The translations under genes and the position numbers were made by a program. A model generated the notes under the pieces. That model was not told where the DNA came from. It did not search any database and was given only the letters and a program-made list of their open reading frames with translations. 64,000 nucleotides of DNA from Methylibium sp. (GTDB lineage Bacteria; Pseudomonadota; Gammaproteobacteria; Burkholderiales; Burkholderiaceae_C), in NCBI RefSeq assembly GCF_013817345.1, contig NZ_JACDCW010000001.1:1-64000 (forward strand). The letters run 5' to 3'. Positions 1 to 64,000 of the stretch are shown here, in pieces; within the stretch, counting starts at the first letter, position 1, and every line of letters begins with the position of its first letter.

Positions 1-1047
1 CAGCGGCGCGGCGAGCTGAAGCAGCGCGGGCGCCAGCGGCAGCCGCTCGGCCGCGAGCGCCGCGCCGCCGAGCGCAAGCGCCCCGCCGATCAGCGCGCCG
101 ACGAGGCTGGCGCCCAGCGCCAGGATCAGGATCTGCAAGAGCACCAGCGCCGCCAGCCGGCCATCGCGCAAGCCCAGCGCCCGCAGCGTGGCGAGAGTTC
201 CGAGCTTGCCCTGCAGATACGCCTGCACGCTGTTGAAGACACCCAGCCCGCCGATGAACAGCGCGGAGAAGCCGACCAGCAGCAGGCCCGATCCGATCTG
301 CCCCAGCACCTCGGCGATGCGCTCGCTGCGCTGCTCGAAGCTGCGCACCTCGGCATCGGCGCGGGGAAAGGCCGCCATGAAATCGTCGCGCCACGCCGCC
401 GGCTCGAGCTCGGTGCGCACGCGGTAGCGGTAGGCCACGCGGCTGAGCGGCTGTACCAGGCCGGTGGCCTGCAGTGCACCGGCCGCCACCAGCGCGGGCG
501 CGCCGCTCCAGTCGGCGCGCAGACTGCGGTCGGGCTGGCGCAGGACCACGGCGCGAACCTCCAGGCCGATGTCGCCGATCTCGACGCGGTCGCCCGGCGC
601 GAGGCCCAGGCGTTGCGCCAGCACCGCGTCGAGCGCGACGCCCCAGGTGCCGTCGCGCAAGGCCAGCGTCTCAGTCAGCGACCCGGGCGGAGACAGCGTG
701 ACGCTGCCGTAGAGGGGGTAGCGCGCGTCGGCGCTCTGCAGCTCGATGAGCTGCGCGCGGCCCCGGGCGGTGCGCAGCATGGTGCGCAGTTCGGTCAGCA
801 GCGACACTTCGCCGCGCGCGCGCATCCAGGCGATCTCCGCGTCTTCGAGCGGGCGGTCGTGGCGCACTTCCACATCGCCGCCGAACAGCGCGCGTGCATC
901 GGCCTGCAGACTGCCGGCGACTTGTCGGTACAGCCCACCGCCGGCGGCGACCAGCGCCACGCCCAAGGCGAGGCAGGCGCAGAAGATCCACAGCGATCGG
1001 CCGCTGGCGCGCAGGTCGCGCCAAGCCAGGCTAAGCAGGAAGCGCAT
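1..1047 (-). CDS. ABC transporter permease (FtsX/YbbP-like), 3' end truncated by window edge
   Basis: Minus-strand frame from ATG at 1047 reads MRFLLSLAWRDLRASGRSLWIFCACLALGVALVAAGGGLYRQVAGSLQADARALFGGDVEV..., typical of MacB/FtsX-type permeases; directly follows an ABC ATPase. Confidence 0.8.
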   Translation of the reverse strand, partial: MRFLLSLAWRDLRASGRSLWIFCACLALGVALVAAGGGLYRQVAGSLQADARALFGGDVEVRHDRPLEDAEIAWMRARGEVSLLTELRTMLRTARGRAQLIELQSADARYPLYGSVTLSPPGSLTETLALRDGTWGVALDAVLAQRLGLAPGDRVEIGDIGLEVRAVVLRQPDRSLRADWSGAPALVAAGALQATGLVQPLSRVAYRYRVRTELEPAAWRDDFMAAFPRADAEVRSFEQRSERIAEVLGQIGSGLLLVGFSALFIGGLGVFNSVQAYLQGKLGTLATLRALGLRDGRLAALVLLQILILALGASLVGALIGGALALGGAALAAERLPLAPALLQLAAPL

Positions 1048-1762
1048 GCGGTGCGGCCCCCAGGGGGCGGACTTCGCAAGGGCTGTCGCCTTCGTGCGCG
1101 CTGGTCTCGTGAAGCCGCCCGTCGTGCAGGCGCAGCACGCGGTCGCAGCGGGCAGCGAAGGCCAGGTCGTGCGTGACCAGCACCAGGGTCGCGCCGGCGT
1201 CGCGGTTGAGCTCGAACAGCAGGTCGCGGATCACCTCGCCGGTGTGGTCGTCGAGGTTGCCGGTGGGCTCGTCGGCCAGCAGCAGGCCGGGGCTGTGCAC
1301 CAGCGCGCGGGCGATCGCCACGCGCTGCTGTTCGCCGCCCGAGAGCTGGCTCGGGTAGTGATCCATGCGCGGCGCCAGGCCAACGCGGCGCAACTGCTCG
1401 CGCGCCTTGGGGTAGGCGTCGCTGCGGCCGGCGATCTGCAGCGGAAGCGCCACGTTGTCGAGCGCGTTCAGGCTGGGCAGCAGGTGGAAGGACTGGAACA
1501 CGATGCCGATGCGGTCGCGCCGCAGATCGGCCAGGGCGTCGCGGTCGAGCGCGTCGAGGTCCACGCCATCGACCCTCACGCTGCCCGCGCCGGGTCGCTC
1601 CAGGCCGGCGAGCAGCAGCAGCAAGGAGGTCTTGCCCGAACCCGAAGGCCCGGCAATGGCCACGCTCTGGCCGGCGGCGATGTGCAGGTCCACGCCGCGC
1701 AGCACGTCGATGCGTGCCGCGCCCATCATGTAGTGCATGGAAAGGCCGGTCAGTGCGATCAT
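1031..1762 (-). CDS. ABC transporter ATP-binding protein (LolD/YbbA-like)
   Basis: MIALTGLSMHYMMGAARIDVLRGVDL...GPSGSGKTSLLLLLAG...LSGGEQQRVAIARALVHSPGLLLADEPTGNLD: Walker A, signature and Walker B motifs. Start chosen at 1762; the ORF track extends further upstream. Confidence 0.9.
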   Translation of the reverse strand: MIALTGLSMHYMMGAARIDVLRGVDLHIAAGQSVAIAGPSGSGKTSLLLLLAGLERPGAGSVRVDGVDLDALDRDALADLRRDRIGIVFQSFHLLPSLNALDNVALPLQIAGRSDAYPKAREQLRRVGLAPRMDHYPSQLSGGEQQRVAIARALVHSPGLLLADEPTGNLDDHTGEVIRDLLFELNRDAGATLVLVTHDLAFAARCDRVLRLHDGRLHETSAHEGDSPCEVRPLGAAPHALPA

Positions 1763-1989
1763 GGAAAAGCGGTGCCGAGGCGCGGGCGAAAAGCGGCCAG
1801 TGTGGCGGGAGCGACACTGCGTCGGCCGCGCAGGGGCATTGCCAGCTTGTGGACGAAAGGCAGGCACTGGCATCGGACTTGCCTGCTTCGAGCGGCCGGC
1901 TCCGCCGCCGCCGACGGGGCCCCGGGCACGGCGTGCGCCGGCAGGCGGGTCATGAAACCACTTCGACGAAGGCGCACCCGAGCGATGCC

Positions 1990-3612
1990 ATGAACGAGAG
2001 CAAACCCGCGGAGGCGACTCCGAAAGCCACCGCGCACATCGGGCCCTGGGCGCCGCTGAAGCAACCGGTGTTCCGCATGCTGTGGGGCGTGTGGGTGACG
2101 GCCAACGCGTGCATGTGGATGAACGACGTTGCGGCGGCCTGGATGATGACCTCGCTGAGTTCATCGCCGCTGATGGTGGCGCTGGTGCAGTCGGCCTCCA
2201 CCTTGCCGGTGCTCCTGCTGGGGCTGCCCAGCGGCGCGCTGGCCGACATCGTGGATCGCCGGCGGTATTTCATGATCACGCAGATCTGGGTAGCCGCCGT
2301 GGCGCTGCTGCTGTGCGCCGTGGTCTTGCTGGGCGCGATGACTGCGCCGCTCCTTCTTGCACTGACCTTCGCCAACGGCATCGGCCTGGCGATGCGCTGG
2401 CCGGTGTTTGCCGCAATCGTGCCGGAACTGGTGCCGCGCCCGCAGCTCGCGGCTGCGCTGGCGCTCAACGGCATCGCGATGAACGCGTCGCGCATCATCG
2501 GGCCGGTCATCGCGGGGGCGATCATCGCCAGCGCCGGCAGCGCCTACGTGTTCGCGCTCAACGCGCTGCTGTCGGTGGCGGCGGCCTTCGTCATCCGGCG
2601 CTGGAAGCGCGAGCAGAAGGTCAGCGCCTTGCCGGGCGAGCGCTTCATCGGCGCGATGCGGGTCGGCATGCAATACGTGTGGCAGTCACGCCCCATGCAT
2701 TCGATCCTGCTGCAGGTGGCACTGTTCTTCCTGCAGGCGACCGCGCTGCTCGGGCTGCTGCCGCTGGTGGCCAAGGGGCTGCGGGGCGGCGACGCGGGCA
2801 CGTTCACACTGCTGCTCGCATCGATGGGTGCCGGCGCCATCGTCGCCGCGATGTTCCTGCCGCGCCTGCGCCGCGCGTTTCGCAGCGATGCGCTCGTGAT
2901 CTACGGGACCATGCTGCAGGCCACGGCGATGCTGGTGGTGAGCGTGGCCCCCAACGCCGCCGTGGCGGCGCCGGCCATGATGGTGGCAGGCGCGGCGTGG
3001 CTCACGGTGGCGAACTCTCTGATGGTGTCGGCCCAGATGGCCTTGCCCGACTGGGTGAGGGCGCGCGGCATGTCCATCTTCCAGATGGCACTGATGGGCA
3101 GCAGCGCCGCCGGCGCCGCGCTGTGGGGATTGGTCGCGACGTGGACGGATGTGCGCACCAGCCTGATCAGCGCGGCAGTTTTCGGGCTGGCCTGCGCGGT
3201 GCTGACGCGGCGCTTCCTGCCGACGCCGGGCGCCGACGAAGACCTCACGCCCACGCAGTTCGCGCGGCCGGCCGGCACCGAGATCGACCTCGATCTGCGC
3301 GAAGGCCCGGTGCTGGTGACCATCGACTACCTGATCGACCCGGCGCGCACCGACGAATTCCTGCAGGTGATGCAGGAAAGCCGCCGCAACCGCCTGCTGC
3401 ATGGCATGTTGTCGTGGGGTCTGTTCCGCGATGCGGCCGACTCACGGCGCTTCATCGAACACTATGTGGACGAGTCGTGGGTGGAGCACCTGCGGCACTT
3501 CGAGCGCATGACGGCGTTCGATGTGGCCTTGCGCGAGCGGCGGCTCTCGTTCCATGTCGGCGAATCGCCGCCGCTTGTGTCGCGCTACATCGCGCAGGCG
3601 CTTCGGCGGTAG
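1990..3612 (+). CDS. MFS transporter (EntS-like / MFS_3 type)
   Basis: MNESKPAEATPKATAHIGPWAPLKQPVFRMLWGVWVTANACMWMNDVAAAWMMTSLSSSPLMVALVQSASTLPVLLLGLPSGALADIVDRRR; many TM segments and a soluble C-terminal extension. Confidence 0.85.
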   Translation: MNESKPAEATPKATAHIGPWAPLKQPVFRMLWGVWVTANACMWMNDVAAAWMMTSLSSSPLMVALVQSASTLPVLLLGLPSGALADIVDRRRYFMITQIWVAAVALLLCAVVLLGAMTAPLLLALTFANGIGLAMRWPVFAAIVPELVPRPQLAAALALNGIAMNASRIIGPVIAGAIIASAGSAYVFALNALLSVAAAFVIRRWKREQKVSALPGERFIGAMRVGMQYVWQSRPMHSILLQVALFFLQATALLGLLPLVAKGLRGGDAGTFTLLLASMGAGAIVAAMFLPRLRRAFRSDALVIYGTMLQATAMLVVSVAPNAAVAAPAMMVAGAAWLTVANSLMVSAQMALPDWVRARGMSIFQMALMGSSAAGAALWGLVATWTDVRTSLISAAVFGLACAVLTRRFLPTPGADEDLTPTQFARPAGTEIDLDLREGPVLVTIDYLIDPARTDEFLQVMQESRRNRLLHGMLSWGLFRDAADSRRFIEHYVDESWVEHLRHFERMTAFDVALRERRLSFHVGESPPLVSRYIAQALRR

Positions 3613-3618
3613 TTGTCC

Positions 3619-4356
3619 TTACATCGCGAGCAGCAGCACCGCGTATGCGGCGACGCCAAGCAGGAACGCCGAGAACCGGCTCTCCCGCCGCTCGGGAAGC
3701 TCTTCCTTCATCACGTTGAGAATCACGCCTCCTGCCACGAGCGCGATCAGCACCACGACCGCCGCGGCTTCGATCTCCGCGTAAAGGCCGAGCAGCCAGC
3801 CGCCGAAGACTGCAACGGCCAGCACCCACCGCCCCACACGGTCATAGCGGCTCTTGTGATGCTCGTACAGCCCGAAGTCGGTCACGAGGAAATGCAGCGC
3901 CATGGCCAACACGAAGAACACGAGGGAAGGGGTGTCCGAAGTATTGCGGTGCACCAGCAGATAGCCGATCAGCACGTTGTAGGCCGCGAACGACGCGATG
4001 TGGAGGGCGAACACGCCGGAGCTGGTCGCGTCTTCGCGTTGCTTTGCTCGCTCGCCGTCGCGCGACGTCAGAGCGAACCGCTCCAAGCCATAGAACGCCA
4101 CGAGACCGGCCAGCGCGATCAGGTAAACGTGCCGGTCGGCGAAGGCCCCCGCGCTGCTCGTCGTTTCGGACAGCACGTCTTGCCCTTCGCTCAGTTCCGG
4201 CAAAAGATGCAGGAACACATAAGCGACCGACACACCGCCGGCGATGGACAGCCAGCGGCTGCGAGGCGTCCCGGACAGCACGCTCAAGCGTCCGACGAGA
4301 AGGTGGATTGCCACCATCGCGATGACGGCAACGAGCGAAACCAGGAACTGGGGCAT
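3619..4356 (-). CDS. Integral membrane protein, possibly ZIP-like
   Basis: 245 aa multi-TM ORF with VSVAYVFLHLLPEL motif resembling ZIP-family helices; convergent with the MFS gene. Confidence 0.55.
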   Translation of the reverse strand: MPQFLVSLVAVIAMVAIHLLVGRLSVLSGTPRSRWLSIAGGVSVAYVFLHLLPELSEGQDVLSETTSSAGAFADRHVYLIALAGLVAFYGLERFALTSRDGERAKQREDATSSGVFALHIASFAAYNVLIGYLLVHRNTSDTPSLVFFVLAMALHFLVTDFGLYEHHKSRYDRVGRWVLAVAVFGGWLLGLYAEIEAAAVVVLIALVAGGVILNVMKEELPERRESRFSAFLLGVAAYAVLLLAM

Positions 4357-4557
4357 CGGGTCGTGACGGCAGGCACTGCCATCAAAACCGTCGATGGCAA
4401 CCGATGTTCCTGCGCGGGAAGAACTCGCGGCACACGCGGAACGAGCGGCTTTTCATGGCCGGATCCTACCGAGAGTCGGAGGCGCTCAGGAGCGCTGCTT
4501 GCTCCGAATCCGCCAGTGACCCCTCGTGGTCAGCCCCAATGGCGAGGAGTTCTCACA

Positions 4558-5649
4558 ATGAAGCCAAACGATCAACACACCGCGCTGGCGCCACAGAAGC
4601 GTCCGTTGCGGGTGCTGCTGGTGGCGGGGAGCGACAGGCGCCAGTACAACTGCCCCGGCGTCGACTCGAAGGCGCGCGCGCTCATGTTGCGGCTGGCCGA
4701 TCGGCTCCCCCCCGAATGGGAGATCGACGTCGAGGACCTCGGCAACGTCTATGGCCGCGCGCGCATCCAGAGCTGCAACGCGTGCGTTTCGACGTCGATG
4801 GCGCTGTGCGTGTGGCCGTGCAATTGCTATGAAGCGGGCGACAAGAACGAGCCCGATCTGATGTGGGACCTCGACCTGTATGCGCGGCTGGATCTCGCCG
4901 ACGCCTGGGCCTTCGTGGCCCCTGTCAACTGGTACGCACCGACGTCCAACCTCAAGCTCATGTTCGACCGGCTGGTCTGTGCCAACGGCGGCAATCCGCG
5001 GGAGGACCTGATCGACCACAAGAACCCGGAGAAGGCCATGGTGCTCGAACGCACCGGCGCATGGCGCGAAGAACTCTCGCTCAACCATCTGGAGGGGCGC
5101 ACTGCCGCTTTCTTCTGCTACGGTGACGATGCGGCCGAGGAGCGCGACCGGGATGGGCGGCCCCGCTACCTTCGCCATCCTGATTGGTTCGATCCTGCGG
5201 CCGAGCCGATGCGCGACGGACTGCGAGACGCCTATGCGCCGCTTGTCTGGCAGTGCCGCTTCAGCGGTATCGAGGTGCCCGATCCGTTGTGGACCTACCA
5301 GGACTTCGGCAAGGGACGCATCTACGCGGACAACCAGGCCGAGCAACTGCCCTCCGAGCCGGGATTCTTCGACGCCTTCGACGCCTGGGCGGACCGCCTG
5401 GCCGCGCATGTCTCGGTCAAAGGACGGGTGGCGCCAGGCAAGTACCGCGCCTTCGGCTACCAGGCACCCTCGCACCGCTGGGCCGACGCGAAGTTGAAGT
5501 GGCGCGAGCTGCGCCTCAACGCCGGGCTGCCGCCCGCCGGCTCATCGCCTGCGGCGCAACAGGCGGCCGGGCTCAACCGAGACGCCACCTTCTCACCGAA
5601 ACGCAGCGAAGCAAGCCGCCACGGCGATGCTGCCGACCGAGCGCTGTAG
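4558..5649 (+). CDS. Flavodoxin-like / NAD(P)H-dependent FMN reductase family protein
   Basis: RPLRVLLVAGSDRRQYNCPGVDSKARALMLRLADRLP...VAPVNWYAPTSNLKLMFDRLVCANGG, flavodoxin-fold pattern; ATG at 4558 preceded by GGCGAGGAG. Confidence 0.7.
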   Translation: MKPNDQHTALAPQKRPLRVLLVAGSDRRQYNCPGVDSKARALMLRLADRLPPEWEIDVEDLGNVYGRARIQSCNACVSTSMALCVWPCNCYEAGDKNEPDLMWDLDLYARLDLADAWAFVAPVNWYAPTSNLKLMFDRLVCANGGNPREDLIDHKNPEKAMVLERTGAWREELSLNHLEGRTAAFFCYGDDAAEERDRDGRPRYLRHPDWFDPAAEPMRDGLRDAYAPLVWQCRFSGIEVPDPLWTYQDFGKGRIYADNQAEQLPSEPGFFDAFDAWADRLAAHVSVKGRVAPGKYRAFGYQAPSHRWADAKLKWRELRLNAGLPPAGSSPAAQQAAGLNRDATFSPKRSEASRHGDAADRAL

Positions 5650-5704
5650 CCCCGCGAAACGATCTAGCGTCCTCTACAACCAAGCCAACAAAAGGAGAAG
5701 AGTC

Positions 5705-6382
5705 ATGGAACAGCGAATGAATGAGCTCGGGACTGAAACCGGAGTTGCTGCGACCGCACTGATGGGCGCCGCTGCCGGCGCGATTGCGGTCTGGGCCCTG
5801 GATCGTGTGGACTGGTTCATGTGGAACCGTCTGGACGCGAGAACCCGCACAAGGACCGTTTCGGTGCGACCTCATGGCGAGCCGCCGTCGCATGCGCTGG
5901 TCAGCAAGATCGAAAAGGCCGCTGGCCTGAATCCGACGGACAGGCAACACGATCTCGCGGGTGACATCACCCACTACATGATCGGCATCGGGCCGGCTGC
6001 CGGGTATGCCGTCATGAGAGACAAGTTGCCCGGTCGAGGGCCCGCGCGCGGCCTGCTCTATGGCCTTGGTGTTTTCCTGCTGCAGGATGAAGCCTTCAAT
6101 ACGGCAACCGGCCTGGGTGCGAAGCCGCAAGCCTATCCATGGCAGGCGCACGCAAGGGGGCTGATCGCTCATCTGGTCTACGGGGTAACGACCGAGCTCG
6201 TTCTCAACGTGATGGAGCGCGCAGTCGAGTCGGCTCGAACAGGCGGGACCGCGGGAGGCACAGACCCAGCGTTGGAGCGATCCCGCGACTTGAATGGAAA
6301 GCGGGTCAACGAAGGCACCGAGACGGCAGGGGCCGATGAACCAGAGACCCAAGGCCGGCTGTCACCGGTTTCGTCTCACTGA
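5705..6382 (+). CDS. Conserved hypothetical membrane protein (YagU/DUF1440-like)
   Basis: MEQRMNELGTETGVAATALMGAAAGAIAVWALDRVDWFMWNRLD...; AAAGGAGAAGAG ribosome-binding site just upstream. Confidence 0.5.
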   Translation: MEQRMNELGTETGVAATALMGAAAGAIAVWALDRVDWFMWNRLDARTRTRTVSVRPHGEPPSHALVSKIEKAAGLNPTDRQHDLAGDITHYMIGIGPAAGYAVMRDKLPGRGPARGLLYGLGVFLLQDEAFNTATGLGAKPQAYPWQAHARGLIAHLVYGVTTELVLNVMERAVESARTGGTAGGTDPALERSRDLNGKRVNEGTETAGADEPETQGRLSPVSSH

Positions 6383-6451
6383 TGCTCCGAAGGCTGTGCC
6401 CTACCGCTTCGAATGCAACTGGTCGTAGTTGTCCGACCTACACGACAACAC

Positions 6452-9058
<2,607 letters not shown>

Positions 9059-9114
9059 TCAAAACGCGGCAGCGGGCTCGCGGCCCGCTGTGCTGGCAAG
9101 GCGTGGTGGGCGGC

Positions 9115-10233
9115 TCAGATGCGCATCGGCATGACCACGTACTTGAAACCGGCCTGCTCGGGCACCGTCACCAGTGCCGAGCTGTTGCCGTCCTGCAGCG
9201 ACAGGCTGACCATCTCCTGGTCCATGTTGGCCAGCGCGTCCATCAGGTAGGTGACGTTGAAGCCGATCTCGATGGCGTCGCCGCCGTAGTCGATCTCGAG
9301 CTCTTCCTTGGCTTCTTCCTGCTCGGCATTGCTGGACGCAATGCGCAGCGTGCCGGGCTCTATGTTGATCCGAACGCCCTTGAACTTCTCGCTGGTCAGG
9401 ATGGCGGCGCGCTGCAGGCTGGCGAGCAGCGGCGCACGGCCCAGGGTGACGTGGTTCTTGTGGTTCTTCGGAATGACGCGGTTGTAGTCGGGGAACTTGC
9501 CTTCGACGAGCTTGGTGACGAACTCCATGCCCGAAAAAGCGAACTTGGCCTGGTTGCCGGCGAAGCGCATCTCGATGGCGCCCTCGCCGCCTTCCTTGTC
9601 GTCACGCAGCAGGCGCTGCAACTCGAGCACGGTCTTGCGCGGCAGGATCACCTCCTGCTTGGGCATCTCGACCTCGAGCGTGGCCTGGGCGAGCGCGAGA
9701 CGGTGGCCGTCGGTGGCAACCAGCGTCAGGCTCTTGCCTTCGGCGACGAACAAAATCCCGTTGAGGTAGTAGCGGATGTCGTGCACCGCCATCGCGAAGT
9801 GCACCTGCGCGATCAGCGCCTTGAGCGACTTCTGCGGCACGCTGAAGGCCGGGCCGAAATCGGCCGCCTCCTGCACCAGCGGGAAGTCCTCGGCCGGCAG
9901 CGTCTGCAAAGTGAAGCGGCTCTTGCCGCCCGAAAGTGTCAGCTTGCTCTGTGCTGAACTCAGCGTGACGTTCTGATCGGCCGGCAGCGTGCGCAGGATG
10001 TCGATCAGCTTGCGCGCCCCCACCGTCGCCTGAAAGTCGCCTGGATCGCCATCGAAGCTGGCCCGGGTGCGCACCTGGATTTCCAGATCGCTGGTCGTGA
10101 ACTCGATCTCCGGTCCGGTCTTGCGCAGCAGCACGTTGGCCAGCACGGGCAGGGTGTGACGGCGTTCGACGATGCCGGCCACGGCCTGCAGCGCAGCGAG
10201 AAACTTTTCCTGCGGGCTCTTCAAGACAATCAT
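9115..10233 (-). CDS. dnaN: DNA polymerase III beta clamp
   Basis: MIVLKSPQEKFLAALQAVAGIVERRHTLPVLANVLLRKTG...TYLMDALANMDQEMVSLSLQDGNSSALVTVPEQAGFKYVVMPMRI. Confidence 0.97.
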   Translation of the reverse strand: MIVLKSPQEKFLAALQAVAGIVERRHTLPVLANVLLRKTGPEIEFTTSDLEIQVRTRASFDGDPGDFQATVGARKLIDILRTLPADQNVTLSSAQSKLTLSGGKSRFTLQTLPAEDFPLVQEAADFGPAFSVPQKSLKALIAQVHFAMAVHDIRYYLNGILFVAEGKSLTLVATDGHRLALAQATLEVEMPKQEVILPRKTVLELQRLLRDDKEGGEGAIEMRFAGNQAKFAFSGMEFVTKLVEGKFPDYNRVIPKNHKNHVTLGRAPLLASLQRAAILTSEKFKGVRINIEPGTLRIASSNAEQEEAKEELEIDYGGDAIEIGFNVTYLMDALANMDQEMVSLSLQDGNSSALVTVPEQAGFKYVVMPMRI

Positions 10234-10279
10234 TTGAACCTCTTTGAGACTAGTCGTATTAGTAGGGAGAGCGCTGTCC

Positions 10280-10288
10280 TGTGGACAA
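10280..10288 (-). promoter_or_regulatory. DnaA box TTGTCCACA (dnaA-dnaN intergenic)
   Basis: Plus strand reads tgtggacaa; matches TTWTNCACA. Confidence 0.65.
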
Positions 10289-10398
10289 GGCTATTTTCGC
10301 CTGATACGGCAGGGGTTTAGCACGCCCCGAAGCCTGTGCGCGGATGCGCCGATCGTGCGGGAGCGATCGGCAACAACTTTGCGACTGCGCTCTGACCT

Positions 10399-10407
10399 GT
10401 GGACAGT
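10399..10407 (-). promoter_or_regulatory. DnaA box variant CTGTCCACA (dnaA-dnaN intergenic)
   Basis: Plus strand reads tgtggacag; one mismatch to TTGTCCACA. Confidence 0.45.
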
Positions 10408-10468
10408 CTGGCACTTGACGAGAACTTGTCCCCAGGCTTGTCACTTGACGGCACCGGCATGGGCGTGC

Positions 10469-11872
10469 TCATCCTTTGAGGGTCTGCTCGAGCACGTGCA
10501 ACTGCTGGTTGAGTTCGGTGTTCTTGCCGCGCTCCGCGCCGATCTTGCGCACCGCGTGCAAGACGGTGGTGTGGTCGCGACCGCCGAACAGTTCGCCGAT
10601 CTCCGGTAGGCTTTTTTGCGTGAGCTCCTTGGCCAAGTACATGGCGATCTGGCGCGGCCGGGCGATCGAGGCAGGCCGCTTCTTGCTGTACATGTCGGCG
10701 ACCTTGATCTTGTAGAAGTCGGCGCAGGTCTTCTGAATGTTCTCGACCGAGATCTGCCGGTTCTGTATCGACAGCAGATCCTTCAGCGCCTCGCGCGCCA
10801 GCGCGATGTTGATGTCCTTCTGCGAGAAGCGCGCATAGGCCAGTACCTTGCGCAGCGCCCCTTCGAGCTCGCGCACATTGGCGCGCACGTTCTTGGCGAT
10901 GAAGAAGGCCACGTCCTCGGGCATGGGCGCGCCCTCCACGTCAGACTTCTTCATCAGGATGGCGACGCGCATCTCCAGCTCGGGCGGCTCGATGGCCACC
11001 GTGAGCCCGGCGTCGAAGCGCGAGGTGAGGCGCTCGTCGATGTCGGCCAGCCCCTTGGGGTAGGTGTCGCTGGTCATGATGATGTGCGCGCGCTTGGCAA
11101 GCAGCGCCTCGAACGCGTTGAAGAACTCCTCCTGCGTGCGCTCCTTGCCGGCGAAGAACTGCACGTCGTCGATCAGCAGCAGGTCGAGCGAGTGGTACTT
11201 GGCCTTGAGCTCGTCGAAGGTCTTGCGCTGGTAGTTTTTCACCACGTCGGTGATGAACTGTTCGGCATGCAAGTACAGGATGCGCGCGTCCGGCCGGTCG
11301 CCCAGCAGTGCGTTGCCCACCGCATGGATCAGGTGGGTCTTGCCCAGACCGACGCCACCGTAGATGAAGAGCGGGTTGTACATGGCGCCCGGAGCGCCGG
11401 CCACGTGCAATGCGGCCGTGCGGGCCATCTGGTTGGCTCGACCGGGGACCAGGGTGTCGAAGGTGAGGTTGGCATTCAGCCGATGCTGTGGCTGCGCAGC
11501 GGCGCCGGCCGGGGAAGCCGTAGTGCTCCTCACCGGCCGCGGGGTGGCCCCCAGCCAGGCCCCGAGGGCTTGGGGCTGGCCGTTGGCGATTGCAGGTTCG
11601 CCGCGTGGCGGCGTTTCGCGCGCAGCGAGCAGCAATTCGAGCCGGACCGGCTTGCCGACGAGCTCGCTGAGCACGTTCTCGATGCGAGAGCCGTACTGAT
11701 TGCGGATCCAGTCGAGCTTGAAGCGGTTGGGCACGCGCAAGGTGGCTACGGCGCCGTCGCCCTGGTCGATCAGGTCGGCGGCCGGCAGCGGTCGTATCCA
11801 GGTGTTGAACTGCTGCTCGGGCAGCTCGGTCGCCAGGCGTTCGCAGCCGCGCGACCAGACATCGGCGCTCAT
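10469..11872 (-). CDS. dnaA: Chromosomal replication initiator DnaA
   Basis: [53 protein letters not shown]...[16 protein letters not shown] prefer ATG at 11872 (MSADVWSRG) over the TTG at 11887 used by the ORF track, because that TTG lies inside a DnaA box. Confidence 0.96.
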
Positions 11873-11878
11873 CGGTGT

Positions 11879-11887
11879 TGTGGACAA
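11879..11887 (-). promoter_or_regulatory. DnaA box TTGTCCACA immediately upstream of dnaA ATG
   Basis: Plus strand reads tgtggacaa, 6 bp upstream of the ATG at 11870-11872. Confidence 0.65.
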
Positions 11888-11938
11888 TCAAGGTCGGAGC
11901 GATAGGATTCTAGCGGGGCATCGGCCGCAAAAACCGTG

Positions 11939-11947
11939 TTATCCACA
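11939..11947 (+). promoter_or_regulatory. Consensus DnaA box TTATCCACA upstream of dnaA
   Basis: Exact TTATCCACA in the dnaA-rpmH intergenic region. Confidence 0.75.
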
Positions 11948-12288
11948 GTTTGTGGAGCCCGCCCGCGCGCGCTTCTGACGAGCGCGCGCAGAGGCCCCAA
12001 ACCGGCAAGTCGTTGACCGGAAAAGACTTTCTTGCTCTAATCACAGGTTTTCCGCGAGGCGATCGATGGACTTTGTTCCAGCGTCGCTTCTTACTGTGCG
12101 TCACTGGGCGCACGGTCAAAAGCGCTCGATCGAAGGCGCGGAGTCAGGCAAGGCGAGGATCTTCCAAAGGGATTTTTCCAAAAGGATTCGGGCCAGCAAC
12201 GCCGCATTCAACCCGAGTCAGCGCCGGTTCCCCGGCGATCCGGTCAGCACCATCTCCGGGGCATCTGTTTGCTCCACGAAGGCTCATC

Positions 12289-12423
12289 ATGAAACGCACC
12301 TACCAACCTTCTAAGATCCGTCGCGCCCGCACCCATGGCTTCCTGCTGCGCATGAAGACGCGCGCCGGCCGTCAGATCCTCAACGCTCGCCGCGCCAAGG
12401 GCCGCAAGCGCCTCGCGGTCTGA
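12289..12423 (+). CDS. rpmH: 50S ribosomal protein L34
   Basis: [44 protein letters not shown]. Confidence 0.98.
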
Positions 12424-12448
12424 TCCGGCCGACCTCGCCGGCCCGGCC

Positions 12449-12910
12449 GTGAGCCCTACCAGCGGCGGCCCCGATCTGCGCGCCGCCGACTTCCAACGCG
12501 CTTTGTCGACCCGGCCCTGTGCGCGAAGCGAGCACTTCTTTTTGCACCACGTGGCCTGCGCTTCTGGACCAGCGAAGCCGAAGTTGTCAACAGATGAAAA
12601 CGCTGAGGTATGGGCGCCTGTGGATGACCGCCACCGTTTTGGCCTCGTGGTGCCCAAGCGCCATGCTCGCCGGTCAGTGACGCGCAGCCTCATCAAACGT
12701 CAGGGGCGCACTGCGTTCGCGTCCTCCGCGGCACAACTCCTTGCCGGCGACTGGCTGTTGCGCCTGCGCAGCCCCTACCCGACCGCACAGTTTCCCAGCG
12801 CCGCATCCGCTGCGCTGCAAGAGCGGGTGCGCGAAGAACTGCAGGCCCTGTTTGTCGGCGCCAGCCGGGCCAACGCGCGGGCCGGCGAGCCGAAGAGCAC
12901 GCGCGCATGA
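12449..12910 (+). CDS. rnpA: Ribonuclease P protein component
   Basis: RFGLVVPKRHARRSVTRSLIKRQGRTAF motif; between rpmH and yidD. Confidence 0.9.
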   Translation: MSPTSGGPDLRAADFQRALSTRPCARSEHFFLHHVACASGPAKPKLSTDENAEVWAPVDDRHRFGLVVPKRHARRSVTRSLIKRQGRTAFASSAAQLLAGDWLLRLRSPYPTAQFPSAASAALQERVREELQALFVGASRANARAGEPKSTRA

Positions 12911-13221
12911 AGCGCGTGCCGCAACGCTTGCTGATTTTTTTGGTGAGAGGCTATCGCCTGCTGCTCAGCCCTTGGCTGGGTAGCGGTTGCCGGTTCGAGC
13001 CCACCTGCTCGGCCTACGCGCAGGACGCGCTCGAGCGCCATGGCGCGCTGGCGGGCAGCCTGCTCGCTACCGGGCGGGTGTTTCGTTGCCATCCGGGCTG
13101 CGCCGGCGGCCATGACCCCGTGCCGGCCGATTTGCCCGGCTGGCTTTCACGCCTGGGAGGCTCTCGGGGCCGCCGGGCCGCCGAGCCAGCTCCCCGATCC
13201 CCTTTCGAGATTTCGCCATGA
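12907..13221 (+). CDS. yidD: Membrane protein insertion efficiency factor YidD
   Basis: LIFLVRGYRLLLSPWLGSGCRFEPTCSAYAQDALERHGALAGSLLATGRVFRCHPGCAGGHDPVP. Confidence 0.95.
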   Translation: MKRVPQRLLIFLVRGYRLLLSPWLGSGCRFEPTCSAYAQDALERHGALAGSLLATGRVFRCHPGCAGGHDPVPADLPGWLSRLGGSRGRRAAEPAPRSPFEISP

Positions 13222-14897
13222 CCGATATGCGCCGCACCCTGCTCTGGGTGGTTTTCACGATGTCTCTTGTTCTGCTGTGGGACGGCTGGAACAAGCACAC
13301 CGGCCAGCCTTCGCTGTTCGGTCCCACGTCGCGCCCGGCGGCTGGTGCGGCCGCGCCGGCGCAGCCGTCCGGCACGGTGCCGGGTTCGGTCCCTGCGGCG
13401 GCGACGATCGCGGCCGCGGCCGCGTCGAGCCCGGCGGTCAGCGCGCCGCCGGTGGCCGGTGCACCGGTGGCGGCTCCGTCGCGAACCGTGACCGTCACGA
13501 CCGACGTGCTGCAGGTCAGCCTCGACACACGCGGCGGCGATGTGGTGCGCGCAGAGCTGCTCAACCACGTGGACCAGAACGACCCGAGCCGCAACGTTCT
13601 GGTCTTCGACCGCTCGCCCGAGCGTGTCTATCTGGCCCAGACCGGCCTCATCGGCGCCCCCGGCCTGCCCAACCACCTGACGCCGCTCGAGTTGCAGCCT
13701 GGAGAAACCACGCTGGCGCCGGGCAGCGATTCGGTCAGCGTCGTGTTCGAGTCGGCCGAGCAGGGCGGCGTCAAGCTGAGAAAGACCTTGAGCTTCGGTC
13801 GCGGCGACTACGCGTTGAAGGTGCGTCACGAGGTGATCAACACCTCGGGCGAGCCGGTGTCGCCGCAGCTCTACACGCAACTGGTGCGCGACGGCAATCC
13901 GCCGCCCGGCGAGTCGAGCTTCTACTTCACCTTCACCGGGCCGGTGGCCTACACCGACGCGGCCAAGTTCCAGAAGATCGATTTCGGCGACATCGAGGAC
14001 GGCGACGCCCGCTTCGACAAGTCGGCCGACAACGGCTGGGTCGCCATGGTCCAGCACTACTTCTTCTCTGCCTGGCTGCACACCGATCCGGCGCCGCGCG
14101 AGTTCTATACGCGCAAGGTGGACAACAACCTCTACGCGGTGGGGACGATCTACCCGCTGGGCAGCATCGCACCTGGCCAGAGCAAGACCTTCGACAACCT
14201 GCTGTATGTCGGCCCGCAGGAAGAGAAGAAGCTCGAGGCGCTGGCCCCGGGGCTGGACCTGGTCAAGGACTACGGCTGGTTCACCATCCTGTCCAAGCCG
14301 CTGTTCTGGCTGCTCGACCAGCTGCACAAGATCCTGGGCAACTGGGGCTGGGCCATCGTGGCGCTGGTGGTGCTGCTGAAGGCGGCCTTCTACACGCTCA
14401 ACGCCCACGCCTACAAGTCGATGGCCAAGATGAAGGCGGTCAACCCCAAGGTGACGGAGATGCGTGAGCGGCTCAAGGACAAGCCGCAGCAGATGCAGCA
14501 GGAAATGATGCGCATCTACCGCGAGGAGAAGGTCAACCCGCTGGGCGGGTGCCTGCCGATCCTTGTGCAGATGCCGGTGTTCATCGCGCTCTATTGGGTG
14601 TTGCTGTCGAGCGTGGAGATGCGCAACGCGCCGTGGATCGGCTGGATCACCGACTTGTCCGTGCGCGACCCCTGGTACATCCTGCCGATGGTGATGACTG
14701 CGACCACCTTGCTGCAGACCTGGCTCAACCCCACGCCGCCGGACCCGATGCAGGCACGCCTGATGTGGATCATGCCGATGGTGTTCTCGGTGATGTTCTT
14801 CCTCTTCCCGGCCGGTTTGGTGCTGTACTGGATCACCAACAACATCCTGTCGATCGCGCAGCAGTACCTGATCAACCGGCGGCTCGGCGTGAGCTGA
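13218..14897 (+). CDS. yidC: Membrane protein insertase YidC
   Basis: MTDMRRTLLWVVFTMSLVLLWDGWNKHTGQPSLF...NPLGGCLPILVQMPVFIALYWVLLSSVEMRNAPWIGWITDLSVRDPWYILP. Confidence 0.97.
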   Translation: MTDMRRTLLWVVFTMSLVLLWDGWNKHTGQPSLFGPTSRPAAGAAAPAQPSGTVPGSVPAAATIAAAAASSPAVSAPPVAGAPVAAPSRTVTVTTDVLQVSLDTRGGDVVRAELLNHVDQNDPSRNVLVFDRSPERVYLAQTGLIGAPGLPNHLTPLELQPGETTLAPGSDSVSVVFESAEQGGVKLRKTLSFGRGDYALKVRHEVINTSGEPVSPQLYTQLVRDGNPPPGESSFYFTFTGPVAYTDAAKFQKIDFGDIEDGDARFDKSADNGWVAMVQHYFFSAWLHTDPAPREFYTRKVDNNLYAVGTIYPLGSIAPGQSKTFDNLLYVGPQEEKKLEALAPGLDLVKDYGWFTILSKPLFWLLDQLHKILGNWGWAIVALVVLLKAAFYTLNAHAYKSMAKMKAVNPKVTEMRERLKDKPQQMQQEMMRIYREEKVNPLGGCLPILVQMPVFIALYWVLLSSVEMRNAPWIGWITDLSVRDPWYILPMVMTATTLLQTWLNPTPPDPMQARLMWIMPMVFSVMFFLFPAGLVLYWITNNILSIAQQYLINRRLGVS

Positions 14898-14919
14898 GAC
14901 AGTCGCGCCCGAAGCCCAC

Positions 14920-14977
14920 AACGCCCCGCCCCGCGGGGCAGCGTGAACCGAACGCCCCGCCCCGCGGGGCGTTGTGC
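14920..14977. repeat. Tandem copies (31-bp period) of GC-rich palindrome AACGCCCCGCCCCGCGGGGC between yidC and mnmE; probable terminator-like hairpins
   Basis: aacgccccgccccgcggggc at 14920-14939 and 14951-14970; the second is followed by gttgtgc, mirroring cacaac before the first. Confidence 0.65.
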
Positions 14978-15000
14978 ATTGAAGACTCGACAATCACGCC

Positions 15001-16371
15001 ATGCTCGCGCGTCTTCACGACCCTGTTGCCGCCATCGCCACTGCGCCCGGCCGTGGGGCGGTCGGCATCGTGCGCGTGTCGGGGCGCGACCTGGGCGGCT
15101 TGATTCGAGCGGTATGCGGGCAGGCCCTCGTGCCACGGCATGCCCATTACCTGAGCTTTATCGACGGCCAGGGCGGCGTCATCGACCAAGGCCTGGCGCT
15201 GCACTTTCCGGCGCCGCACAGCTACACCGGCGAAGAAGTGCTCGAGTTGCAGGCGCACGGCGGGCCGGTGCTGCTGCAACTGCTGCTGGCGCGCTGCCTG
15301 CAGGCGCTGCCGGGCTCGCGCGTGGCCGAACCGGGGGAGTTCACGCAACGCGCCTTTCTCAACGACAAGCTCGACCTGGCCCAGGCCGAAGCGGTGGCCG
15401 ACCTGATAGACGCCAGCACCGAGGCTGCGGCCCGTTCGGCCTCGCGCGCGCTGGCGGGCGCCTTCTCGCACGAGATCGACGGGCTGCGTGATCGCCTGAT
15501 CGAGCTGCGCATGCTGGTCGAGGCGACGCTCGACTTCCCCGAGGAGGAGATCGATTTCCTCCAGCAGGCCGACGCCCGCGGGCGGCTCGCACGCATTGCC
15601 GCGGCGCTCGATGCCGTGCTGATGCGAGCGCGCCAGGGCGCGCTGCTGCGCGAGGGGCTGAGCGTGGTGCTGGCCGGCCAGCCCAACGTGGGCAAGAGCT
15701 CGCTGCTCAATGCGCTGGCGGGGGCCGAGCTGGCCATCGTCACGCCCATTCCGGGCACCACGCGCGACAAGGTCAGCGAAACCATCCAGATCGAGGGCGT
15801 GCCGCTGCACGTGATCGACACCGCCGGTCTGCGCACCGACGGCGAGGCGAGCGACGAGGTCGAGCGCCTGGGCATCGAGCGTAGCTGGGGCGCGATCGGC
15901 TCGGCCGACGTGGTGATCTTCCTGCACGACCTCACGCGCGGCGACGACGCGGCTTATCGAGCCGGTGAGCAGGAGATCGCGGGGCGCCTCCCGGCTGGCG
16001 TGAGCGTGCTCGACGTCTATAACAAGATCGATGCGGTGGATGCGCAAGTGCTGCCGGCCAACGCGCTGGCGCTTTCCGCGCGTACCGGCGATGGACTCGA
16101 GGCGCTACGACAGCGTCTGCTGCAACTCGCCGGCTGGCAGGCCGGCGCCGAAGGCGTGTTCATCGCCCGGGCGCGGCATCTGGAGGCACTTCACGCCACG
16201 CGCGCGCATGTCGAGCAAGCGCAAGCGCTGGCCGCCCGCGACGATGCGGCGCTCGACTTGCTGGCCGAAGAACTGCGCTGCGCGCACGACGCGCTCGGTG
16301 CGATCACGGGCCGCTTCACGGCCGATGATCTGCTGGGTGAAATCTTCGGACGGTTCTGCATCGGAAAGTGA
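15001..16371 (+). CDS. mnmE: tRNA modification GTPase MnmE (TrmE)
   Basis: [28 protein letters not shown]...[35 protein letters not shown]...FCIGK C-terminus. Confidence 0.97.
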
Positions 16372-16475
16372 TGCAGTTCACGCCGGCTGCGGCACGGTGC
16401 CCGCGCTGGCAGCACCGCGCTTTAGCGCCCCAGAACGGTGCCGATAATCCGGCACCCGCCTTTCCCCACTTTCCG

Positions 16476-16934
16476 ATGAGCCACGAACAACTGCTGCATG
16501 CCATTCAGTCGCTGAACGCTGCCGACGCGTTCAGGCCGCGGCTGGACGCGGCGCAGTGGCGCAACTTTCTGCAGTACCTGACGGCGCACCACATTCGCAG
16601 CGGCGAACTGCTCGTCAAGCAAGGTGAGCTGGACCGGACCGTCTATTTCCTTGGCGAAGGCAGCCTGCAGGTCTATGCAACGGGGGGTACGGCGGGCGCG
16701 AGTCGAAGTGCCATCCTGCGACCCGGGGCGATGTGCGGCGAGCCGGGGCTGTTCGCCGACGGCATGCGCACGGCCAACGTCGCGGCCATGACGACCAGCA
16801 CGGTGTGGGCGATGCGGCTGCCTCGCTTCGAGGAGTTGTGCGCGCGCACGCCGGCGATCGCGCTGGAAATCCTGCGAGCAGCCGGCTCGGTGATGGCTTT
16901 GCGGATGCGGGCGAACATCGCGCAGATCGCCTGA
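16476..16934 (+). CDS. Cyclic nucleotide-binding (Crp-type) domain protein without a recognizable HTH
   Basis: HIRSGELLVKQGELDRTVYFLGEGSLQVYATGG...GAMCGEPGLFADGMRTANVAAMTTSTVWAMRLPRFEEL. Confidence 0.75.
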   Translation: MSHEQLLHAIQSLNAADAFRPRLDAAQWRNFLQYLTAHHIRSGELLVKQGELDRTVYFLGEGSLQVYATGGTAGASRSAILRPGAMCGEPGLFADGMRTANVAAMTTSTVWAMRLPRFEELCARTPAIALEILRAAGSVMALRMRANIAQIA

Positions 16935-17028
16935 CCGCTTCGCGCGGGTAGCAAAGAAAAGCGCCGCACAGCGGCCCCCGGTCTTCGGCGGTGGCGAACG
17001 GGCGCCCGTCCTACCCGTTCGCTCGTTG

Positions 17029-17568
17029 TCAATGGCCCTCGAAGCTCACCAGCGTGAACAGCTGCAAACCAGAGGCGCGCAGCTTGGCCGCGCCGCCGAG
17101 CTCCGGCAGATCGACGATGGCCGCGCCTTCGATCACCACGGCACCCAGCCGCTCAAGCAGGCGCTTGCCCGCCATCATGGTGCCGCCAGTGGCGATCAAA
17201 TCGTCGATCAGCAGCACGCGGTCCCCGGGCTGCACCGCGTCGGTGTGCATCTCCACGGTGGCCGAGCCGTACTCCAGCTCGTAGCTTTCCGCCACGGTGG
17301 CGTAGGGCAGCTTGCCCTTTTTGCGGATCGGGATGAAGCCGATGTTCAGCTCGTAGGCCAGTACCGAGCCGATGATGAAACCGCGCGCATCCAGGCCGGC
17401 CACCGCGCCCGGCCGCTGGTCGAAATAGCGGTGCACGAACTGGTCGATCAGCACGCGAAAGACCTTCGGGTTCTGCAGCAGCGGCGTGATGTCGCGGAAC
17501 TGCACGCCGGGCGTCGGCCAGTCTGGCACGGTGCGGATCGTCTGGCGGATGAGGGCGCGATCGTCCAT
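17029..17568 (-). CDS. apt: Adenine phosphoribosyltransferase
   Basis: [34 protein letters not shown]...[25 protein letters not shown] (PRPP motif). Confidence 0.95.
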
Positions 17569-17638
17569 GGCGGCGAGGGGCGCGGCGCGCCGGTCAAGCG
17601 AGGGCCGCATTATCTCGGCAGCTGTCGCGGCGCGGGGC

Positions 17639-18334
17639 TCAGGCGGGCGCGAACGGGCCGATGGTTTGCGGCGCGCCGTCGCGGCCCGCCCGCAGCACCA
17701 GGCCTTCGCCCGAGGCGGCGCTGCCGCCCGCCAGCGCACCGAGGGTGAACTGGTGACTGATCCAGACTTCGAAGCCGTGCCGGGGCAGATCGACCAAGGC
17801 GCGGCGCAGTTGCGCCACCTGCGCTTCGCGGTCTTCGGTCATGCGCGGCGAGCCGAGCGCGGGCCAGGCCTGGACCGTCTCGCCGAAGGCCAGCCGGGCG
17901 GTGTCGAGACAGCGGCACCAGGGACTGGAGCGCACCGCCGCCGGCTGCAGCCGGCGTTCGCGGAACCACGCACCGATGCGGCGCGCCTGGGCGCGTCCGG
18001 CGTCGTCGAGGTTGCGCTGCGTGCCGCATTCGCCGAGCCGGAACTCCGGCGGATCGAAGGTGCCCGGCGCCAAAGCATGGCGCAGCATGACCACCACGCC
18101 GCCGCCGCGCAGTGCTTTCATCACCTCAGGTGCCGGCTCGGCCGCTCTCAGCGTGGTCGGCATGGCGAGGGTGCAGCCCAGCGCCGCGGTCGCGCGCAGC
18201 AGCGCACGTCGATCGATCGGCGCAAAGCACTCGGCCCTCACAGCCTCGTTCCGGCTTGCGGCAGCCTCGACGGCCGCCATGTCGGCCGCGTCGGACCGCG
18301 CGGGCGAGGCCTCAGACCTGCGGCTTGAACGCAT
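17639..18334 (-). CDS. Histidine phosphatase superfamily protein, Tat/Sec-type N-terminus
   Basis: [27 protein letters not shown] signal-like region, then [21 protein letters not shown] (RH motif). Confidence 0.75.
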
Positions 18335-19271
18335 AGCCGCTACCCGCCGCCTCGATGTGGCCGAACGCGGGGAAGGGGAAGTGAAAGCCGCCGACCATCG
18401 CGCGGCTGCTCACCAGCCGCGCGAAGATTTCGCGCCGCACCCGGCTCGCCGCCGCGGGGTCCATGTCGAAGCCGACCGCCCAGTCGGGCTGGCGTGCGAA
18501 CAGCGCCGGCACGTTCGTCAGGTCGGCCAGATAGTGGAAGCGGTGCGGGCCGCGGCCCGCTTCGAACACCGTATGGCCGGGCGTGTGGCCGTAGGCCGGC
18601 ATGGAGCGCAAACCGGGCAGCAGTTCGGCGCCGGGCTCGAAACGCTGCAGCATCGCTTCGGGCATGTCGCCGAACACGCGCCGCGCATTGGCGAACAGGC
18701 CCTTGGAGCGCTCGTCGGTGGCGGCGCGGGCCTTGCCGTCGTCCATCCAGAACGCGTACTCGGGCGCCGGCACCAGGACCCGCGCCTTGGGAAAAGCCAG
18801 GTCGCCGGCCTTGTTGCGCAGGCCGTGGATGTGGTCGCCGTGGAAGTGCGAGATCACCACCGTGTCGATGTCGCCGGCCTGCAGGCCGGCCGCCCGCAGA
18901 TGAGTCAGCAGCTTGCCGGCGGTCGGGCCGCCGTACTCGCCGAGGCCGGCGTCGAACAGCAGCTTGCGGCCGCCGAAGACGAGCACGAAAGGCGTGTAGG
19001 GCACGTCGATGTAGTCGGTCGGCAGGCCCTGCACGGCCAGCAGGGCGCGCACCTCGGCCAGGGGCGCGTTGGTGACGAACTGCTCCGTGAGGGGCCGGCG
19101 CGAAACGCCGTCGCTCAGCGCGATGACCTCGATGTCGCCCAGTTTCTTGCGCCGATAGCCCGTCGAGGGGATTGGCGGGACGCCGAAGCCCGGGCCGTCC
19201 TGGGCCCAGGCGGGAAGGCTAGGAACCGCGGCGCCCAGGCCGGCCTTGAGCAGCGTGCGGCGGTTGAGCAT
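18312..19271 (-). CDS. MBL-fold metallo-hydrolase with Tat signal
   Basis: MLNRRTLLKAGLGAAVPSLPAWAQDG (RR motif) and VVISHFHGDHIHGL metal-binding motif. Confidence 0.9.
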   Translation of the reverse strand: MLNRRTLLKAGLGAAVPSLPAWAQDGPGFGVPPIPSTGYRRKKLGDIEVIALSDGVSRRPLTEQFVTNAPLAEVRALLAVQGLPTDYIDVPYTPFVLVFGGRKLLFDAGLGEYGGPTAGKLLTHLRAAGLQAGDIDTVVISHFHGDHIHGLRNKAGDLAFPKARVLVPAPEYAFWMDDGKARAATDERSKGLFANARRVFGDMPEAMLQRFEPGAELLPGLRSMPAYGHTPGHTVFEAGRGPHRFHYLADLTNVPALFARQPDWAVGFDMDPAAASRVRREIFARLVSSRAMVGGFHFPFPAFGHIEAAGSGYAFKPQV

Positions 19272-19437
19272 GCGGACCTCCGTGAGTGGCGTAGGCGCGG
19301 ATCATCGATCCGCGCCGCAAGTCCACGCGACGCCGCTTCGCAAAGCGCAGCGCTGCGGCGGGTCTTTGTCGGGGTCGCGCGGCGGGCGGCGATCTACGGC
19401 AATCCCGCGCGCGGACCCTCCCGTGGCGTCAACGGGC

Positions 19438-21441
19438 TTAACCCTCGAGCAAGCGCGCCTCGGCCAGCGCCAGCGCCTCGGGCCGGCCGGCCAGCACCAG
19501 CGTGTCGCCGACGGCGAGCCGGAGATCGTCGGTCGGCCGCACCACCGCGCCGCCGGCCCGGCGCACCGACACCACCTGCGCGGCCAGTGCGCCGAGCGCC
19601 TGCTGACCGAGCGTGGCGCCCAAACTGGCGGCGCTTTCCGACAGGGTGACGCTCTGCAGCCGAGCCTGCTGCAGCTCCTCGGCGGTGTCGTCGTCGGCGC
19701 CGTGGAAGTAGCCGCGCAGCAGGCCGTAGCGCGCGTCGCGCTGCTCCTGCACGACGCGGATCACGCGGCGCATCGGCACGCCGACCAGGGCCAGCACATG
19801 CGTGGCCATCATCAGCGAGCCCTCGATCGCCTCGGGCACCACCTCGGTGGCGCCGGCGGCCTGCAGGGCCTCGAGGTCGCTGTCGTCGAGTGTGCGCACG
19901 ATGACCGGCACGGTGGGCGCGTGTTCGCGAACGAGCCGCAGGATCTTCAGCGCCGAGAGCGTGTCGTGGTAGCTGACCACGACCGCATTCGCGCGCGCCA
20001 GGCCGGCGGCCATCAGGCTTTGCAGCCGCGCGGCGTCGCCGTACACGACGCTCTGGCCGGCGGCCGCGGTCTGGCGCACGCGGTCGGGGTCGAGATCGAG
20101 CGCCATGTAGGGGATGTGCTCGGCGTCGAGCAGCCGCGCCAGGTTCTGGCCGCTGCGCCCGTAGCCGCAGATGATGACGTGTGCCTCGGCATTGATGGCG
20201 CGCTTGGCGATGGTCGTCATGGCCACCGACTGCAGCAGCCAGTCGCTCGCCGCCAGGCGCATGACGATGCGGTTGCTGTACAGGATCATGAAGGGCGTGG
20301 CCATCATCGACAGCACCATCGAGGCCAGCACCGGGCTCTCGAGCTGCGCCGGCAGCAGCCCGTTCTGCGAAGCCAGCACGAGCAGCACGAAGCCGAACTC
20401 GCCCGCCTGCGCCAGATAGAGGCCGGTGCGCACAGCCACGCCCGGCTGTGCGCCGAAGAGGCGGGCCAGCAGGGTGACGAGGCCGAACTTGAACAGCACC
20501 GGCAGCGTGGTCAGCAACAGCACCAGCGGCCACGCGCCGGCCACCGCGCGCCAATCCAGCTTCATGCCGATGGTGATGAAGAAGAGGCCCAGCAGCACGT
20601 CGTGGAAGGGCCGGATGTCGGTTTCGACCTGATGCTTGTATTCCGTCTCCGCGATCAGCATGCCGGCCACGAAGGCGCCGAGCGCGAGCGAGAGCCCGGC
20701 ATGCTCGGTGAGCCAGGCCAGACCCAGGGTGACCAGCAGCAGGTTGAGCATGAACAGCTCGTCGCTGCGCCGGCGCGCGACCAACGTGAGCCACCAGCGC
20801 ATCACCCGCTGGCCGCCGACCAGCAGCACGGTGAGCAATGCGCCGGCCTTCAGCGCGGCGAACAGCAGTGCGCGTGTCATGTCGTCGCCATCGGCGTTCT
20901 GGCCTAGCGCCGGGATCAGCACCAGGAACGGCACGACGGCCAGATCCTGGAACAGCAGCACGCCCATCACGCGCTTGCCGTGCGGTGTCTCTAGTTCCAG
21001 CCGCTCGGCCATCAGTTTGACGAGGATGGCGGTGCTGCTCATCGCCAGCGCGGCGCCGAGGGCCACGGCGCTTTGCCAGGGCAGCCCGCCGGAGCGGCCG
21101 GCGAGCGCCAGGCCCCAGACCAGCAGCGCATTGCCGCCGATCGCCGCCGCCATGGTCAGCGCCACCTGCGACAGACCCAGGCCGAACACCAGCGTGCGCA
21201 TGCTGCGCAGCTTGGGCAGGTTGAACTCCAGGCCGATCACGAACATGAGGAACACCACGCCGAACTCGGCCAGGTACTCGACGTTGGCTGAGTCCTCGGC
21301 GAGCGCCAGCGCGTTGGGGCCGATCAGCACGCCGACCGTCAGATAGCCCAGCATGGGCGGCAGCTTCAACGAGCGGCACAGCACCACGCCGAGTACCGCG
21401 GCGATCAGGTACAGCAGAACGACTTCGAGCGTGGTGGCCAT
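19438..21441 (-). CDS. Monovalent cation:proton antiporter-2 (KefB/KefC-like) with RCK domain
   Basis: MATTLEVVLLYLIAAVLGVVLCRSLKLPPMLGYLTVGVLIGP... plus C-terminal HVIICGYGRSGQNLARLLDAEHIPYMALDLDP. Confidence 0.9.
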   Translation of the reverse strand: MATTLEVVLLYLIAAVLGVVLCRSLKLPPMLGYLTVGVLIGPNALALAEDSANVEYLAEFGVVFLMFVIGLEFNLPKLRSMRTLVFGLGLSQVALTMAAAIGGNALLVWGLALAGRSGGLPWQSAVALGAALAMSSTAILVKLMAERLELETPHGKRVMGVLLFQDLAVVPFLVLIPALGQNADGDDMTRALLFAALKAGALLTVLLVGGQRVMRWWLTLVARRRSDELFMLNLLLVTLGLAWLTEHAGLSLALGAFVAGMLIAETEYKHQVETDIRPFHDVLLGLFFITIGMKLDWRAVAGAWPLVLLLTTLPVLFKFGLVTLLARLFGAQPGVAVRTGLYLAQAGEFGFVLLVLASQNGLLPAQLESPVLASMVLSMMATPFMILYSNRIVMRLAASDWLLQSVAMTTIAKRAINAEAHVIICGYGRSGQNLARLLDAEHIPYMALDLDPDRVRQTAAAGQSVVYGDAARLQSLMAAGLARANAVVVSYHDTLSALKILRLVREHAPTVPVIVRTLDDSDLEALQAAGATEVVPEAIEGSLMMATHVLALVGVPMRRVIRVVQEQRDARYGLLRGYFHGADDDTAEELQQARLQSVTLSESAASLGATLGQQALGALAAQVVSVRRAGGAVVRPTDDLRLAVGDTLVLAGRPEALALAEARLLEG

Positions 21442-21543
21442 GGGCGAGAGGCAAAGGGTGAGCAGGTCATGCCCGTGCAGGCCCCGCCTAGAATCGTTCG
21501 ATGCTACTCAAGGCTTCGTGGCGCCAGCCCCGGGGCGCACCCT

Positions 21544-22548
21544 GTGAGCAACACCCCCCTTGTTTCATCCGCCGAGCGCAGCGTCGCGATGGGCGCGCAG
21601 GCGTTGGCCATCGAAGCACAAGCCTTGGTCGCGCTCGAGCAGCGCATTAAGGGTCCGATGGCACCGGCTTTCGCGCGAGTCGTCACGCTGGTGCTGGGCT
21701 GCCAGGGCCGCGTCGTCGTGATGGGCATGGGCAAGAGCGGCCATGTCGGGCGCAAGATCGCCGCCACGCTCGCCTCCACCGGCACGCCGGCGATGTTCGT
21801 CCACCCGGCCGAGGCCAGCCACGGGGACCTCGGCATGGTCACGCCGCAGGACGTGGTGCTGGCAATATCGAACTCGGGAGAAAGCGAGGAGCTGAGCGCC
21901 ATCCTGCCGGTGCTCAAGCGCCTGGGCGTGACCGTGGTGGCGATCACCGGCCGCGCCGAGTCGGGCCTGGCGCTTCATGCCGAGGCGGTGCTCGACAGTT
22001 CGGTCGCGCTGGAGGCCTGCCCACTGAACCTTGCGCCGACGGCCAGCACCACCGCGCAGATGGCGCTCGGCGATGCGCTCGCGGTGGCGCTGCTCGACGC
22101 GCGCGGCTTCAAGGAGGCCGATTTCGCGCGCTCGCACCCGGGCGGATCGCTCGGCCGCAAGCTGCTCACGCATGTGCGCGACGTCATGCGCTCCGGCCGC
22201 GCGGTGCCTCGCGTGGCGCCGGACACCGCCTTCACTGACCTGATGCGCGAAATGAGCGGCAAGGGCTTGGGCGCGACCGCGGTGGCCGACGATGCCGGCC
22301 GGGTGCTCGGCATCTTCACCGACGGCGATCTTCGCCGCCTGGTCGAAAACGGCAGCGACCTGCGTGCGCTGCGGGCCGCCGACGTGATGCATGCCAATCC
22401 GCGCACCGTGCGCGACGATGCGCTGGCGGTCGATGCAGCCGACATGATGGAGGCGTTTCGCATCACCAGCGTGCTGGTCGTCGACGGCGAAGATGCTCTG
22501 GTCGGCGCGCTCAACATCAACGATCTGCTGCGCGCGAAGGTGATCTGA
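21544..22548 (+). CDS. kdsD: D-arabinose 5-phosphate isomerase (KpsF/GutQ family)
   Basis: GRVVVMGMGKSGHVGRKIAATLASTGTPAMFVHPAEASHGDLGM, SIS domain plus two CBS domains. GTG start at 21544 assumed; ATG at 21589 possible. Confidence 0.93.
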   Translation: MSNTPLVSSAERSVAMGAQALAIEAQALVALEQRIKGPMAPAFARVVTLVLGCQGRVVVMGMGKSGHVGRKIAATLASTGTPAMFVHPAEASHGDLGMVTPQDVVLAISNSGESEELSAILPVLKRLGVTVVAITGRAESGLALHAEAVLDSSVALEACPLNLAPTASTTAQMALGDALAVALLDARGFKEADFARSHPGGSLGRKLLTHVRDVMRSGRAVPRVAPDTAFTDLMREMSGKGLGATAVADDAGRVLGIFTDGDLRRLVENGSDLRALRAADVMHANPRTVRDDALAVDAADMMEAFRITSVLVVDGEDALVGALNINDLLRAKVI

Positions 22549-23171
22549 TGAACGCAGCGAACCCGGCGGCGAGCGATCCGCAAGGCGACGTGTTGCGGCC
22601 GGTGCGCGCGACGCTCGCGTTCGCGCCGCAACTGCTGCTCCGTGCGCAGGGCATCCGCGCGGCGATCTTCGACGTCGACGGCGTGCTGACCGACGGGCGC
22701 GTTTATATCGGCGAGCACGGCGAGACGGTCAAGGCCTTCAGCACGCTCGACGGGCAGGGGCTCAAGCTGCTGGCGCTGGCGGGCATTGCGCCGTTGGTCA
22801 TCACCGGGCGCGACTCACCGGCGGTGCGCCGGCGCGTCGCCGACCTGGGGCTGGCTCACGCCGTCTACGGCGTGCACGACAAGCTCGCGGCAGCCTGCAC
22901 GCTGCTTGCCACGCTCGGCCTGGCCTGGCCGCAGGTCGCGGTGATCGGCGACGACTGGCCCGACCTGCCGCTGCTCGCGCGCGCCGGCTTCGCGGGCGCA
23001 CCGGCCAATGCCCATGCCGAGGTGAGCGCCATCGCCGACCATGTCACCGCCGCGCGGGGCGGCCACGGCGCGGCGCGCGAGTTCTGCGATCTGCTGCTGG
23101 TGGCCAGCGGCTGCTACGCCGCATTGCTGCACAGCCACCTCGAAACACTCGACCACAGCGGCGCGCCATGA
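22548..23171 (+). CDS. kdsC: 3-deoxy-D-manno-octulosonate 8-phosphate phosphatase
   Basis: IRAAIFDVDGVLTDGRVYIGEHGETVKAFSTLDGQGLKLL; directly follows kdsD. Confidence 0.93.
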   Translation: MNAANPAASDPQGDVLRPVRATLAFAPQLLLRAQGIRAAIFDVDGVLTDGRVYIGEHGETVKAFSTLDGQGLKLLALAGIAPLVITGRDSPAVRRRVADLGLAHAVYGVHDKLAAACTLLATLGLAWPQVAVIGDDWPDLPLLARAGFAGAPANAHAEVSAIADHVTAARGGHGAAREFCDLLLVASGCYAALLHSHLETLDHSGAP

Positions 23172-23232
23172 GTCCGACCTTCGAGCGCGAGCCTTCCGCC
23201 CGGCGGAGCCGCACGAAGCGCAAGGGCGCCGC

Positions 23233-23934
23233 ATGACCGAGCGCGGCGACATGGCCGAGGCGCCGTTCAGCGAGTTGGCGCCGCTGGCGCCGCTCGCCGG
23301 TCCACGCGTGCACCGCGGCGGGCCGCTCGGAGCGCGCTTGTGGGAGCGGCTGATGAGCTATCTGCCGGTGCTGCTGATGGGGCTGCTGGCGGCGCTGACC
23401 TGGTGGCTGGTGAAGAACACGCCGCAGCCCGGCGACGCCGGCAACGCGCAGCCGCCGAGCAAGGCGCCCGACTACACGATGCGCGACTTCGCCGTGAGCA
23501 GCTACAACGCGGACGGAACGCTTCTCACTCGCCTGGAGGGCGATGTGCTGCAGCACTACCCGTACAGCGACACGGTCGAGGTCCAGGGCGTGCGCCTGCG
23601 TGCGCTCGACGAGTCGGGGCGCGTGACCCTCGGCAGCGCCGATCGCGGCTTCAGCAATGGCGCTGCCACCCAGGTGCGCCTGGTCGGCGACGCACGCGTC
23701 GTGCGCGAGCCGGGCCCGAGCGAGGCGGCTGGCGAGCGCATCGAATTCCGGGGCGAGGTGCTCGAAGTCGATACCGAAAGCGAGCGGGTGCACTCCGACC
23801 GACCGGTCACATTGATCACCGAGCGGGGGCAGTTGCAGGCGAACAGCCTCGACTACGACCACACCGACCGCGTCGCGCGGCTCGACGGGCGGGTCACGGG
23901 CGTCCTGCAGCCGGCGCCGCTGCCGAAGCCGTGA
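23233..23934 (+). CDS. lptC: LPS export ABC transporter periplasmic protein LptC
   Basis: Single TM (LPVLLMGLLAALTWWLVKNTP) and PDYTMRDFAVSSYNADGTLLTRLEGDVLQHYPYSDTVEV; downstream of kdsC. Confidence 0.85.
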   Translation: MTERGDMAEAPFSELAPLAPLAGPRVHRGGPLGARLWERLMSYLPVLLMGLLAALTWWLVKNTPQPGDAGNAQPPSKAPDYTMRDFAVSSYNADGTLLTRLEGDVLQHYPYSDTVEVQGVRLRALDESGRVTLGSADRGFSNGAATQVRLVGDARVVREPGPSEAAGERIEFRGEVLEVDTESERVHSDRPVTLITERGQLQANSLDYDHTDRVARLDGRVTGVLQPAPLPKP

Positions 23935-24043
23935 GGCGCGCCGCAGCCGGGCCGTGCCTGGGTGCGCCCGAGCGGCGGTGGCGCAGTGCACCGATCGGCC
24001 GCAGGAGCTTCTCTTGCCTGCAGCGTTCGGCGCTCGGGACGAC

Positions 24044-24844
24044 ATGACCGCGCCGCTGGTCTTCATCACCGGCGCTTCCAGTGGCATCGGCCAGGCACTC
24101 GCTGCGCGCTTCGCCGCTGAAGGCTACCGGCTCGCGCTGGTGGCGCGGCGCGCCGGCGACATCGAACGCTGGTGCCGCGAACAAGGCTGGCCGACCGAGC
24201 GCTGGGCAGTCTATGGCGCCGATGTGCGCGATGTGCCCGCGATCACGGCCGCCGGGCGGGCCTGCCTCGCTGCTCAGGGCCTGCCCGATGTGGTGATCGC
24301 CAACGCCGGCATCAGCATCGGCGTGGACACCGCGGAGTACGAAGACTTGGACGTGATCCGCGCCACCTTCGAGACCAACAACCTCGGCATGGCGGCGACG
24401 TTTCAGCCCTTTCTCGGGCCAATGCGAGAGCGCAGGCCGCAGAAGTGTGGCGTGGGGCGCCCCGGCACGCTGGTCGGCATCGCCAGCATGGCCGCCATCC
24501 GTGGCCTGCCTGGCCACGGCGCTTACTGCGCGAGCAAGGCCGGGGTGGTGGCGTATTGCGAAAGCCTGCGCGGCGAATGCCGCGCCTTCGGCATCAAGGT
24601 GGTGACCTTGCTGCCCGGCTACGTGGCCACGCCGCTGACTGCGCGCAACCGATACGGCATGCCCTTCCTGATGAAGCCCGACGATTTCGCCGAGCGCGCC
24701 TTTCGCGCGATCCAGGGAGGAGCCAGCTACCGGGTGATCCCATGGCAGATGGGGGTGGCGGCCAAGCTCTTGCGCTTGCTGCCCAATGCCCTGCTCGATC
24801 GCCTGCTCGTCGGGCGCGGGCGCAAGAACCGGCAGGGGCAGTAG
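24044..24844 (+). CDS. SDR family oxidoreductase
   Basis: PLVFITGASSGIGQALAARFAAEGYRLALVARR...YCASKAGVVAYCESLR. Confidence 0.9.
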   Translation: MTAPLVFITGASSGIGQALAARFAAEGYRLALVARRAGDIERWCREQGWPTERWAVYGADVRDVPAITAAGRACLAAQGLPDVVIANAGISIGVDTAEYEDLDVIRATFETNNLGMAATFQPFLGPMRERRPQKCGVGRPGTLVGIASMAAIRGLPGHGAYCASKAGVVAYCESLRGECRAFGIKVVTLLPGYVATPLTARNRYGMPFLMKPDDFAERAFRAIQGGASYRVIPWQMGVAAKLLRLLPNALLDRLLVGRGRKNRQGQ

Positions 24845-24876
24845 GCGGGTCGCGCCGGCGCAACGCTCAGGCAAAA

Positions 24877-24912
24877 CAAAAAGGCGGTGGGCCTGAGCGC
24901 CACCGCCTTTTC
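24877..24912. terminator. Probable bidirectional intrinsic terminator
   Basis: aaaaaggcggtgggcctgagcgccaccgccttttctttg: stem AAGGCGGTGG/CCACCGCCTT flanked by A- and T-runs between convergent genes. Confidence 0.8.
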
Positions 24913-24966
24913 TTTGTTCGAGCGACGCGCCGGCATGGACCGGCCGGCACGAGTCACCAGCGTGAT

Positions 24967-25494
24967 TCAGTAGCCGCTGCGTCCACCGCCGCTGCCGCCA
25001 TATCCGCCGCCACCGCCGCTGCGTCCACCGCCGCCGCCGCCGTAACCACCGGTGCCGCCGCCGCCACCGCTGCGGCCACCACCACCGCCGCCGCCATAGC
25101 CGCCTCCACCACCGCCACCGCCACCATAGCCGCCGCCTCCAGCCCCACCGCCGCTGCGTCCACCGCCACCGCCGCCGTAGCCACCACCGCCGCCGCCGGT
25201 ACCGCCGCCGCCACCGTAGGGGCCGCGGAAACCACCCGGGCGCTCTTCGCGCGGACGGGCCTCGTTGACGACGATGGCACGACCGGACAAGGACTGCCCG
25301 TTCATGCCTTCGATGGCGGCCTGCGCCTCGGCATCGCTGCCCATCTCGACGAAGCCGAAGCCTTTCGAGCGGCCGGTATCGCGGTCCATCATGACCTTGG
25401 CCGATGTGACCGTGCCAAACTGACCAAAGGACTGCTGGAGTTCTTCGTCACGTACACCGTAGGCCAGATTGCCTACATAGAGCTTGTTTCCCAT
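24967..25494 (-). CDS. RRM-domain RNA-binding protein with long glycine-rich tail
   Basis: MGNKLYVGNLAYGVRDEELQQSFGQFGTVTSAKVMMDRDTGRSKGFGFVEM (RNP1/RNP2) followed by repetitive GGGGGYGGGGGGRSGGG. Confidence 0.95.
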   Translation of the reverse strand: MGNKLYVGNLAYGVRDEELQQSFGQFGTVTSAKVMMDRDTGRSKGFGFVEMGSDAEAQAAIEGMNGQSLSGRAIVVNEARPREERPGGFRGPYGGGGGTGGGGGGYGGGGGGRSGGGAGGGGYGGGGGGGGGYGGGGGGGRSGGGGGTGGYGGGGGGRSGGGGGYGGSGGGRSGY

Positions 25495-25701
25495 GGGGGA
25501 GCGCCTTTCTTCCTCTTTAAACGGTACCTCGGTACCCGAAACACCATGTGGAGCCTCAACCCGCCGGAACCGATCCAGAGAAGGCGCCGCACCGAAAAAA
25601 CGAAACCATTATGTGTGAAGCTTTGCGTTTGAGTACGGTGCCATCCCACGAGTGTTGTAACGGCGCCGTCCCCGTTGGCACCGGCCTGTGCGCCGGCTGA
25701 G

Positions 25702-26481
25702 ATGCGCAGTGACGCGGTGCGCATCGCCAGCCTGGTGCCCAGCCTCACCGAGCTGGTGATCGCCCTCGGACTGGGCCCTCGGCTGGTGGCGCGCACCGGC
25801 TTTTGCATTCATCCGGCGCATGCCGTGGCCGAGGTGTCCAAGGTCGGCGGCACCAAGGACGTGAACCTCGCCAAGCTGCGCCGGCTGGCGCCGACGCATG
25901 TGCTGGTCAACATCGACGAGAACCGGCGCGAGACGGTCGAGTCCTTGCGCGAGTTCATCCCGGAGGTGATCGTCACGCACCCCTGTTCGCCGCGCGACAA
26001 CCTGGCGTTGTTCGAGCAACTGCGGGCGGCCTTCGCCGCCGAGCCCGGCATCGCCGAGCGTGCTGCCGCGCTCGGCGAAGAGTTGGCCGACGAGCTGGCC
26101 CGCAGCGAAGCGCAGGCCTGGCCGGCGCAGCGGGTGCTGTACCTGATCTGGCGCGCACCCTGGATGACCGTGGCGCGCGATACGTACATCGCCTGCATGC
26201 TTGCCACCGTGAACTGGCGCAGCCTGCCCGCGCAGGACGGCGGCCCGAGCGGCGCTGCGCGCTACCCGGTGCTGCAGGGCGATGAGCCGTGGCTCGCCGG
26301 CGTGGACCGCGTGCTGCTCAGCAGCGAGCCCTACCGCTTCGACGCCAGCCACTTGGCCGAAGCAAAGGCGCTGTGCCCGGGCGCGCGGGCCCAGCTTGTC
26401 GATGGCGAACAGCTCAGCTGGTACGGGCCGCGTGCGGCGGCCGGCTTGCGCTACCTGCGCGCCCTGGCCGAGTCGGGCTGA
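25702..26481 (+). CDS. Periplasmic-binding-protein-like (BtuF/cobalamin-binding type) protein
   Basis: RIASLVPSLTELVIALGLGPRLVARTGFCIHPAHAVAEVSKVGGTKDVNLAKLRRLAPTHVLVN. Confidence 0.8.
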   Translation: MRSDAVRIASLVPSLTELVIALGLGPRLVARTGFCIHPAHAVAEVSKVGGTKDVNLAKLRRLAPTHVLVNIDENRRETVESLREFIPEVIVTHPCSPRDNLALFEQLRAAFAAEPGIAERAAALGEELADELARSEAQAWPAQRVLYLIWRAPWMTVARDTYIACMLATVNWRSLPAQDGGPSGAARYPVLQGDEPWLAGVDRVLLSSEPYRFDASHLAEAKALCPGARAQLVDGEQLSWYGPRAAAGLRYLRALAESG

Positions 26482-26515
26482 TTGCAGACCGCCGCGCTGG
26501 CCCGAGAATCGCGTC

Positions 26516-27154
26516 ATGGACCTCAAGCCGCTGATTGCGTTGCTGGCGATCGTCAACCCGATCGGCGCTATCCCCTTCTTTCTCAGCTTCACCAGCGGCT
26601 TCAGCCGTGCGCAGCGCCAGCGCACGATCCGCGTCAGCGCCTTCAGTGCCTTCGTGGTGATCGCCGTGAGCGCTCTCGCCGGGCTGCGCATCATCGAGTT
26701 CTTCGGCATCAGCATCGCCTCCTTCCAGGTCGGCGGCGGCACCTTGCTCCTGATCAGCTCGCTGCAGATGCTGCATGCCCAGCCAGCCGAGACAAGCAAG
26801 GAAGACGTCAGCGAAGGCGCCGAGCGTGCCGATGCCGGCGACAGCATCGCCGTGGTGCCACTGACCATTCCGCTGCTCACCGGCCCGGCCACCATCTCGA
26901 CGATGGTGATCTATGCCCAGCAGAGTCCGCACTGGTGGCAGCTTGGCACGCTGGTGCTCTACGGCGTGGTGATCGGCGTGGCGGTGTACGTCGCCTTCAT
27001 GGCCTCGGGGCGCATCGCGCGCGTGCTGGGCCAGACGGGCATCAACGTGATGACGCGGCTGATGGGCCTGATCCTCGCCGCCATGGCGGTCGAGATCATG
27101 GCCGCGGGGCTGATGCAGCTGTTCCCGGTGCTGGCGACGGCGCTGCCGCGCTGA
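26516..27154 (+). CDS. MarC family membrane protein
   Basis: LIALLAIVNPIGAIPFFLSFT...IAVVPLTIPLLTGPATISTMVI...GINVMTRLMGLILAAMAVEIMAAGL. Confidence 0.93.
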   Translation: MDLKPLIALLAIVNPIGAIPFFLSFTSGFSRAQRQRTIRVSAFSAFVVIAVSALAGLRIIEFFGISIASFQVGGGTLLLISSLQMLHAQPAETSKEDVSEGAERADAGDSIAVVPLTIPLLTGPATISTMVIYAQQSPHWWQLGTLVLYGVVIGVAVYVAFMASGRIARVLGQTGINVMTRLMGLILAAMAVEIMAAGLMQLFPVLATALPR

Positions 27155-27335
27155 GCCATTTCGCGATGAGTTGTCCGTTGCGGACCGAGGATCGGGCCGC
27201 GCCCCAGCCGGCCTCGGCCAGCCGCGAGACGCGGCTGGCGCTCGTGCCGTCCAAGTCCGCGCAGGCGGTTTTGGAGCCGCGGCGCTTGCTCCCCTTAGGG
27301 GATCGGCCGATGTACCCGTCGCACGAGGGGCTCCA

Positions 27336-29006
27336 ATGAGCGACGCGCTGCGCTTCGACCACGTGATCATCGGCGCCGGCACCGCCGGCTGCCTGCTCGC
27401 CAACCGGCTCAGCGCCGACCCGGGCAAACGCGTGCTGCTCATCGAGGCGGGCGGGCGCGACAACTACCACTGGATCCACATCCCGGTCGGCTACCTGCAT
27501 TGCATCGGCAACGCGCGCACCGACTGGCTCTACCGCACCGAGCCCGATCCCGGGCTGAACGGCCGCGTGCTGCGCTACCCGCGCGGCAAGGTGCTCGGCG
27601 GCTGCTCCAGCATCAACGGCATGATCTACATGCGCGGGCAATCGCGCGATTACGAACACTGGGCCGACGTGACCGGCGACGACGCCTGGCGCTGGGAGGC
27701 GGTGCTGGCGCGCTTCCGGCAGCACGAGGACCACCATGGCAGCGACGCCGTCGACCCCGGGTTCGCCGCCTTCCACGGGCGCGGCGGCGAATGGCGGGTC
27801 GAGAAGCAGCGCTTGCGCTGGGATCTGCTCGACGCCTTCGCGCTGGCCGCGCAGCAGGCCGGCATCCCGGCGAGCAGCGATTTCAATCGGGGCAACAACG
27901 AGGGCGTCGGGTACTTCGAGGTCAACCAGCGCGCCGGCTGGCGCTGGAACACGGCGCGGGCTTTTCTGCGGCCGGCCTGTCATGGCCGGCCGAACTTCAC
28001 GATGTGGACCGGCGCGCAAGTCTCCCGCTTGCTGCTCGAACGCGGCGGCGACGGTGCGCTGCGTTGCACGGGCTGCGAAGTGCTCACGCCGCAGGGGCTG
28101 CAGACGGTCAAGGTCGACGGCGAAGTGCTGCTTTGCGCGGGCGCGATCGGCTCGCCGCAGTTGCTGCAGCTCTCCGGCATCGGACCGGCCGAGCTGCTTG
28201 CGCAGCGCGGCGTGCCCGTGCAGCGCGCACTCCAGGGCGTTGGCGAAAACCTGCAGGACCACCTGCAGATCCGGGCCGTGTTCAAGGTAACGGGCGCCCG
28301 AGCCGGCCGGCTCACGCTGAACACCCGAGCCGCCTCGTGGTGGGGCAAGGCGCTCATTGGACTGGAGTACGCCGCCCGGCGCAGTGGGCCCATGAGCATG
28401 GCGCCTTCGCAACTCGGCGCCTTCACGCGCTCCTCCCCCGAGCACGCGTGGCCGAACCTCGAATACCACGTGCAGCCGCTGAGCCTGGAGGCCTTCGGCG
28501 AACCGTTGCACGGCTTCGATGCCTTCACCGCGAGCGTGTGCAACCTGAATCCGACCAGCCGCGGCAACGTGCGCATCAAGAGCCCGCGTTTCGAGGACGC
28601 GCCCGCCATTGCGCCGCACTACCTCTCCACCGCCGAGGACCGCCAGGTCGCCGCCGACAGCCTGCGCGTCACGCGGCGCATCGCCGCCCAGCCGGCGCTC
28701 GCCGGCTACCGGCCCGAGGAATTTCGCCCCGGCCTGCGGTACCAGAGCGACGAGGAACTGGCCCAGCTTGCCGGCGACATCGGCACCACCATCTTTCACC
28801 CCGTGGGCACCTGCAGCATGGGCCGCGTCGACGATCCCGATGCGGTGGTCGATGCCCGGCTGCGCGTGCGGGGCGTAAGCGGACTGCGCGTGGTGGACGC
28901 CAGCGTGATGCCGACCATCACGAGCGGCAACACCAACAGCCCCACCTTGATGATCGCGGAGCAGGCAGCAGCCTGGATCGCCGCCGATGGCGGCCACCGG
29001 CGCTGA
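27336..29006 (+). CDS. GMC-family oxidoreductase (choline dehydrogenase-like)
   Basis: FDHVIIGAGTAGCLLANRLSADPGKRVLLIEAGGRD...GKVLGGCSSINGMIYMRGQSRDYEHW...NTNSPTLMIAEQAAAWI. Confidence 0.95.
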   Translation: MSDALRFDHVIIGAGTAGCLLANRLSADPGKRVLLIEAGGRDNYHWIHIPVGYLHCIGNARTDWLYRTEPDPGLNGRVLRYPRGKVLGGCSSINGMIYMRGQSRDYEHWADVTGDDAWRWEAVLARFRQHEDHHGSDAVDPGFAAFHGRGGEWRVEKQRLRWDLLDAFALAAQQAGIPASSDFNRGNNEGVGYFEVNQRAGWRWNTARAFLRPACHGRPNFTMWTGAQVSRLLLERGGDGALRCTGCEVLTPQGLQTVKVDGEVLLCAGAIGSPQLLQLSGIGPAELLAQRGVPVQRALQGVGENLQDHLQIRAVFKVTGARAGRLTLNTRAASWWGKALIGLEYAARRSGPMSMAPSQLGAFTRSSPEHAWPNLEYHVQPLSLEAFGEPLHGFDAFTASVCNLNPTSRGNVRIKSPRFEDAPAIAPHYLSTAEDRQVAADSLRVTRRIAAQPALAGYRPEEFRPGLRYQSDEELAQLAGDIGTTIFHPVGTCSMGRVDDPDAVVDARLRVRGVSGLRVVDASVMPTITSGNTNSPTLMIAEQAAAWIAADGGHRR

Positions 29007-29276
29007 GCCGCAGGGCCGCAGAGCCGCAGCGACGGTGTTGCCGCCATCGGCGTGGCCGGACGATTCGGTGCGCTAGCGAACGCGCGCCGCCGCACATCGG
29101 CCGAAGGTAAACCCCGATGCACCGCCCGACCGCGACTGCCTAAAGTGCGCAGACTCGCGACGGGCCTGCCCGTCTGACGGGGGACCGAGGAGACAAAGCA
29201 AAAAATGGCGGACGATGTTCCGCCGCGACCGACAAAGGTCACACAAACACGGCGCGGGCCCATCCGTCTGCGCTTG

Positions 29277-29308
29277 AAGAGCGTCGGTACCCCCGGCGCT
29301 CTTTGTTT
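29277..29308 (+). terminator. Hairpin plus T-rich run upstream of the TSUP gene
   Basis: aagagcg-tcggtacccccgg-cgctcttTGTTTT; 7-bp stem followed by a T-rich tract. Confidence 0.55.
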
Positions 29309-29400
29309 TGTGGCATCGCGTTCGTTGCCTGCCACCGCAGTTCGGGCCCGGCGCTTGGGCTACCCTCGCCGCCCGTCCTCCTGCCGCTGCGGCGCCCGCC

Positions 29401-30162
29401 ATGCTCGACCTCGCCATCGTCACGCTGGCCTCGCTCTTCGCCGGTTTCGTCGACGCCATCGTCGGCGGCGGCGGGCTGATCCTGGTGCCGGCGCTGTTCA
29501 GCGTGTTTCCCAACGCCGCGCCGGCCACCCTGTTCGGCACCAACAAGGGCGCCGCCGTGTGGGGCACGGCCTGGGCGACCGCGCAGTTCGCGCGCCGCGT
29601 CCGGCTGCCCTGGTCCGCCTTGCTGCCGGCCGCTGCCGCGGCACTGATCGGCGCCTTCGCCGGGGCCTGGACGGTCACGCAGATCAGCGCCGACGGCCTG
29701 CGCCGCGCTTTGCCTTTCGTATTGCTGGCGGTGCTGGTCTACACGCTCGCCCGCAAGGACCTCGGCCGCAGTCATGCGCCGCTCCATCACGGGCGCGCTG
29801 AGGCCGGCTGGGCCTCGCTGATCGGCGCGATCGTCGGCTTCTACGACGGGTTCTTCGGCCCCGGCGCCGGCAGCTTCTTCGTCTTCCTGTTCGTGCGCGC
29901 GCTCGGCTACGACTTCCTGCACGCCAGCGCCAGCGCCAAGCTGCTCAACACCGCCACCAACCTCGCTGCACTCGGCGCCTTTGCCTGGACCGGGCACGTG
30001 TGGTGGCACATCGCCGTGGTGATGGCCGTGGCCAACGTGGCGGGCAGCCTCGTCGGCACTCGCTTGGCGCTGCGTCACGGTGCCGGCTTCGTGCGGGTCG
30101 TGTTCATCGTGGTGGTGTCGATGCTGATCCTCAAGACGGCGTTCGACGGCTTCATGCGTTGA
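29401..30162 (+). CDS. TSUP (TauE/SafE) family transporter
   Basis: LASLFAGFVDAIVGGGGLILVPALFSVFPNAAPATLFGTNKGAAVWGT; 254 aa polytopic. Confidence 0.93.
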   Translation: MLDLAIVTLASLFAGFVDAIVGGGGLILVPALFSVFPNAAPATLFGTNKGAAVWGTAWATAQFARRVRLPWSALLPAAAAALIGAFAGAWTVTQISADGLRRALPFVLLAVLVYTLARKDLGRSHAPLHHGRAEAGWASLIGAIVGFYDGFFGPGAGSFFVFLFVRALGYDFLHASASAKLLNTATNLAALGAFAWTGHVWWHIAVVMAVANVAGSLVGTRLALRHGAGFVRVVFIVVVSMLILKTAFDGFMR

Positions 30163-30259
30163 AGCGGGCCGACCGGAGCCACCGCCCGGGCTGCATTGCA
30201 CACAAGGCCACGCGGCGTCTCGGCCTGGTCCGCGCCGGGGACCGCAGAATCGCGGTCGA

Positions 30260-31873
30260 ATGACGACGCTCCCCGCCAGACCTGCTTCTCGCCTCTCGCG
30301 ACGACTTGCCGCGGCAATGTGTACGGCCTCGACCGCCGCGGCGATGGTGCTGCCGGCAGCGAGCCTCGCGCAAGACGCCGATCCTTCACACGCACCCGCA
30401 CCGTGCCGCGTCGACGGTCTGCGCCACGAGGTACTGTGCGGCCGGGTATCGCGCCCGCTAGACCCGGCTCAGCCGGCCGGCCGGCGAATCGACGTGCACT
30501 ACGTCGTGGTGCCGGCCACAGCCCTCGCCAAGCGACCCGACCCGGTGTTCTTCTTCGCCGGCGGCCCCGGGCAAAGCGCCATCGCGTTGGCCGGCCGGGT
30601 CATGCCCTTGTTCCAGCGCCTCAACAACCGGCGTGACATCGTCTTCATCGACCAGCGCGGTACCGGCCGCTCGGCGCCGTTGACGTGCGCGAGCGACGAT
30701 GCGCTGCCGCTGGCCGAGCGACTCGATCCGGACCGGGCGATCGCCCGGCTGCACGCCTGCCGCGAAACACTGCAGGCGCTGCCGCACGGCGACCTGCGCC
30801 GCTACACCACCGTCATCGCGACGACGGACGCCGAGGCGGTGCGTGCCGCGCTCGGCGCTCCGCAAGTGAACCTGGTCGGCGGCTCCTACGGCAGCCGTGC
30901 CGCGCTCGACTATCTGCGCCAGTTTCCCGCACGCGTGCGACGCGTCGTGCTCGACGGCGTGGCGCCGCCCGACATGGCGTTGCCGCGCAGCCTGTCGCTC
31001 GATACCGCCGCGGCGCTCGAAGCCTTGTTCGCCGATTGCGCACGGGACGCTGCCTGCACCGCCCGCCACCCGAAACTGCGCGAGCGCTGGCAGACGCTGC
31101 TGGCCAGTCTGCCGGCACGGATGAGCGCCGTGGATCCCGCTACCGGAATCACGAGCACCGTGACGCTGCGCCGGGAGACCGTTGCCGCCGCTGTGCGAGG
31201 GCCGCTCTACGCGCCGGCGCTGGCTGCGGCGCTGCCGTTCGCGATCAACGAGGCGCTGGCCGGGCGTGCTGCGCCGCTGATCGGCTTGGCCGGCAGCCTG
31301 GGCGGCGGCACGCGTGCGCTCGAAACAGCCGAAGGCATGCATTTTTCGGTGGTCTGCGCGGAAGACATGCCGCGGCTCGATGCGCCGCCTGCGACCGGTA
31401 CGAGGTCAGGCGCAACGGCGGACGCCGCAGCAGACGAAACGGTGTGGAACAGGACCGATGCAGCCGCGCCGGCGCAGGCTGCCAATGCGTTCTCGCAGGC
31501 CTTCCTGCGGCCCTACCGCGAGGTGTGCGCTGACTGGCCGCGCAGCGAGGTGCCGCCGGCTTTCTACACACTGCCTCGCAGCACGGTGCCTTTGCTCGCC
31601 TTCAGCGGAACGCTGGACCCGGTGACGCCGCCGCGTCATGGCGAGCGGGTGGTGCGGGCACTGGGCGCGGTGGAATCCGGCGGCAAGGCGCGCCATGTGG
31701 TCGTCGCCAACGTCGGGCATGGAGTGTTCGCGGTCGACTGCACGCGCGAAGTGCTGCAGCGCTTCATCGATGTCGAAAGCGAAGCGGACGCGATGTCGGC
31801 CGACGCTTCGTGCCTGGCCGGGCTGCCGCGGCCACCGGCTTTCGAGCCGCCCCGGCCGGAGTTGGCCGGGTGA
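30260..31873 (+). CDS. Secreted alpha/beta hydrolase (TAP-like/proline iminopeptidase type)
   Basis: Signal-like N-terminus; DPVFFFAGGPGQSAIALA...IDQRGTGRSAPL...VNLVGGSYGSRAALDYL (GxSxG); C-terminal TAP-like region. Confidence 0.88.
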   Translation: MTTLPARPASRLSRRLAAAMCTASTAAAMVLPAASLAQDADPSHAPAPCRVDGLRHEVLCGRVSRPLDPAQPAGRRIDVHYVVVPATALAKRPDPVFFFAGGPGQSAIALAGRVMPLFQRLNNRRDIVFIDQRGTGRSAPLTCASDDALPLAERLDPDRAIARLHACRETLQALPHGDLRRYTTVIATTDAEAVRAALGAPQVNLVGGSYGSRAALDYLRQFPARVRRVVLDGVAPPDMALPRSLSLDTAAALEALFADCARDAACTARHPKLRERWQTLLASLPARMSAVDPATGITSTVTLRRETVAAAVRGPLYAPALAAALPFAINEALAGRAAPLIGLAGSLGGGTRALETAEGMHFSVVCAEDMPRLDAPPATGTRSGATADAAADETVWNRTDAAAPAQAANAFSQAFLRPYREVCADWPRSEVPPAFYTLPRSTVPLLAFSGTLDPVTPPRHGERVVRALGAVESGGKARHVVVANVGHGVFAVDCTREVLQRFIDVESEADAMSADASCLAGLPRPPAFEPPRPELAG

Positions 31874-32655
31874 TCCGCGCCGAGGCGCTGCACAAGCGCT
31901 TTGCGGTTGCGGCCAAGGGCCTCTTCGGCCGCCGCCGGCCGCCGCCGCTGGTCGCTGTCGCGGACGTCGGCTTCACGGCGACCAATGGCCTCATCACCGG
32001 CCTGCTCGGTCCGAACGGCGCCGGCAAGACCACGACCCTGCGCATGGTGGCCGGGCTGGTCCTGCCGGACGGCGGCCGCATCGATGTCGACGGCATCGAC
32101 GTGACCCGTGACCCGCAAGCCGCCCTGCGCTGCATGGGCGTGCTCGGCGACGGCCGGGGCCTTTACCCGCGGCTCAGCGCCCGCGAGAACATCGTGTACT
32201 ACGCGCGGCTGCACGGGCTCGACCGCGACACCGCTCAGGCCCGCGCCGAGACGCTGGCCGAGACGCTGGACATGAAGCCGCTGCTCGAGCGCCGCACGGA
32301 GGGCTTCAGCCAAGGCGAACGCATGAAGACGGCGCTGGCCCGCGCGCTGGTCCACGACCCCGCCAACATCCTGCTGGACGAGCCGACCAACGGGCTCGAT
32401 GTGCTCTCCACACGCGCCTTGCGCGAGGCGCTGCGCCATCTGTGCAGCCCGGCGGGGGGCTCGAAGTGCATCGTGTTGTCGAGCCACGTGATGCAGGAGG
32501 TCGAGCGGCTGTGCGACCACGTGATCGTGATCGCCGGCGGGCGCACCGTGGCCGAGGGCACGGTGGCGCAGTTGTGCGAGCAGAGCGGCGAAAGCGATCT
32601 GGAGGAAGCGTTCGTGACGCTGGCATTCGGCACTCAGCAGGGCGCCCGCGCATGA
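31870..32655 (+). CDS. ABC transporter ATP-binding protein (NatA-like)
   Basis: ITGLLGPNGAGKTTTLRMVAGLVLPDGG...FSQGERMKTALARALVHDPANILLDEPTNGLD; GTG start overlapping the previous stop. Confidence 0.92.
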   Translation: MIRAEALHKRFAVAAKGLFGRRRPPPLVAVADVGFTATNGLITGLLGPNGAGKTTTLRMVAGLVLPDGGRIDVDGIDVTRDPQAALRCMGVLGDGRGLYPRLSARENIVYYARLHGLDRDTAQARAETLAETLDMKPLLERRTEGFSQGERMKTALARALVHDPANILLDEPTNGLDVLSTRALREALRHLCSPAGGSKCIVLSSHVMQEVERLCDHVIVIAGGRTVAEGTVAQLCEQSGESDLEEAFVTLAFGTQQGARA

Positions 32656-33845
32656 CGCGCGCGCTACACAAGGGCGACGTGTGGGCCGGCGCCGGCGCCG
32701 TCTTCGTCAAGGAGATCGTCGACGCGCTGCGCGACCGCCGCACGCTCGCCATGGTGCTGGTCAGCTCGGTGTTGCTGGGGCCGCTGGTGCTGGCCTTGCT
32801 GTCGAGCCTGGTCGCGGGACTGGAGGAGCGTGCGGAGCGGCGCGTCGTGGTGGCGGCCGGCATGGAGCACGCGCCGACCCTGCGCAACTTCATCGAGCGC
32901 CAGACCTACCGCATCGAGGCCGCCCCGCCCGATTACGAGGCCCGGCTGAAAGCCTCGACGCTCGGCGAGCCGGTGCTGCTGATCGAGCCCGGTTTCGAGG
33001 CGGGGCTGGCCCGCGGTGAGGCGCCTTCGGTGGCCATCGTCAGTGACAGCAGCAACCGTCAGGCCGAAACCGGTGCCCGCCGGCTGCAGCGTCTGCTCGA
33101 TGGCTTCAACCGCGAGCGCGGCTCCCTGCTGCTGGCGCTGCGCAGCGTGCCGGCGCAGTTGCTGCAGGCGATCGACGTGCAGGATCACGACCTCGCCAAC
33201 ACACGCAGCCGCGCCACGCAGCTCACCGGCATGCTGCCCTTCTTCGTCATCATGGCGGTGCTCTACGGCGCGCTGAACGCGGCGCTCGACACGACGGCCG
33301 GCGAGCGCGAGCGCGGCTCGCTGGAGCCGCTGCTCACCAACCCGGCCTCGCCGATGGCGCTGGTGCTCGGCAAATGGGCGGCCGTGGTCACGGTGGCCAT
33401 GCTGATCGCGCTGCTCAGCGTGCTGAGCTTCCTGCCTGCGCGCCTGCTGATCCAGAGCGAGACCTTGCGTTCTCTGTTCGTGTTCGGCTCGGCCGAGGCG
33501 GCGCGCTTCCTGTTGGTGCTGGTGCCGCTGGCGGCCGGGCTGTCGGCGCTGATGATGGCGGTGGCGATCCGCTGCAAGAGCTTTAAGGAGGCGCAGGCCA
33601 ACAACACGGCGGTGATCCTCGGCGTGTCGCTGATGCCCCTGGTGGCCTTGTTCAATCAGGGTGGAGATGAGCCCTGGTTCGCGTGGGTGCCGGCCTTGGC
33701 GCAGTACACCTTGATGAACCGGGTGTTGCGCGGCGAGGCGCTGGGCACCGCCGATGTGCTGGTCTCGCTGGTCGTGGGCCTCGTGCTCACCGCGTTGTGC
33801 CTGGCCTTCGTGGCGCGGCATCTGCGTTCGGTGGCGGTGCGCTGA
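32652..33845 (+). CDS. ABC transporter permease (NatB-like)
   Basis: GAVFVKEIVDALRDRRTLAMVLVSSVLLGPLVLALLSSLV...ERERGSLEPLLTNPASPMALVLGKWAAV; overlaps the ATPase gene. Confidence 0.92.
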   Translation: MTRALHKGDVWAGAGAVFVKEIVDALRDRRTLAMVLVSSVLLGPLVLALLSSLVAGLEERAERRVVVAAGMEHAPTLRNFIERQTYRIEAAPPDYEARLKASTLGEPVLLIEPGFEAGLARGEAPSVAIVSDSSNRQAETGARRLQRLLDGFNRERGSLLLALRSVPAQLLQAIDVQDHDLANTRSRATQLTGMLPFFVIMAVLYGALNAALDTTAGERERGSLEPLLTNPASPMALVLGKWAAVVTVAMLIALLSVLSFLPARLLIQSETLRSLFVFGSAEAARFLLVLVPLAAGLSALMMAVAIRCKSFKEAQANNTAVILGVSLMPLVALFNQGGDEPWFAWVPALAQYTLMNRVLRGEALGTADVLVSLVVGLVLTALCLAFVARHLRSVAVR

Positions 33846-33977
33846 AGGGGGTACGCCGGCAGCGCGCTTCACGGCCGCTGCCGCGCGTATCGGCTCGAAC
33901 GCATTAGATCTTCAGTGGATTTGTCGGCGCCCGCGAACGCCGCTGGTTGCTCCGCAGCGTCGCGTACACCGCGCGGT

Positions 33978-34448
33978 TCATGCCAGCGGTATGAAGCCCG
34001 AGTCGCGCGAGCCAGCGCCGCGGCTGCCGAGGCGGCGGGCCGGCGGGGCGTCGCCTGTCGCCCGGTGTCGCTCTTCGCGTTGCGACTCCTCGAGCGCACG
34101 TTGCACCTCCGCCTGCCACGGCAGACCATGAACGATGCCGTTGAGATGCGGCGCGGCTTCGTGCGCGGTGAGCACCTCGCCTTCGTTGCCGATCAGGCGC
34201 AGGTTGGTGATCATCATCATGGGGTCGGCGATGGCAATCACGCCCTGCGCCACTTCGATCCAGTCCCATGACACGCCGGCCGCGCTGTCGGCGGCGCGGC
34301 CGCCCCACACCGTCTGCCCGGTGTACGGCCAATCGGCGTTCAGAGGCAGCGCGACATGCGTGCCAAGATGCACGAAGTGCGGTCTCGATTCGAGAGCCGG
34401 CTGCCACAATACAGGCGGCCACGCGCCCACGGTCCATGCAGGAGTCAT
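33978..34448 (-). CDS. Hypothetical protein divergent from the luxR gene
   Basis: MTPAWTVGAWPPVLWQPALESRPHFVHLGTHVALPLNADWPYTGQTVWGG..., continuous 156-codon ORF; no family recognised. Confidence 0.5.
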   Translation of the reverse strand: MTPAWTVGAWPPVLWQPALESRPHFVHLGTHVALPLNADWPYTGQTVWGGRAADSAAGVSWDWIEVAQGVIAIADPMMMITNLRLIGNEGEVLTAHEAAPHLNGIVHGLPWQAEVQRALEESQREERHRATGDAPPARRLGSRGAGSRDSGFIPLA

Positions 34449-34520
34449 GATTGAGTCGGGCTTGCGCCCGAAGTCGGTTTTGGTGCTTGCCAGTGTGAAG
34501 CGGCGAGCCGGGCTTGAAAG

Positions 34521-34536
34521 CTGTAAACCTTGTCAG
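34521..34536. promoter_or_regulatory. Candidate lux-box-like element A (luxR upstream)
   Basis: ctgtaaaccttgtcag; fits CT-N12-AG and matches 13/16 with element B at 35339-35354. Confidence 0.5.
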
Positions 34537-34548
34537 GGCTGCATCGAA

Positions 34549-34570
34549 CGGTGTGCGATGCCGCACACCG
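34549..34570. promoter_or_regulatory. Perfect 9-bp inverted repeat upstream of luxR
   Basis: cggtgtgcg-atgc-cgcacaccg. Confidence 0.6.
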
Positions 34571-34595
34571 GCACACATTGAACTTGAAGGACGCG

Positions 34596-35309
34596 ATGCT
34601 GCAAGGCAGCTACCAATCGGTTCTCGAAGCGCGCAACCGCGAGGAGTTTCGCAACGAGGTCGTGCGCTTCACGAAGCAGCTGGGCTTCGAGACGGTTGCG
34701 GCAGTGACGATCATTGATCATCACATCGGCGACTCGGAGTTCATCGAAGTCGACAACGCGCCGGACGCCTGGCGCGACGCCATGCAGGATCCGCAAGGCG
34801 GTCAACTCGATCCGGTGATGCAGCATTGCAAACGTCACAGCGTGCCGATCATTTGGGATCAAGGCACCTATGTGTCAGCGGGCCAAGGGGCGCTTTGGGA
34901 AATTCAGGCGCGCTATGGATACCGTGCCGGCATTTGCCTCGCGCTGCATATGCCGGACGGCAGGCACTTCATGCTGGGTGTCGACCGCGATCAGGCCTTG
35001 CCGAACGATCGCGCCGAAGTCACGCGCATCGTTGCCGACTTGCAGCTCTTCGCCGTTCATGCGCAGGACACCGCCATGCGCGTGTTGGTCCCCGAGCGAT
35101 TGCAGCCTGAACGGCCGAAGCTCACTCCTCGAGAGCTCGACAGTTTGCGCTGGACCATGGAAGGCAAAACTGCTTGGGAGGTCGGCGCCGTACTCGGCAT
35201 CACAGAACGAACCGCCGTCTTGCATGTGAGCAACGCGATGCACAAACTCGGCTGCAACAACAAGCACCAAGCGGTGCTCAAAGCGCTGCGGCTCGGTTTG
35301 ATCCGTTGA
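34596..35309 (+). CDS. LuxR-family transcriptional regulator with autoinducer-binding-like N-terminal domain
   Basis: MLQGSYQSVLEARNREEFRNEVVRFTKQLGFETVAAVTII... and C-terminal LTPRELDSLRWTMEGKTAWEVGAVLGITERTAVLHVSNAMHKLGCNNKHQAVLKALRLGLI (GerE-type HTH). Confidence 0.88.
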   Translation: MLQGSYQSVLEARNREEFRNEVVRFTKQLGFETVAAVTIIDHHIGDSEFIEVDNAPDAWRDAMQDPQGGQLDPVMQHCKRHSVPIIWDQGTYVSAGQGALWEIQARYGYRAGICLALHMPDGRHFMLGVDRDQALPNDRAEVTRIVADLQLFAVHAQDTAMRVLVPERLQPERPKLTPRELDSLRWTMEGKTAWEVGAVLGITERTAVLHVSNAMHKLGCNNKHQAVLKALRLGLIR

Positions 35310-35338
35310 GTTGACGTAACTCAGGGTTTACCCGCCCC

Positions 35339-35354
35339 TGTAAGAGTTGTCAGT
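35339..35354. promoter_or_regulatory. Candidate lux-box-like element B (peptide ORF/exporter upstream)
   Basis: ctgtaagagttgtcag; fits CT-N12-AG, near-identical to element A. Confidence 0.5.
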
Positions 35355-35408
35355 ACCCTCTGCCATCTGGCGCTGCTTCAATCTGGGCATTGCATTCATT
35401 GCGGATGC

Positions 35409-35588
35409 ATGTCAACACAGACTGGAGCCACCGTGCAAAAAAACCGCCAAGTTCCCGACACCGTTGCTGCAAATCGCCGTGTTGATCGCCCCCTCCCTGC
35501 AGGACAGACGGCACCGCTTCCGCTGGATCCCGGCCTTCTCACGCATGTCGGCGGTGCCGGTCCGCGGGCCCCGCGAACCACTTGGTGA
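35409..35588 (+). CDS. Candidate double-glycine leader precursor peptide (59 aa, absent from supplied ORF track)
   Basis: MSTQTGATVQKNRQVPDTVAANRRVDRPLPAGQTAPLPLDPGLLTHVGG|AGPRAPRTTW*. GG site before a 10-residue core; lies directly upstream of HlyD and C39-ABC genes. Alternative GTG start at 35433 has GGAG 5 nt upstream. Confidence 0.6.
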   Translation: MSTQTGATVQKNRQVPDTVAANRRVDRPLPAGQTAPLPLDPGLLTHVGGAGPRAPRTTW

Positions 35589-35608
35589 TCGCGCGCAAAG
35601 CGGACTAG

Positions 35609-35641
35609 CCGCACCGAGACCGCAAGCCGCGACCGGTGCGG
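35609..35641 (+). promoter_or_regulatory. Hairpin between peptide ORF and hlyD-like gene
   Basis: CCGCACCG ... CGGTGCGG, perfect 8-bp arms, no T-run. Confidence 0.4.
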
Positions 35642-35670
35642 GGCCGCTCGGGCGCTGACCGCGCCCACCG

Positions 35671-36954
35671 ATGCCCTCCCTCTTTCGCCCCGAAGTTGTC
35701 GAAGCCCGCCAGCAAGCCTGGCTGGGCGGCATCCAGCTCATCCGGCCGCTGTCGCTGTCCTTCCTGACCGCCTGCGCCGTTATCGCGGCGCTTTTGGTCA
35801 TGGGCTATCTGTTCTTCGGCGAGTACACGCGCAAGGCCCGGATCGGCGGGGTGCTGGTGCCCGATCTGGGAGTGATCCGGCTGATGCCGCCGGAGCCGGC
35901 CAACGTGCTGGAGCGCCTTGCGCACGAAGGGCAGTCGGTTAAGCGCGGGGCATTGCTGTTTGTGCTGTCGGCCGATCGCGCCACCGCCGGCGGCGATGCC
36001 CAAGCCTCCGTGCAGCGCAGTCTCGCGCTCACGGAGCGCAGCCTGCAGGACGCGCTGCAGCGCCAAAGCGCTCTGCTCGACACCCGGCGCACCGCGCTCG
36101 ACCGCCAGATCGCCGATCGACGCGGCGAACTGGCACAGATCGAAACCGAATCGACGCTGCACCGCGAACGGCTCGACCTGGCGCAGCAGGCGCTCGCTCA
36201 GTACGACTCATTGCACCGCGACAACTTCATCTCCTTCGCGCAATTGCGCGCCAAGGGAGAGGAAGTGCTGGCGGTGCGCGCCCAGCTCCAGGCGCTGCAA
36301 CGGCAGCGGGCCGCGCAGCAGCGCGAGATCGGCGTGCTCGAAGGCGAACGCCGCGAGCTTCCGCTGCAGGCGCAGGCCGCCCGGGGCGAACTCGAGCGCG
36401 ATCTCGCCATGGTGGCGCGCGAGGCGACCCAGACGGAGGCCCGCCGCCGCATCCTCGTGCATGCGCCCAGCGACGGCGTGCTCGGCGCGGTGCTGGCCGA
36501 GCCCGGCCAGCCGGTGACGCCGGCCGCCGCACTCGCCAGCCTGGTGCCGGCCGATGCGCGCCTGCAGGCACATCTGTATGCACCGTCCAGCGCCTTGGGT
36601 TTCGTGCGCCCCGAGCAGGCGGTGCTGCTGCGCTACCAGGCCTATCCGTACCAGAAGTTCGGTCACCAGACCGGGCAGGTGCTGCAGGTCTCGCGCACGC
36701 CGCTGCAGGCCACCGAGATGGCCGGCGTGCCGTTGGCCGGCGTGGCCGCGTTCTCCGACGTGAGCGGCGAGCCGCTGTACCGCATCACCGTGGCGCTCGA
36801 CCGCCAGACCGTCTCCGCTTACGGCCAGCCGCAAGCGCTGGTGGCGGGCATGCAGCTCGAGGCCGATGTGCAACTCGACCGCCGCCGGCTGATCGAGTGG
36901 TTGTTCGAACCGCTGCTCGGCCTGACCGGGCGCGTCGCTGCCGAGCCGACATGA
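35671..36954 (+). CDS. HlyD-family periplasmic adaptor of peptide export system
   Basis: MPSLFRPEVVEARQQAWLGGIQLIRPLSLSFLTACAVIAALLVMGYLFFGEYTRKARIGGVLVPDLGVIRL; coiled-coil middle and ILVHAPSDGVLGAVLAEPGQPV lipoyl/barrel region. Confidence 0.92.
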   Translation: MPSLFRPEVVEARQQAWLGGIQLIRPLSLSFLTACAVIAALLVMGYLFFGEYTRKARIGGVLVPDLGVIRLMPPEPANVLERLAHEGQSVKRGALLFVLSADRATAGGDAQASVQRSLALTERSLQDALQRQSALLDTRRTALDRQIADRRGELAQIETESTLHRERLDLAQQALAQYDSLHRDNFISFAQLRAKGEEVLAVRAQLQALQRQRAAQQREIGVLEGERRELPLQAQAARGELERDLAMVAREATQTEARRRILVHAPSDGVLGAVLAEPGQPVTPAAALASLVPADARLQAHLYAPSSALGFVRPEQAVLLRYQAYPYQKFGHQTGQVLQVSRTPLQATEMAGVPLAGVAAFSDVSGEPLYRITVALDRQTVSAYGQPQALVAGMQLEADVQLDRRRLIEWLFEPLLGLTGRVAAEPT

Positions 36955-37119
36955 GCAGCGCCAAAGCATGAGCACGCCGGGCCGCCCCAAGGGCTCATGC
37001 TCCCGCTCGGCGGGACCGCGCGCAGCGCGTAGGGGCAAGGCGGGTCTTTCGAGCCGCATGCGGCGAGCCCGCCGAGCGGCAGCGGCCTGCAGGCCGCTGC
37101 GCGCACCGCAGGTGCCCCA

Positions 37120-39270
37120 GTGAGCGACGGTCTGCGCTGGGGCTGGAGCGCCTCTGCCGTACCGATGGTCCTGCAGACCGAGGGCGCCGAATGCGGACTG
37201 GCCTGTCTGGCGATGGTGGCCGCGCATCATGGCCACCGCACCGACCTGGCCACGCTGCGTCAACGCTTCTCGCTGTCGCTCAAGGGCGCGACCCTGGCCG
37301 ACCTCGTGCGCTTCGCCGGAGCGCTGCAGCTCAACGCCCGGCCCCTGCGCGCCGAGCTGGAGCACCTCTCGCAATTGCAGTTGCCCTGCATCCTGCATTG
37401 GGATCTGAACCACTTCGTGGTGCTGAGCGACGTCAAGCGCGCGCGAGGCGGCTGGGTGGCAACCATTCACGACCCGGCGCGCGGCATCAGGCGGCTGCCG
37501 CTGGCCGAGCTGTCCCGGCATTTCACCGGCGTGGTGCTCGAACTGCTGCCCGGCGCCGGCTTCGAGGCCAAGACGGAACGCCAGCATGTCGGCCTGCGCC
37601 AGCTGCTCGGTCCGGTACGCGGCCTGAAGCGCTCGCTGGTGCAGATCTTCGTGCTCGCCCTGGCGCTGGAGCTGTTCATGCTGCTCGCGCCCTTCCTGCT
37701 GCAGTGGGTGGTCGATGGCGCCCTGCTCAGCGGCGACCGCGACTTGCTGATCACGCTGGTGATCGGCTTCGGCCTCCTGATGGGCCTGCAGGTGGCGACG
37801 GGTGCGTTGCGCTCCTGGGCGGTGCTCTATCTGTCGAGCACGCTCAACCTGCAGTGGCTGGGCAATGTGTTTGCGCACCTCATGCGCCTGCCGGTGGCGT
37901 GGTTCGAGAAGCGCCATGCCGGCGACGTGATGTCGCGCTTCGGCGCAATCCAGAAAATTCAGGAAACGCTCACCACCAGCTTCATCGAGGCAGTGCTCGA
38001 CGGCCTGCTGGTCGTGGTGACGCTCGCCGTGATGTGGGTCTACAGCGCCCTCTTGACCAGCATTGCGCTGGGCGCGGTCGCGATCTACGCGGTGTTGCGC
38101 TGGGCCTTCTTCCGCCCGCTGCGCGACGCCACCGAGGAGGCGATCGTGCACGAGGCCACGCGCTCGACGCACTTCCTCGAATCGCTGCGCGGCGTGCAGG
38201 CCATCAAGTTGTTCAACCGGCAGGACGAGCGCCGTGCCCGCTTCATGAACTTGGTGGTCGATGCGATGAATGCCGACATCGCCACCAAGAAGCTTGATCT
38301 CGCCTTCGGCGTCGCCAACAAGCTCGTGTTCGGCCTGGAGCGCATCGCCGTCATCGGCGTCGGGGCGCTGCTCGTGATGGACGAGCTGTTCACGGTCGGC
38401 ATGCTGTTCGCCTTCCTCGCATTTAAGGAACAGTTCGCGCAACGCGTGGCCGGCCTGATCGACAAGGTGGTCGAGCTGAAGATGCTGCGGCTGCAGGGCG
38501 AGCGCCTGGCCGACATTGTGCTCACCGCACCCGAGGTGCAGGTCGAGGACAAAGACGCCCGGCAGGAACCGGCAGCGCGGCTCGAGGTGCGCGACGTCGA
38601 TTTCCGCTACGCCGACACCGAGCCGAAGGTGCTCGAAGGCGCCAGCCTGGTCATCGAGCCGGGCGAATCGGTGGCCATCGTGGGACCGTCGGGCTGCGGC
38701 AAGACCACCTTGCTCAAGCTGATGCTCGGCATTCACGCTCCGCAAAGCGGCGAGATCCGCGTCGGCGGCGTGCCGCTCGCGCAACTCGGCCTGGCACGCT
38801 GGCGCGACATGATCGGCACGGTGATGCAGGACGACCAGCTGTTCGGCGGCTCCATCGCCGACAACATCGGCTTTTTCGACGTGCAGATGGATGCAGCTCG
38901 GGTCGAGGAATGCGCACGCCTGGCCTGCGTGCACGACGAGATCGAGGCCCTGCCGATGGGCTATCACACGCTGATCGGCGACATGGGCGCGAGCCTGTCG
39001 GGCGGGCAGAAGCAGCGCGTCCTGCTCGCCCGCGCGCTCTACAAACGCCCGCGCATCCTCTTTCTCGACGAAGCCACCAGTGCGCTCGACGTCGACCGCG
39101 AGCGGATGGTCAACCAGGCGATCCGCGGGCTCGACATCACGCGCGTGATCGTGGCCCACCGGCCGGAAACCATTGCAGCGGCGGCACGGGTCATCGTGCT
39201 GCAGGGTGGCCGCGTGACGCAGGATCTGCGCAGCGTGCCTAATCACGCGCAATCCGAAACCGGCCCCTGA
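37120..39270 (+). CDS. Peptidase C39-domain ABC exporter (CvaB/RaxB-like)
   Basis: QTEGAECGLACLAMVAAHHGH (catalytic Cys), LNHFVVLSDV (His), IHDPARG (Asp); ABC ATPase motifs GPSGCGKTTLLK and LSGGQKQRVLLARAL. Confidence 0.95.
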   Translation: MSDGLRWGWSASAVPMVLQTEGAECGLACLAMVAAHHGHRTDLATLRQRFSLSLKGATLADLVRFAGALQLNARPLRAELEHLSQLQLPCILHWDLNHFVVLSDVKRARGGWVATIHDPARGIRRLPLAELSRHFTGVVLELLPGAGFEAKTERQHVGLRQLLGPVRGLKRSLVQIFVLALALELFMLLAPFLLQWVVDGALLSGDRDLLITLVIGFGLLMGLQVATGALRSWAVLYLSSTLNLQWLGNVFAHLMRLPVAWFEKRHAGDVMSRFGAIQKIQETLTTSFIEAVLDGLLVVVTLAVMWVYSALLTSIALGAVAIYAVLRWAFFRPLRDATEEAIVHEATRSTHFLESLRGVQAIKLFNRQDERRARFMNLVVDAMNADIATKKLDLAFGVANKLVFGLERIAVIGVGALLVMDELFTVGMLFAFLAFKEQFAQRVAGLIDKVVELKMLRLQGERLADIVLTAPEVQVEDKDARQEPAARLEVRDVDFRYADTEPKVLEGASLVIEPGESVAIVGPSGCGKTTLLKLMLGIHAPQSGEIRVGGVPLAQLGLARWRDMIGTVMQDDQLFGGSIADNIGFFDVQMDAARVEECARLACVHDEIEALPMGYHTLIGDMGASLSGGQKQRVLLARALYKRPRILFLDEATSALDVDRERMVNQAIRGLDITRVIVAHRPETIAAAARVIVLQGGRVTQDLRSVPNHAQSETGP

Positions 39271-39375
39271 AGCACAGACCGAACGCGAGCTCGGGCCGGT
39301 GCGCTGCGGCACACAAAGGCGCTGGCGAGGTGTGACATTTCGCTCGCGCCGTGCCGGCCCCACCGAGGGTTTGCT

Positions 39376-40158
39376 ATGGTGCGCGTTGTGAATGACGACG
39401 CACCGCCACTGCCGCAACTGCATCCGCGTTGCGCGCTCTTTCTCGATTTCGATGGCACGCTCACCCCGATCATGCTGCGGCCGCAGGATGTCGAGGTCGG
39501 CGCCTGGCTGGTGCCCACCTTGCGCAGCCTGCAGTCCCGTTTGAATGGGGCGCTTGCGATCATCAGCGGGCGGCCGCTGAGCGAGCTCGATGCCTTCCTC
39601 GCGCCGCTGCGCCTGCCGGCCGCCGGCGTGCACGGCGTGGAGCGGCGCGATGCCCAGGGCCGCACGCGCGTGCAGGCCGGTGCTCCGCCGGCCGATGTGC
39701 TCTACACAGTGGAGCGTGTCGTGGCTCGCTACCCGGAGCTGCGGCTCGAGCGCAAACCTTCGGCGCTCGCTTTGCACTACCGCGAAGCGCCGCATCTCGG
39801 CGACGTGTGCCAGCAGACCCTGCTGGCGGCGGTGCGACCGCACCAGGAAGACTGGACCGTGCTGCTCGGCAAGTGCGTGGTGGAGTTCAAGCCCAAGCGG
39901 GCCACCAAAGCGCATGCGGTGATCGAGTTCATGGAAAGCGAGGAGTTCGCCGGTCGCGTGCCGCTGTTCATCGGCGACGACGCGACCGACGAAGACGGCT
40001 TCACTGCGGTGCAGGCCGCGGGCGGTGCCGGCGTCAAGGTCGGGCCCGGGCCGAGCGGTGCGCTGCACCGCCTGGCCGACCCCGATGCGGTGCGCGTCTG
40101 GTTGCAGGCGGCCCTCGCGCAGTGGCCGCAGTCGGCCCAGCCGCAGAGCGCGCCATGA
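39376..40158 (+). CDS. otsB: Trehalose-6-phosphate phosphatase
   Basis: CALFLDFDGTLTPIMLRPQDVEV...IISGRPLSELDAFL...FIGDDATDEDGFTAV. Confidence 0.93.
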   Translation: MVRVVNDDAPPLPQLHPRCALFLDFDGTLTPIMLRPQDVEVGAWLVPTLRSLQSRLNGALAIISGRPLSELDAFLAPLRLPAAGVHGVERRDAQGRTRVQAGAPPADVLYTVERVVARYPELRLERKPSALALHYREAPHLGDVCQQTLLAAVRPHQEDWTVLLGKCVVEFKPKRATKAHAVIEFMESEEFAGRVPLFIGDDATDEDGFTAVQAAGGAGVKVGPGPSGALHRLADPDAVRVWLQAALAQWPQSAQPQSAP

Positions 40159-40252
40159 GCCGGCAGGGCCGCCGGGGTAAGCAAGGCCCCCTTCCCTGTA
40201 CGCGGCGCGCCCCTGCGCTCGGCTGGGCGGGGCGAAGAGCTTGGGTGCGTCC

Positions 40253-42052
40253 ATGAGGCCGCATGGCAGCTCGCTCGACCTCGGCCTCATTGGCAACTGT
40301 TCCATCAGCGCGCTGATCGACGCGCAGGCGCGCATCGTCTGGTATTGCCTGCCGCGCTTCGACGGCGACCCGGTGTTCCATGCCTTGCTGGCCGATCCGC
40401 CCTCGTGGCCGGCCAACGGTAGCTGGACGATCGAGATCGAGGACTTCGAGCGCAGTGAGCAGTCCTACGACGAAGGCACCGCCATCCTGCGCACGCGGCT
40501 GATCGGCCGCAACGGCGATGCGATCGAGGTGGTCGATTTCGCGCCGCGATTCTTTTCGCGCAATCGGCCGTTTCGCCCGGCGGTGCTGATTCGGCGTGTC
40601 CATCCCGTGCGCGGCCACCCGCGTATCCGCATCAGCATGCGGCCGATGGCCGACTGGGGCCGCGTGGTGCCGCAGATCACGCGAGGCGGCCATCACCTGC
40701 GTTATTGCGGCCCCGCCGGCACCTTGCGCCTCACCACCGACGCGCCCATCACCTACATCGAGGCCGAGATCTGGTTCTCGCTGGGCGGGCCGCTCAACAT
40801 GTTGCTCGGCCCGGACGAGACGGTCGAGCGCGGCGTGGCCGAGGTCGCACGGGAGTTCGAGGAGCAGACCGCGCATTACTGGCGCAGCTGGACGCGCGCG
40901 CTGGCCCTGCCGCTGGAATGGCAGGCCGCAGTGATCCGGGCCGCCATCACGCTCAAGATGTGCCTGTTCGAGGAGACCGGCGCCATCGTTGCGGCAATGA
41001 CGACGAGCATTCCCGAGGCGCCCGACAGCCAGCGCAACTGGGACTACCGCTACTGCTGGCTGCGCGACGCCTTCTTCGTGGTACGCGCGCTCAACAGCCT
41101 GTCGGAAGTCGGCACGATGGAGGACTACCTGCGCTGGCTGCACAACGTGGTGCGCGAGGCGGCGGGCGGGCACATCCAGCCGCTCTACGGCATCGGGCTG
41201 GAGAAGACCCTGCCGGAGGTTCAGCTCGATCACCTGCGCGGCTACCGCGGCATGGGCCCGGTCCGCGTGGGCAATCAGGCGCAGGAACACTTCCAGCACG
41301 ACGTGTACGGCAATGTCATTCTCGGCGCCGCGCAGTCCTTCCACGACCGGCGGCTCTTCCGGCGCGCCGACGCCGGCGACTTCGCCCTGCTCGAAGCGGT
41401 GGGCGAGCGCGCCTGGGCCACGCACGATCAGCCCGACGCCGGCATGTGGGAGCTGCGCACCCGCGCACGCGTGCACACGTCGTCGGCGCTGATGAGTTGG
41501 GCCGCCTGTGACCGCCTCGCCAAGATCGCCGTGGCGCTGGCGCTTCCGGAACGCGCGCTCCTTTGGCGCGCGCGGGCCGACACCATCCGTGAGCGGGTAT
41601 TGAGGGAGGCCTGGAGCGAACGCCGCCAGGCCTTCGCCGAGAGTCTGGGCGGCAACGACCTTGACGCCAGCGTGCTGCTGATGGCGGAGGTCGGCTTCAT
41701 CGATCCCCGCGATCCGCGTTTCATTGCCACGGTCGACGCGCTCGAAGCGAGCCTGTGCGATGGGCCCTACATGCGCCGCTACGAAGCGGCCGACGATTTC
41801 GGCAAGCCCGAAACCGCCTTCAACATCTGCGCCTTCTGGCGCATCGATGCGCTGGTACGCATCGGCAGGCGCGAGCAGGCGCGGGCGATCTTCGAGGCCA
41901 TGCTGGCGGTGCGCAACCCGTTAGGCCTGCTCTCGGAAGACACCGATCCCCGGAGCGGCGAGCTCTGGGGCAACTTTCCCCAAACGTATTCCATGGTCGG
42001 CGTGATCAACGCCGCTGTGCGCCTGTCGGCGCCGTGGGATTCGGTGATCTGA
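40253..42052 (+). CDS. Glycoside hydrolase family 15 protein (glucoamylase/trehalase-like)
   Basis: LDLGLIGNCSISALIDAQARIVWYCLPRFDGDPVFHALL...DSQRNWDYRYCWLRDAFFVVRAL...FNICAFWRIDALVRIGR. Confidence 0.93.
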   Translation: MRPHGSSLDLGLIGNCSISALIDAQARIVWYCLPRFDGDPVFHALLADPPSWPANGSWTIEIEDFERSEQSYDEGTAILRTRLIGRNGDAIEVVDFAPRFFSRNRPFRPAVLIRRVHPVRGHPRIRISMRPMADWGRVVPQITRGGHHLRYCGPAGTLRLTTDAPITYIEAEIWFSLGGPLNMLLGPDETVERGVAEVAREFEEQTAHYWRSWTRALALPLEWQAAVIRAAITLKMCLFEETGAIVAAMTTSIPEAPDSQRNWDYRYCWLRDAFFVVRALNSLSEVGTMEDYLRWLHNVVREAAGGHIQPLYGIGLEKTLPEVQLDHLRGYRGMGPVRVGNQAQEHFQHDVYGNVILGAAQSFHDRRLFRRADAGDFALLEAVGERAWATHDQPDAGMWELRTRARVHTSSALMSWAACDRLAKIAVALALPERALLWRARADTIRERVLREAWSERRQAFAESLGGNDLDASVLLMAEVGFIDPRDPRFIATVDALEASLCDGPYMRRYEAADDFGKPETAFNICAFWRIDALVRIGRREQARAIFEAMLAVRNPLGLLSEDTDPRSGELWGNFPQTYSMVGVINAAVRLSAPWDSVI

Positions 42053-42070
42053 ACACTGAAGGACACGGCA

Positions 42071-43456
42071 ATGGCAGGCAGGCTGGTGGTGGTGTCCAAC
42101 CGGGTCGGCGACCCTCGCAAGCCGGCGGCCGGCGGCTTGGCGGTGGCGGTAGGCGAGGCACTGGCTGCCAGTGGCGGCCTGTGGTTCGGCTGGAGCGGCA
42201 AGGTGGTCGAGCAAGGCGACAGCGGGGCGATGCATTCGCAGCAGTCGGGCAAGGTGACCCTGGCGACGTTGGACCTCAACGCGGCCGACCACGAGGCCTA
42301 TTACGAGGGCTATTCCAACCGCGTGCTGTGGCCGGTGTTTCACTACCGGCTCGATCTCGCCGACTTCGAGGCCGGCTTTTTCGAGGGTTACCAGAGAGTC
42401 AACCGCCTCTTCGCGCGCAAGCTGATGACGCTGCTGCGGCCCAACGACGTGATCTGGGTTCACGACTATCACCTCATCCCGCTGGCCGCCGAACTGCGGG
42501 CGGCCGGCTGCACGCAGCGCATCGGCTTTTTCCTGCACATCCCGCTGCCGCCGCCGCTGATCCTTGCCGCGATTCCGGCGCACGAGTGGCTGATGCGCTC
42601 GTTGTTTGCCTACGACCTGGTGGGCCTGCAGAGCGAGGCCGACGTGGAGCACTTTTCGCGCTATGTGAAGTCGGAGGCCGGTGCCGAGCCCCTGGGCGAC
42701 GACCACTACCGCGCCTTCGATCGGCAGGTGCGCGCGCGCGCCTTCCCCATCGGCATCGACGTGAACGAGTTCGCCGCGCTCGGCGAGACGGCCGAGTCGA
42801 TGGAGATTCGCAAGACGCTGCACGAGCAGTACGCCAAGCGGCAACTGCTGATCGGCGTGGACCGGCTCGACTACTCCAAGGGCCTCCCGCAGCGGCTGCG
42901 CGCCTTTCGGCGGCTGCTCGCCAACTACCCCGAGAACCTGAAGAGCGCCACGCTGATCCAGGTGGCAACGCCCACGCGCGAGGGTCTGAATGCCTACGCC
43001 GACATCCGTCGCGAGCTGGAAGGCTTGTCGGGCGAGATCAACGGCGAGTTCGGCGAACTCGACTGGATGCCGGTGCGCTACATCCACCGCACACTGGCGC
43101 GCCGCCGTCTGCCGGGGCTCTACCGTGCGGGGCGGGTGGCGCTGGTGACGCCGTTGCGCGACGGCATGAACTTGGTGGCGAAGGAGTTCATCGCCGCTCA
43201 GGATCCGGAAGATCCGGGCGTGCTGGTGCTGTCGCGCTTCGCCGGCTCAGCCGAACAGCTGCGTGAGGCCTTGCTGGTGAATCCCTACGACACCGGTGCC
43301 ACCGCCGAAGCGGTGCAGCGCGCCTTGCGCATGCCGCTGGGCGAGCGCCGCGAGCGCCATCAGGCGCTATTGACGCGCATTCGCGAGCAGGACGTGCACT
43401 GGTGGCGGATCAGCTTCCTGCGCGCGCTGGAAGAGGCCGAGCGAGCGCCGGGTTGA
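42071..43456 (+). CDS. otsA: Trehalose-6-phosphate synthase
   Basis: RLVVVSNRVGDPRKPAAGGLAVAVGEAL...VIWVHDYHLIPLAAELR...LLIGVDRLDYSKGLPQRLRAF. Confidence 0.96.
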   Translation: MAGRLVVVSNRVGDPRKPAAGGLAVAVGEALAASGGLWFGWSGKVVEQGDSGAMHSQQSGKVTLATLDLNAADHEAYYEGYSNRVLWPVFHYRLDLADFEAGFFEGYQRVNRLFARKLMTLLRPNDVIWVHDYHLIPLAAELRAAGCTQRIGFFLHIPLPPPLILAAIPAHEWLMRSLFAYDLVGLQSEADVEHFSRYVKSEAGAEPLGDDHYRAFDRQVRARAFPIGIDVNEFAALGETAESMEIRKTLHEQYAKRQLLIGVDRLDYSKGLPQRLRAFRRLLANYPENLKSATLIQVATPTREGLNAYADIRRELEGLSGEINGEFGELDWMPVRYIHRTLARRRLPGLYRAGRVALVTPLRDGMNLVAKEFIAAQDPEDPGVLVLSRFAGSAEQLREALLVNPYDTGATAEAVQRALRMPLGERRERHQALLTRIREQDVHWWRISFLRALEEAERAPG

Positions 43457-43514
43457 GTCGGTTCGGCGGCTTGCGCTTTTGCCGTGGCCACCATGTCCGG
43501 TTCGCCTTTGCAGC

Positions 43515-44294
43515 TCAGAAGTGCGCCAGGTAGCCGCCGTCGACCGCGAGCGTGTGGCCGGTGACGTAGCTGGCGGCCGGCGAGGCCAGGAACACCACCG
43601 CGCCGGCGATCTCGGCCGGCTGCCCGACACGGCCGAGCGAACTGCGCTGCCGGAGCCAGTCGAGCGTGCGAGGGTCGGTGGCGAGCGAGGCGTTGGTCTC
43701 GGTCGCAAAGAATCCCGGAGCGACGGCGTTGACGGTGATGCCGCGCGACCCCAACTCGGCGGCCAATGCCCTCGTCAAAGCATCGAGGGCGCCTTTGGTG
43801 GCCGTGTAGACCGCGTCGCCGTCGCGCGCAATCGGGCCGGCAATCGACGTGAGGTTGACGATGCGCCCGCCGCCGCTCAGTGGGCCGCGGCCCATCAGCC
43901 GTGCCGCGCGACGCGCCAGTTCGAATGGTGCGACGAGGTTCACCTCCAGCAAGCGGCGCACTTCATCGAGGGTGAATGCGTCGAGCGCACGCCGGTCGCG
44001 CTGGCCGACGTTGTTGACCAGAATGTCGAGGCGGCCGGGGCTGCGCTCGATCTGCTCGAAGGCAGCCTCCACCGACTGGGCGTCGGCGACGTCGAATGCC
44101 AGAAGGTCGATCGCCGCGGCCGGCAACTCGGCCTGCAGCGCCGCCCGGGCCGCTGCCAGTGCCGCCGGGTCGCGGCCGTTGAGCAGAACGTGCGCGCCAG
44201 CGGCGGCCAGGCCGCGGGCAATCTCGAAGCCGAGGCCACGCGCCGCTCCGGTGATGAGGGCGATCTTTCCGTCGAGTGCGAAAGCCGCGTTCAT
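43515..44294 (-). CDS. SDR family oxidoreductase
   Basis: [36 protein letters not shown]...[36 protein letters not shown]. Confidence 0.93.
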
Positions 44295-44554
44295 GCGCAG
44301 GGACCGGCCGTTGCCTGCTCCAGCCAGCCGAGCCCGCGCAAAGCCTGCTGCCGCGACGACCCGCACCTCTCGGTCGAGGGCCGGAGGCTGCCGCACACGG
44401 CGGGACGACGCGGATCGCCAAAGAGCTTGCAGCGGTTGGCGACGTCGAGCTGAACGCATCGCACCGAGGCAGGCTTGCCGGCCGGCATTCCCGGGATAGG
44501 GCTGGAGATCGAGGGCGCAATGCAGCATGCGCCGCAACCAGAGCGGCAGTTCAC
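44291..44554 (-). CDS. YkgJ-type cysteine cluster protein
   Basis: [68 protein letters not shown] start inferred; ends overlapping the SDR start. Confidence 0.85.
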
Positions 44555-44845
44555 GTTCCCCTCGCCTTCAGTCGGCAAGCGCCTTACCGGACGCAGGCGC
44601 GGCGCAGTGCCGAGATCGCCATCGCGATGCGGCGGGCAGAGGCGGCGCAGGGATGACGCAATTTCATGCACGGCATTGTCCGACGGGAGTCGAGGGCGCG
44701 TCCGCAGACATCGGTCTCGGAGATGGGCGGAGCGTCTGAGGGGCGTGAGGTCTGCGCCTCTCAATGCCGTGCTGCTTAAAATTTAGGCTTCGCCCGCTCC
44801 AGGGCGGAGTGTGCCTAGCCGTTGGCCGGGCGAAAAAGGCTTGCC

Positions 44846-46843
44846 ATGTTTTATCCCCAGGAATTCGATGTCATTGTGGTCGGCGGCGGCCATGCCGGCA
44901 CCGAAGCGGCGCTGGCGGCTGCCCGCATGGGCTGCGCCACGTTGTTGTTGACGCACAACATCGAGACGCTCGGTCAGATGAGCTGCAACCCGTCGATCGG
45001 CGGGATAGGAAAGGGGCACCTCGTCAAGGAGATCGATGCCCTTGGGGGCGCTATGGCACTGGCGACGGACGAAGCGGGTATTCACTTTCGAATTCTGAAC
45101 GGCTCCAAGGGCCCAGCGGTGCGAGCCACGCGTGCGCAGGCCGATCGCATTCTGTACAAGGCGGCGATCCGGCGGCGGCTCGAAAACCAACCAAACCTGT
45201 GGTTGTTCCAACAGGCCGTGGATGATCTGATGACCGAAGGAGACAGAGTGACAGGGGCCGTCACGCAAGTGGGTATTCGCTTCCGTGGAAAGACGGTGGT
45301 GCTCACCGCAGGCACTTTTCTCGACGGGAAGGTCCACGTCGGCCTTCAGAATTACAGCGCGGGGCGTGCCGGCGATCCGTCGGCGATGAGCTTGTCGGCT
45401 CGACTCAAGGAACTCGCGCTGCCGCAAGGCCGCCTCAAGACCGGCACGCCGCCGCGCCTCGATGGACGTACGATCGATTTCGACCGCCTCACCGAGCAAC
45501 CGGGCGACGGCGTAACACGAGCGGATGAAGCTGCGGGCGAAGGCGTGCCGGTGTTCAGCTTCATGGGCCGTACGGATCTTCACCCGCGCCAGATTTCATG
45601 CTGGATAACGCACACGAACGAGCGCACCCACGAGATCATCCGCGGCGGCTTTACGCGCAGTCCGATGTTCACTGGTGGGATTGCCGGTGTCGGACCTCGG
45701 TACTGCCCCAGCATCGAGGACAAGGTGAACCGCTTTGCCGACAAGGGCAGTCACCAGATTTTCCTGGAGCCGGAGGGGCTCACGACGAACGAGTTCTATC
45801 CGAACGGGATTTCCACTTCTCTACCCTTCGACGTTCAGCTCAAGGCGGTTCACTCGATGCCCGGTTTGGAACGGGTGCACATCCTGCGGCCGGGGTATGC
45901 GATCGAATACGACTACTTCGATCCTCGCGCGCTGCGTGCGAGCTTTGAAACGAAGGCCATCCGGGGCCTGTTCTTTGCGGGGCAGATCAACGGAACGACC
46001 GGGTACGAAGAAGCTGCAGCGCAAGGCTTGCATGCGGGCATCAACGCAGCACTTCATTCCCACGATCAACCCGCTTGGGTGCCGACCCGAAGTCAGGCCT
46101 ATCTGGGAGTCCTTGTCGATGACTTGATCACCAAGGGGGTAACCGAGCCTTACCGCATGTTTACCAGCCGAGCCGAGTTTCGACTGCAGCTTCGCGAAGA
46201 CAACGCCGACGTCCGCTTGACCGACTCGGGACGGGCTCTCGGACTGATTGATGATCTTCGGTGGGAAGCCTTCAACCGCAAGCGTGACGCTGTTTCACGT
46301 GAAACAGAACGACTTCGATCGATTTGGGTGAATCCAAAGCTGTTGATTGCTTCTGAGGCAGTGCGGCTATTGGGTAAGGCGCTGGAACATGAACACTCGT
46401 TGTTTGACCTGCTGCGTCGGCCTGACTGTGACTTTGACCTGGTGACGGAGGTGAGCCGAATAGCACGGCCTGACCTCGCGACTCGCGGCCGTAGTGAGTT
46501 GCGCACAGAGCTCGGGGAGCGGCTTGCCGACGCTGTCATCGGGCAGATGGAAATCACAACCAAGTATGCGGGCTACATCGACAAGCAGAATGACGAGATC
46601 GACCGTGCAGTACACCACGAGGAGCTGCGATTGCCAGTAGGGATGGATTACCGCGAGATCAAAGCCCTGAGCTACGAGGTTCGGCACATCCTGCAGACCC
46701 ACCGGCCAGAAACACTGGGGCAAGCGGCGCGAATGGCAGGAGTGACACCGGCGGCGATATCGCTCTTGCTGGTTCATCTGAAAAAAGGGCGCTTCGACGA
46801 TTCTCAGACGATCCAGCCAGTGGGTGTGGACGCTCCAGCATGA
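44846..46843 (+). CDS. mnmG: tRNA uridine-5-carboxymethylaminomethyl modification enzyme MnmG (GidA)
   Basis: [68 protein letters not shown]. Confidence 0.98.
46291..46306. promoter_or_regulatory. parS centromere site (perfect), inside mnmG
   Basis: tgtttcacgtgaaaca, identical to the conserved 16-bp parS palindrome. Confidence 0.93.
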
Positions 46844-47526
46844 CGTTTGAAAGCCAAGACCGGCTGGCCGCAACGTTAAGGGAAGGACTTGTTGGTCTGA
46901 AACTCGATTTGGACGGCGTGCAGCAAGGCCTTTTACTGCGGCACCTCGCGCTGATCGAGCAGTGGAATCGCGTCTACAACCTCACTGCCGTACGAGAACC
47001 GGCGCACATGCTCACGCAGCACTTGCTCGACAGCTTGGCGGCAGTCCGGCCGCTTCGGCAGGTGGTTGCTAGCAACGGGTGGCGGGGTGAAGTTTCTCTG
47101 CTCGACGTCGGCAGTGGCGCCGGCCTGCCGGGCATTTCTATTGCGGTTACCTGCCCAGAATGGTCAATGACTTGCGTGGATGCCGTTGGCAAGAAGGCCG
47201 GGTTCATTCGTCAAGTGGGAGTGGAACTGGGATTGCGCAACCTTGCGGCAGTGCATTCGCGTGTGGAGGCGCTGGTACCTAAGCCTTGGCAAGTGATCGT
47301 GTCACGCGCCTTCGCTTCGCTTGCCAGTTTTACCGCGTCGACAGCGCCGTTACTTGCAGAGGGAGGCGTGTGGCTTGCTATGAAGGGCAAGGTCCCGAAT
47401 CAAGAGATTGCGCAGTTGCCTCAAGACATAGAAGTGTTTCACGTGGAACCACTGGAGGTGCCGGGGTTGAATGCAGAGCGCTGTATCGTATGGATGCGCC
47501 GGACGATGGCCGCCCAGCGCGTATAG
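46840..47526 (+). CDS. rsmG: 16S rRNA (guanine527-N7)-methyltransferase RsmG (GidB)
   Basis: [37 protein letters not shown]...[22 protein letters not shown]. Confidence 0.97.
47435..47450. promoter_or_regulatory. parS-like site (14/16), inside rsmG
   Basis: tgtttcacgtggaacc; two mismatches to TGTTTCACGTGAAACA. Confidence 0.75.
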
Positions 47527-47584
47527 GGCTCTCGATAGCAACGTCGATAGCAAGGCAGGTCAAGCGCGGCTGAGGCGAGGGCGG

Positions 47585-47611
47585 GCTGCGTCAAGCTTGG
47601 CTTGACGCAGC
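47585..47611. promoter_or_regulatory. Perfect 12-bp inverted repeat between rsmG and antitoxin gene
   Basis: gctgcgtcaagc-ttg-gcttgacgcagc. Confidence 0.65.
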
Positions 47612-47618
47612 ACTCGCA

Positions 47619-47656
47619 CAAACCAGAAAATACGACCAGCCAAAACTTCTGGTTTG
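47619..47656. promoter_or_regulatory. 10-bp inverted repeat, candidate TA operator
   Basis: caaaccagaa (47619-47628) and ttctggtttg (47647-47656), 10 bp upstream of the antitoxin ATG. Confidence 0.5.
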
Positions 47657-47666
47657 ACTCGACCTA

Positions 47667-47909
47667 ATGAATGCCTTCGTCGGCGCGTTCGAAGCCAAGA
47701 CGCATCTGTCGGCACTGCTGGAGCGCGTCGAGCGTGGCGAAGAGATCGTCATCACGCGCCATGGCCGCCCGGTGGCACGGCTGGTTCCGCCAGCGCCGGC
47801 AGGGCAAGACGCTGAAGGCTTGACAGAGCAGCTAAGGCTGTTCAGGCGCAATCACCCAATGGGCGCGCTGACCTGGCGCCGATTGCGCGACGAAGGCCGC
47901 AGCAGGTGA
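47667..47909 (+). CDS. Type II antitoxin, Phd/YefM family
   Basis: MNAFVGAFEAKTHLSALLERVERGEEIVITRHGRPVARLVPP. Confidence 0.92.
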   Translation: MNAFVGAFEAKTHLSALLERVERGEEIVITRHGRPVARLVPPAPAGQDAEGLTEQLRLFRRNHPMGALTWRRLRDEGRSR

Positions 47910-48322
47910 GCTCCTTCGTATTGGATACCTCCGCTGCCCTGAGCTGGTGTTTTGCGGACGAGCACGAGTCCTTCAGCGAGCGGCTGCTGGATCAAGCAAC
48001 CCAAAGCGGCGTGCTGGTGCCCATGCTCTGGCACACCGAAATGGCCGCTGCGCTGCTCGCCGCGCAACGACACGGCCTTCTGGAATCCACCGAATTGCGC
48101 CTCCTGGGCGCCTTGTTCGACCGCCTGCAAATTCAGACAGACGCCGCTGCTCCCGAGCGAGCGCGCCATGACGTGCTGCTCCTCGCGCAGGAGACGGGCC
48201 TGTCGGTCCAGGACGCGACATATCTCGATCTGGCGATGCGCCGGCAGTTACCCTTGGCCACTTTCGATCCGTCCTTGCAGCGCGCCGCAGCGGCCTTGCG
48301 CATACCCACTCTCGCTCCCTGA
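47906..48322 (+). CDS. Type II toxin, PIN-domain (VapC-like)
   Basis: MSSFVLDTSAALSWCFADE...MLWHTEMAAALLAA...GLSVQDATYLDLAMRRQLPLATFDPSL; PIN acidic residues present; overlaps antitoxin. Confidence 0.92.
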   Translation: MSSFVLDTSAALSWCFADEHESFSERLLDQATQSGVLVPMLWHTEMAAALLAAQRHGLLESTELRLLGALFDRLQIQTDAAAPERARHDVLLLAQETGLSVQDATYLDLAMRRQLPLATFDPSLQRAAAALRIPTLAP

Positions 48323-49101
48323 TGCCCATGGCCAAGATTTTCTGCATTGCGAACCAGAAGGGCGGCGTCGGCAAGACGACGACCAGCGTCAACTTGGCGG
48401 CCGGGCTCGCGCAGATCGGCCAAAGAGTACTGATCGTGGACCTCGACCCGCAGGGCAATGCGACGATGGGCTCGGGCATCGACAAGCGCCGGCTCGAGCT
48501 GACCGTCTACGACGTGCTCCTCGAATCGGCCTCCATCGCCGAAGCCCGCCAGCGCAGCGAAAAGGCCGGCTACGACGTCATCGGCGCCAACCGCGAACTG
48601 GCCGGCGCGGAGGTAGAGCTCGTGCAGCTCGAGCGGCGCGACCAACGGCTGAAAGCCGCGCTGGCCCCCGCTGCGGACGACTACGACTTCGTGCTCATCG
48701 ACTGCCCACCCTCGCTCAGTCTGCTCACCCTCAACGGCCTGTGTGCGGCACACGGCGTGGTGGTGCCGATGCAGTGCGAATACTTCGCGCTGGAAGGCCT
48801 GTCGGACCTGGTCAACACCATCAAGCAGGTGCATGCCAACCTCAATCCGGAGCTCCAGATCATCGGCCTGCTGCGCGTCATGTTCGATGCGCGCATCACG
48901 CTGCAGCAGCAGGTCAGCGAGCAGCTCAAGGCGCACTTCGGCGAAAAGGTGTTCAACACCGTGATCCCCCGCAACGTGCGGTTGGCGGAAGCGCCGAGCT
49001 ACGGTTTGCCCGGGGTGGTGTTCGATCCGCAAAGCAAGGGCGCCCAGGCATTCGTCGAATTCGCCCGAGAGATGGTCGTGCGCATCGAGAGCCTGCGCTG
49101 A
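48322..49101 (+). CDS. parA: Chromosome partitioning ATPase ParA (Soj)
   Basis: AKIFCIANQKGGVGKTTTSVNLAAGLAQIGQRVLIVDLDPQGNATMGSGID. Confidence 0.96.
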   Translation: MPMAKIFCIANQKGGVGKTTTSVNLAAGLAQIGQRVLIVDLDPQGNATMGSGIDKRRLELTVYDVLLESASIAEARQRSEKAGYDVIGANRELAGAEVELVQLERRDQRLKAALAPAADDYDFVLIDCPPSLSLLTLNGLCAAHGVVVPMQCEYFALEGLSDLVNTIKQVHANLNPELQIIGLLRVMFDARITLQQQVSEQLKAHFGEKVFNTVIPRNVRLAEAPSYGLPGVVFDPQSKGAQAFVEFAREMVVRIESLR

Positions 49102-49105
49102 GGCG

Positions 49106-49939
49106 GTGACGATGATCGTCCATGCGCCGCCGGCCGTCGCCCGCCTCCCAGCGGCCGGCCTGTCGCCGGCCTTCGACGCGCGACTGCTGGCGCGCATCGA
49201 AGACGCCGGGCTGAACGCGTCCGCGCCTCCGCAACAGCGGGTGCTGGGCGGCTGGATCCTGCGGCTGTCGCCGGGCAAGGCCAAGCGTGCGCGGTGCGTC
49301 AACGCGCTGGCCGTCGGCCGTCTGCCGCTGCCCGAACTGCTGGCGCGTGCCGAAGCCGTGTTCGAGCTGGCGAGTCTGCCCTTCATCGTGCGCATCACCC
49401 CCTTCACGCAGCCGGCCACGCTCGATGCGCTGCTTCAGGCGCGTGGCTTCAAGGCCTTCGACGACACGCGGGTGATGGTCCGCGTCGGCCTGGACGGTTT
49501 GGGCCCCGCAACGCTGCCCGCCGGTTGCGAGCTGGAGGCGCCCGGCCACGGCGCATTCGCCGAGGCGGTCGGGGCCTTGCGCGGCACGCCACTAGCGCAG
49601 CGTCAGGCGCATGCGCAGCGCCTTCGCGAGTCGCCGAGTGCCTACAGCGGGCTGCTACTCAAGCGCGGCGGCAGCCTGCTCGCCTGTGGCCAGCTCGCGA
49701 TGGAGGACGATCTCGTCGGGCTTTACGACGTGTTCACCGTCCCCGAGCAGCGCCAAAACGGTTTGGCCACCGCGCTATGCCTGCAGTTGCTTCGGCTGGC
49801 GCACGAGCGCGGGGCGCGCTGCGCCTACCTGCAGCTAGACGCCGACAACCACGCGGCGCGCTCGGTCTATGCGCGCCTGGGTTTTGTCGATGCCTACGCC
49901 TATCACTACCGCAGCCAGGACACTGATGAACTCGGATAA
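49106..49939 (+). CDS. GNAT family N-acetyltransferase
   Basis: C-terminal LVGLYDVFTVPEQRQNGLATALCLQLLRLAHERGARCAYLQLDADNHAARSVYARLGFVDAYAYHYR. Confidence 0.88.
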   Translation: MTMIVHAPPAVARLPAAGLSPAFDARLLARIEDAGLNASAPPQQRVLGGWILRLSPGKAKRARCVNALAVGRLPLPELLARAEAVFELASLPFIVRITPFTQPATLDALLQARGFKAFDDTRVMVRVGLDGLGPATLPAGCELEAPGHGAFAEAVGALRGTPLAQRQAHAQRLRESPSAYSGLLLKRGGSLLACGQLAMEDDLVGLYDVFTVPEQRQNGLATALCLQLLRLAHERGARCAYLQLDADNHAARSVYARLGFVDAYAYHYRSQDTDELG

Positions 49940-50561
49940 ACCAACGGCCCATGACAGCCGCCGGGAACTGGCGCCTGTGGCCATGGCGCCCCACGCCCCG
50001 CAATCACCCGTCCGAGCCGCGCGACACGACATGCGAATCCTGACGCTGCCCGGCTGGCAGGGCTCGCCCGCCACGCACTGGCAATCGCGCTGGGAGCGTC
50101 TTTGCGGCCACCGCCGTGTCGAGCAGCACGATTGGCTGCAACCCCGCCGGGGCGACTGGATGGCGCGGCTCGAAGAAGTGCTGCTGGCGCAGCCGTCCCC
50201 GGCGCTGCTGGTCGCCCACAGTCTGGGTTGTCAGTTGGTGGCAGCCTGGGCGGCGCACTCGCGCCACACGGCGAGAGTGCATGCAGCGCTCCTGGTTGCC
50301 CCGCCCGACACGGAGCGGCCCGACATGCCGCCCCAGCTCCACACCTGGCGACCGATCGTCCGCACGCGCCTGCCGTTCCGGGCGACGGTGGTGGCGAGCA
50401 GCGACGACCCTTACTGCACGACCGAACGGGCCGCCGAAATGGCCCAGGCCTGGGGCGCCTTGCTCGTGCCTGCCGGTCCGCTCGGCCACCTCAATGCCGA
50501 CTCCGGCCTCGGCGACTGGCCGCAAGGGCTGGCGCTGCTTCATGACCTTCAACACGACTGA
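49926..50561 (+). CDS. RBBP9/YdeN-like alpha/beta hydrolase
   Basis: MRILTLPGWQGSPATHWQSRWERLCGHRRVEQHDW...PALLVAHSLGCQLVAAWA; start uncertain (49926 or 50031). Confidence 0.85.
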   Translation: MNSDKPTAHDSRRELAPVAMAPHAPQSPVRAARHDMRILTLPGWQGSPATHWQSRWERLCGHRRVEQHDWLQPRRGDWMARLEEVLLAQPSPALLVAHSLGCQLVAAWAAHSRHTARVHAALLVAPPDTERPDMPPQLHTWRPIVRTRLPFRATVVASSDDPYCTTERAAEMAQAWGALLVPAGPLGHLNADSGLGDWPQGLALLHDLQHD

Positions 50562-50565
50562 CACC

Positions 50566-51543
50566 ATGGCGACGAAGAAACCCAAGGGCCTCGGGCTCGG
50601 CCTCGAAGCGCTGCTCGGCCCCAAGGTGCAGGACCGCCCCGAGCCGGCGGCCGGCGACGCAAAGCCGACCACGCTCAGGCTCGAGCAACTGCAGCCTGGC
50701 AAGTACCAGCCGCGCACGCGCATGGACGAGGGATCGCTCTACGAACTTGCCGAAAGCATCAAGTCGCAAGGGATCATGCAGCCCATTCTCGTCCGGCCGG
50801 TGACGGGGTCTGGATCGATGGACGGCACAAATGCACCAATGTTTCCAAGCGATAAGAGCGGAGTTGGCGCTCGCTTTGATCGCTATGAAATCATTGCCGG
50901 CGAGCGCCGTGTGCGGGCCGCCAAACTGGCCGGTTTGTCCGAAGTGCCGGTTCTCGTGCGCGAGGTGCCGGACGAGTCGGCGGCCGTCATGGCCCTGATC
51001 GAGAACATGCAGCGCGAGGACCTGAACCCGCTGGAAGAAGCGCAGGGTCTGCGGCGCCTGACCGACGAGTTCGGGCTGACGCATGAGCTCGCCGCCCAGG
51101 CGGTCGGCCGTTCGCGCAGTGCGGCCAGCAACCTGCTGCGCCTGCTCAACCTCGCCGAACCCGTCCAGCAGATGCTGATGGCCGGCGACCTGGACATGGG
51201 CCATGCGCGTGCACTTCTGGCGCTGGAGAAGGCGCAACAGATCATCGCCGCAACAGAAGTCGTTGCCCGCAAGCTCAACGTGCGCGAAGCCGAGCGATTG
51301 GTCGCACGCGCGGCCTCTTCAATTGGACAGCAGCCGCCACGGCAAGCGCTGCCTTCGAAGTCGCGCGATGTTGCGCGGCTCGAGGAAGAGCTTGCCGACC
51401 TGCTGACCGCCGCCGTGGAGATCCGCATCAAGAAGCGCTCCGGTCGCGGCGAGCAGGGCGAGGTGGCCATCGCGTTCGGCTCGCTCGATGAACTCGGCGG
51501 CCTGCTCGACAAGCTTCGGCGTGCGACGCCCTCGGGCGGCTGA
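50566..51543 (+). CDS. parB: Chromosome partitioning protein ParB (Spo0J)
   Basis: MATKKPKGLGLGLEALLG...LRLEQLQPGKYQPRTRMDEGSLYELAESIKSQGIMQPILVRPV...RYEIIAGERRVRAAKLAGLSEVPVLV...LIENMQREDLNPLEEAQGLRRL. Confidence 0.96.
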   Translation: MATKKPKGLGLGLEALLGPKVQDRPEPAAGDAKPTTLRLEQLQPGKYQPRTRMDEGSLYELAESIKSQGIMQPILVRPVTGSGSMDGTNAPMFPSDKSGVGARFDRYEIIAGERRVRAAKLAGLSEVPVLVREVPDESAAVMALIENMQREDLNPLEEAQGLRRLTDEFGLTHELAAQAVGRSRSAASNLLRLLNLAEPVQQMLMAGDLDMGHARALLALEKAQQIIAATEVVARKLNVREAERLVARAASSIGQQPPRQALPSKSRDVARLEEELADLLTAAVEIRIKKRSGRGEQGEVAIAFGSLDELGGLLDKLRRATPSGG

Positions 51544-51733
51544 CCGTCGGGTTTCGGCGCGCGCTACTGCCCACCGCGCCGGAATGCTTGACGAGTTCGC
51601 GCGCCTTGCACGCGGTGCAATCTCGGCGAACCGAGCCGCGTTCGCACGTTAACGAGGACGATGCACGCTGTGCCCGCGGAACCACACTGCTGCACACGGG
51701 CTCCTACTTCGGCGTGGCGCTCGCGGCACGAAA

Positions 51734-51750
51734 GGGGCATGCTAATTGCA
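51734..51750 (+). promoter_or_regulatory. Candidate sigma-54 (-24/-12) promoter upstream of prkA
   Basis: ggGGcatgctaattGCa: GG-N10-GC with GGCA and TTGCA blocks of the TGGCACG-N4-TTGCW consensus. Confidence 0.55.
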
Positions 51751-51950
51751 CAGCGTGGCAAAGCCGTTGCATCTGGTTCATCGTGAAGATGCGGTCAAAA
51801 GACCGGGTTCTCCGGGCATCACACCGATGTGAAACGCACGCATGATCGTTGGACCGATAGAGTGAGAAACCGAAGGCAGCGCTGCACGGCGAGCCGAATG
51901 CCGGCCAGCCCGTGGCGACGCCGCCTCCCGATACCGAATTGGAGGAAGCG

Positions 51951-53873
51951 ATGGATGTGATCACGAGCTTTGCAGCGCGCTACGAGCGCAGCCGCGAAGA
52001 GGAATTCACGCTCGAGGAATACCTCGATATCTGCAAGCGCGAAGCAACGGCCTACGCCACCGCCTCCGAACGCATGCTCAAGGCGATCGGCGAGCCGGAG
52101 CTGCTCGATACGCGCAACGAGCCGCGCATGTCGCGCCTCTTCGCCAACAAGGTGATCAAGCGCTACCCGGCGTTTGCCGAGTTTTACGGCATGGAAGACG
52201 CGATCGAGCAGGTCGTTTCCTACTTCCGCCACGCCGCGCAGGGCCTGGAGGAGCGCAAGCAGATCCTTTACCTGCTCGGCCCGGTGGGCGGCGGCAAGAG
52301 CTCGATCGCCGAGCGGCTCAAGCAGCTCATGCAGGAAGTGCCCTTCTACGCGATCAAGGGTTCTCCCGTGAACGAGTCGCCGCTGGGGCTTTTCGACGCG
52401 ATCGAAGACGCTGCCACGCTGGAAAAGGAATACGGCATCCCGCGCCGCTACCTCAATCGCATTCTCTCGCCCTGGGCGGTGAAAAGGCTCGACGAGTACG
52501 GCGGCGACATCCGCAAGTTCAAGGTGGTCAAGCGCCGGCCGAGCATCCTCAAGCAGGTCGGCATCTCCAAGACGGAGCCGGGCGACGAGAACAACCAGGA
52601 CATCAGCTCGCTGGTCGGCAAGGTCGACATCCGCAAGCTCGAAACTTACGCCCAGGACGACCCCGACGCCTACAGCTACTCGGGCGGCCTGTGCCTGGCC
52701 AACCAGGGCCTGCTGGAATTCGTCGAGATGTTCAAGGCACCGATCAAGGTGCTGCACCCGCTGCTGACCGCTACCCAAGAAGGCAACTACAAAGGGACCG
52801 AGGGCTTCGGCGCGATTCCCTTCGACGGCATTGTCTTGGCGCACAGCAACGAGAGCGAGTGGAAGGCCTTCCGCAACAACAAGAACAACGAAGCCTTCCT
52901 CGACCGCATCTACATCGTCAAGGTGCCGTACTGCCTGCGCGTAAGCGAAGAGGTCAAGATCTACGAGAAGCTGATCCGCACCTCGTCGCTCAGTGAGGCC
53001 AAGTGCGCGCCGGGCACCTTGAAGATGATGGCGCAGTTCTCGGTGCTCACCCGCCTGAAGGAGCCGGAGAACTCGTCGCTGTTCAGCAAGGCGCTGGTCT
53101 ACGACGGCGAGAGCCTCAAGGACACCGACCCCAAGGCCAAGAGCTACCAGGAATACCGGGACTACGCGGGGGTCGACGAAGGCATGAGCGGCGTCTCGAC
53201 CCGCTTCGCCTTCAAGATCCTGTCCAAGGTCTTCAACTTCGACAGCATGGAGGTCGCAGCCAACCCGGTGCACCTGATGTACGTGCTGGAGCAGCAGATC
53301 GAGCGCGAGCAGTTCGCCAGCGAAACCGAGCAGAAGTACCTGGGCTACATCAAGGAGTTCCTGTCGACGCGCTATGCGGAATTCATCGGCAAGGAGATCC
53401 AGACTGCTTATCTGGAAAGCTACAGCGAATACGGTCAGAACATTTTCGACCGCTACGTGACCTACGCCGACTACTGGATCCAGGACCAGGAGTACCGCGA
53501 CACCGACACCGGCGAGGTGTTCGACCGCGGCTCGCTGAACGGCGAGCTCGAGAAGATCGAAAAGCCGGCCGGCATCTCCAACCCGAAGGACTTCCGCAAC
53601 GAGATCGTCAACTTCGTGCTGCGTGCGCGGGCCGGTAACGCCGGCAAGAACCCGCTGTGGACCAGCTACGAGAAGCTGCGCGCGGTGATCGAGAAGAAGA
53701 TGTTCTCGAACACCGAGGAACTGCTGCCGGTCATCAGCTTCAACGCCAAGGCCAGCGCCGACGAGGCCAAGAAGCACGAGGACTTCGTCAACCGCATGGT
53801 CGACAAGGGCTACACGCCCAAGCAGGTGCGCCTGCTGTGCGAGTGGTACCTGCGCGTGCGCAAGAGCTCCTGA
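51951..53873 (+). CDS. prkA: PrkA-family serine protein kinase (YeaG-like)
   Basis: MDVITSFAARYERSREEEFTLEEYLDICKREATAYATASERMLKAIGEPE...LYLLGPVGGGKSSIAERLK; in-frame start could also be GTG at 51912. Confidence 0.94.
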   Translation: MDVITSFAARYERSREEEFTLEEYLDICKREATAYATASERMLKAIGEPELLDTRNEPRMSRLFANKVIKRYPAFAEFYGMEDAIEQVVSYFRHAAQGLEERKQILYLLGPVGGGKSSIAERLKQLMQEVPFYAIKGSPVNESPLGLFDAIEDAATLEKEYGIPRRYLNRILSPWAVKRLDEYGGDIRKFKVVKRRPSILKQVGISKTEPGDENNQDISSLVGKVDIRKLETYAQDDPDAYSYSGGLCLANQGLLEFVEMFKAPIKVLHPLLTATQEGNYKGTEGFGAIPFDGIVLAHSNESEWKAFRNNKNNEAFLDRIYIVKVPYCLRVSEEVKIYEKLIRTSSLSEAKCAPGTLKMMAQFSVLTRLKEPENSSLFSKALVYDGESLKDTDPKAKSYQEYRDYAGVDEGMSGVSTRFAFKILSKVFNFDSMEVAANPVHLMYVLEQQIEREQFASETEQKYLGYIKEFLSTRYAEFIGKEIQTAYLESYSEYGQNIFDRYVTYADYWIQDQEYRDTDTGEVFDRGSLNGELEKIEKPAGISNPKDFRNEIVNFVLRARAGNAGKNPLWTSYEKLRAVIEKKMFSNTEELLPVISFNAKASADEAKKHEDFVNRMVDKGYTPKQVRLLCEWYLRVRKSS

Positions 53874-53897
53874 ACCAGCGGGGCGACCGGGCACTCC

Positions 53898-55208
53898 ATG
53901 GCGCTGCAGCAGATCATCGACCGGCGGCTCGCGGGCAAGAACAAGTCCATTGGCAATCGCGAGCGCTTCCTGCGCCGCCACAAGGACCAGATCCGCGAGG
54001 CGGTGCGCCGGGCGGTCAGCGGCCGCGGCATCCGCGACATCGAGCAGGGCGAGGACATCTCGCTGCCCAAGCGCGACGTCTCCGAGCCGGTGTTCCACCA
54101 CGGCCAGGGCGGCTCGCGCGAGATGGTGCACCCGGGCAACCGCGAGTACGTCCGCGGTGACCGCATCAAGCGGCCCGAAGGCGGCGCCGGCCGCGGCGGT
54201 AGCCAGGCCAGCGACTCGGGCGAAGGCGAGGACGATTTCGTCTTTCACCTCAGCCGCGAGGAGTTCATGCAGGTCTTCTTCGACGATCTGGCGCTGCCCA
54301 ACCTGATCAAAACCACCCTGGCGGACACGCCGGAGTTTAAGACGCAGCGCGCGGGTTACAGCACCGACGGCACGCAGAACAACCTGCACGTCGTGCGTTC
54401 GATGCGCGGCGCGATCGGCCGGCGCATCGCGCTGGGCGCGGATGCCAGGCGCGAGTTGCGCCAGCTCGAGGCGCACCTGCTGCACCTCCAGCAGCACATG
54501 CGGGCCGACAGCGATTGGCTCGATCTCGACCCGGGCCGCGAAATGCGCTTGCGCGAAATCCGCGACACGGAGGCCTTGATCGAGTTGCTGCGTCAGAAGG
54601 TCGCGCGCATTCCCTACCTCGATCCGATAGACCTGCGCTACCGCAGCCGTATCCGCGTGCCGGTGCCGACCACCAAGGCGGTCATGTTCTGCGTCATGGA
54701 CGTGTCGGGGTCGATGGACGAGGCGCGCAAGGATCTTTCCAAGCGCTTCTTCATCCTGCTCTACCTCTTTCTCACGCGCCACTACGAGCGCATCGAGCTG
54801 GTCTTCATCCGACACCACACGCAGGCGCAGGAGGTGGATGAAGAAGGCTTCTTCCACTCCACCGAGACCGGCGGCACCGTGGTGTCCAGTGCGCTGGTGC
54901 TGATGGAAGAGATCATTCGCAACCGCTTCCCCACCAGTGAGTGGAACATCTACGGCGCGCAGGCCAGCGACGGCGACAACTGGCATCACGACAGCGGCCG
55001 CTGCCGCCAGATCGTCTCCGAGCAGCTCCTGCCGCTGGTGCGCTACTTCGCTTACGTGCAGGTGGCCGAGCCGGAGCAGAACCTCTGGGAGGAGTACGCC
55101 CAGATCGCCGCGCAGCACCCGCACTTCGCCATGCGCAAGGTGCTCGAGGCTGCCCAGATCTACCCCGTGTTCCGGGAGTTGTTCAAGAAGGAAGGGAGCG
55201 CGGCATGA
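53898..55208 (+). CDS. YeaH/YhbH family protein (DUF444, VWA-like)
   Basis: MALQQIIDRRLAGKNKSIGNRERFLRRHKDQIREAVRRAVSGRGIRDIEQGEDISLPKRDVSEPVF...VMDVSGSMDEARKDLSKRFFILLYLFL. Confidence 0.94.
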   Translation: MALQQIIDRRLAGKNKSIGNRERFLRRHKDQIREAVRRAVSGRGIRDIEQGEDISLPKRDVSEPVFHHGQGGSREMVHPGNREYVRGDRIKRPEGGAGRGGSQASDSGEGEDDFVFHLSREEFMQVFFDDLALPNLIKTTLADTPEFKTQRAGYSTDGTQNNLHVVRSMRGAIGRRIALGADARRELRQLEAHLLHLQQHMRADSDWLDLDPGREMRLREIRDTEALIELLRQKVARIPYLDPIDLRYRSRIRVPVPTTKAVMFCVMDVSGSMDEARKDLSKRFFILLYLFLTRHYERIELVFIRHHTQAQEVDEEGFFHSTETGGTVVSSALVLMEEIIRNRFPTSEWNIYGAQASDGDNWHHDSGRCRQIVSEQLLPLVRYFAYVQVAEPEQNLWEEYAQIAAQHPHFAMRKVLEAAQIYPVFRELFKKEGSAA

Positions 55209-56821
55209 ACAAACGCTTCGAGGCGGCGCCCGACCCGACGCCGGATCTCTTCGACGTCCCGGGCGCGAGTGGGAAAGCGCGCGTTCGTTTCGCCCGCGAC
55301 ATCGTCCGGCGAGAGCGCGCGGCGCAGCCGCTGCCCAGCCACAGTGACTGGAGCTTCGAGCTGATCGAGCAGTACCACGACGCGATCCGCGCCACCGCCG
55401 AAAGCTACGGGCTGGACACCTACGCCAACCAGCTCGAGGTCATCACGGCCGAGCAGATGATGGATGCGTATTCGTCGGTCGGCATGCCGGTGAACTACCG
55501 GCACTGGAGCTTCGGCAAGGAGTTCATCTCCAACGAGAAGAACTACCGGCGCGGTCACATGGGCCTGGCCTACGAGATCGTCATCAATTCCGACCCCTGC
55601 ATCAGCTACCTGATGGAGGAGAACCCGATGGCGATGCAGGCGCTGGTCATTGCCCACGCCGCCTACGGCCACAACAGCTTCTTCAAGGGCAACTACCTGT
55701 TCCGCATGTGGACCGATGCGTCGTCGATCATCGACTACCTGGTTTATGCCAAGAATTACATCGCCGAATGCGAGGAGCGCCACGGCCTGAACGCCGTCGA
55801 GGAAACGCTCGACTCCTGCCATGCCCTGATGAACCACGGCGTCGATCGTTATCGCCGGCCGAGCAAGCTCAGCCTGGCTCAGGAACGTGCCCGCCGCGAG
55901 GATCGCGAGGCGTACGCACAGCAGCAGATCAACGACCTGTGGCGCACACTGCCGAAGAAGGCGGACAAGTCGGTCGAAGATGCGGAGGCGCAGCGTTTTC
56001 CGGCCGAGCCGCAGGAGAACCTGCTCTACTTCATCGAGAAGAACGCCCCGCTGTTAGAGCCCTGGCAGCGCGAGATCGTGCGCATCGTTCGCAAGGTGGC
56101 GCAGTACTTCTATCCGCAGCGTCAGACCCAGGTCATGAACGAAGGCTGGGCCACCTTCTGGCACCACACCCTGCTCAACACGCTGTACGACGACGGCCTG
56201 CTGAGCGACGGCATGATGATCGAGTGGCTCAAGTCGCACACCAACGTGGTGTTCCAGCCGCCGGTGGATCACCCGGGCTACAGCGGCATCAATCCGTATG
56301 CGCTCGGCTTCGCGATGTACACGGACATCAAGCGCATCTGTGAGAAGCCCGACGAGGAGGACCGCCATTGGTTTCCCGATCTTGCGGGCAGCGACTGGCT
56401 GGCGACGCTCGACCATGCGATGCGCAACTTCAAGGATGAGAGCTTCATCGGCCAGTACCTGTCACCGCGGCTCATGCGGGAATTCCGCCTGTTCGCGATC
56501 AGGGACGATTCTGACGAGCCGGAACTCGAAGTCAGCGCCATCCACGACGAAGCGGGCTACCGCAAGTTGCGTGAAGCGCTATCTCGGCAATATGATCTGG
56601 GCTCGCGCGAGCCCAACATCCAGGTCTGGAGCGTGAACCTGCGCGGCGACCGCTCGCTCACCCTGCGGCACACGCAGCACAACGCCCGCCCCATGGGCGA
56701 CGCGACGCAGGAGGTGCTCAAGCACGTGGCGCGGCTCTGGGGTTTCGATGCGCACCTGGAGAGCGTGGACAGCGAGGGCGAAGTCGAGAAGCGCTGGACG
56801 GTGACGGGTCCGCGGCACTGA
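55205..56821 (+). CDS. SpoVR family protein
   Basis: YGLDTYANQLEVITAEQMMDAYSSVGMPVNYRHWSFGKEFISNEKNYRRGHMGLAYEIVINSDPCISYLMEENPMAMQALVIAHAAYGHNSFFKGN. Confidence 0.95.
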   Translation: MNKRFEAAPDPTPDLFDVPGASGKARVRFARDIVRRERAAQPLPSHSDWSFELIEQYHDAIRATAESYGLDTYANQLEVITAEQMMDAYSSVGMPVNYRHWSFGKEFISNEKNYRRGHMGLAYEIVINSDPCISYLMEENPMAMQALVIAHAAYGHNSFFKGNYLFRMWTDASSIIDYLVYAKNYIAECEERHGLNAVEETLDSCHALMNHGVDRYRRPSKLSLAQERARREDREAYAQQQINDLWRTLPKKADKSVEDAEAQRFPAEPQENLLYFIEKNAPLLEPWQREIVRIVRKVAQYFYPQRQTQVMNEGWATFWHHTLLNTLYDDGLLSDGMMIEWLKSHTNVVFQPPVDHPGYSGINPYALGFAMYTDIKRICEKPDEEDRHWFPDLAGSDWLATLDHAMRNFKDESFIGQYLSPRLMREFRLFAIRDDSDEPELEVSAIHDEAGYRKLREALSRQYDLGSREPNIQVWSVNLRGDRSLTLRHTQHNARPMGDATQEVLKHVARLWGFDAHLESVDSEGEVEKRWTVTGPRH

Positions 56822-56939
56822 TCCGTCTCATTGCAGGCCAAGTGCCCGCCCCCTGCTGCGCCTGCGGCCGTCATGCCACAAGCCGGGGCCGGTCAGAGCG
56901 CCCGGCGAATACCGGAGCTTGTGGTCGCTCAGCGGCTCA

Positions 56940-57497
56940 TCAGGCGGCGCCGGCGTTTTTCAGCACCCACACGCCGGCGGGCGGCAAATTGCCCCACACC
57001 ACCTCGCGCAGCGTCCATTGCAGCCGGCTCGCGCGCGGCAGTGCGAACGGTGCGCGGGGTTGGTAGGTGTACTGCACCAGGCGGCGTCCGGGGTGCGCCT
57101 CGACGAACACCAGCAGCGACTGCAAGGTGGTCGTGCGCAAGGGCTCGGGCAGGCTGCGAAAGGGCAGCGACGACACGAGCACCGTGTCGCCGGGTGCCAG
57201 GGCGCGCTCCTCCAGCACCTCATGTGCGGCCGCGCAACTGACCTCGACGTCGGGAAAGCGACGCTTCAGGCCGGCGGCGAGATGGCGCTGCAGCTCCACG
57301 GCAAGCAGCGGCGAATGCGGCGCCACGGCGCGCAACGCGGCGGTCACGGCGCCGGTCCCGGCGCCGAGCTCGATGACCGTGCTTGCCGATCCCACCTGCT
57401 CAGCCATCGCGCGCGCCAGCCGGCGTGACGAAGGCGCCAGTGCTCCGACCAGCGTGGGACGCGTGAGCGCCAGGGCGAGAAAAGCCATGTTGATCAT
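56940..57497 (-). CDS. Class I SAM-dependent methyltransferase (PmtA-like)
   Basis: VGALAPSSRRLARAMAEQVGSASTVIELGAGTGAVTAAL. Confidence 0.8.
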   Translation of the reverse strand: MINMAFLALALTRPTLVGALAPSSRRLARAMAEQVGSASTVIELGAGTGAVTAALRAVAPHSPLLAVELQRHLAAGLKRRFPDVEVSCAAAHEVLEERALAPGDTVLVSSLPFRSLPEPLRTTTLQSLLVFVEAHPGRRLVQYTYQPRAPFALPRASRLQWTLREVVWGNLPPAGVWVLKNAGAA

Positions 57498-57581
57498 GTC
57501 GAGGGTGTATCGCAGCGAGGGCCGCGCAGGCGTGAGCCGACGCAAGCAGGTGTTGCCGCGGGACACGTCCGGGTCCGCGGC

Positions 57582-58998
57582 TCACAGCACAAAAATCTTG
57601 CCCGGATTGAGGATGTTGTTCGGATCGAACGCGCGCTTGATGCCCTGCATCAGCGCCACGCCGCCCGCACCGGCTTCGTCGATCAGAAAGCCCATCTTGT
57701 GCAGGCCGATGCCGTGCTCGCCGCTGCACGTGCCCTCGAGCCGCAGCGCGCGGGCGACGAGCTGCGCGTTGAGCCGTTCGGCCGTCTCGCGCTCCTGCGG
57801 CTGCAGGGGATCGATCAGATAGCCGACGTGGAAATTGCCGTCGCCGACGTGGCCGACGATGAAGTAGGGCAGGCCGCTGGCATCGACTTCCTTCACCGTC
57901 TCGTCGATGCACTCGGCCAGTCGCGAGATCGGCACGCAGGTGTCGGTCGTCACCGCCCGGCAGCCCGGCCGCGTCTGCAATGCCGACAAGTAGGCGTGAT
58001 GGCGTGCGGTCCACAACCGCGTGCGCGCCTCGGGCGTCGTCGCCCAATCGAAGTCCTCGCCGCCGAACTCTGCCGCGACGGCCTGCACCGTCTCGGCCTG
58101 CTCCTTCACGCCGCCCGGGCTGCCGTGGAACTCCATCAGCAGCAGCGGGGCCTCGCGCAGGCCGAGGCGGTCGTGCGCGTTGACGGCGCGCACGGCATGC
58201 ACGTCGAGCAGCTCGCAGCGTGCGATCGGCACGCCGGTCTGGATGATGCGGATCGTCGTGCGCACCGCCGCGTCGATGCTCGGAAAGCTGCACACCGCCG
58301 CGCTGATCGCCTCGGGCAGCGGATGGAGCTCAAGCGTGATCTCGGTCATCACGCCCAGGGTGCCTTCGCTGCCGACGAAGAGGCGGGTCAGGTCGTAGCC
58401 GGCGCTGCTCTTGCGCGCGCGGGTGCCGGTGCGAACGACCTCGCCGCTGGCCGTGACCACCGTCAGGCCCAGCACGTTCTCGCGCATCGTCCCGTAGCGC
58501 ACGGCGTTCGTGCCGCTGGCGCGGGTGGCGGCCATGCCGCCGATCGAGGCGTCGGCACCGGGGTCGATGGGGAAGAACAGGCCATCGTGGCGAATGTGCT
58601 CGTTGAGCTGCTTGCGGGTCACGCCGGCCTGCACGGTGATCGTCAGATCCTCGGCATCGACGCGCAGCACGCGGTTCATGCAGCTCAGGTCGAGGCTGAC
58701 GCCGCCCTGAACCGCCAGCAGGTGCCCTTCGAGCGAAGAGCCGGCGCCGTAAGCGATCACCGGCACCGCATGCGCATTGGCGAGCGCAACGACGAAGCTC
58801 ACGTCTTCGGTTGATTCGCAATAGACCACGGCATCCGGCGGCGGCACGTCGAAAGGCGATTCGTCGCGGCCGTGCTGCTCGCGCACCGCTCGGGCGGTCG
58901 AGCAGCGCGCACCGAAGCGGGCTCCGAGCGCGTCCAGCATCACGGCGGGTATCGGCCGAGGAGCTAGCTGGGGCAGCAGTTCGACCGGAGCGTTCATG
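57582..58998 (-). CDS. FAD-binding oxidoreductase (GlcD/D-lactate dehydrogenase type)
   Basis: VIAYGAGSSLEGHLLAVQGGVSLDLSCMNRVL...GTCSGEHGIGLHKMGFL...KRAFDPNNILNPGKIF. Confidence 0.93.
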
Positions 58999-59149
58999 GG
59001 GGCGGTTCTCCTGAGCGGCCTTGCGTTGCGGCGCAATTGTAGGGAGGTAGGGAGCCGCCTCGGCCGCGTTGAACTCGTGAGCCAGGCAAGGCTTGCGCTC
59101 TTGCTTGCGCTCGCATCAGTGACCCGCGGGGCGCTGCTAGCATCGACCG

Positions 59150-59731
59150 ATGGCCCATCGACTATCCCAGATCGCGACGCGCACCGGCGACGACGGCACC
59201 ACCGGCCTGGGCGACGGCAGCCGCGTCCCCAAGGATCACCTTCGCGTGCAGGCGATGGGCGATGTGGACGAACTCAATTCGACCCTCGGCGTGCTGCTGT
59301 GCGAGCCCTTGCCTGATCAGGTGCGAAAGCTCCTGGTCGACATCCAGCATGAGCTGTTCAATCTGGGCGGCGAGCTTTCGATTCCTGGCTACGCGTTGCT
59401 CAAGGACGAGGCGGTGTTATCGCTGGATGCCGCGCTCGCTGAACACAACGCTGCGCTGCCTCGGCTGCAGGAGTTCATTCTTCCGGGCGGCACGCGCAGC
59501 GCCGCGCTCGCGCATGTTGGCCGTACCGTGGCGCGCCGCGCCGAGCGCACCGTGATCGCGCTGGTCAACACCGAGCCCGACGCCGTGCGCGCCGCGCCGC
59601 GGTTGTACCTCAATCGGCTGAGCGACCTGTTGTTTGTGCTGGCTCGTGTGCTCAACCGGGCCAACCTCGACGGCCTGGGCGGCGACGACGTGTACTGGCA
59701 TAGCACGAGGATGCAGGCCAGCCCGGGCTGA
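59150..59731 (+). CDS. Cob(I)yrinic acid a,c-diamide adenosyltransferase (PduO type)
   Basis: MAHRLSQIATRTGDDGTTGLGDGSRVPKDHLRVQAMGDVDELNSTLGVLL...RRAERTVIAL...YLNRLSDLLFVLARVLN. Confidence 0.95.
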   Translation: MAHRLSQIATRTGDDGTTGLGDGSRVPKDHLRVQAMGDVDELNSTLGVLLCEPLPDQVRKLLVDIQHELFNLGGELSIPGYALLKDEAVLSLDAALAEHNAALPRLQEFILPGGTRSAALAHVGRTVARRAERTVIALVNTEPDAVRAAPRLYLNRLSDLLFVLARVLNRANLDGLGGDDVYWHSTRMQASPG

Positions 59732-59918
59732 CGGGGCCGCAGGCCCCTTGTTGGCTTTGCGCTTCGCAAAACAAGCGCCTGCGTGTCACTGGGCTGGCGC
59801 CGCATCGTCTGTCGTGCCCCCAAAGGGCATCCCATTCGGCAAGGCTACGCGGCCCCGTTCCGGCTCGCGGGTGCCTTGCTTCGCAACGGCTGCCGCGTCC
59901 GGCGGCGCGGGCAAGGCA

Positions 59919-61037
59919 CTAGCCGCGCCGCGCCTTCACCGCCCCGCTCAACACCTCCAGCACCGCCAACGAATCATCCCAGCCGATGCAGGCATCGGTG
60001 ATGCTCTGGCCGTAGGCTAGCTGAGTGGGGTCGTCGCGGCCGGCGCTGAACTTCTGGGCACCGGCGTTGAGGTGGCTCTCGACCATCAGGCCGAACACCT
60101 GCCGGCTGCCGCCGGCAATCTGCTGACCGATCTCCTTTGCCACCTCGACCTGTCGCTGGTGTTGCTTGGCGCTGTTGGCATGCGAGCAGTCGACCATCAG
60201 GCTGGCCGGCAGCTTGGCCGCCGTCAGATCGGCGCACGCCGCCGCCACGCTGGCGGCGTCGTAATTCGGCGCCTTGCCGCCGCGCAGGATGACGTGACAG
60301 TCCTTGTTGCCGCGCGTCTCGACGATCGCCACCTGGCCGTTCTTGTGCACCGAAAGGAAGTGGTGCGGACGGCCGGCCGACTGGATCGCATCGGTGGCGA
60401 TGCGGATGTTGCCGTCGGTCCCGTTCTTGAAGCCGATCGGCGCACTCAGGCCCGAAGCCAGCTCGCGGTGCACCTGGCTCTCGGTGGTGCGCGCGCCAAT
60501 GGCGCCCCAGGAAATGAGGTCGCCGATGTACTGTGGCGAGATCACGTCGAGAAACTCACTGCCGGCCGGCAGGCCCAGGCGGCCGATTTCCATCAGCAAC
60601 TGGCGGGCGATGCGCAGGCCCTCGTCGATGCGAAAGCTTTCGTCGAGGTAAGGGTCGTTGATCAGGCCCTTCCAGCCGACCGTGGTGCGCGGCTTCTCGA
60701 AGTACACGCGCATCACGATCTCCAGCGTGCCGGCATAGCGGTCGCGCTCGGCCTTGAGCTTGCGGGCGTACTCCACGGCGGCCACCGGGTCGTGGATGGA
60801 GCACGGCCCCATCACCACGAGCAGCCGGTCGTCGGTGCCCGCCATGATTTCGCGGATGGCGCGCCGGGTGTTGCCGACCAGCGCCTCGACCGGCGTGCCG
60901 CGCACCGGAAAGAAGCGGATCAGGTGTTCCGGGGGCGGCAGCGGCATGACGTTTTCGATCCGTTCGTCATCGGTCTGGCTGGTCTTGTCGGCGGGCGGGG
61001 CCCAGCCGTCGGGGGCGTTGGTGGACAGGGCATTCAT
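59919..61037 (-). CDS. aroG: 3-deoxy-7-phosphoheptulonate synthase (DAHP synthase, class I)
   Basis: LLVVMGPCSIHDPVAAVEYARKLK...FEKPRTTVGWKGLINDPYLD...SLMVDCSHANSAKQHQRQ. Confidence 0.96.
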   Translation of the reverse strand: MNALSTNAPDGWAPPADKTSQTDDERIENVMPLPPPEHLIRFFPVRGTPVEALVGNTRRAIREIMAGTDDRLLVVMGPCSIHDPVAAVEYARKLKAERDRYAGTLEIVMRVYFEKPRTTVGWKGLINDPYLDESFRIDEGLRIARQLLMEIGRLGLPAGSEFLDVISPQYIGDLISWGAIGARTTESQVHRELASGLSAPIGFKNGTDGNIRIATDAIQSAGRPHHFLSVHKNGQVAIVETRGNKDCHVILRGGKAPNYDAASVAAACADLTAAKLPASLMVDCSHANSAKQHQRQVEVAKEIGQQIAGGSRQVFGLMVESHLNAGAQKFSAGRDDPTQLAYGQSITDACIGWDDSLAVLEVLSGAVKARRG

Positions 61038-61084
61038 CGGGATCTCCTGGCGACGAGTCGGGAACGGGGTCAAACGCAAAGACG

Positions 61085-61117
61085 AAAAAAAACCGCCGAG
61101 GGACAGGCCCGGCGGTT
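61085..61117 (-). terminator. Intrinsic terminator in aroG leader (attenuator)
   Basis: Minus strand AACCGCCGGGCCTGTCCCTCGGCGGTTTTTTTTCG: strong GC stem followed by a U-run, between the leader ORF and aroG. Confidence 0.85.
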
Positions 61118-61141
61118 GGGGATTCGGCAGCGCTTTCTTGC

Positions 61142-61216
61142 TTAGGCGCTGGCCTCTCCTCCGCCAGAGCGGTGCGAGAACCAGAAATACGCAAAAAAGA
61201 AGGTGCTGCGGAGCAT
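61142..61216 (-). CDS. Candidate aromatic-amino-acid leader peptide for aroG attenuation (24 aa)
   Basis: Minus strand ATGCTCCGCAGCACCTTCTTTTTTGCGTATTTCTGGTTCTCGCACCGCTCTGGCGGAGGAGAGGCCAGCGCCTAA = MLRSTFFFAYFWFSHRSGGGEASA*; FFFAYFWF run directly before a terminator hairpin. Confidence 0.85.
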   Translation of the reverse strand: MLRSTFFFAYFWFSHRSGGGEASA

Positions 61217-61260
61217 GGGCGCGAATGTAGCACGGGCGCATCCGCTGACCCTGAGGCGCC

Positions 61261-62466
61261 TCAACAGGCCTTGGCGCCGAAGCCCTCGTGTTCGAGCCGC
61301 GCGATCAGCGCCGCCACATGGGCCGCGTTTCGGGTCTGCAGCACCAGTTCGACTTCCACGTTTTGAGCGGCCAGGCTGGTGAAGGCGCGCTGATGATGCA
61401 CCTCTTCGATGTTGGCGCCCGCTTCGGCCACAAGCGCCGTGATTCTTGCCAGGACTCCCGGCGAATCGCGCGCGTCGACGCGGATGCGGGTCAGCCGCCC
61501 CGCCCGCACCATCCCGCGCTCGATGATCGCCGCCAGCAACAGCGGATCGATGTTGCCGCCGCACAGCACCAGCCCGACCCGTCTGCCGGCGTAGCGCTGC
61601 GGCTCCTTCAGCAGTGCCGCCAGACCGGCGGCGCCGGCGCCTTCGACGAGCGTCTTCTCGATCTCGAGCAGCATGACGATGGCCTGCTCGATGTCGCCCT
61701 CTTCGACCAGCACCAGATCGTCCACCAAGTTGCGCACGAGCTCGCGGGTGATGTGCCCCGGCTCGCCCACCGCAATGCCTTCGGCGATCGAATTCCTGCC
61801 CTGCGCGTGAGCAGTGCCCTTGATCAGATTGAACATTGCCGGATAGCGGGCCGTCTGCACGCCGATCACCTCGAGGCGCGGCTTCATTGCGCGGGTGACC
61901 GTGGCGATGCCGGAAACCAGCCCGCCGCCGCCGACAGCGACCACCAGCGTGTCCAGGTCGGGCTGCGCACGCAGCATCTCCAGGCCGATGGTGCCCTGGC
62001 CGGCGATGACGAGCGGGTCGTCGAAGGGATGCACGAAGGCCAGTCCTTGCGCCTCGCCCAGGCGCAGCGCATGGGCGCGCGCTTCGTCGAAGCCGTCGCC
62101 GTGCAGCAGCACCTCCGCGCCGAAGCCGCGTGTGCGCTCGACTTTCACCGCCGGTGTGGCCAGCGGCATCACGATCACCACCCGCAGGCCCAGACGTTGC
62201 GCGTGATGGGCGACCCCCTGGGCATGGTTGCCGGCCGAGGCGGTGATCACTCCGGTCAGCGGTGCCCCGCCGGCGCCGCGCTCGGCCACCAGAGCCAGCA
62301 GCTTGTTGAGTGCGCCCCGCTCCTTGAAGGAGGCGGTGAACTGCAGGTTCTCGAACTTCAGGAAGACATGCGCGCCGGTGATCTGCGAAAGCGTCTTCGA
62401 CTCGACGCAAGGCGTTTCCAGCACATGCCCTGCCAACCGCTCCGCAGCGGCCTGCACGTCAGCCAA
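61261..62466 (-). CDS. ilvA: Threonine ammonia-lyase (catabolic/biosynthetic threonine dehydratase with ACT domain)
   Basis: VFLKFENLQFTASFKERGALNKLLAL...VITASAGNHAQGVAHHAQRLG (PLP site); C-terminal ACT-like region. Confidence 0.92.
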   Translation of the reverse strand: MADVQAAAERLAGHVLETPCVESKTLSQITGAHVFLKFENLQFTASFKERGALNKLLALVAERGAGGAPLTGVITASAGNHAQGVAHHAQRLGLRVVIVMPLATPAVKVERTRGFGAEVLLHGDGFDEARAHALRLGEAQGLAFVHPFDDPLVIAGQGTIGLEMLRAQPDLDTLVVAVGGGGLVSGIATVTRAMKPRLEVIGVQTARYPAMFNLIKGTAHAQGRNSIAEGIAVGEPGHITRELVRNLVDDLVLVEEGDIEQAIVMLLEIEKTLVEGAGAAGLAALLKEPQRYAGRRVGLVLCGGNIDPLLLAAIIERGMVRAGRLTRIRVDARDSPGVLARITALVAEAGANIEEVHHQRAFTSLAAQNVEVELVLQTRNAAHVAALIARLEHEGFGAKAC

Positions 62467-62519
62467 GCCGACTGAAGCCAGCGCGGCGGCGCTGGCCGGG
62501 GCGGGCTCCCCGCCAAGGC

Positions 62520-63983
62520 TCAGGCGGTGCCCCCGACGGTCAGCCCGTCGATGCGCAACGTGGGCTGGCCCACGCCGACCGGCACGCTCTGGCCTTCCTT
62601 GCCGCAGGTGCCGATGCCGGTGTCGAGCGCCAGGTCGTTGCCGATCATCTTCACGCGGGTGAGCGAATCAGGGCCGTTGCCGATGATGGTGGCGCCCTTC
62701 ACCGGGTACTGAATCTTCCCGTTCTCGACCCAGAACGCCTCGCTCGCCGAGAACACGAACTTGCCGCTGGTGATGTCGACCTGGCCGCCGCCGAAGTTGG
62801 TGGCGTACAGGCCCTTTTTCATCGAGGCAACGATCTCTTCCTTCGACTTGTCGCCGCCCAGCATGTAGGTGTTGGTCATGCGCGGCATCGGCACATGGGC
62901 ATAGCTCTCGCGGCGGCCGTTGCCGGTCGGGGCAACCTTCATCAGCCGGGCGTTCATCGAGTCCTGGATGTAGCCCTTGAGGATGCCGTCCTCGATCAGC
63001 ACGTTGCGCTGGCTCGGGTTGCCCTCGTCATCGACGTTGAGCGAGCCGCGCCGGTCGGGGATGGTGCCGTCGTCGAGCACCGTCACGCCCTTGGCGGCCA
63101 CGCGCTGACCGACCCGCCCGGCAAAGGCGCTCGAGCCCTTGCGGTTGAAGTCGCCTTCCAGGCCGTGGCCGATGGCCTCGTGCAGCAGGATGCCGGGCCA
63201 GCCGGGGCCGAGCACCACCGTCATCTCGCCGGCCGGCGCCGGGCGGCTCTCCAGGTTGGTGAGCGCCGCGTTGACGGCCTGGTCCACGTAGCCGGCGATC
63301 ACGTCGTCGTGGAAGTAACCCAGCCCGAAACGCCCGCCGCCGCCGCCGGAACCCATTTCGCGCCGGCCGTCCTGTTCGGCGATGACGGTGACCGACAGGC
63401 GCACCAGCGGCCGCACGTCGGCGGCAATCGTGCCGTCGGCGCGCGCGACCAGCACCACGTCGTATTCGCCGGCGAGCCCCGCCATGACCTGCTTGATGCG
63501 CGGATCCTTGGCGCGCGCCATCTTCTCCATGCGTTCGAGCAGGGCAACCTTCTGCGTGCTGTCGAGCGTGGCGATCGGGTCCATCGGCGCGTACAGCACG
63601 CGGCTGGACGCCAGCCTGCGGGCGGGGCCGACCTTGACTCGCTTGCTGGCGCCGCTGGCGGCGATGCTGCGCACCGTGCGCGCGGCATCGAGCAGTGCGG
63701 CCTCGGAGATGTCGTCGCTGTAGGCGAACGCGGTCTTCTCGCCAGCCACGGCGCGCACGCCCACGCCCTGGTCGATGCCGAAACTGCCGCTCTTGACGAT
63801 GCCTTCTTCCAGGCTCCAGCCCTCGCTGCGCGTGTACTGGAAGTAAAGGTCAGCGTCGTCGATGCGGTGCTCGCCGATCACGCGCAGCGCGCCGGCCAGC
63901 TTGGCTTCGTCGAGGCCGAAGGGCTCGAGCAGGAGTTGCCGGGCGATGGCCAAGCGTTCGATGGTGGGTTCGCGTGAAATCAT
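62520..63983 (-). CDS. tldD: Metalloprotease TldD
   Basis: YFQYTRSEGWSLEEGIVKSGSFGIDQGVGVRAVAGEKTAFAYSDDIS...LHEAIGHGLEGDFNRKGSSAFAGRVGQRVA. Confidence 0.96.
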   Translation of the reverse strand: MISREPTIERLAIARQLLLEPFGLDEAKLAGALRVIGEHRIDDADLYFQYTRSEGWSLEEGIVKSGSFGIDQGVGVRAVAGEKTAFAYSDDISEAALLDAARTVRSIAASGASKRVKVGPARRLASSRVLYAPMDPIATLDSTQKVALLERMEKMARAKDPRIKQVMAGLAGEYDVVLVARADGTIAADVRPLVRLSVTVIAEQDGRREMGSGGGGGRFGLGYFHDDVIAGYVDQAVNAALTNLESRPAPAGEMTVVLGPGWPGILLHEAIGHGLEGDFNRKGSSAFAGRVGQRVAAKGVTVLDDGTIPDRRGSLNVDDEGNPSQRNVLIEDGILKGYIQDSMNARLMKVAPTGNGRRESYAHVPMPRMTNTYMLGGDKSKEEIVASMKKGLYATNFGGGQVDITSGKFVFSASEAFWVENGKIQYPVKGATIIGNGPDSLTRVKMIGNDLALDTGIGTCGKEGQSVPVGVGQPTLRIDGLTVGGTA

Positions 63984-64000
63984 GGTTTCATTCTAGGCAG

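Follow-up and report, generated by a model that had tools for sequence, protein, structure and literature searches.

Organization of the leader-aroG region

The analyzed stretch of Methylibium sp. DNA (64,000 nt, hereafter the window) carries on its minus strand the aroG gene, preceded by a short ORF rich in aromatic codons and by an intrinsic terminator that is located between this ORF and aroG. The features of this region are as follows.

61224 to 61232, minus strand: putative extended -10 element TGC TACATT (TGCTACATT), with its 3' end 7 nt before the leader ATG
61142 to 61216, minus strand: leader peptide ORF of 24 codons, MLRSTFFFAYFWFSHRSGGGEASA, with the stop codon TAA at 61144-61142; homologous leaders at 102 loci
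61178 to 61201, minus strand: aromatic block TTC TTT TTT GCG TAT TTC TGG TTC (FFFAYFWF), the putative sensor codons
61176 to 61180, minus strand: segment 1, TTCTC (Phe-Ser codons), predicted to form an anti-antiterminator with GAGAG of segment 2
61161 to 61167, minus strand: segment 2, CTGGCGG, antiterminator 5' arm; its GGCGG (61165-61161) repeats the terminator 3' arm
61153 to 61158, minus strand: GAGAGG, common to the 1:2 helix and the inner antiterminator (covariation analysis, folding)
61109 to 61115, minus strand: segment 3, CCGCCGG, both the terminator 5' arm and the antiterminator 3' arm (covariation)
61091 to 61117, minus strand: G+C-rich stem-loop of the intrinsic terminator, AACCGCCGGGCCTGTCCCTCGGCGGTT, segments 3:4 (folding, covariation, terminator scan)
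61085 to 61092, minus strand: T8 tract of the terminator (sequence, terminator scan)
61048 to 61043, minus strand: aroG Shine-Dalgarno sequence AGGAGA
59919 to 61037, minus strand: aroG, DAHP synthase of 372 aa, start codon ATG at 61037 (Pfam, NCBIfam)

The first-pass annotation had described a 24-codon leader with five Phe, one Tyr, and one Trp codon, followed by a hairpin and U-run ahead of aroG. Both were recovered, the leader at 61216-61142 of the minus strand with these seven codons lying within a block of eight, and the hairpin with its stem at 61117-61091 and its T8 tract reaching 61085, upstream of the aroG start at 61037. The attenuated RNA is predicted to end in the T8 tract at ~61085 and to be about 132 nt long. 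Terminator-like sites were enriched around the leader (three in 60900-61500 vs 0.5 expected from shuffled controls). The ORF listing that starts at 61241 is a mechanical upstream extension of the aroG frame through the leader region.

The AroG protein (P0001) matched Pfam DAHP_synth_1 (1.3e-94) and the NCBIfam aroFGH equivalog and is a type I DAHP synthase. Its own genome, which is about 97% complete, contains one AroG-type gene, the sole DAHP synthase found, and no class II DAHP synthase turned up when the same assembly was searched. A second gene of the DAHP_synth_1 family, located beside pyrG, was considered as a further DAHP synthase and rejected as kdsA-like. A single enzyme that feeds all three end products would have reason to be controlled through all three aromatic codons.

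Aromatic codons and ribosome position in 102 leaders

Scanning genome contigs for AroG yielded 80 named loci, mostly from Comamonadaceae and other Burkholderiales; further loci were taken from 200 genomes of the order, followed by 60 upstream stretches from distant families. Of the first 110 homologue loci, 95 gave an aromatic leader ORF and a downstream terminator in an automatic scan (one of the 95, L059, is doubtful), and a clear aromatic leader with terminator was present in 10 of the 60 stretches from distant families. The aromatic codons and the hairpin, whose joint conservation the first-pass annotation had made one of its touchstones, are thus conserved together in relatives. Counts of leaders given below as x/102 refer to the 102 sequences in which both arms were present.

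Phe codons occurred in all 102 leaders, whereas Trp codons were present in 76 and absent from 26. All three aromatic amino acids, which the first-pass annotation had emphasized, were encoded together in 74. In some lineages (L103, L104, L106 and L096, L097, L107-L110), the leaders contained Phe and Tyr but no Trp codons, or nearly only Phe codons, so the amino acids that are sensed may differ by lineage.

To locate a stalled ribosome, its leading edge was set 12 nt downstream of the first A-site base, a value assumed from general knowledge of ribosome footprints. With this setting, the edge of the stalled ribosome fell short of GGCGG by a median of 2 nt; in 88/102 leaders it lay either at this motif or before it. 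A ribosome at the stop codon covered GGCGG in only 76/102 leaders, the window included, and never reached the terminator.

RNA folding, which had been proposed as a check of the attenuator, gave a clear difference between these states. When the ribosome was placed at the last aromatic codon and segment 4 was not yet transcribed, the antiterminator of the window formed with P=0.99 (-28.8 kcal/mol). Without a ribosome, its probability was 0.05 and the 1:2 helix formed, and the complete free RNA of the window folded into the terminator. Under the stalled ribosome, the antiterminator exceeded P=0.5 in 102/102 leaders, a result that follows in part from the choice of GGCGG and CCGCC as anchors. When folding was taken to equilibrium with the stalled ribosome in place, the terminator still won in 96/102 leaders. 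Antitermination must therefore be kinetic and dependent on timing.

The codons at which stalling would free the antiterminator in the window encode YFWFS, so that Tyr, Phe, Trp, and Phe all occupy such positions, and Phe, Tyr, and Trp are found together among these codons in 55/102 leaders. This distribution bears on whether the attenuator, although real, responds chiefly to a single amino acid, probably Phe, and makes little use of the Tyr and Trp codons. The presence of Phe in every leader and of Trp in only 76 would fit such a reading, as would the aroR-aroF leader of Corynebacterium glutamicum, which encodes Phe-Tyr-Phe and, as far as the review describes it, responds to Phe and not to Tyr availability (Neshat et al. 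2014, reviewed in PMC11802643). Since all three amino acids are represented among the effective stall codons of the window and of more than half of the leaders, we regard sensing of mainly one amino acid as possible but rather unlikely.

Sequence evidence for the antiterminator and terminator

The antiterminator pairing of GGCGG with CCGCC, first suggested from the sequence of the window, is borne out by conservation and by compensatory change between the two arms. In 96/102 leaders, GGCGG followed the aromatic codons and preceded the stop codon, compared to 12.7 expected from dinucleotide shuffles. It occurred in all three reading frames (59, 37, and 6 leaders), where it contributes to the peptide as GGRE, PAEER, or RRR. 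This constancy of the nucleotides over three frames argues that GGCGG is kept as RNA.

The base 5' of GGCGG and the base 3' of CCGCC were C/G in 59 leaders and T/A in 14, with a C/A mismatch in 5 and a T/G wobble in 6. The association of CGGCGG with CCGCCG and of TGGCGG with CCGCCA was significant (Fisher p=9e-8, a value that ignores shared ancestry). Covariation was further evaluated in 59 diverse leaders aligned with MAFFT, without adjustment of the alignment to the structure. The antiterminator scored 0.126 with 31 double-change cells, whereas slid controls reached at most 0.052 and 13, and 12 double changes from CG to UA occurred at a single antiterminator pair. Pairing in the terminator reached 97.6%, and one of its pairs (156-171, GC in 40 sequences and AU in 18) showed 18 double changes. 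The covariation of segments 2 and 3, together with folding under a stalled ribosome, indicates that antiterminator and terminator are mutually exclusive and have one arm in common.

The 1:2 helix TTCTC:GAGAG was 81% paired in relatives, and its covariation score of 0.307 was a modest excess over the 0.273 of the nearest slide. Codon usage lends independent support to this helix: Phe was encoded by TTC in 51/63 cases where it follows Trp, compared to 126/389 elsewhere, where TTT prevailed (263/389; Fisher p=4e-13). The helix is not universal, because the antiterminator was favored without a ribosome in 50/102 relatives, whereas the window favored 1:2.

The comparison of leaders also speaks to an arrest peptide of the TnaC kind, in which the nascent chain would sense a free aromatic amino acid rather than codon starvation. 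The leader is rich in aromatic residues, and such uORFs are known (TnaC, PMC8429421). However, its sequence is not conserved beyond the aromatic content, F, Y, and W differ in spacing and order, and relatives use different frames for the C-terminal part, a change that would be incompatible with an arrest peptide. Moreover, stalling by free ligand would presumably induce synthesis under plenty. We therefore consider an arrest peptide highly improbable.

Association of the element with aroG

In the region 61261-63983 of the window, a threonine ammonia-lyase gene lies between tldD and the aroG leader; many relatives have tldD without ilvA. The gene 5' of aroG in relatives is usually tldD or something else, and ilvA was found at only four loci. 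Leader and terminator accompany aroG despite this variation in the upstream gene, which assigns the element to aroG.

A covariance model of the element found one strong match in its own genome, the window element itself (E 1e-22). The five other matches in this genome all had E 0.24 or weaker, and one of them was the opposite strand of the same terminator. Among 200 Burkholderiales genomes, the model gave 46 matches at E<1e-10, and each of the 46 was followed on its own strand by an aroG match at a distance of 4-144 nt. It is hardly credible that the hairpin terminates the threonine ammonia-lyase gene, whose stop codon at 61261 is only ~45 nt before the leader, and that the aromatic ORF arose by chance in T-rich sequence, given that leader and terminator remain with aroG where tldD is upstream, that all strong model matches adjoin aroG, and that GGCGG and the aromatic block are conserved jointly.

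The putative attenuator is conserved across much of the Burkholderiales. Outside this order, the covariance model found the element before aroG in two genomes of one family (L220 and L221, f63). A leader-aroG pair is also present in Solimonas (L048), likewise outside Burkholderiales, and the 76% identity of its AroG to that of the window suggests joint horizontal transfer of gene and attenuator. No leader was found in the Polynucleobacter-like genomes (L024, L031, L035, L036, L085, L086), where aroG starts some tens of bases after tldD, or at the aroG copies in Cupriavidus records.

The covariance model also matched similar aromatic leaders at two loci of one other Burkholderiales family, L218 (G117:C20:48230-48373; MVTFSVVYNVYFYWYRSSGGAKGC) and L219 (G192:C50:51626-51774; MITFSAVFNAYFYWYRSSRRLQGASLD). 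These leaders carry their own GCCGCC..GGCGGC terminator and precede not aroG but a ~204-aa protein without a convincing Pfam or NCBIfam match.

A predicted leaderless start

A TANNNT motif ending 4-10 nt before the leader ATG was present in 79/102 sequences, compared to 6.8 in shuffles and 1-3 at control offsets. The best -10-like site was located 6, 7, or 8 nt before the ATG in 77/102, and the base just 5' of the ATG was C in 79% of the 102 sequences. No Shine-Dalgarno sequence precedes the leader ORF in the window, and an SD-like tetramer was found in only 3/102 leaders. With the -10 box 7 nt before the ATG and no Shine-Dalgarno sequence, the A of the leader ATG is the predicted transcription start site, and the leader mRNA is predicted to be leaderless. 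The promoter looks like one of the extended -10 type. A scan for consensus sigma-70 promoters did not list this site, because the scan demanded a -35 match.

DISCUSSION

Taken together, the anatomy of the region, its conservation, the covariation of its arms, the ribosome footprint geometry, and RNA folding support the reading that aroG is very probably controlled by a ribosome-mediated transcription attenuator of the trp type. Nearly every core feature of such an attenuator that can be tested on sequence is present, and the 1:2 helix is a candidate for the remaining one. The -10 box with its predicted leaderless start, the competing TTCTC:GAGAG helix, and the lineages with only Phe and Tyr codons were absent from the first-pass annotation.

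We infer the start site, the stalling itself, the termination, and the identity of the effectors, and propose the following course of events. Transcription would begin at the A of the leader ATG, and ribosomes would translate the leaderless mRNA behind RNA polymerase. When charged Phe, Tyr, and Trp tRNAs are plentiful, the ribosome would arrive at the stop codon and cover segment 2 (GGCGG..GAGAGG). The 3:4 terminator could then form, and transcription would end at ~61085. If any of the three tRNAs is uncharged, the ribosome would stall on the Tyr-Phe-Trp-Phe codons, covering segment 1 with its edge just short of GGCGG. Pairing of segments 2 and 3 would then precede the synthesis of segment 4, and the polymerase would continue into aroG. 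In the absence of a ribosome, the sequence of the window would favor the 1:2 helix and thus termination. The leader appears to act as an OR-gate with the three charged tRNAs as its inputs.

The pheA, trp, and pheST attenuators of Escherichia coli and other gammaproteobacteria share the 1:2 / 2:3 / 3:4 architecture and carry codons for their end products. They differ from the present element in responding to a single amino acid and in controlling terminal-branch or tRNA-synthetase genes, not a DAHP synthase. Putative attenuators have likewise been predicted before a DAHP synthase operon, aroF-tyrA of Vibrio, a different lineage (Merino database, as cited in PMC1173090). In C. glutamicum, aroR-aroF similarly combines a leader peptide with aromatic codons, ribosome stalling, and transcription of a DAHP synthase gene; it is actinobacterial, its account in the review mentions no Trp, and the likeness drawn here is one of description (PMC11802643). 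The uORFC-13-1 motif before aroF of Acholeplasma, with 24 representatives from this genus and environmental sequences, is also a predicted uORF adjoining a terminator, again ahead of a DAHP synthase gene, and has at least one Phe codon (PMC8632094), but it differs from the Burkholderiales element in taxon and structure. Attenuators of DAHP synthase genes are thus already known, and what appears special here is the combination of all three aromatic codons with the predicted leaderless start.

No Rfam family matched the window at its curated score. A full-length but weak match to RF02868 (ncS037; 15.8 bits vs 112 bits, E 1.9) was rejected and is taken as chance, because ncS37 is treated as an independent sRNA of chromosome 2 of Burkholderia cenocepacia (PMC5688073) and none of 20 relatives matched this family at E<=0.5. 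The same paper has supplementary tables with 82 short 5'UTRs of this species. In the main text of the openly readable papers searched, we found precedents from other lineages but no description of the betaproteobacterial leader, and an earlier prediction is possible.

The closest parallel for the predicted leaderless start is trpL of Sinorhizobium meliloti, where the 5' end of the RNA is reported to coincide with the ATG of the leader ORF and attenuation is ribosome-mediated (PMC7298713). This leader differs in sensing Trp only and in controlling trpE(G), and its sRNA (rnTrpL) and peptide (peTrpL) also act in trans. By analogy, the ~132-nt leaderless attenuated RNA and/or the FFFAYFWF peptide might also act in trans on other genes, which we regard as doubtful. 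If true, the element would be more than a cis switch, namely a Burkholderiales-wide signal of aromatic starvation.

The predicted leaderless start would make the element a compact system in which the coupling of a leaderless leader peptide to RNA polymerase can be tested, and the element would offer a direct handle for engineering aromatic production. Control of the TyrR/TrpR type is known mainly from gammaproteobacteria. For the Burkholderiales, the element is predicted to be a clade-wide, sequence-defined regulator of the entry step of the shikimate pathway.
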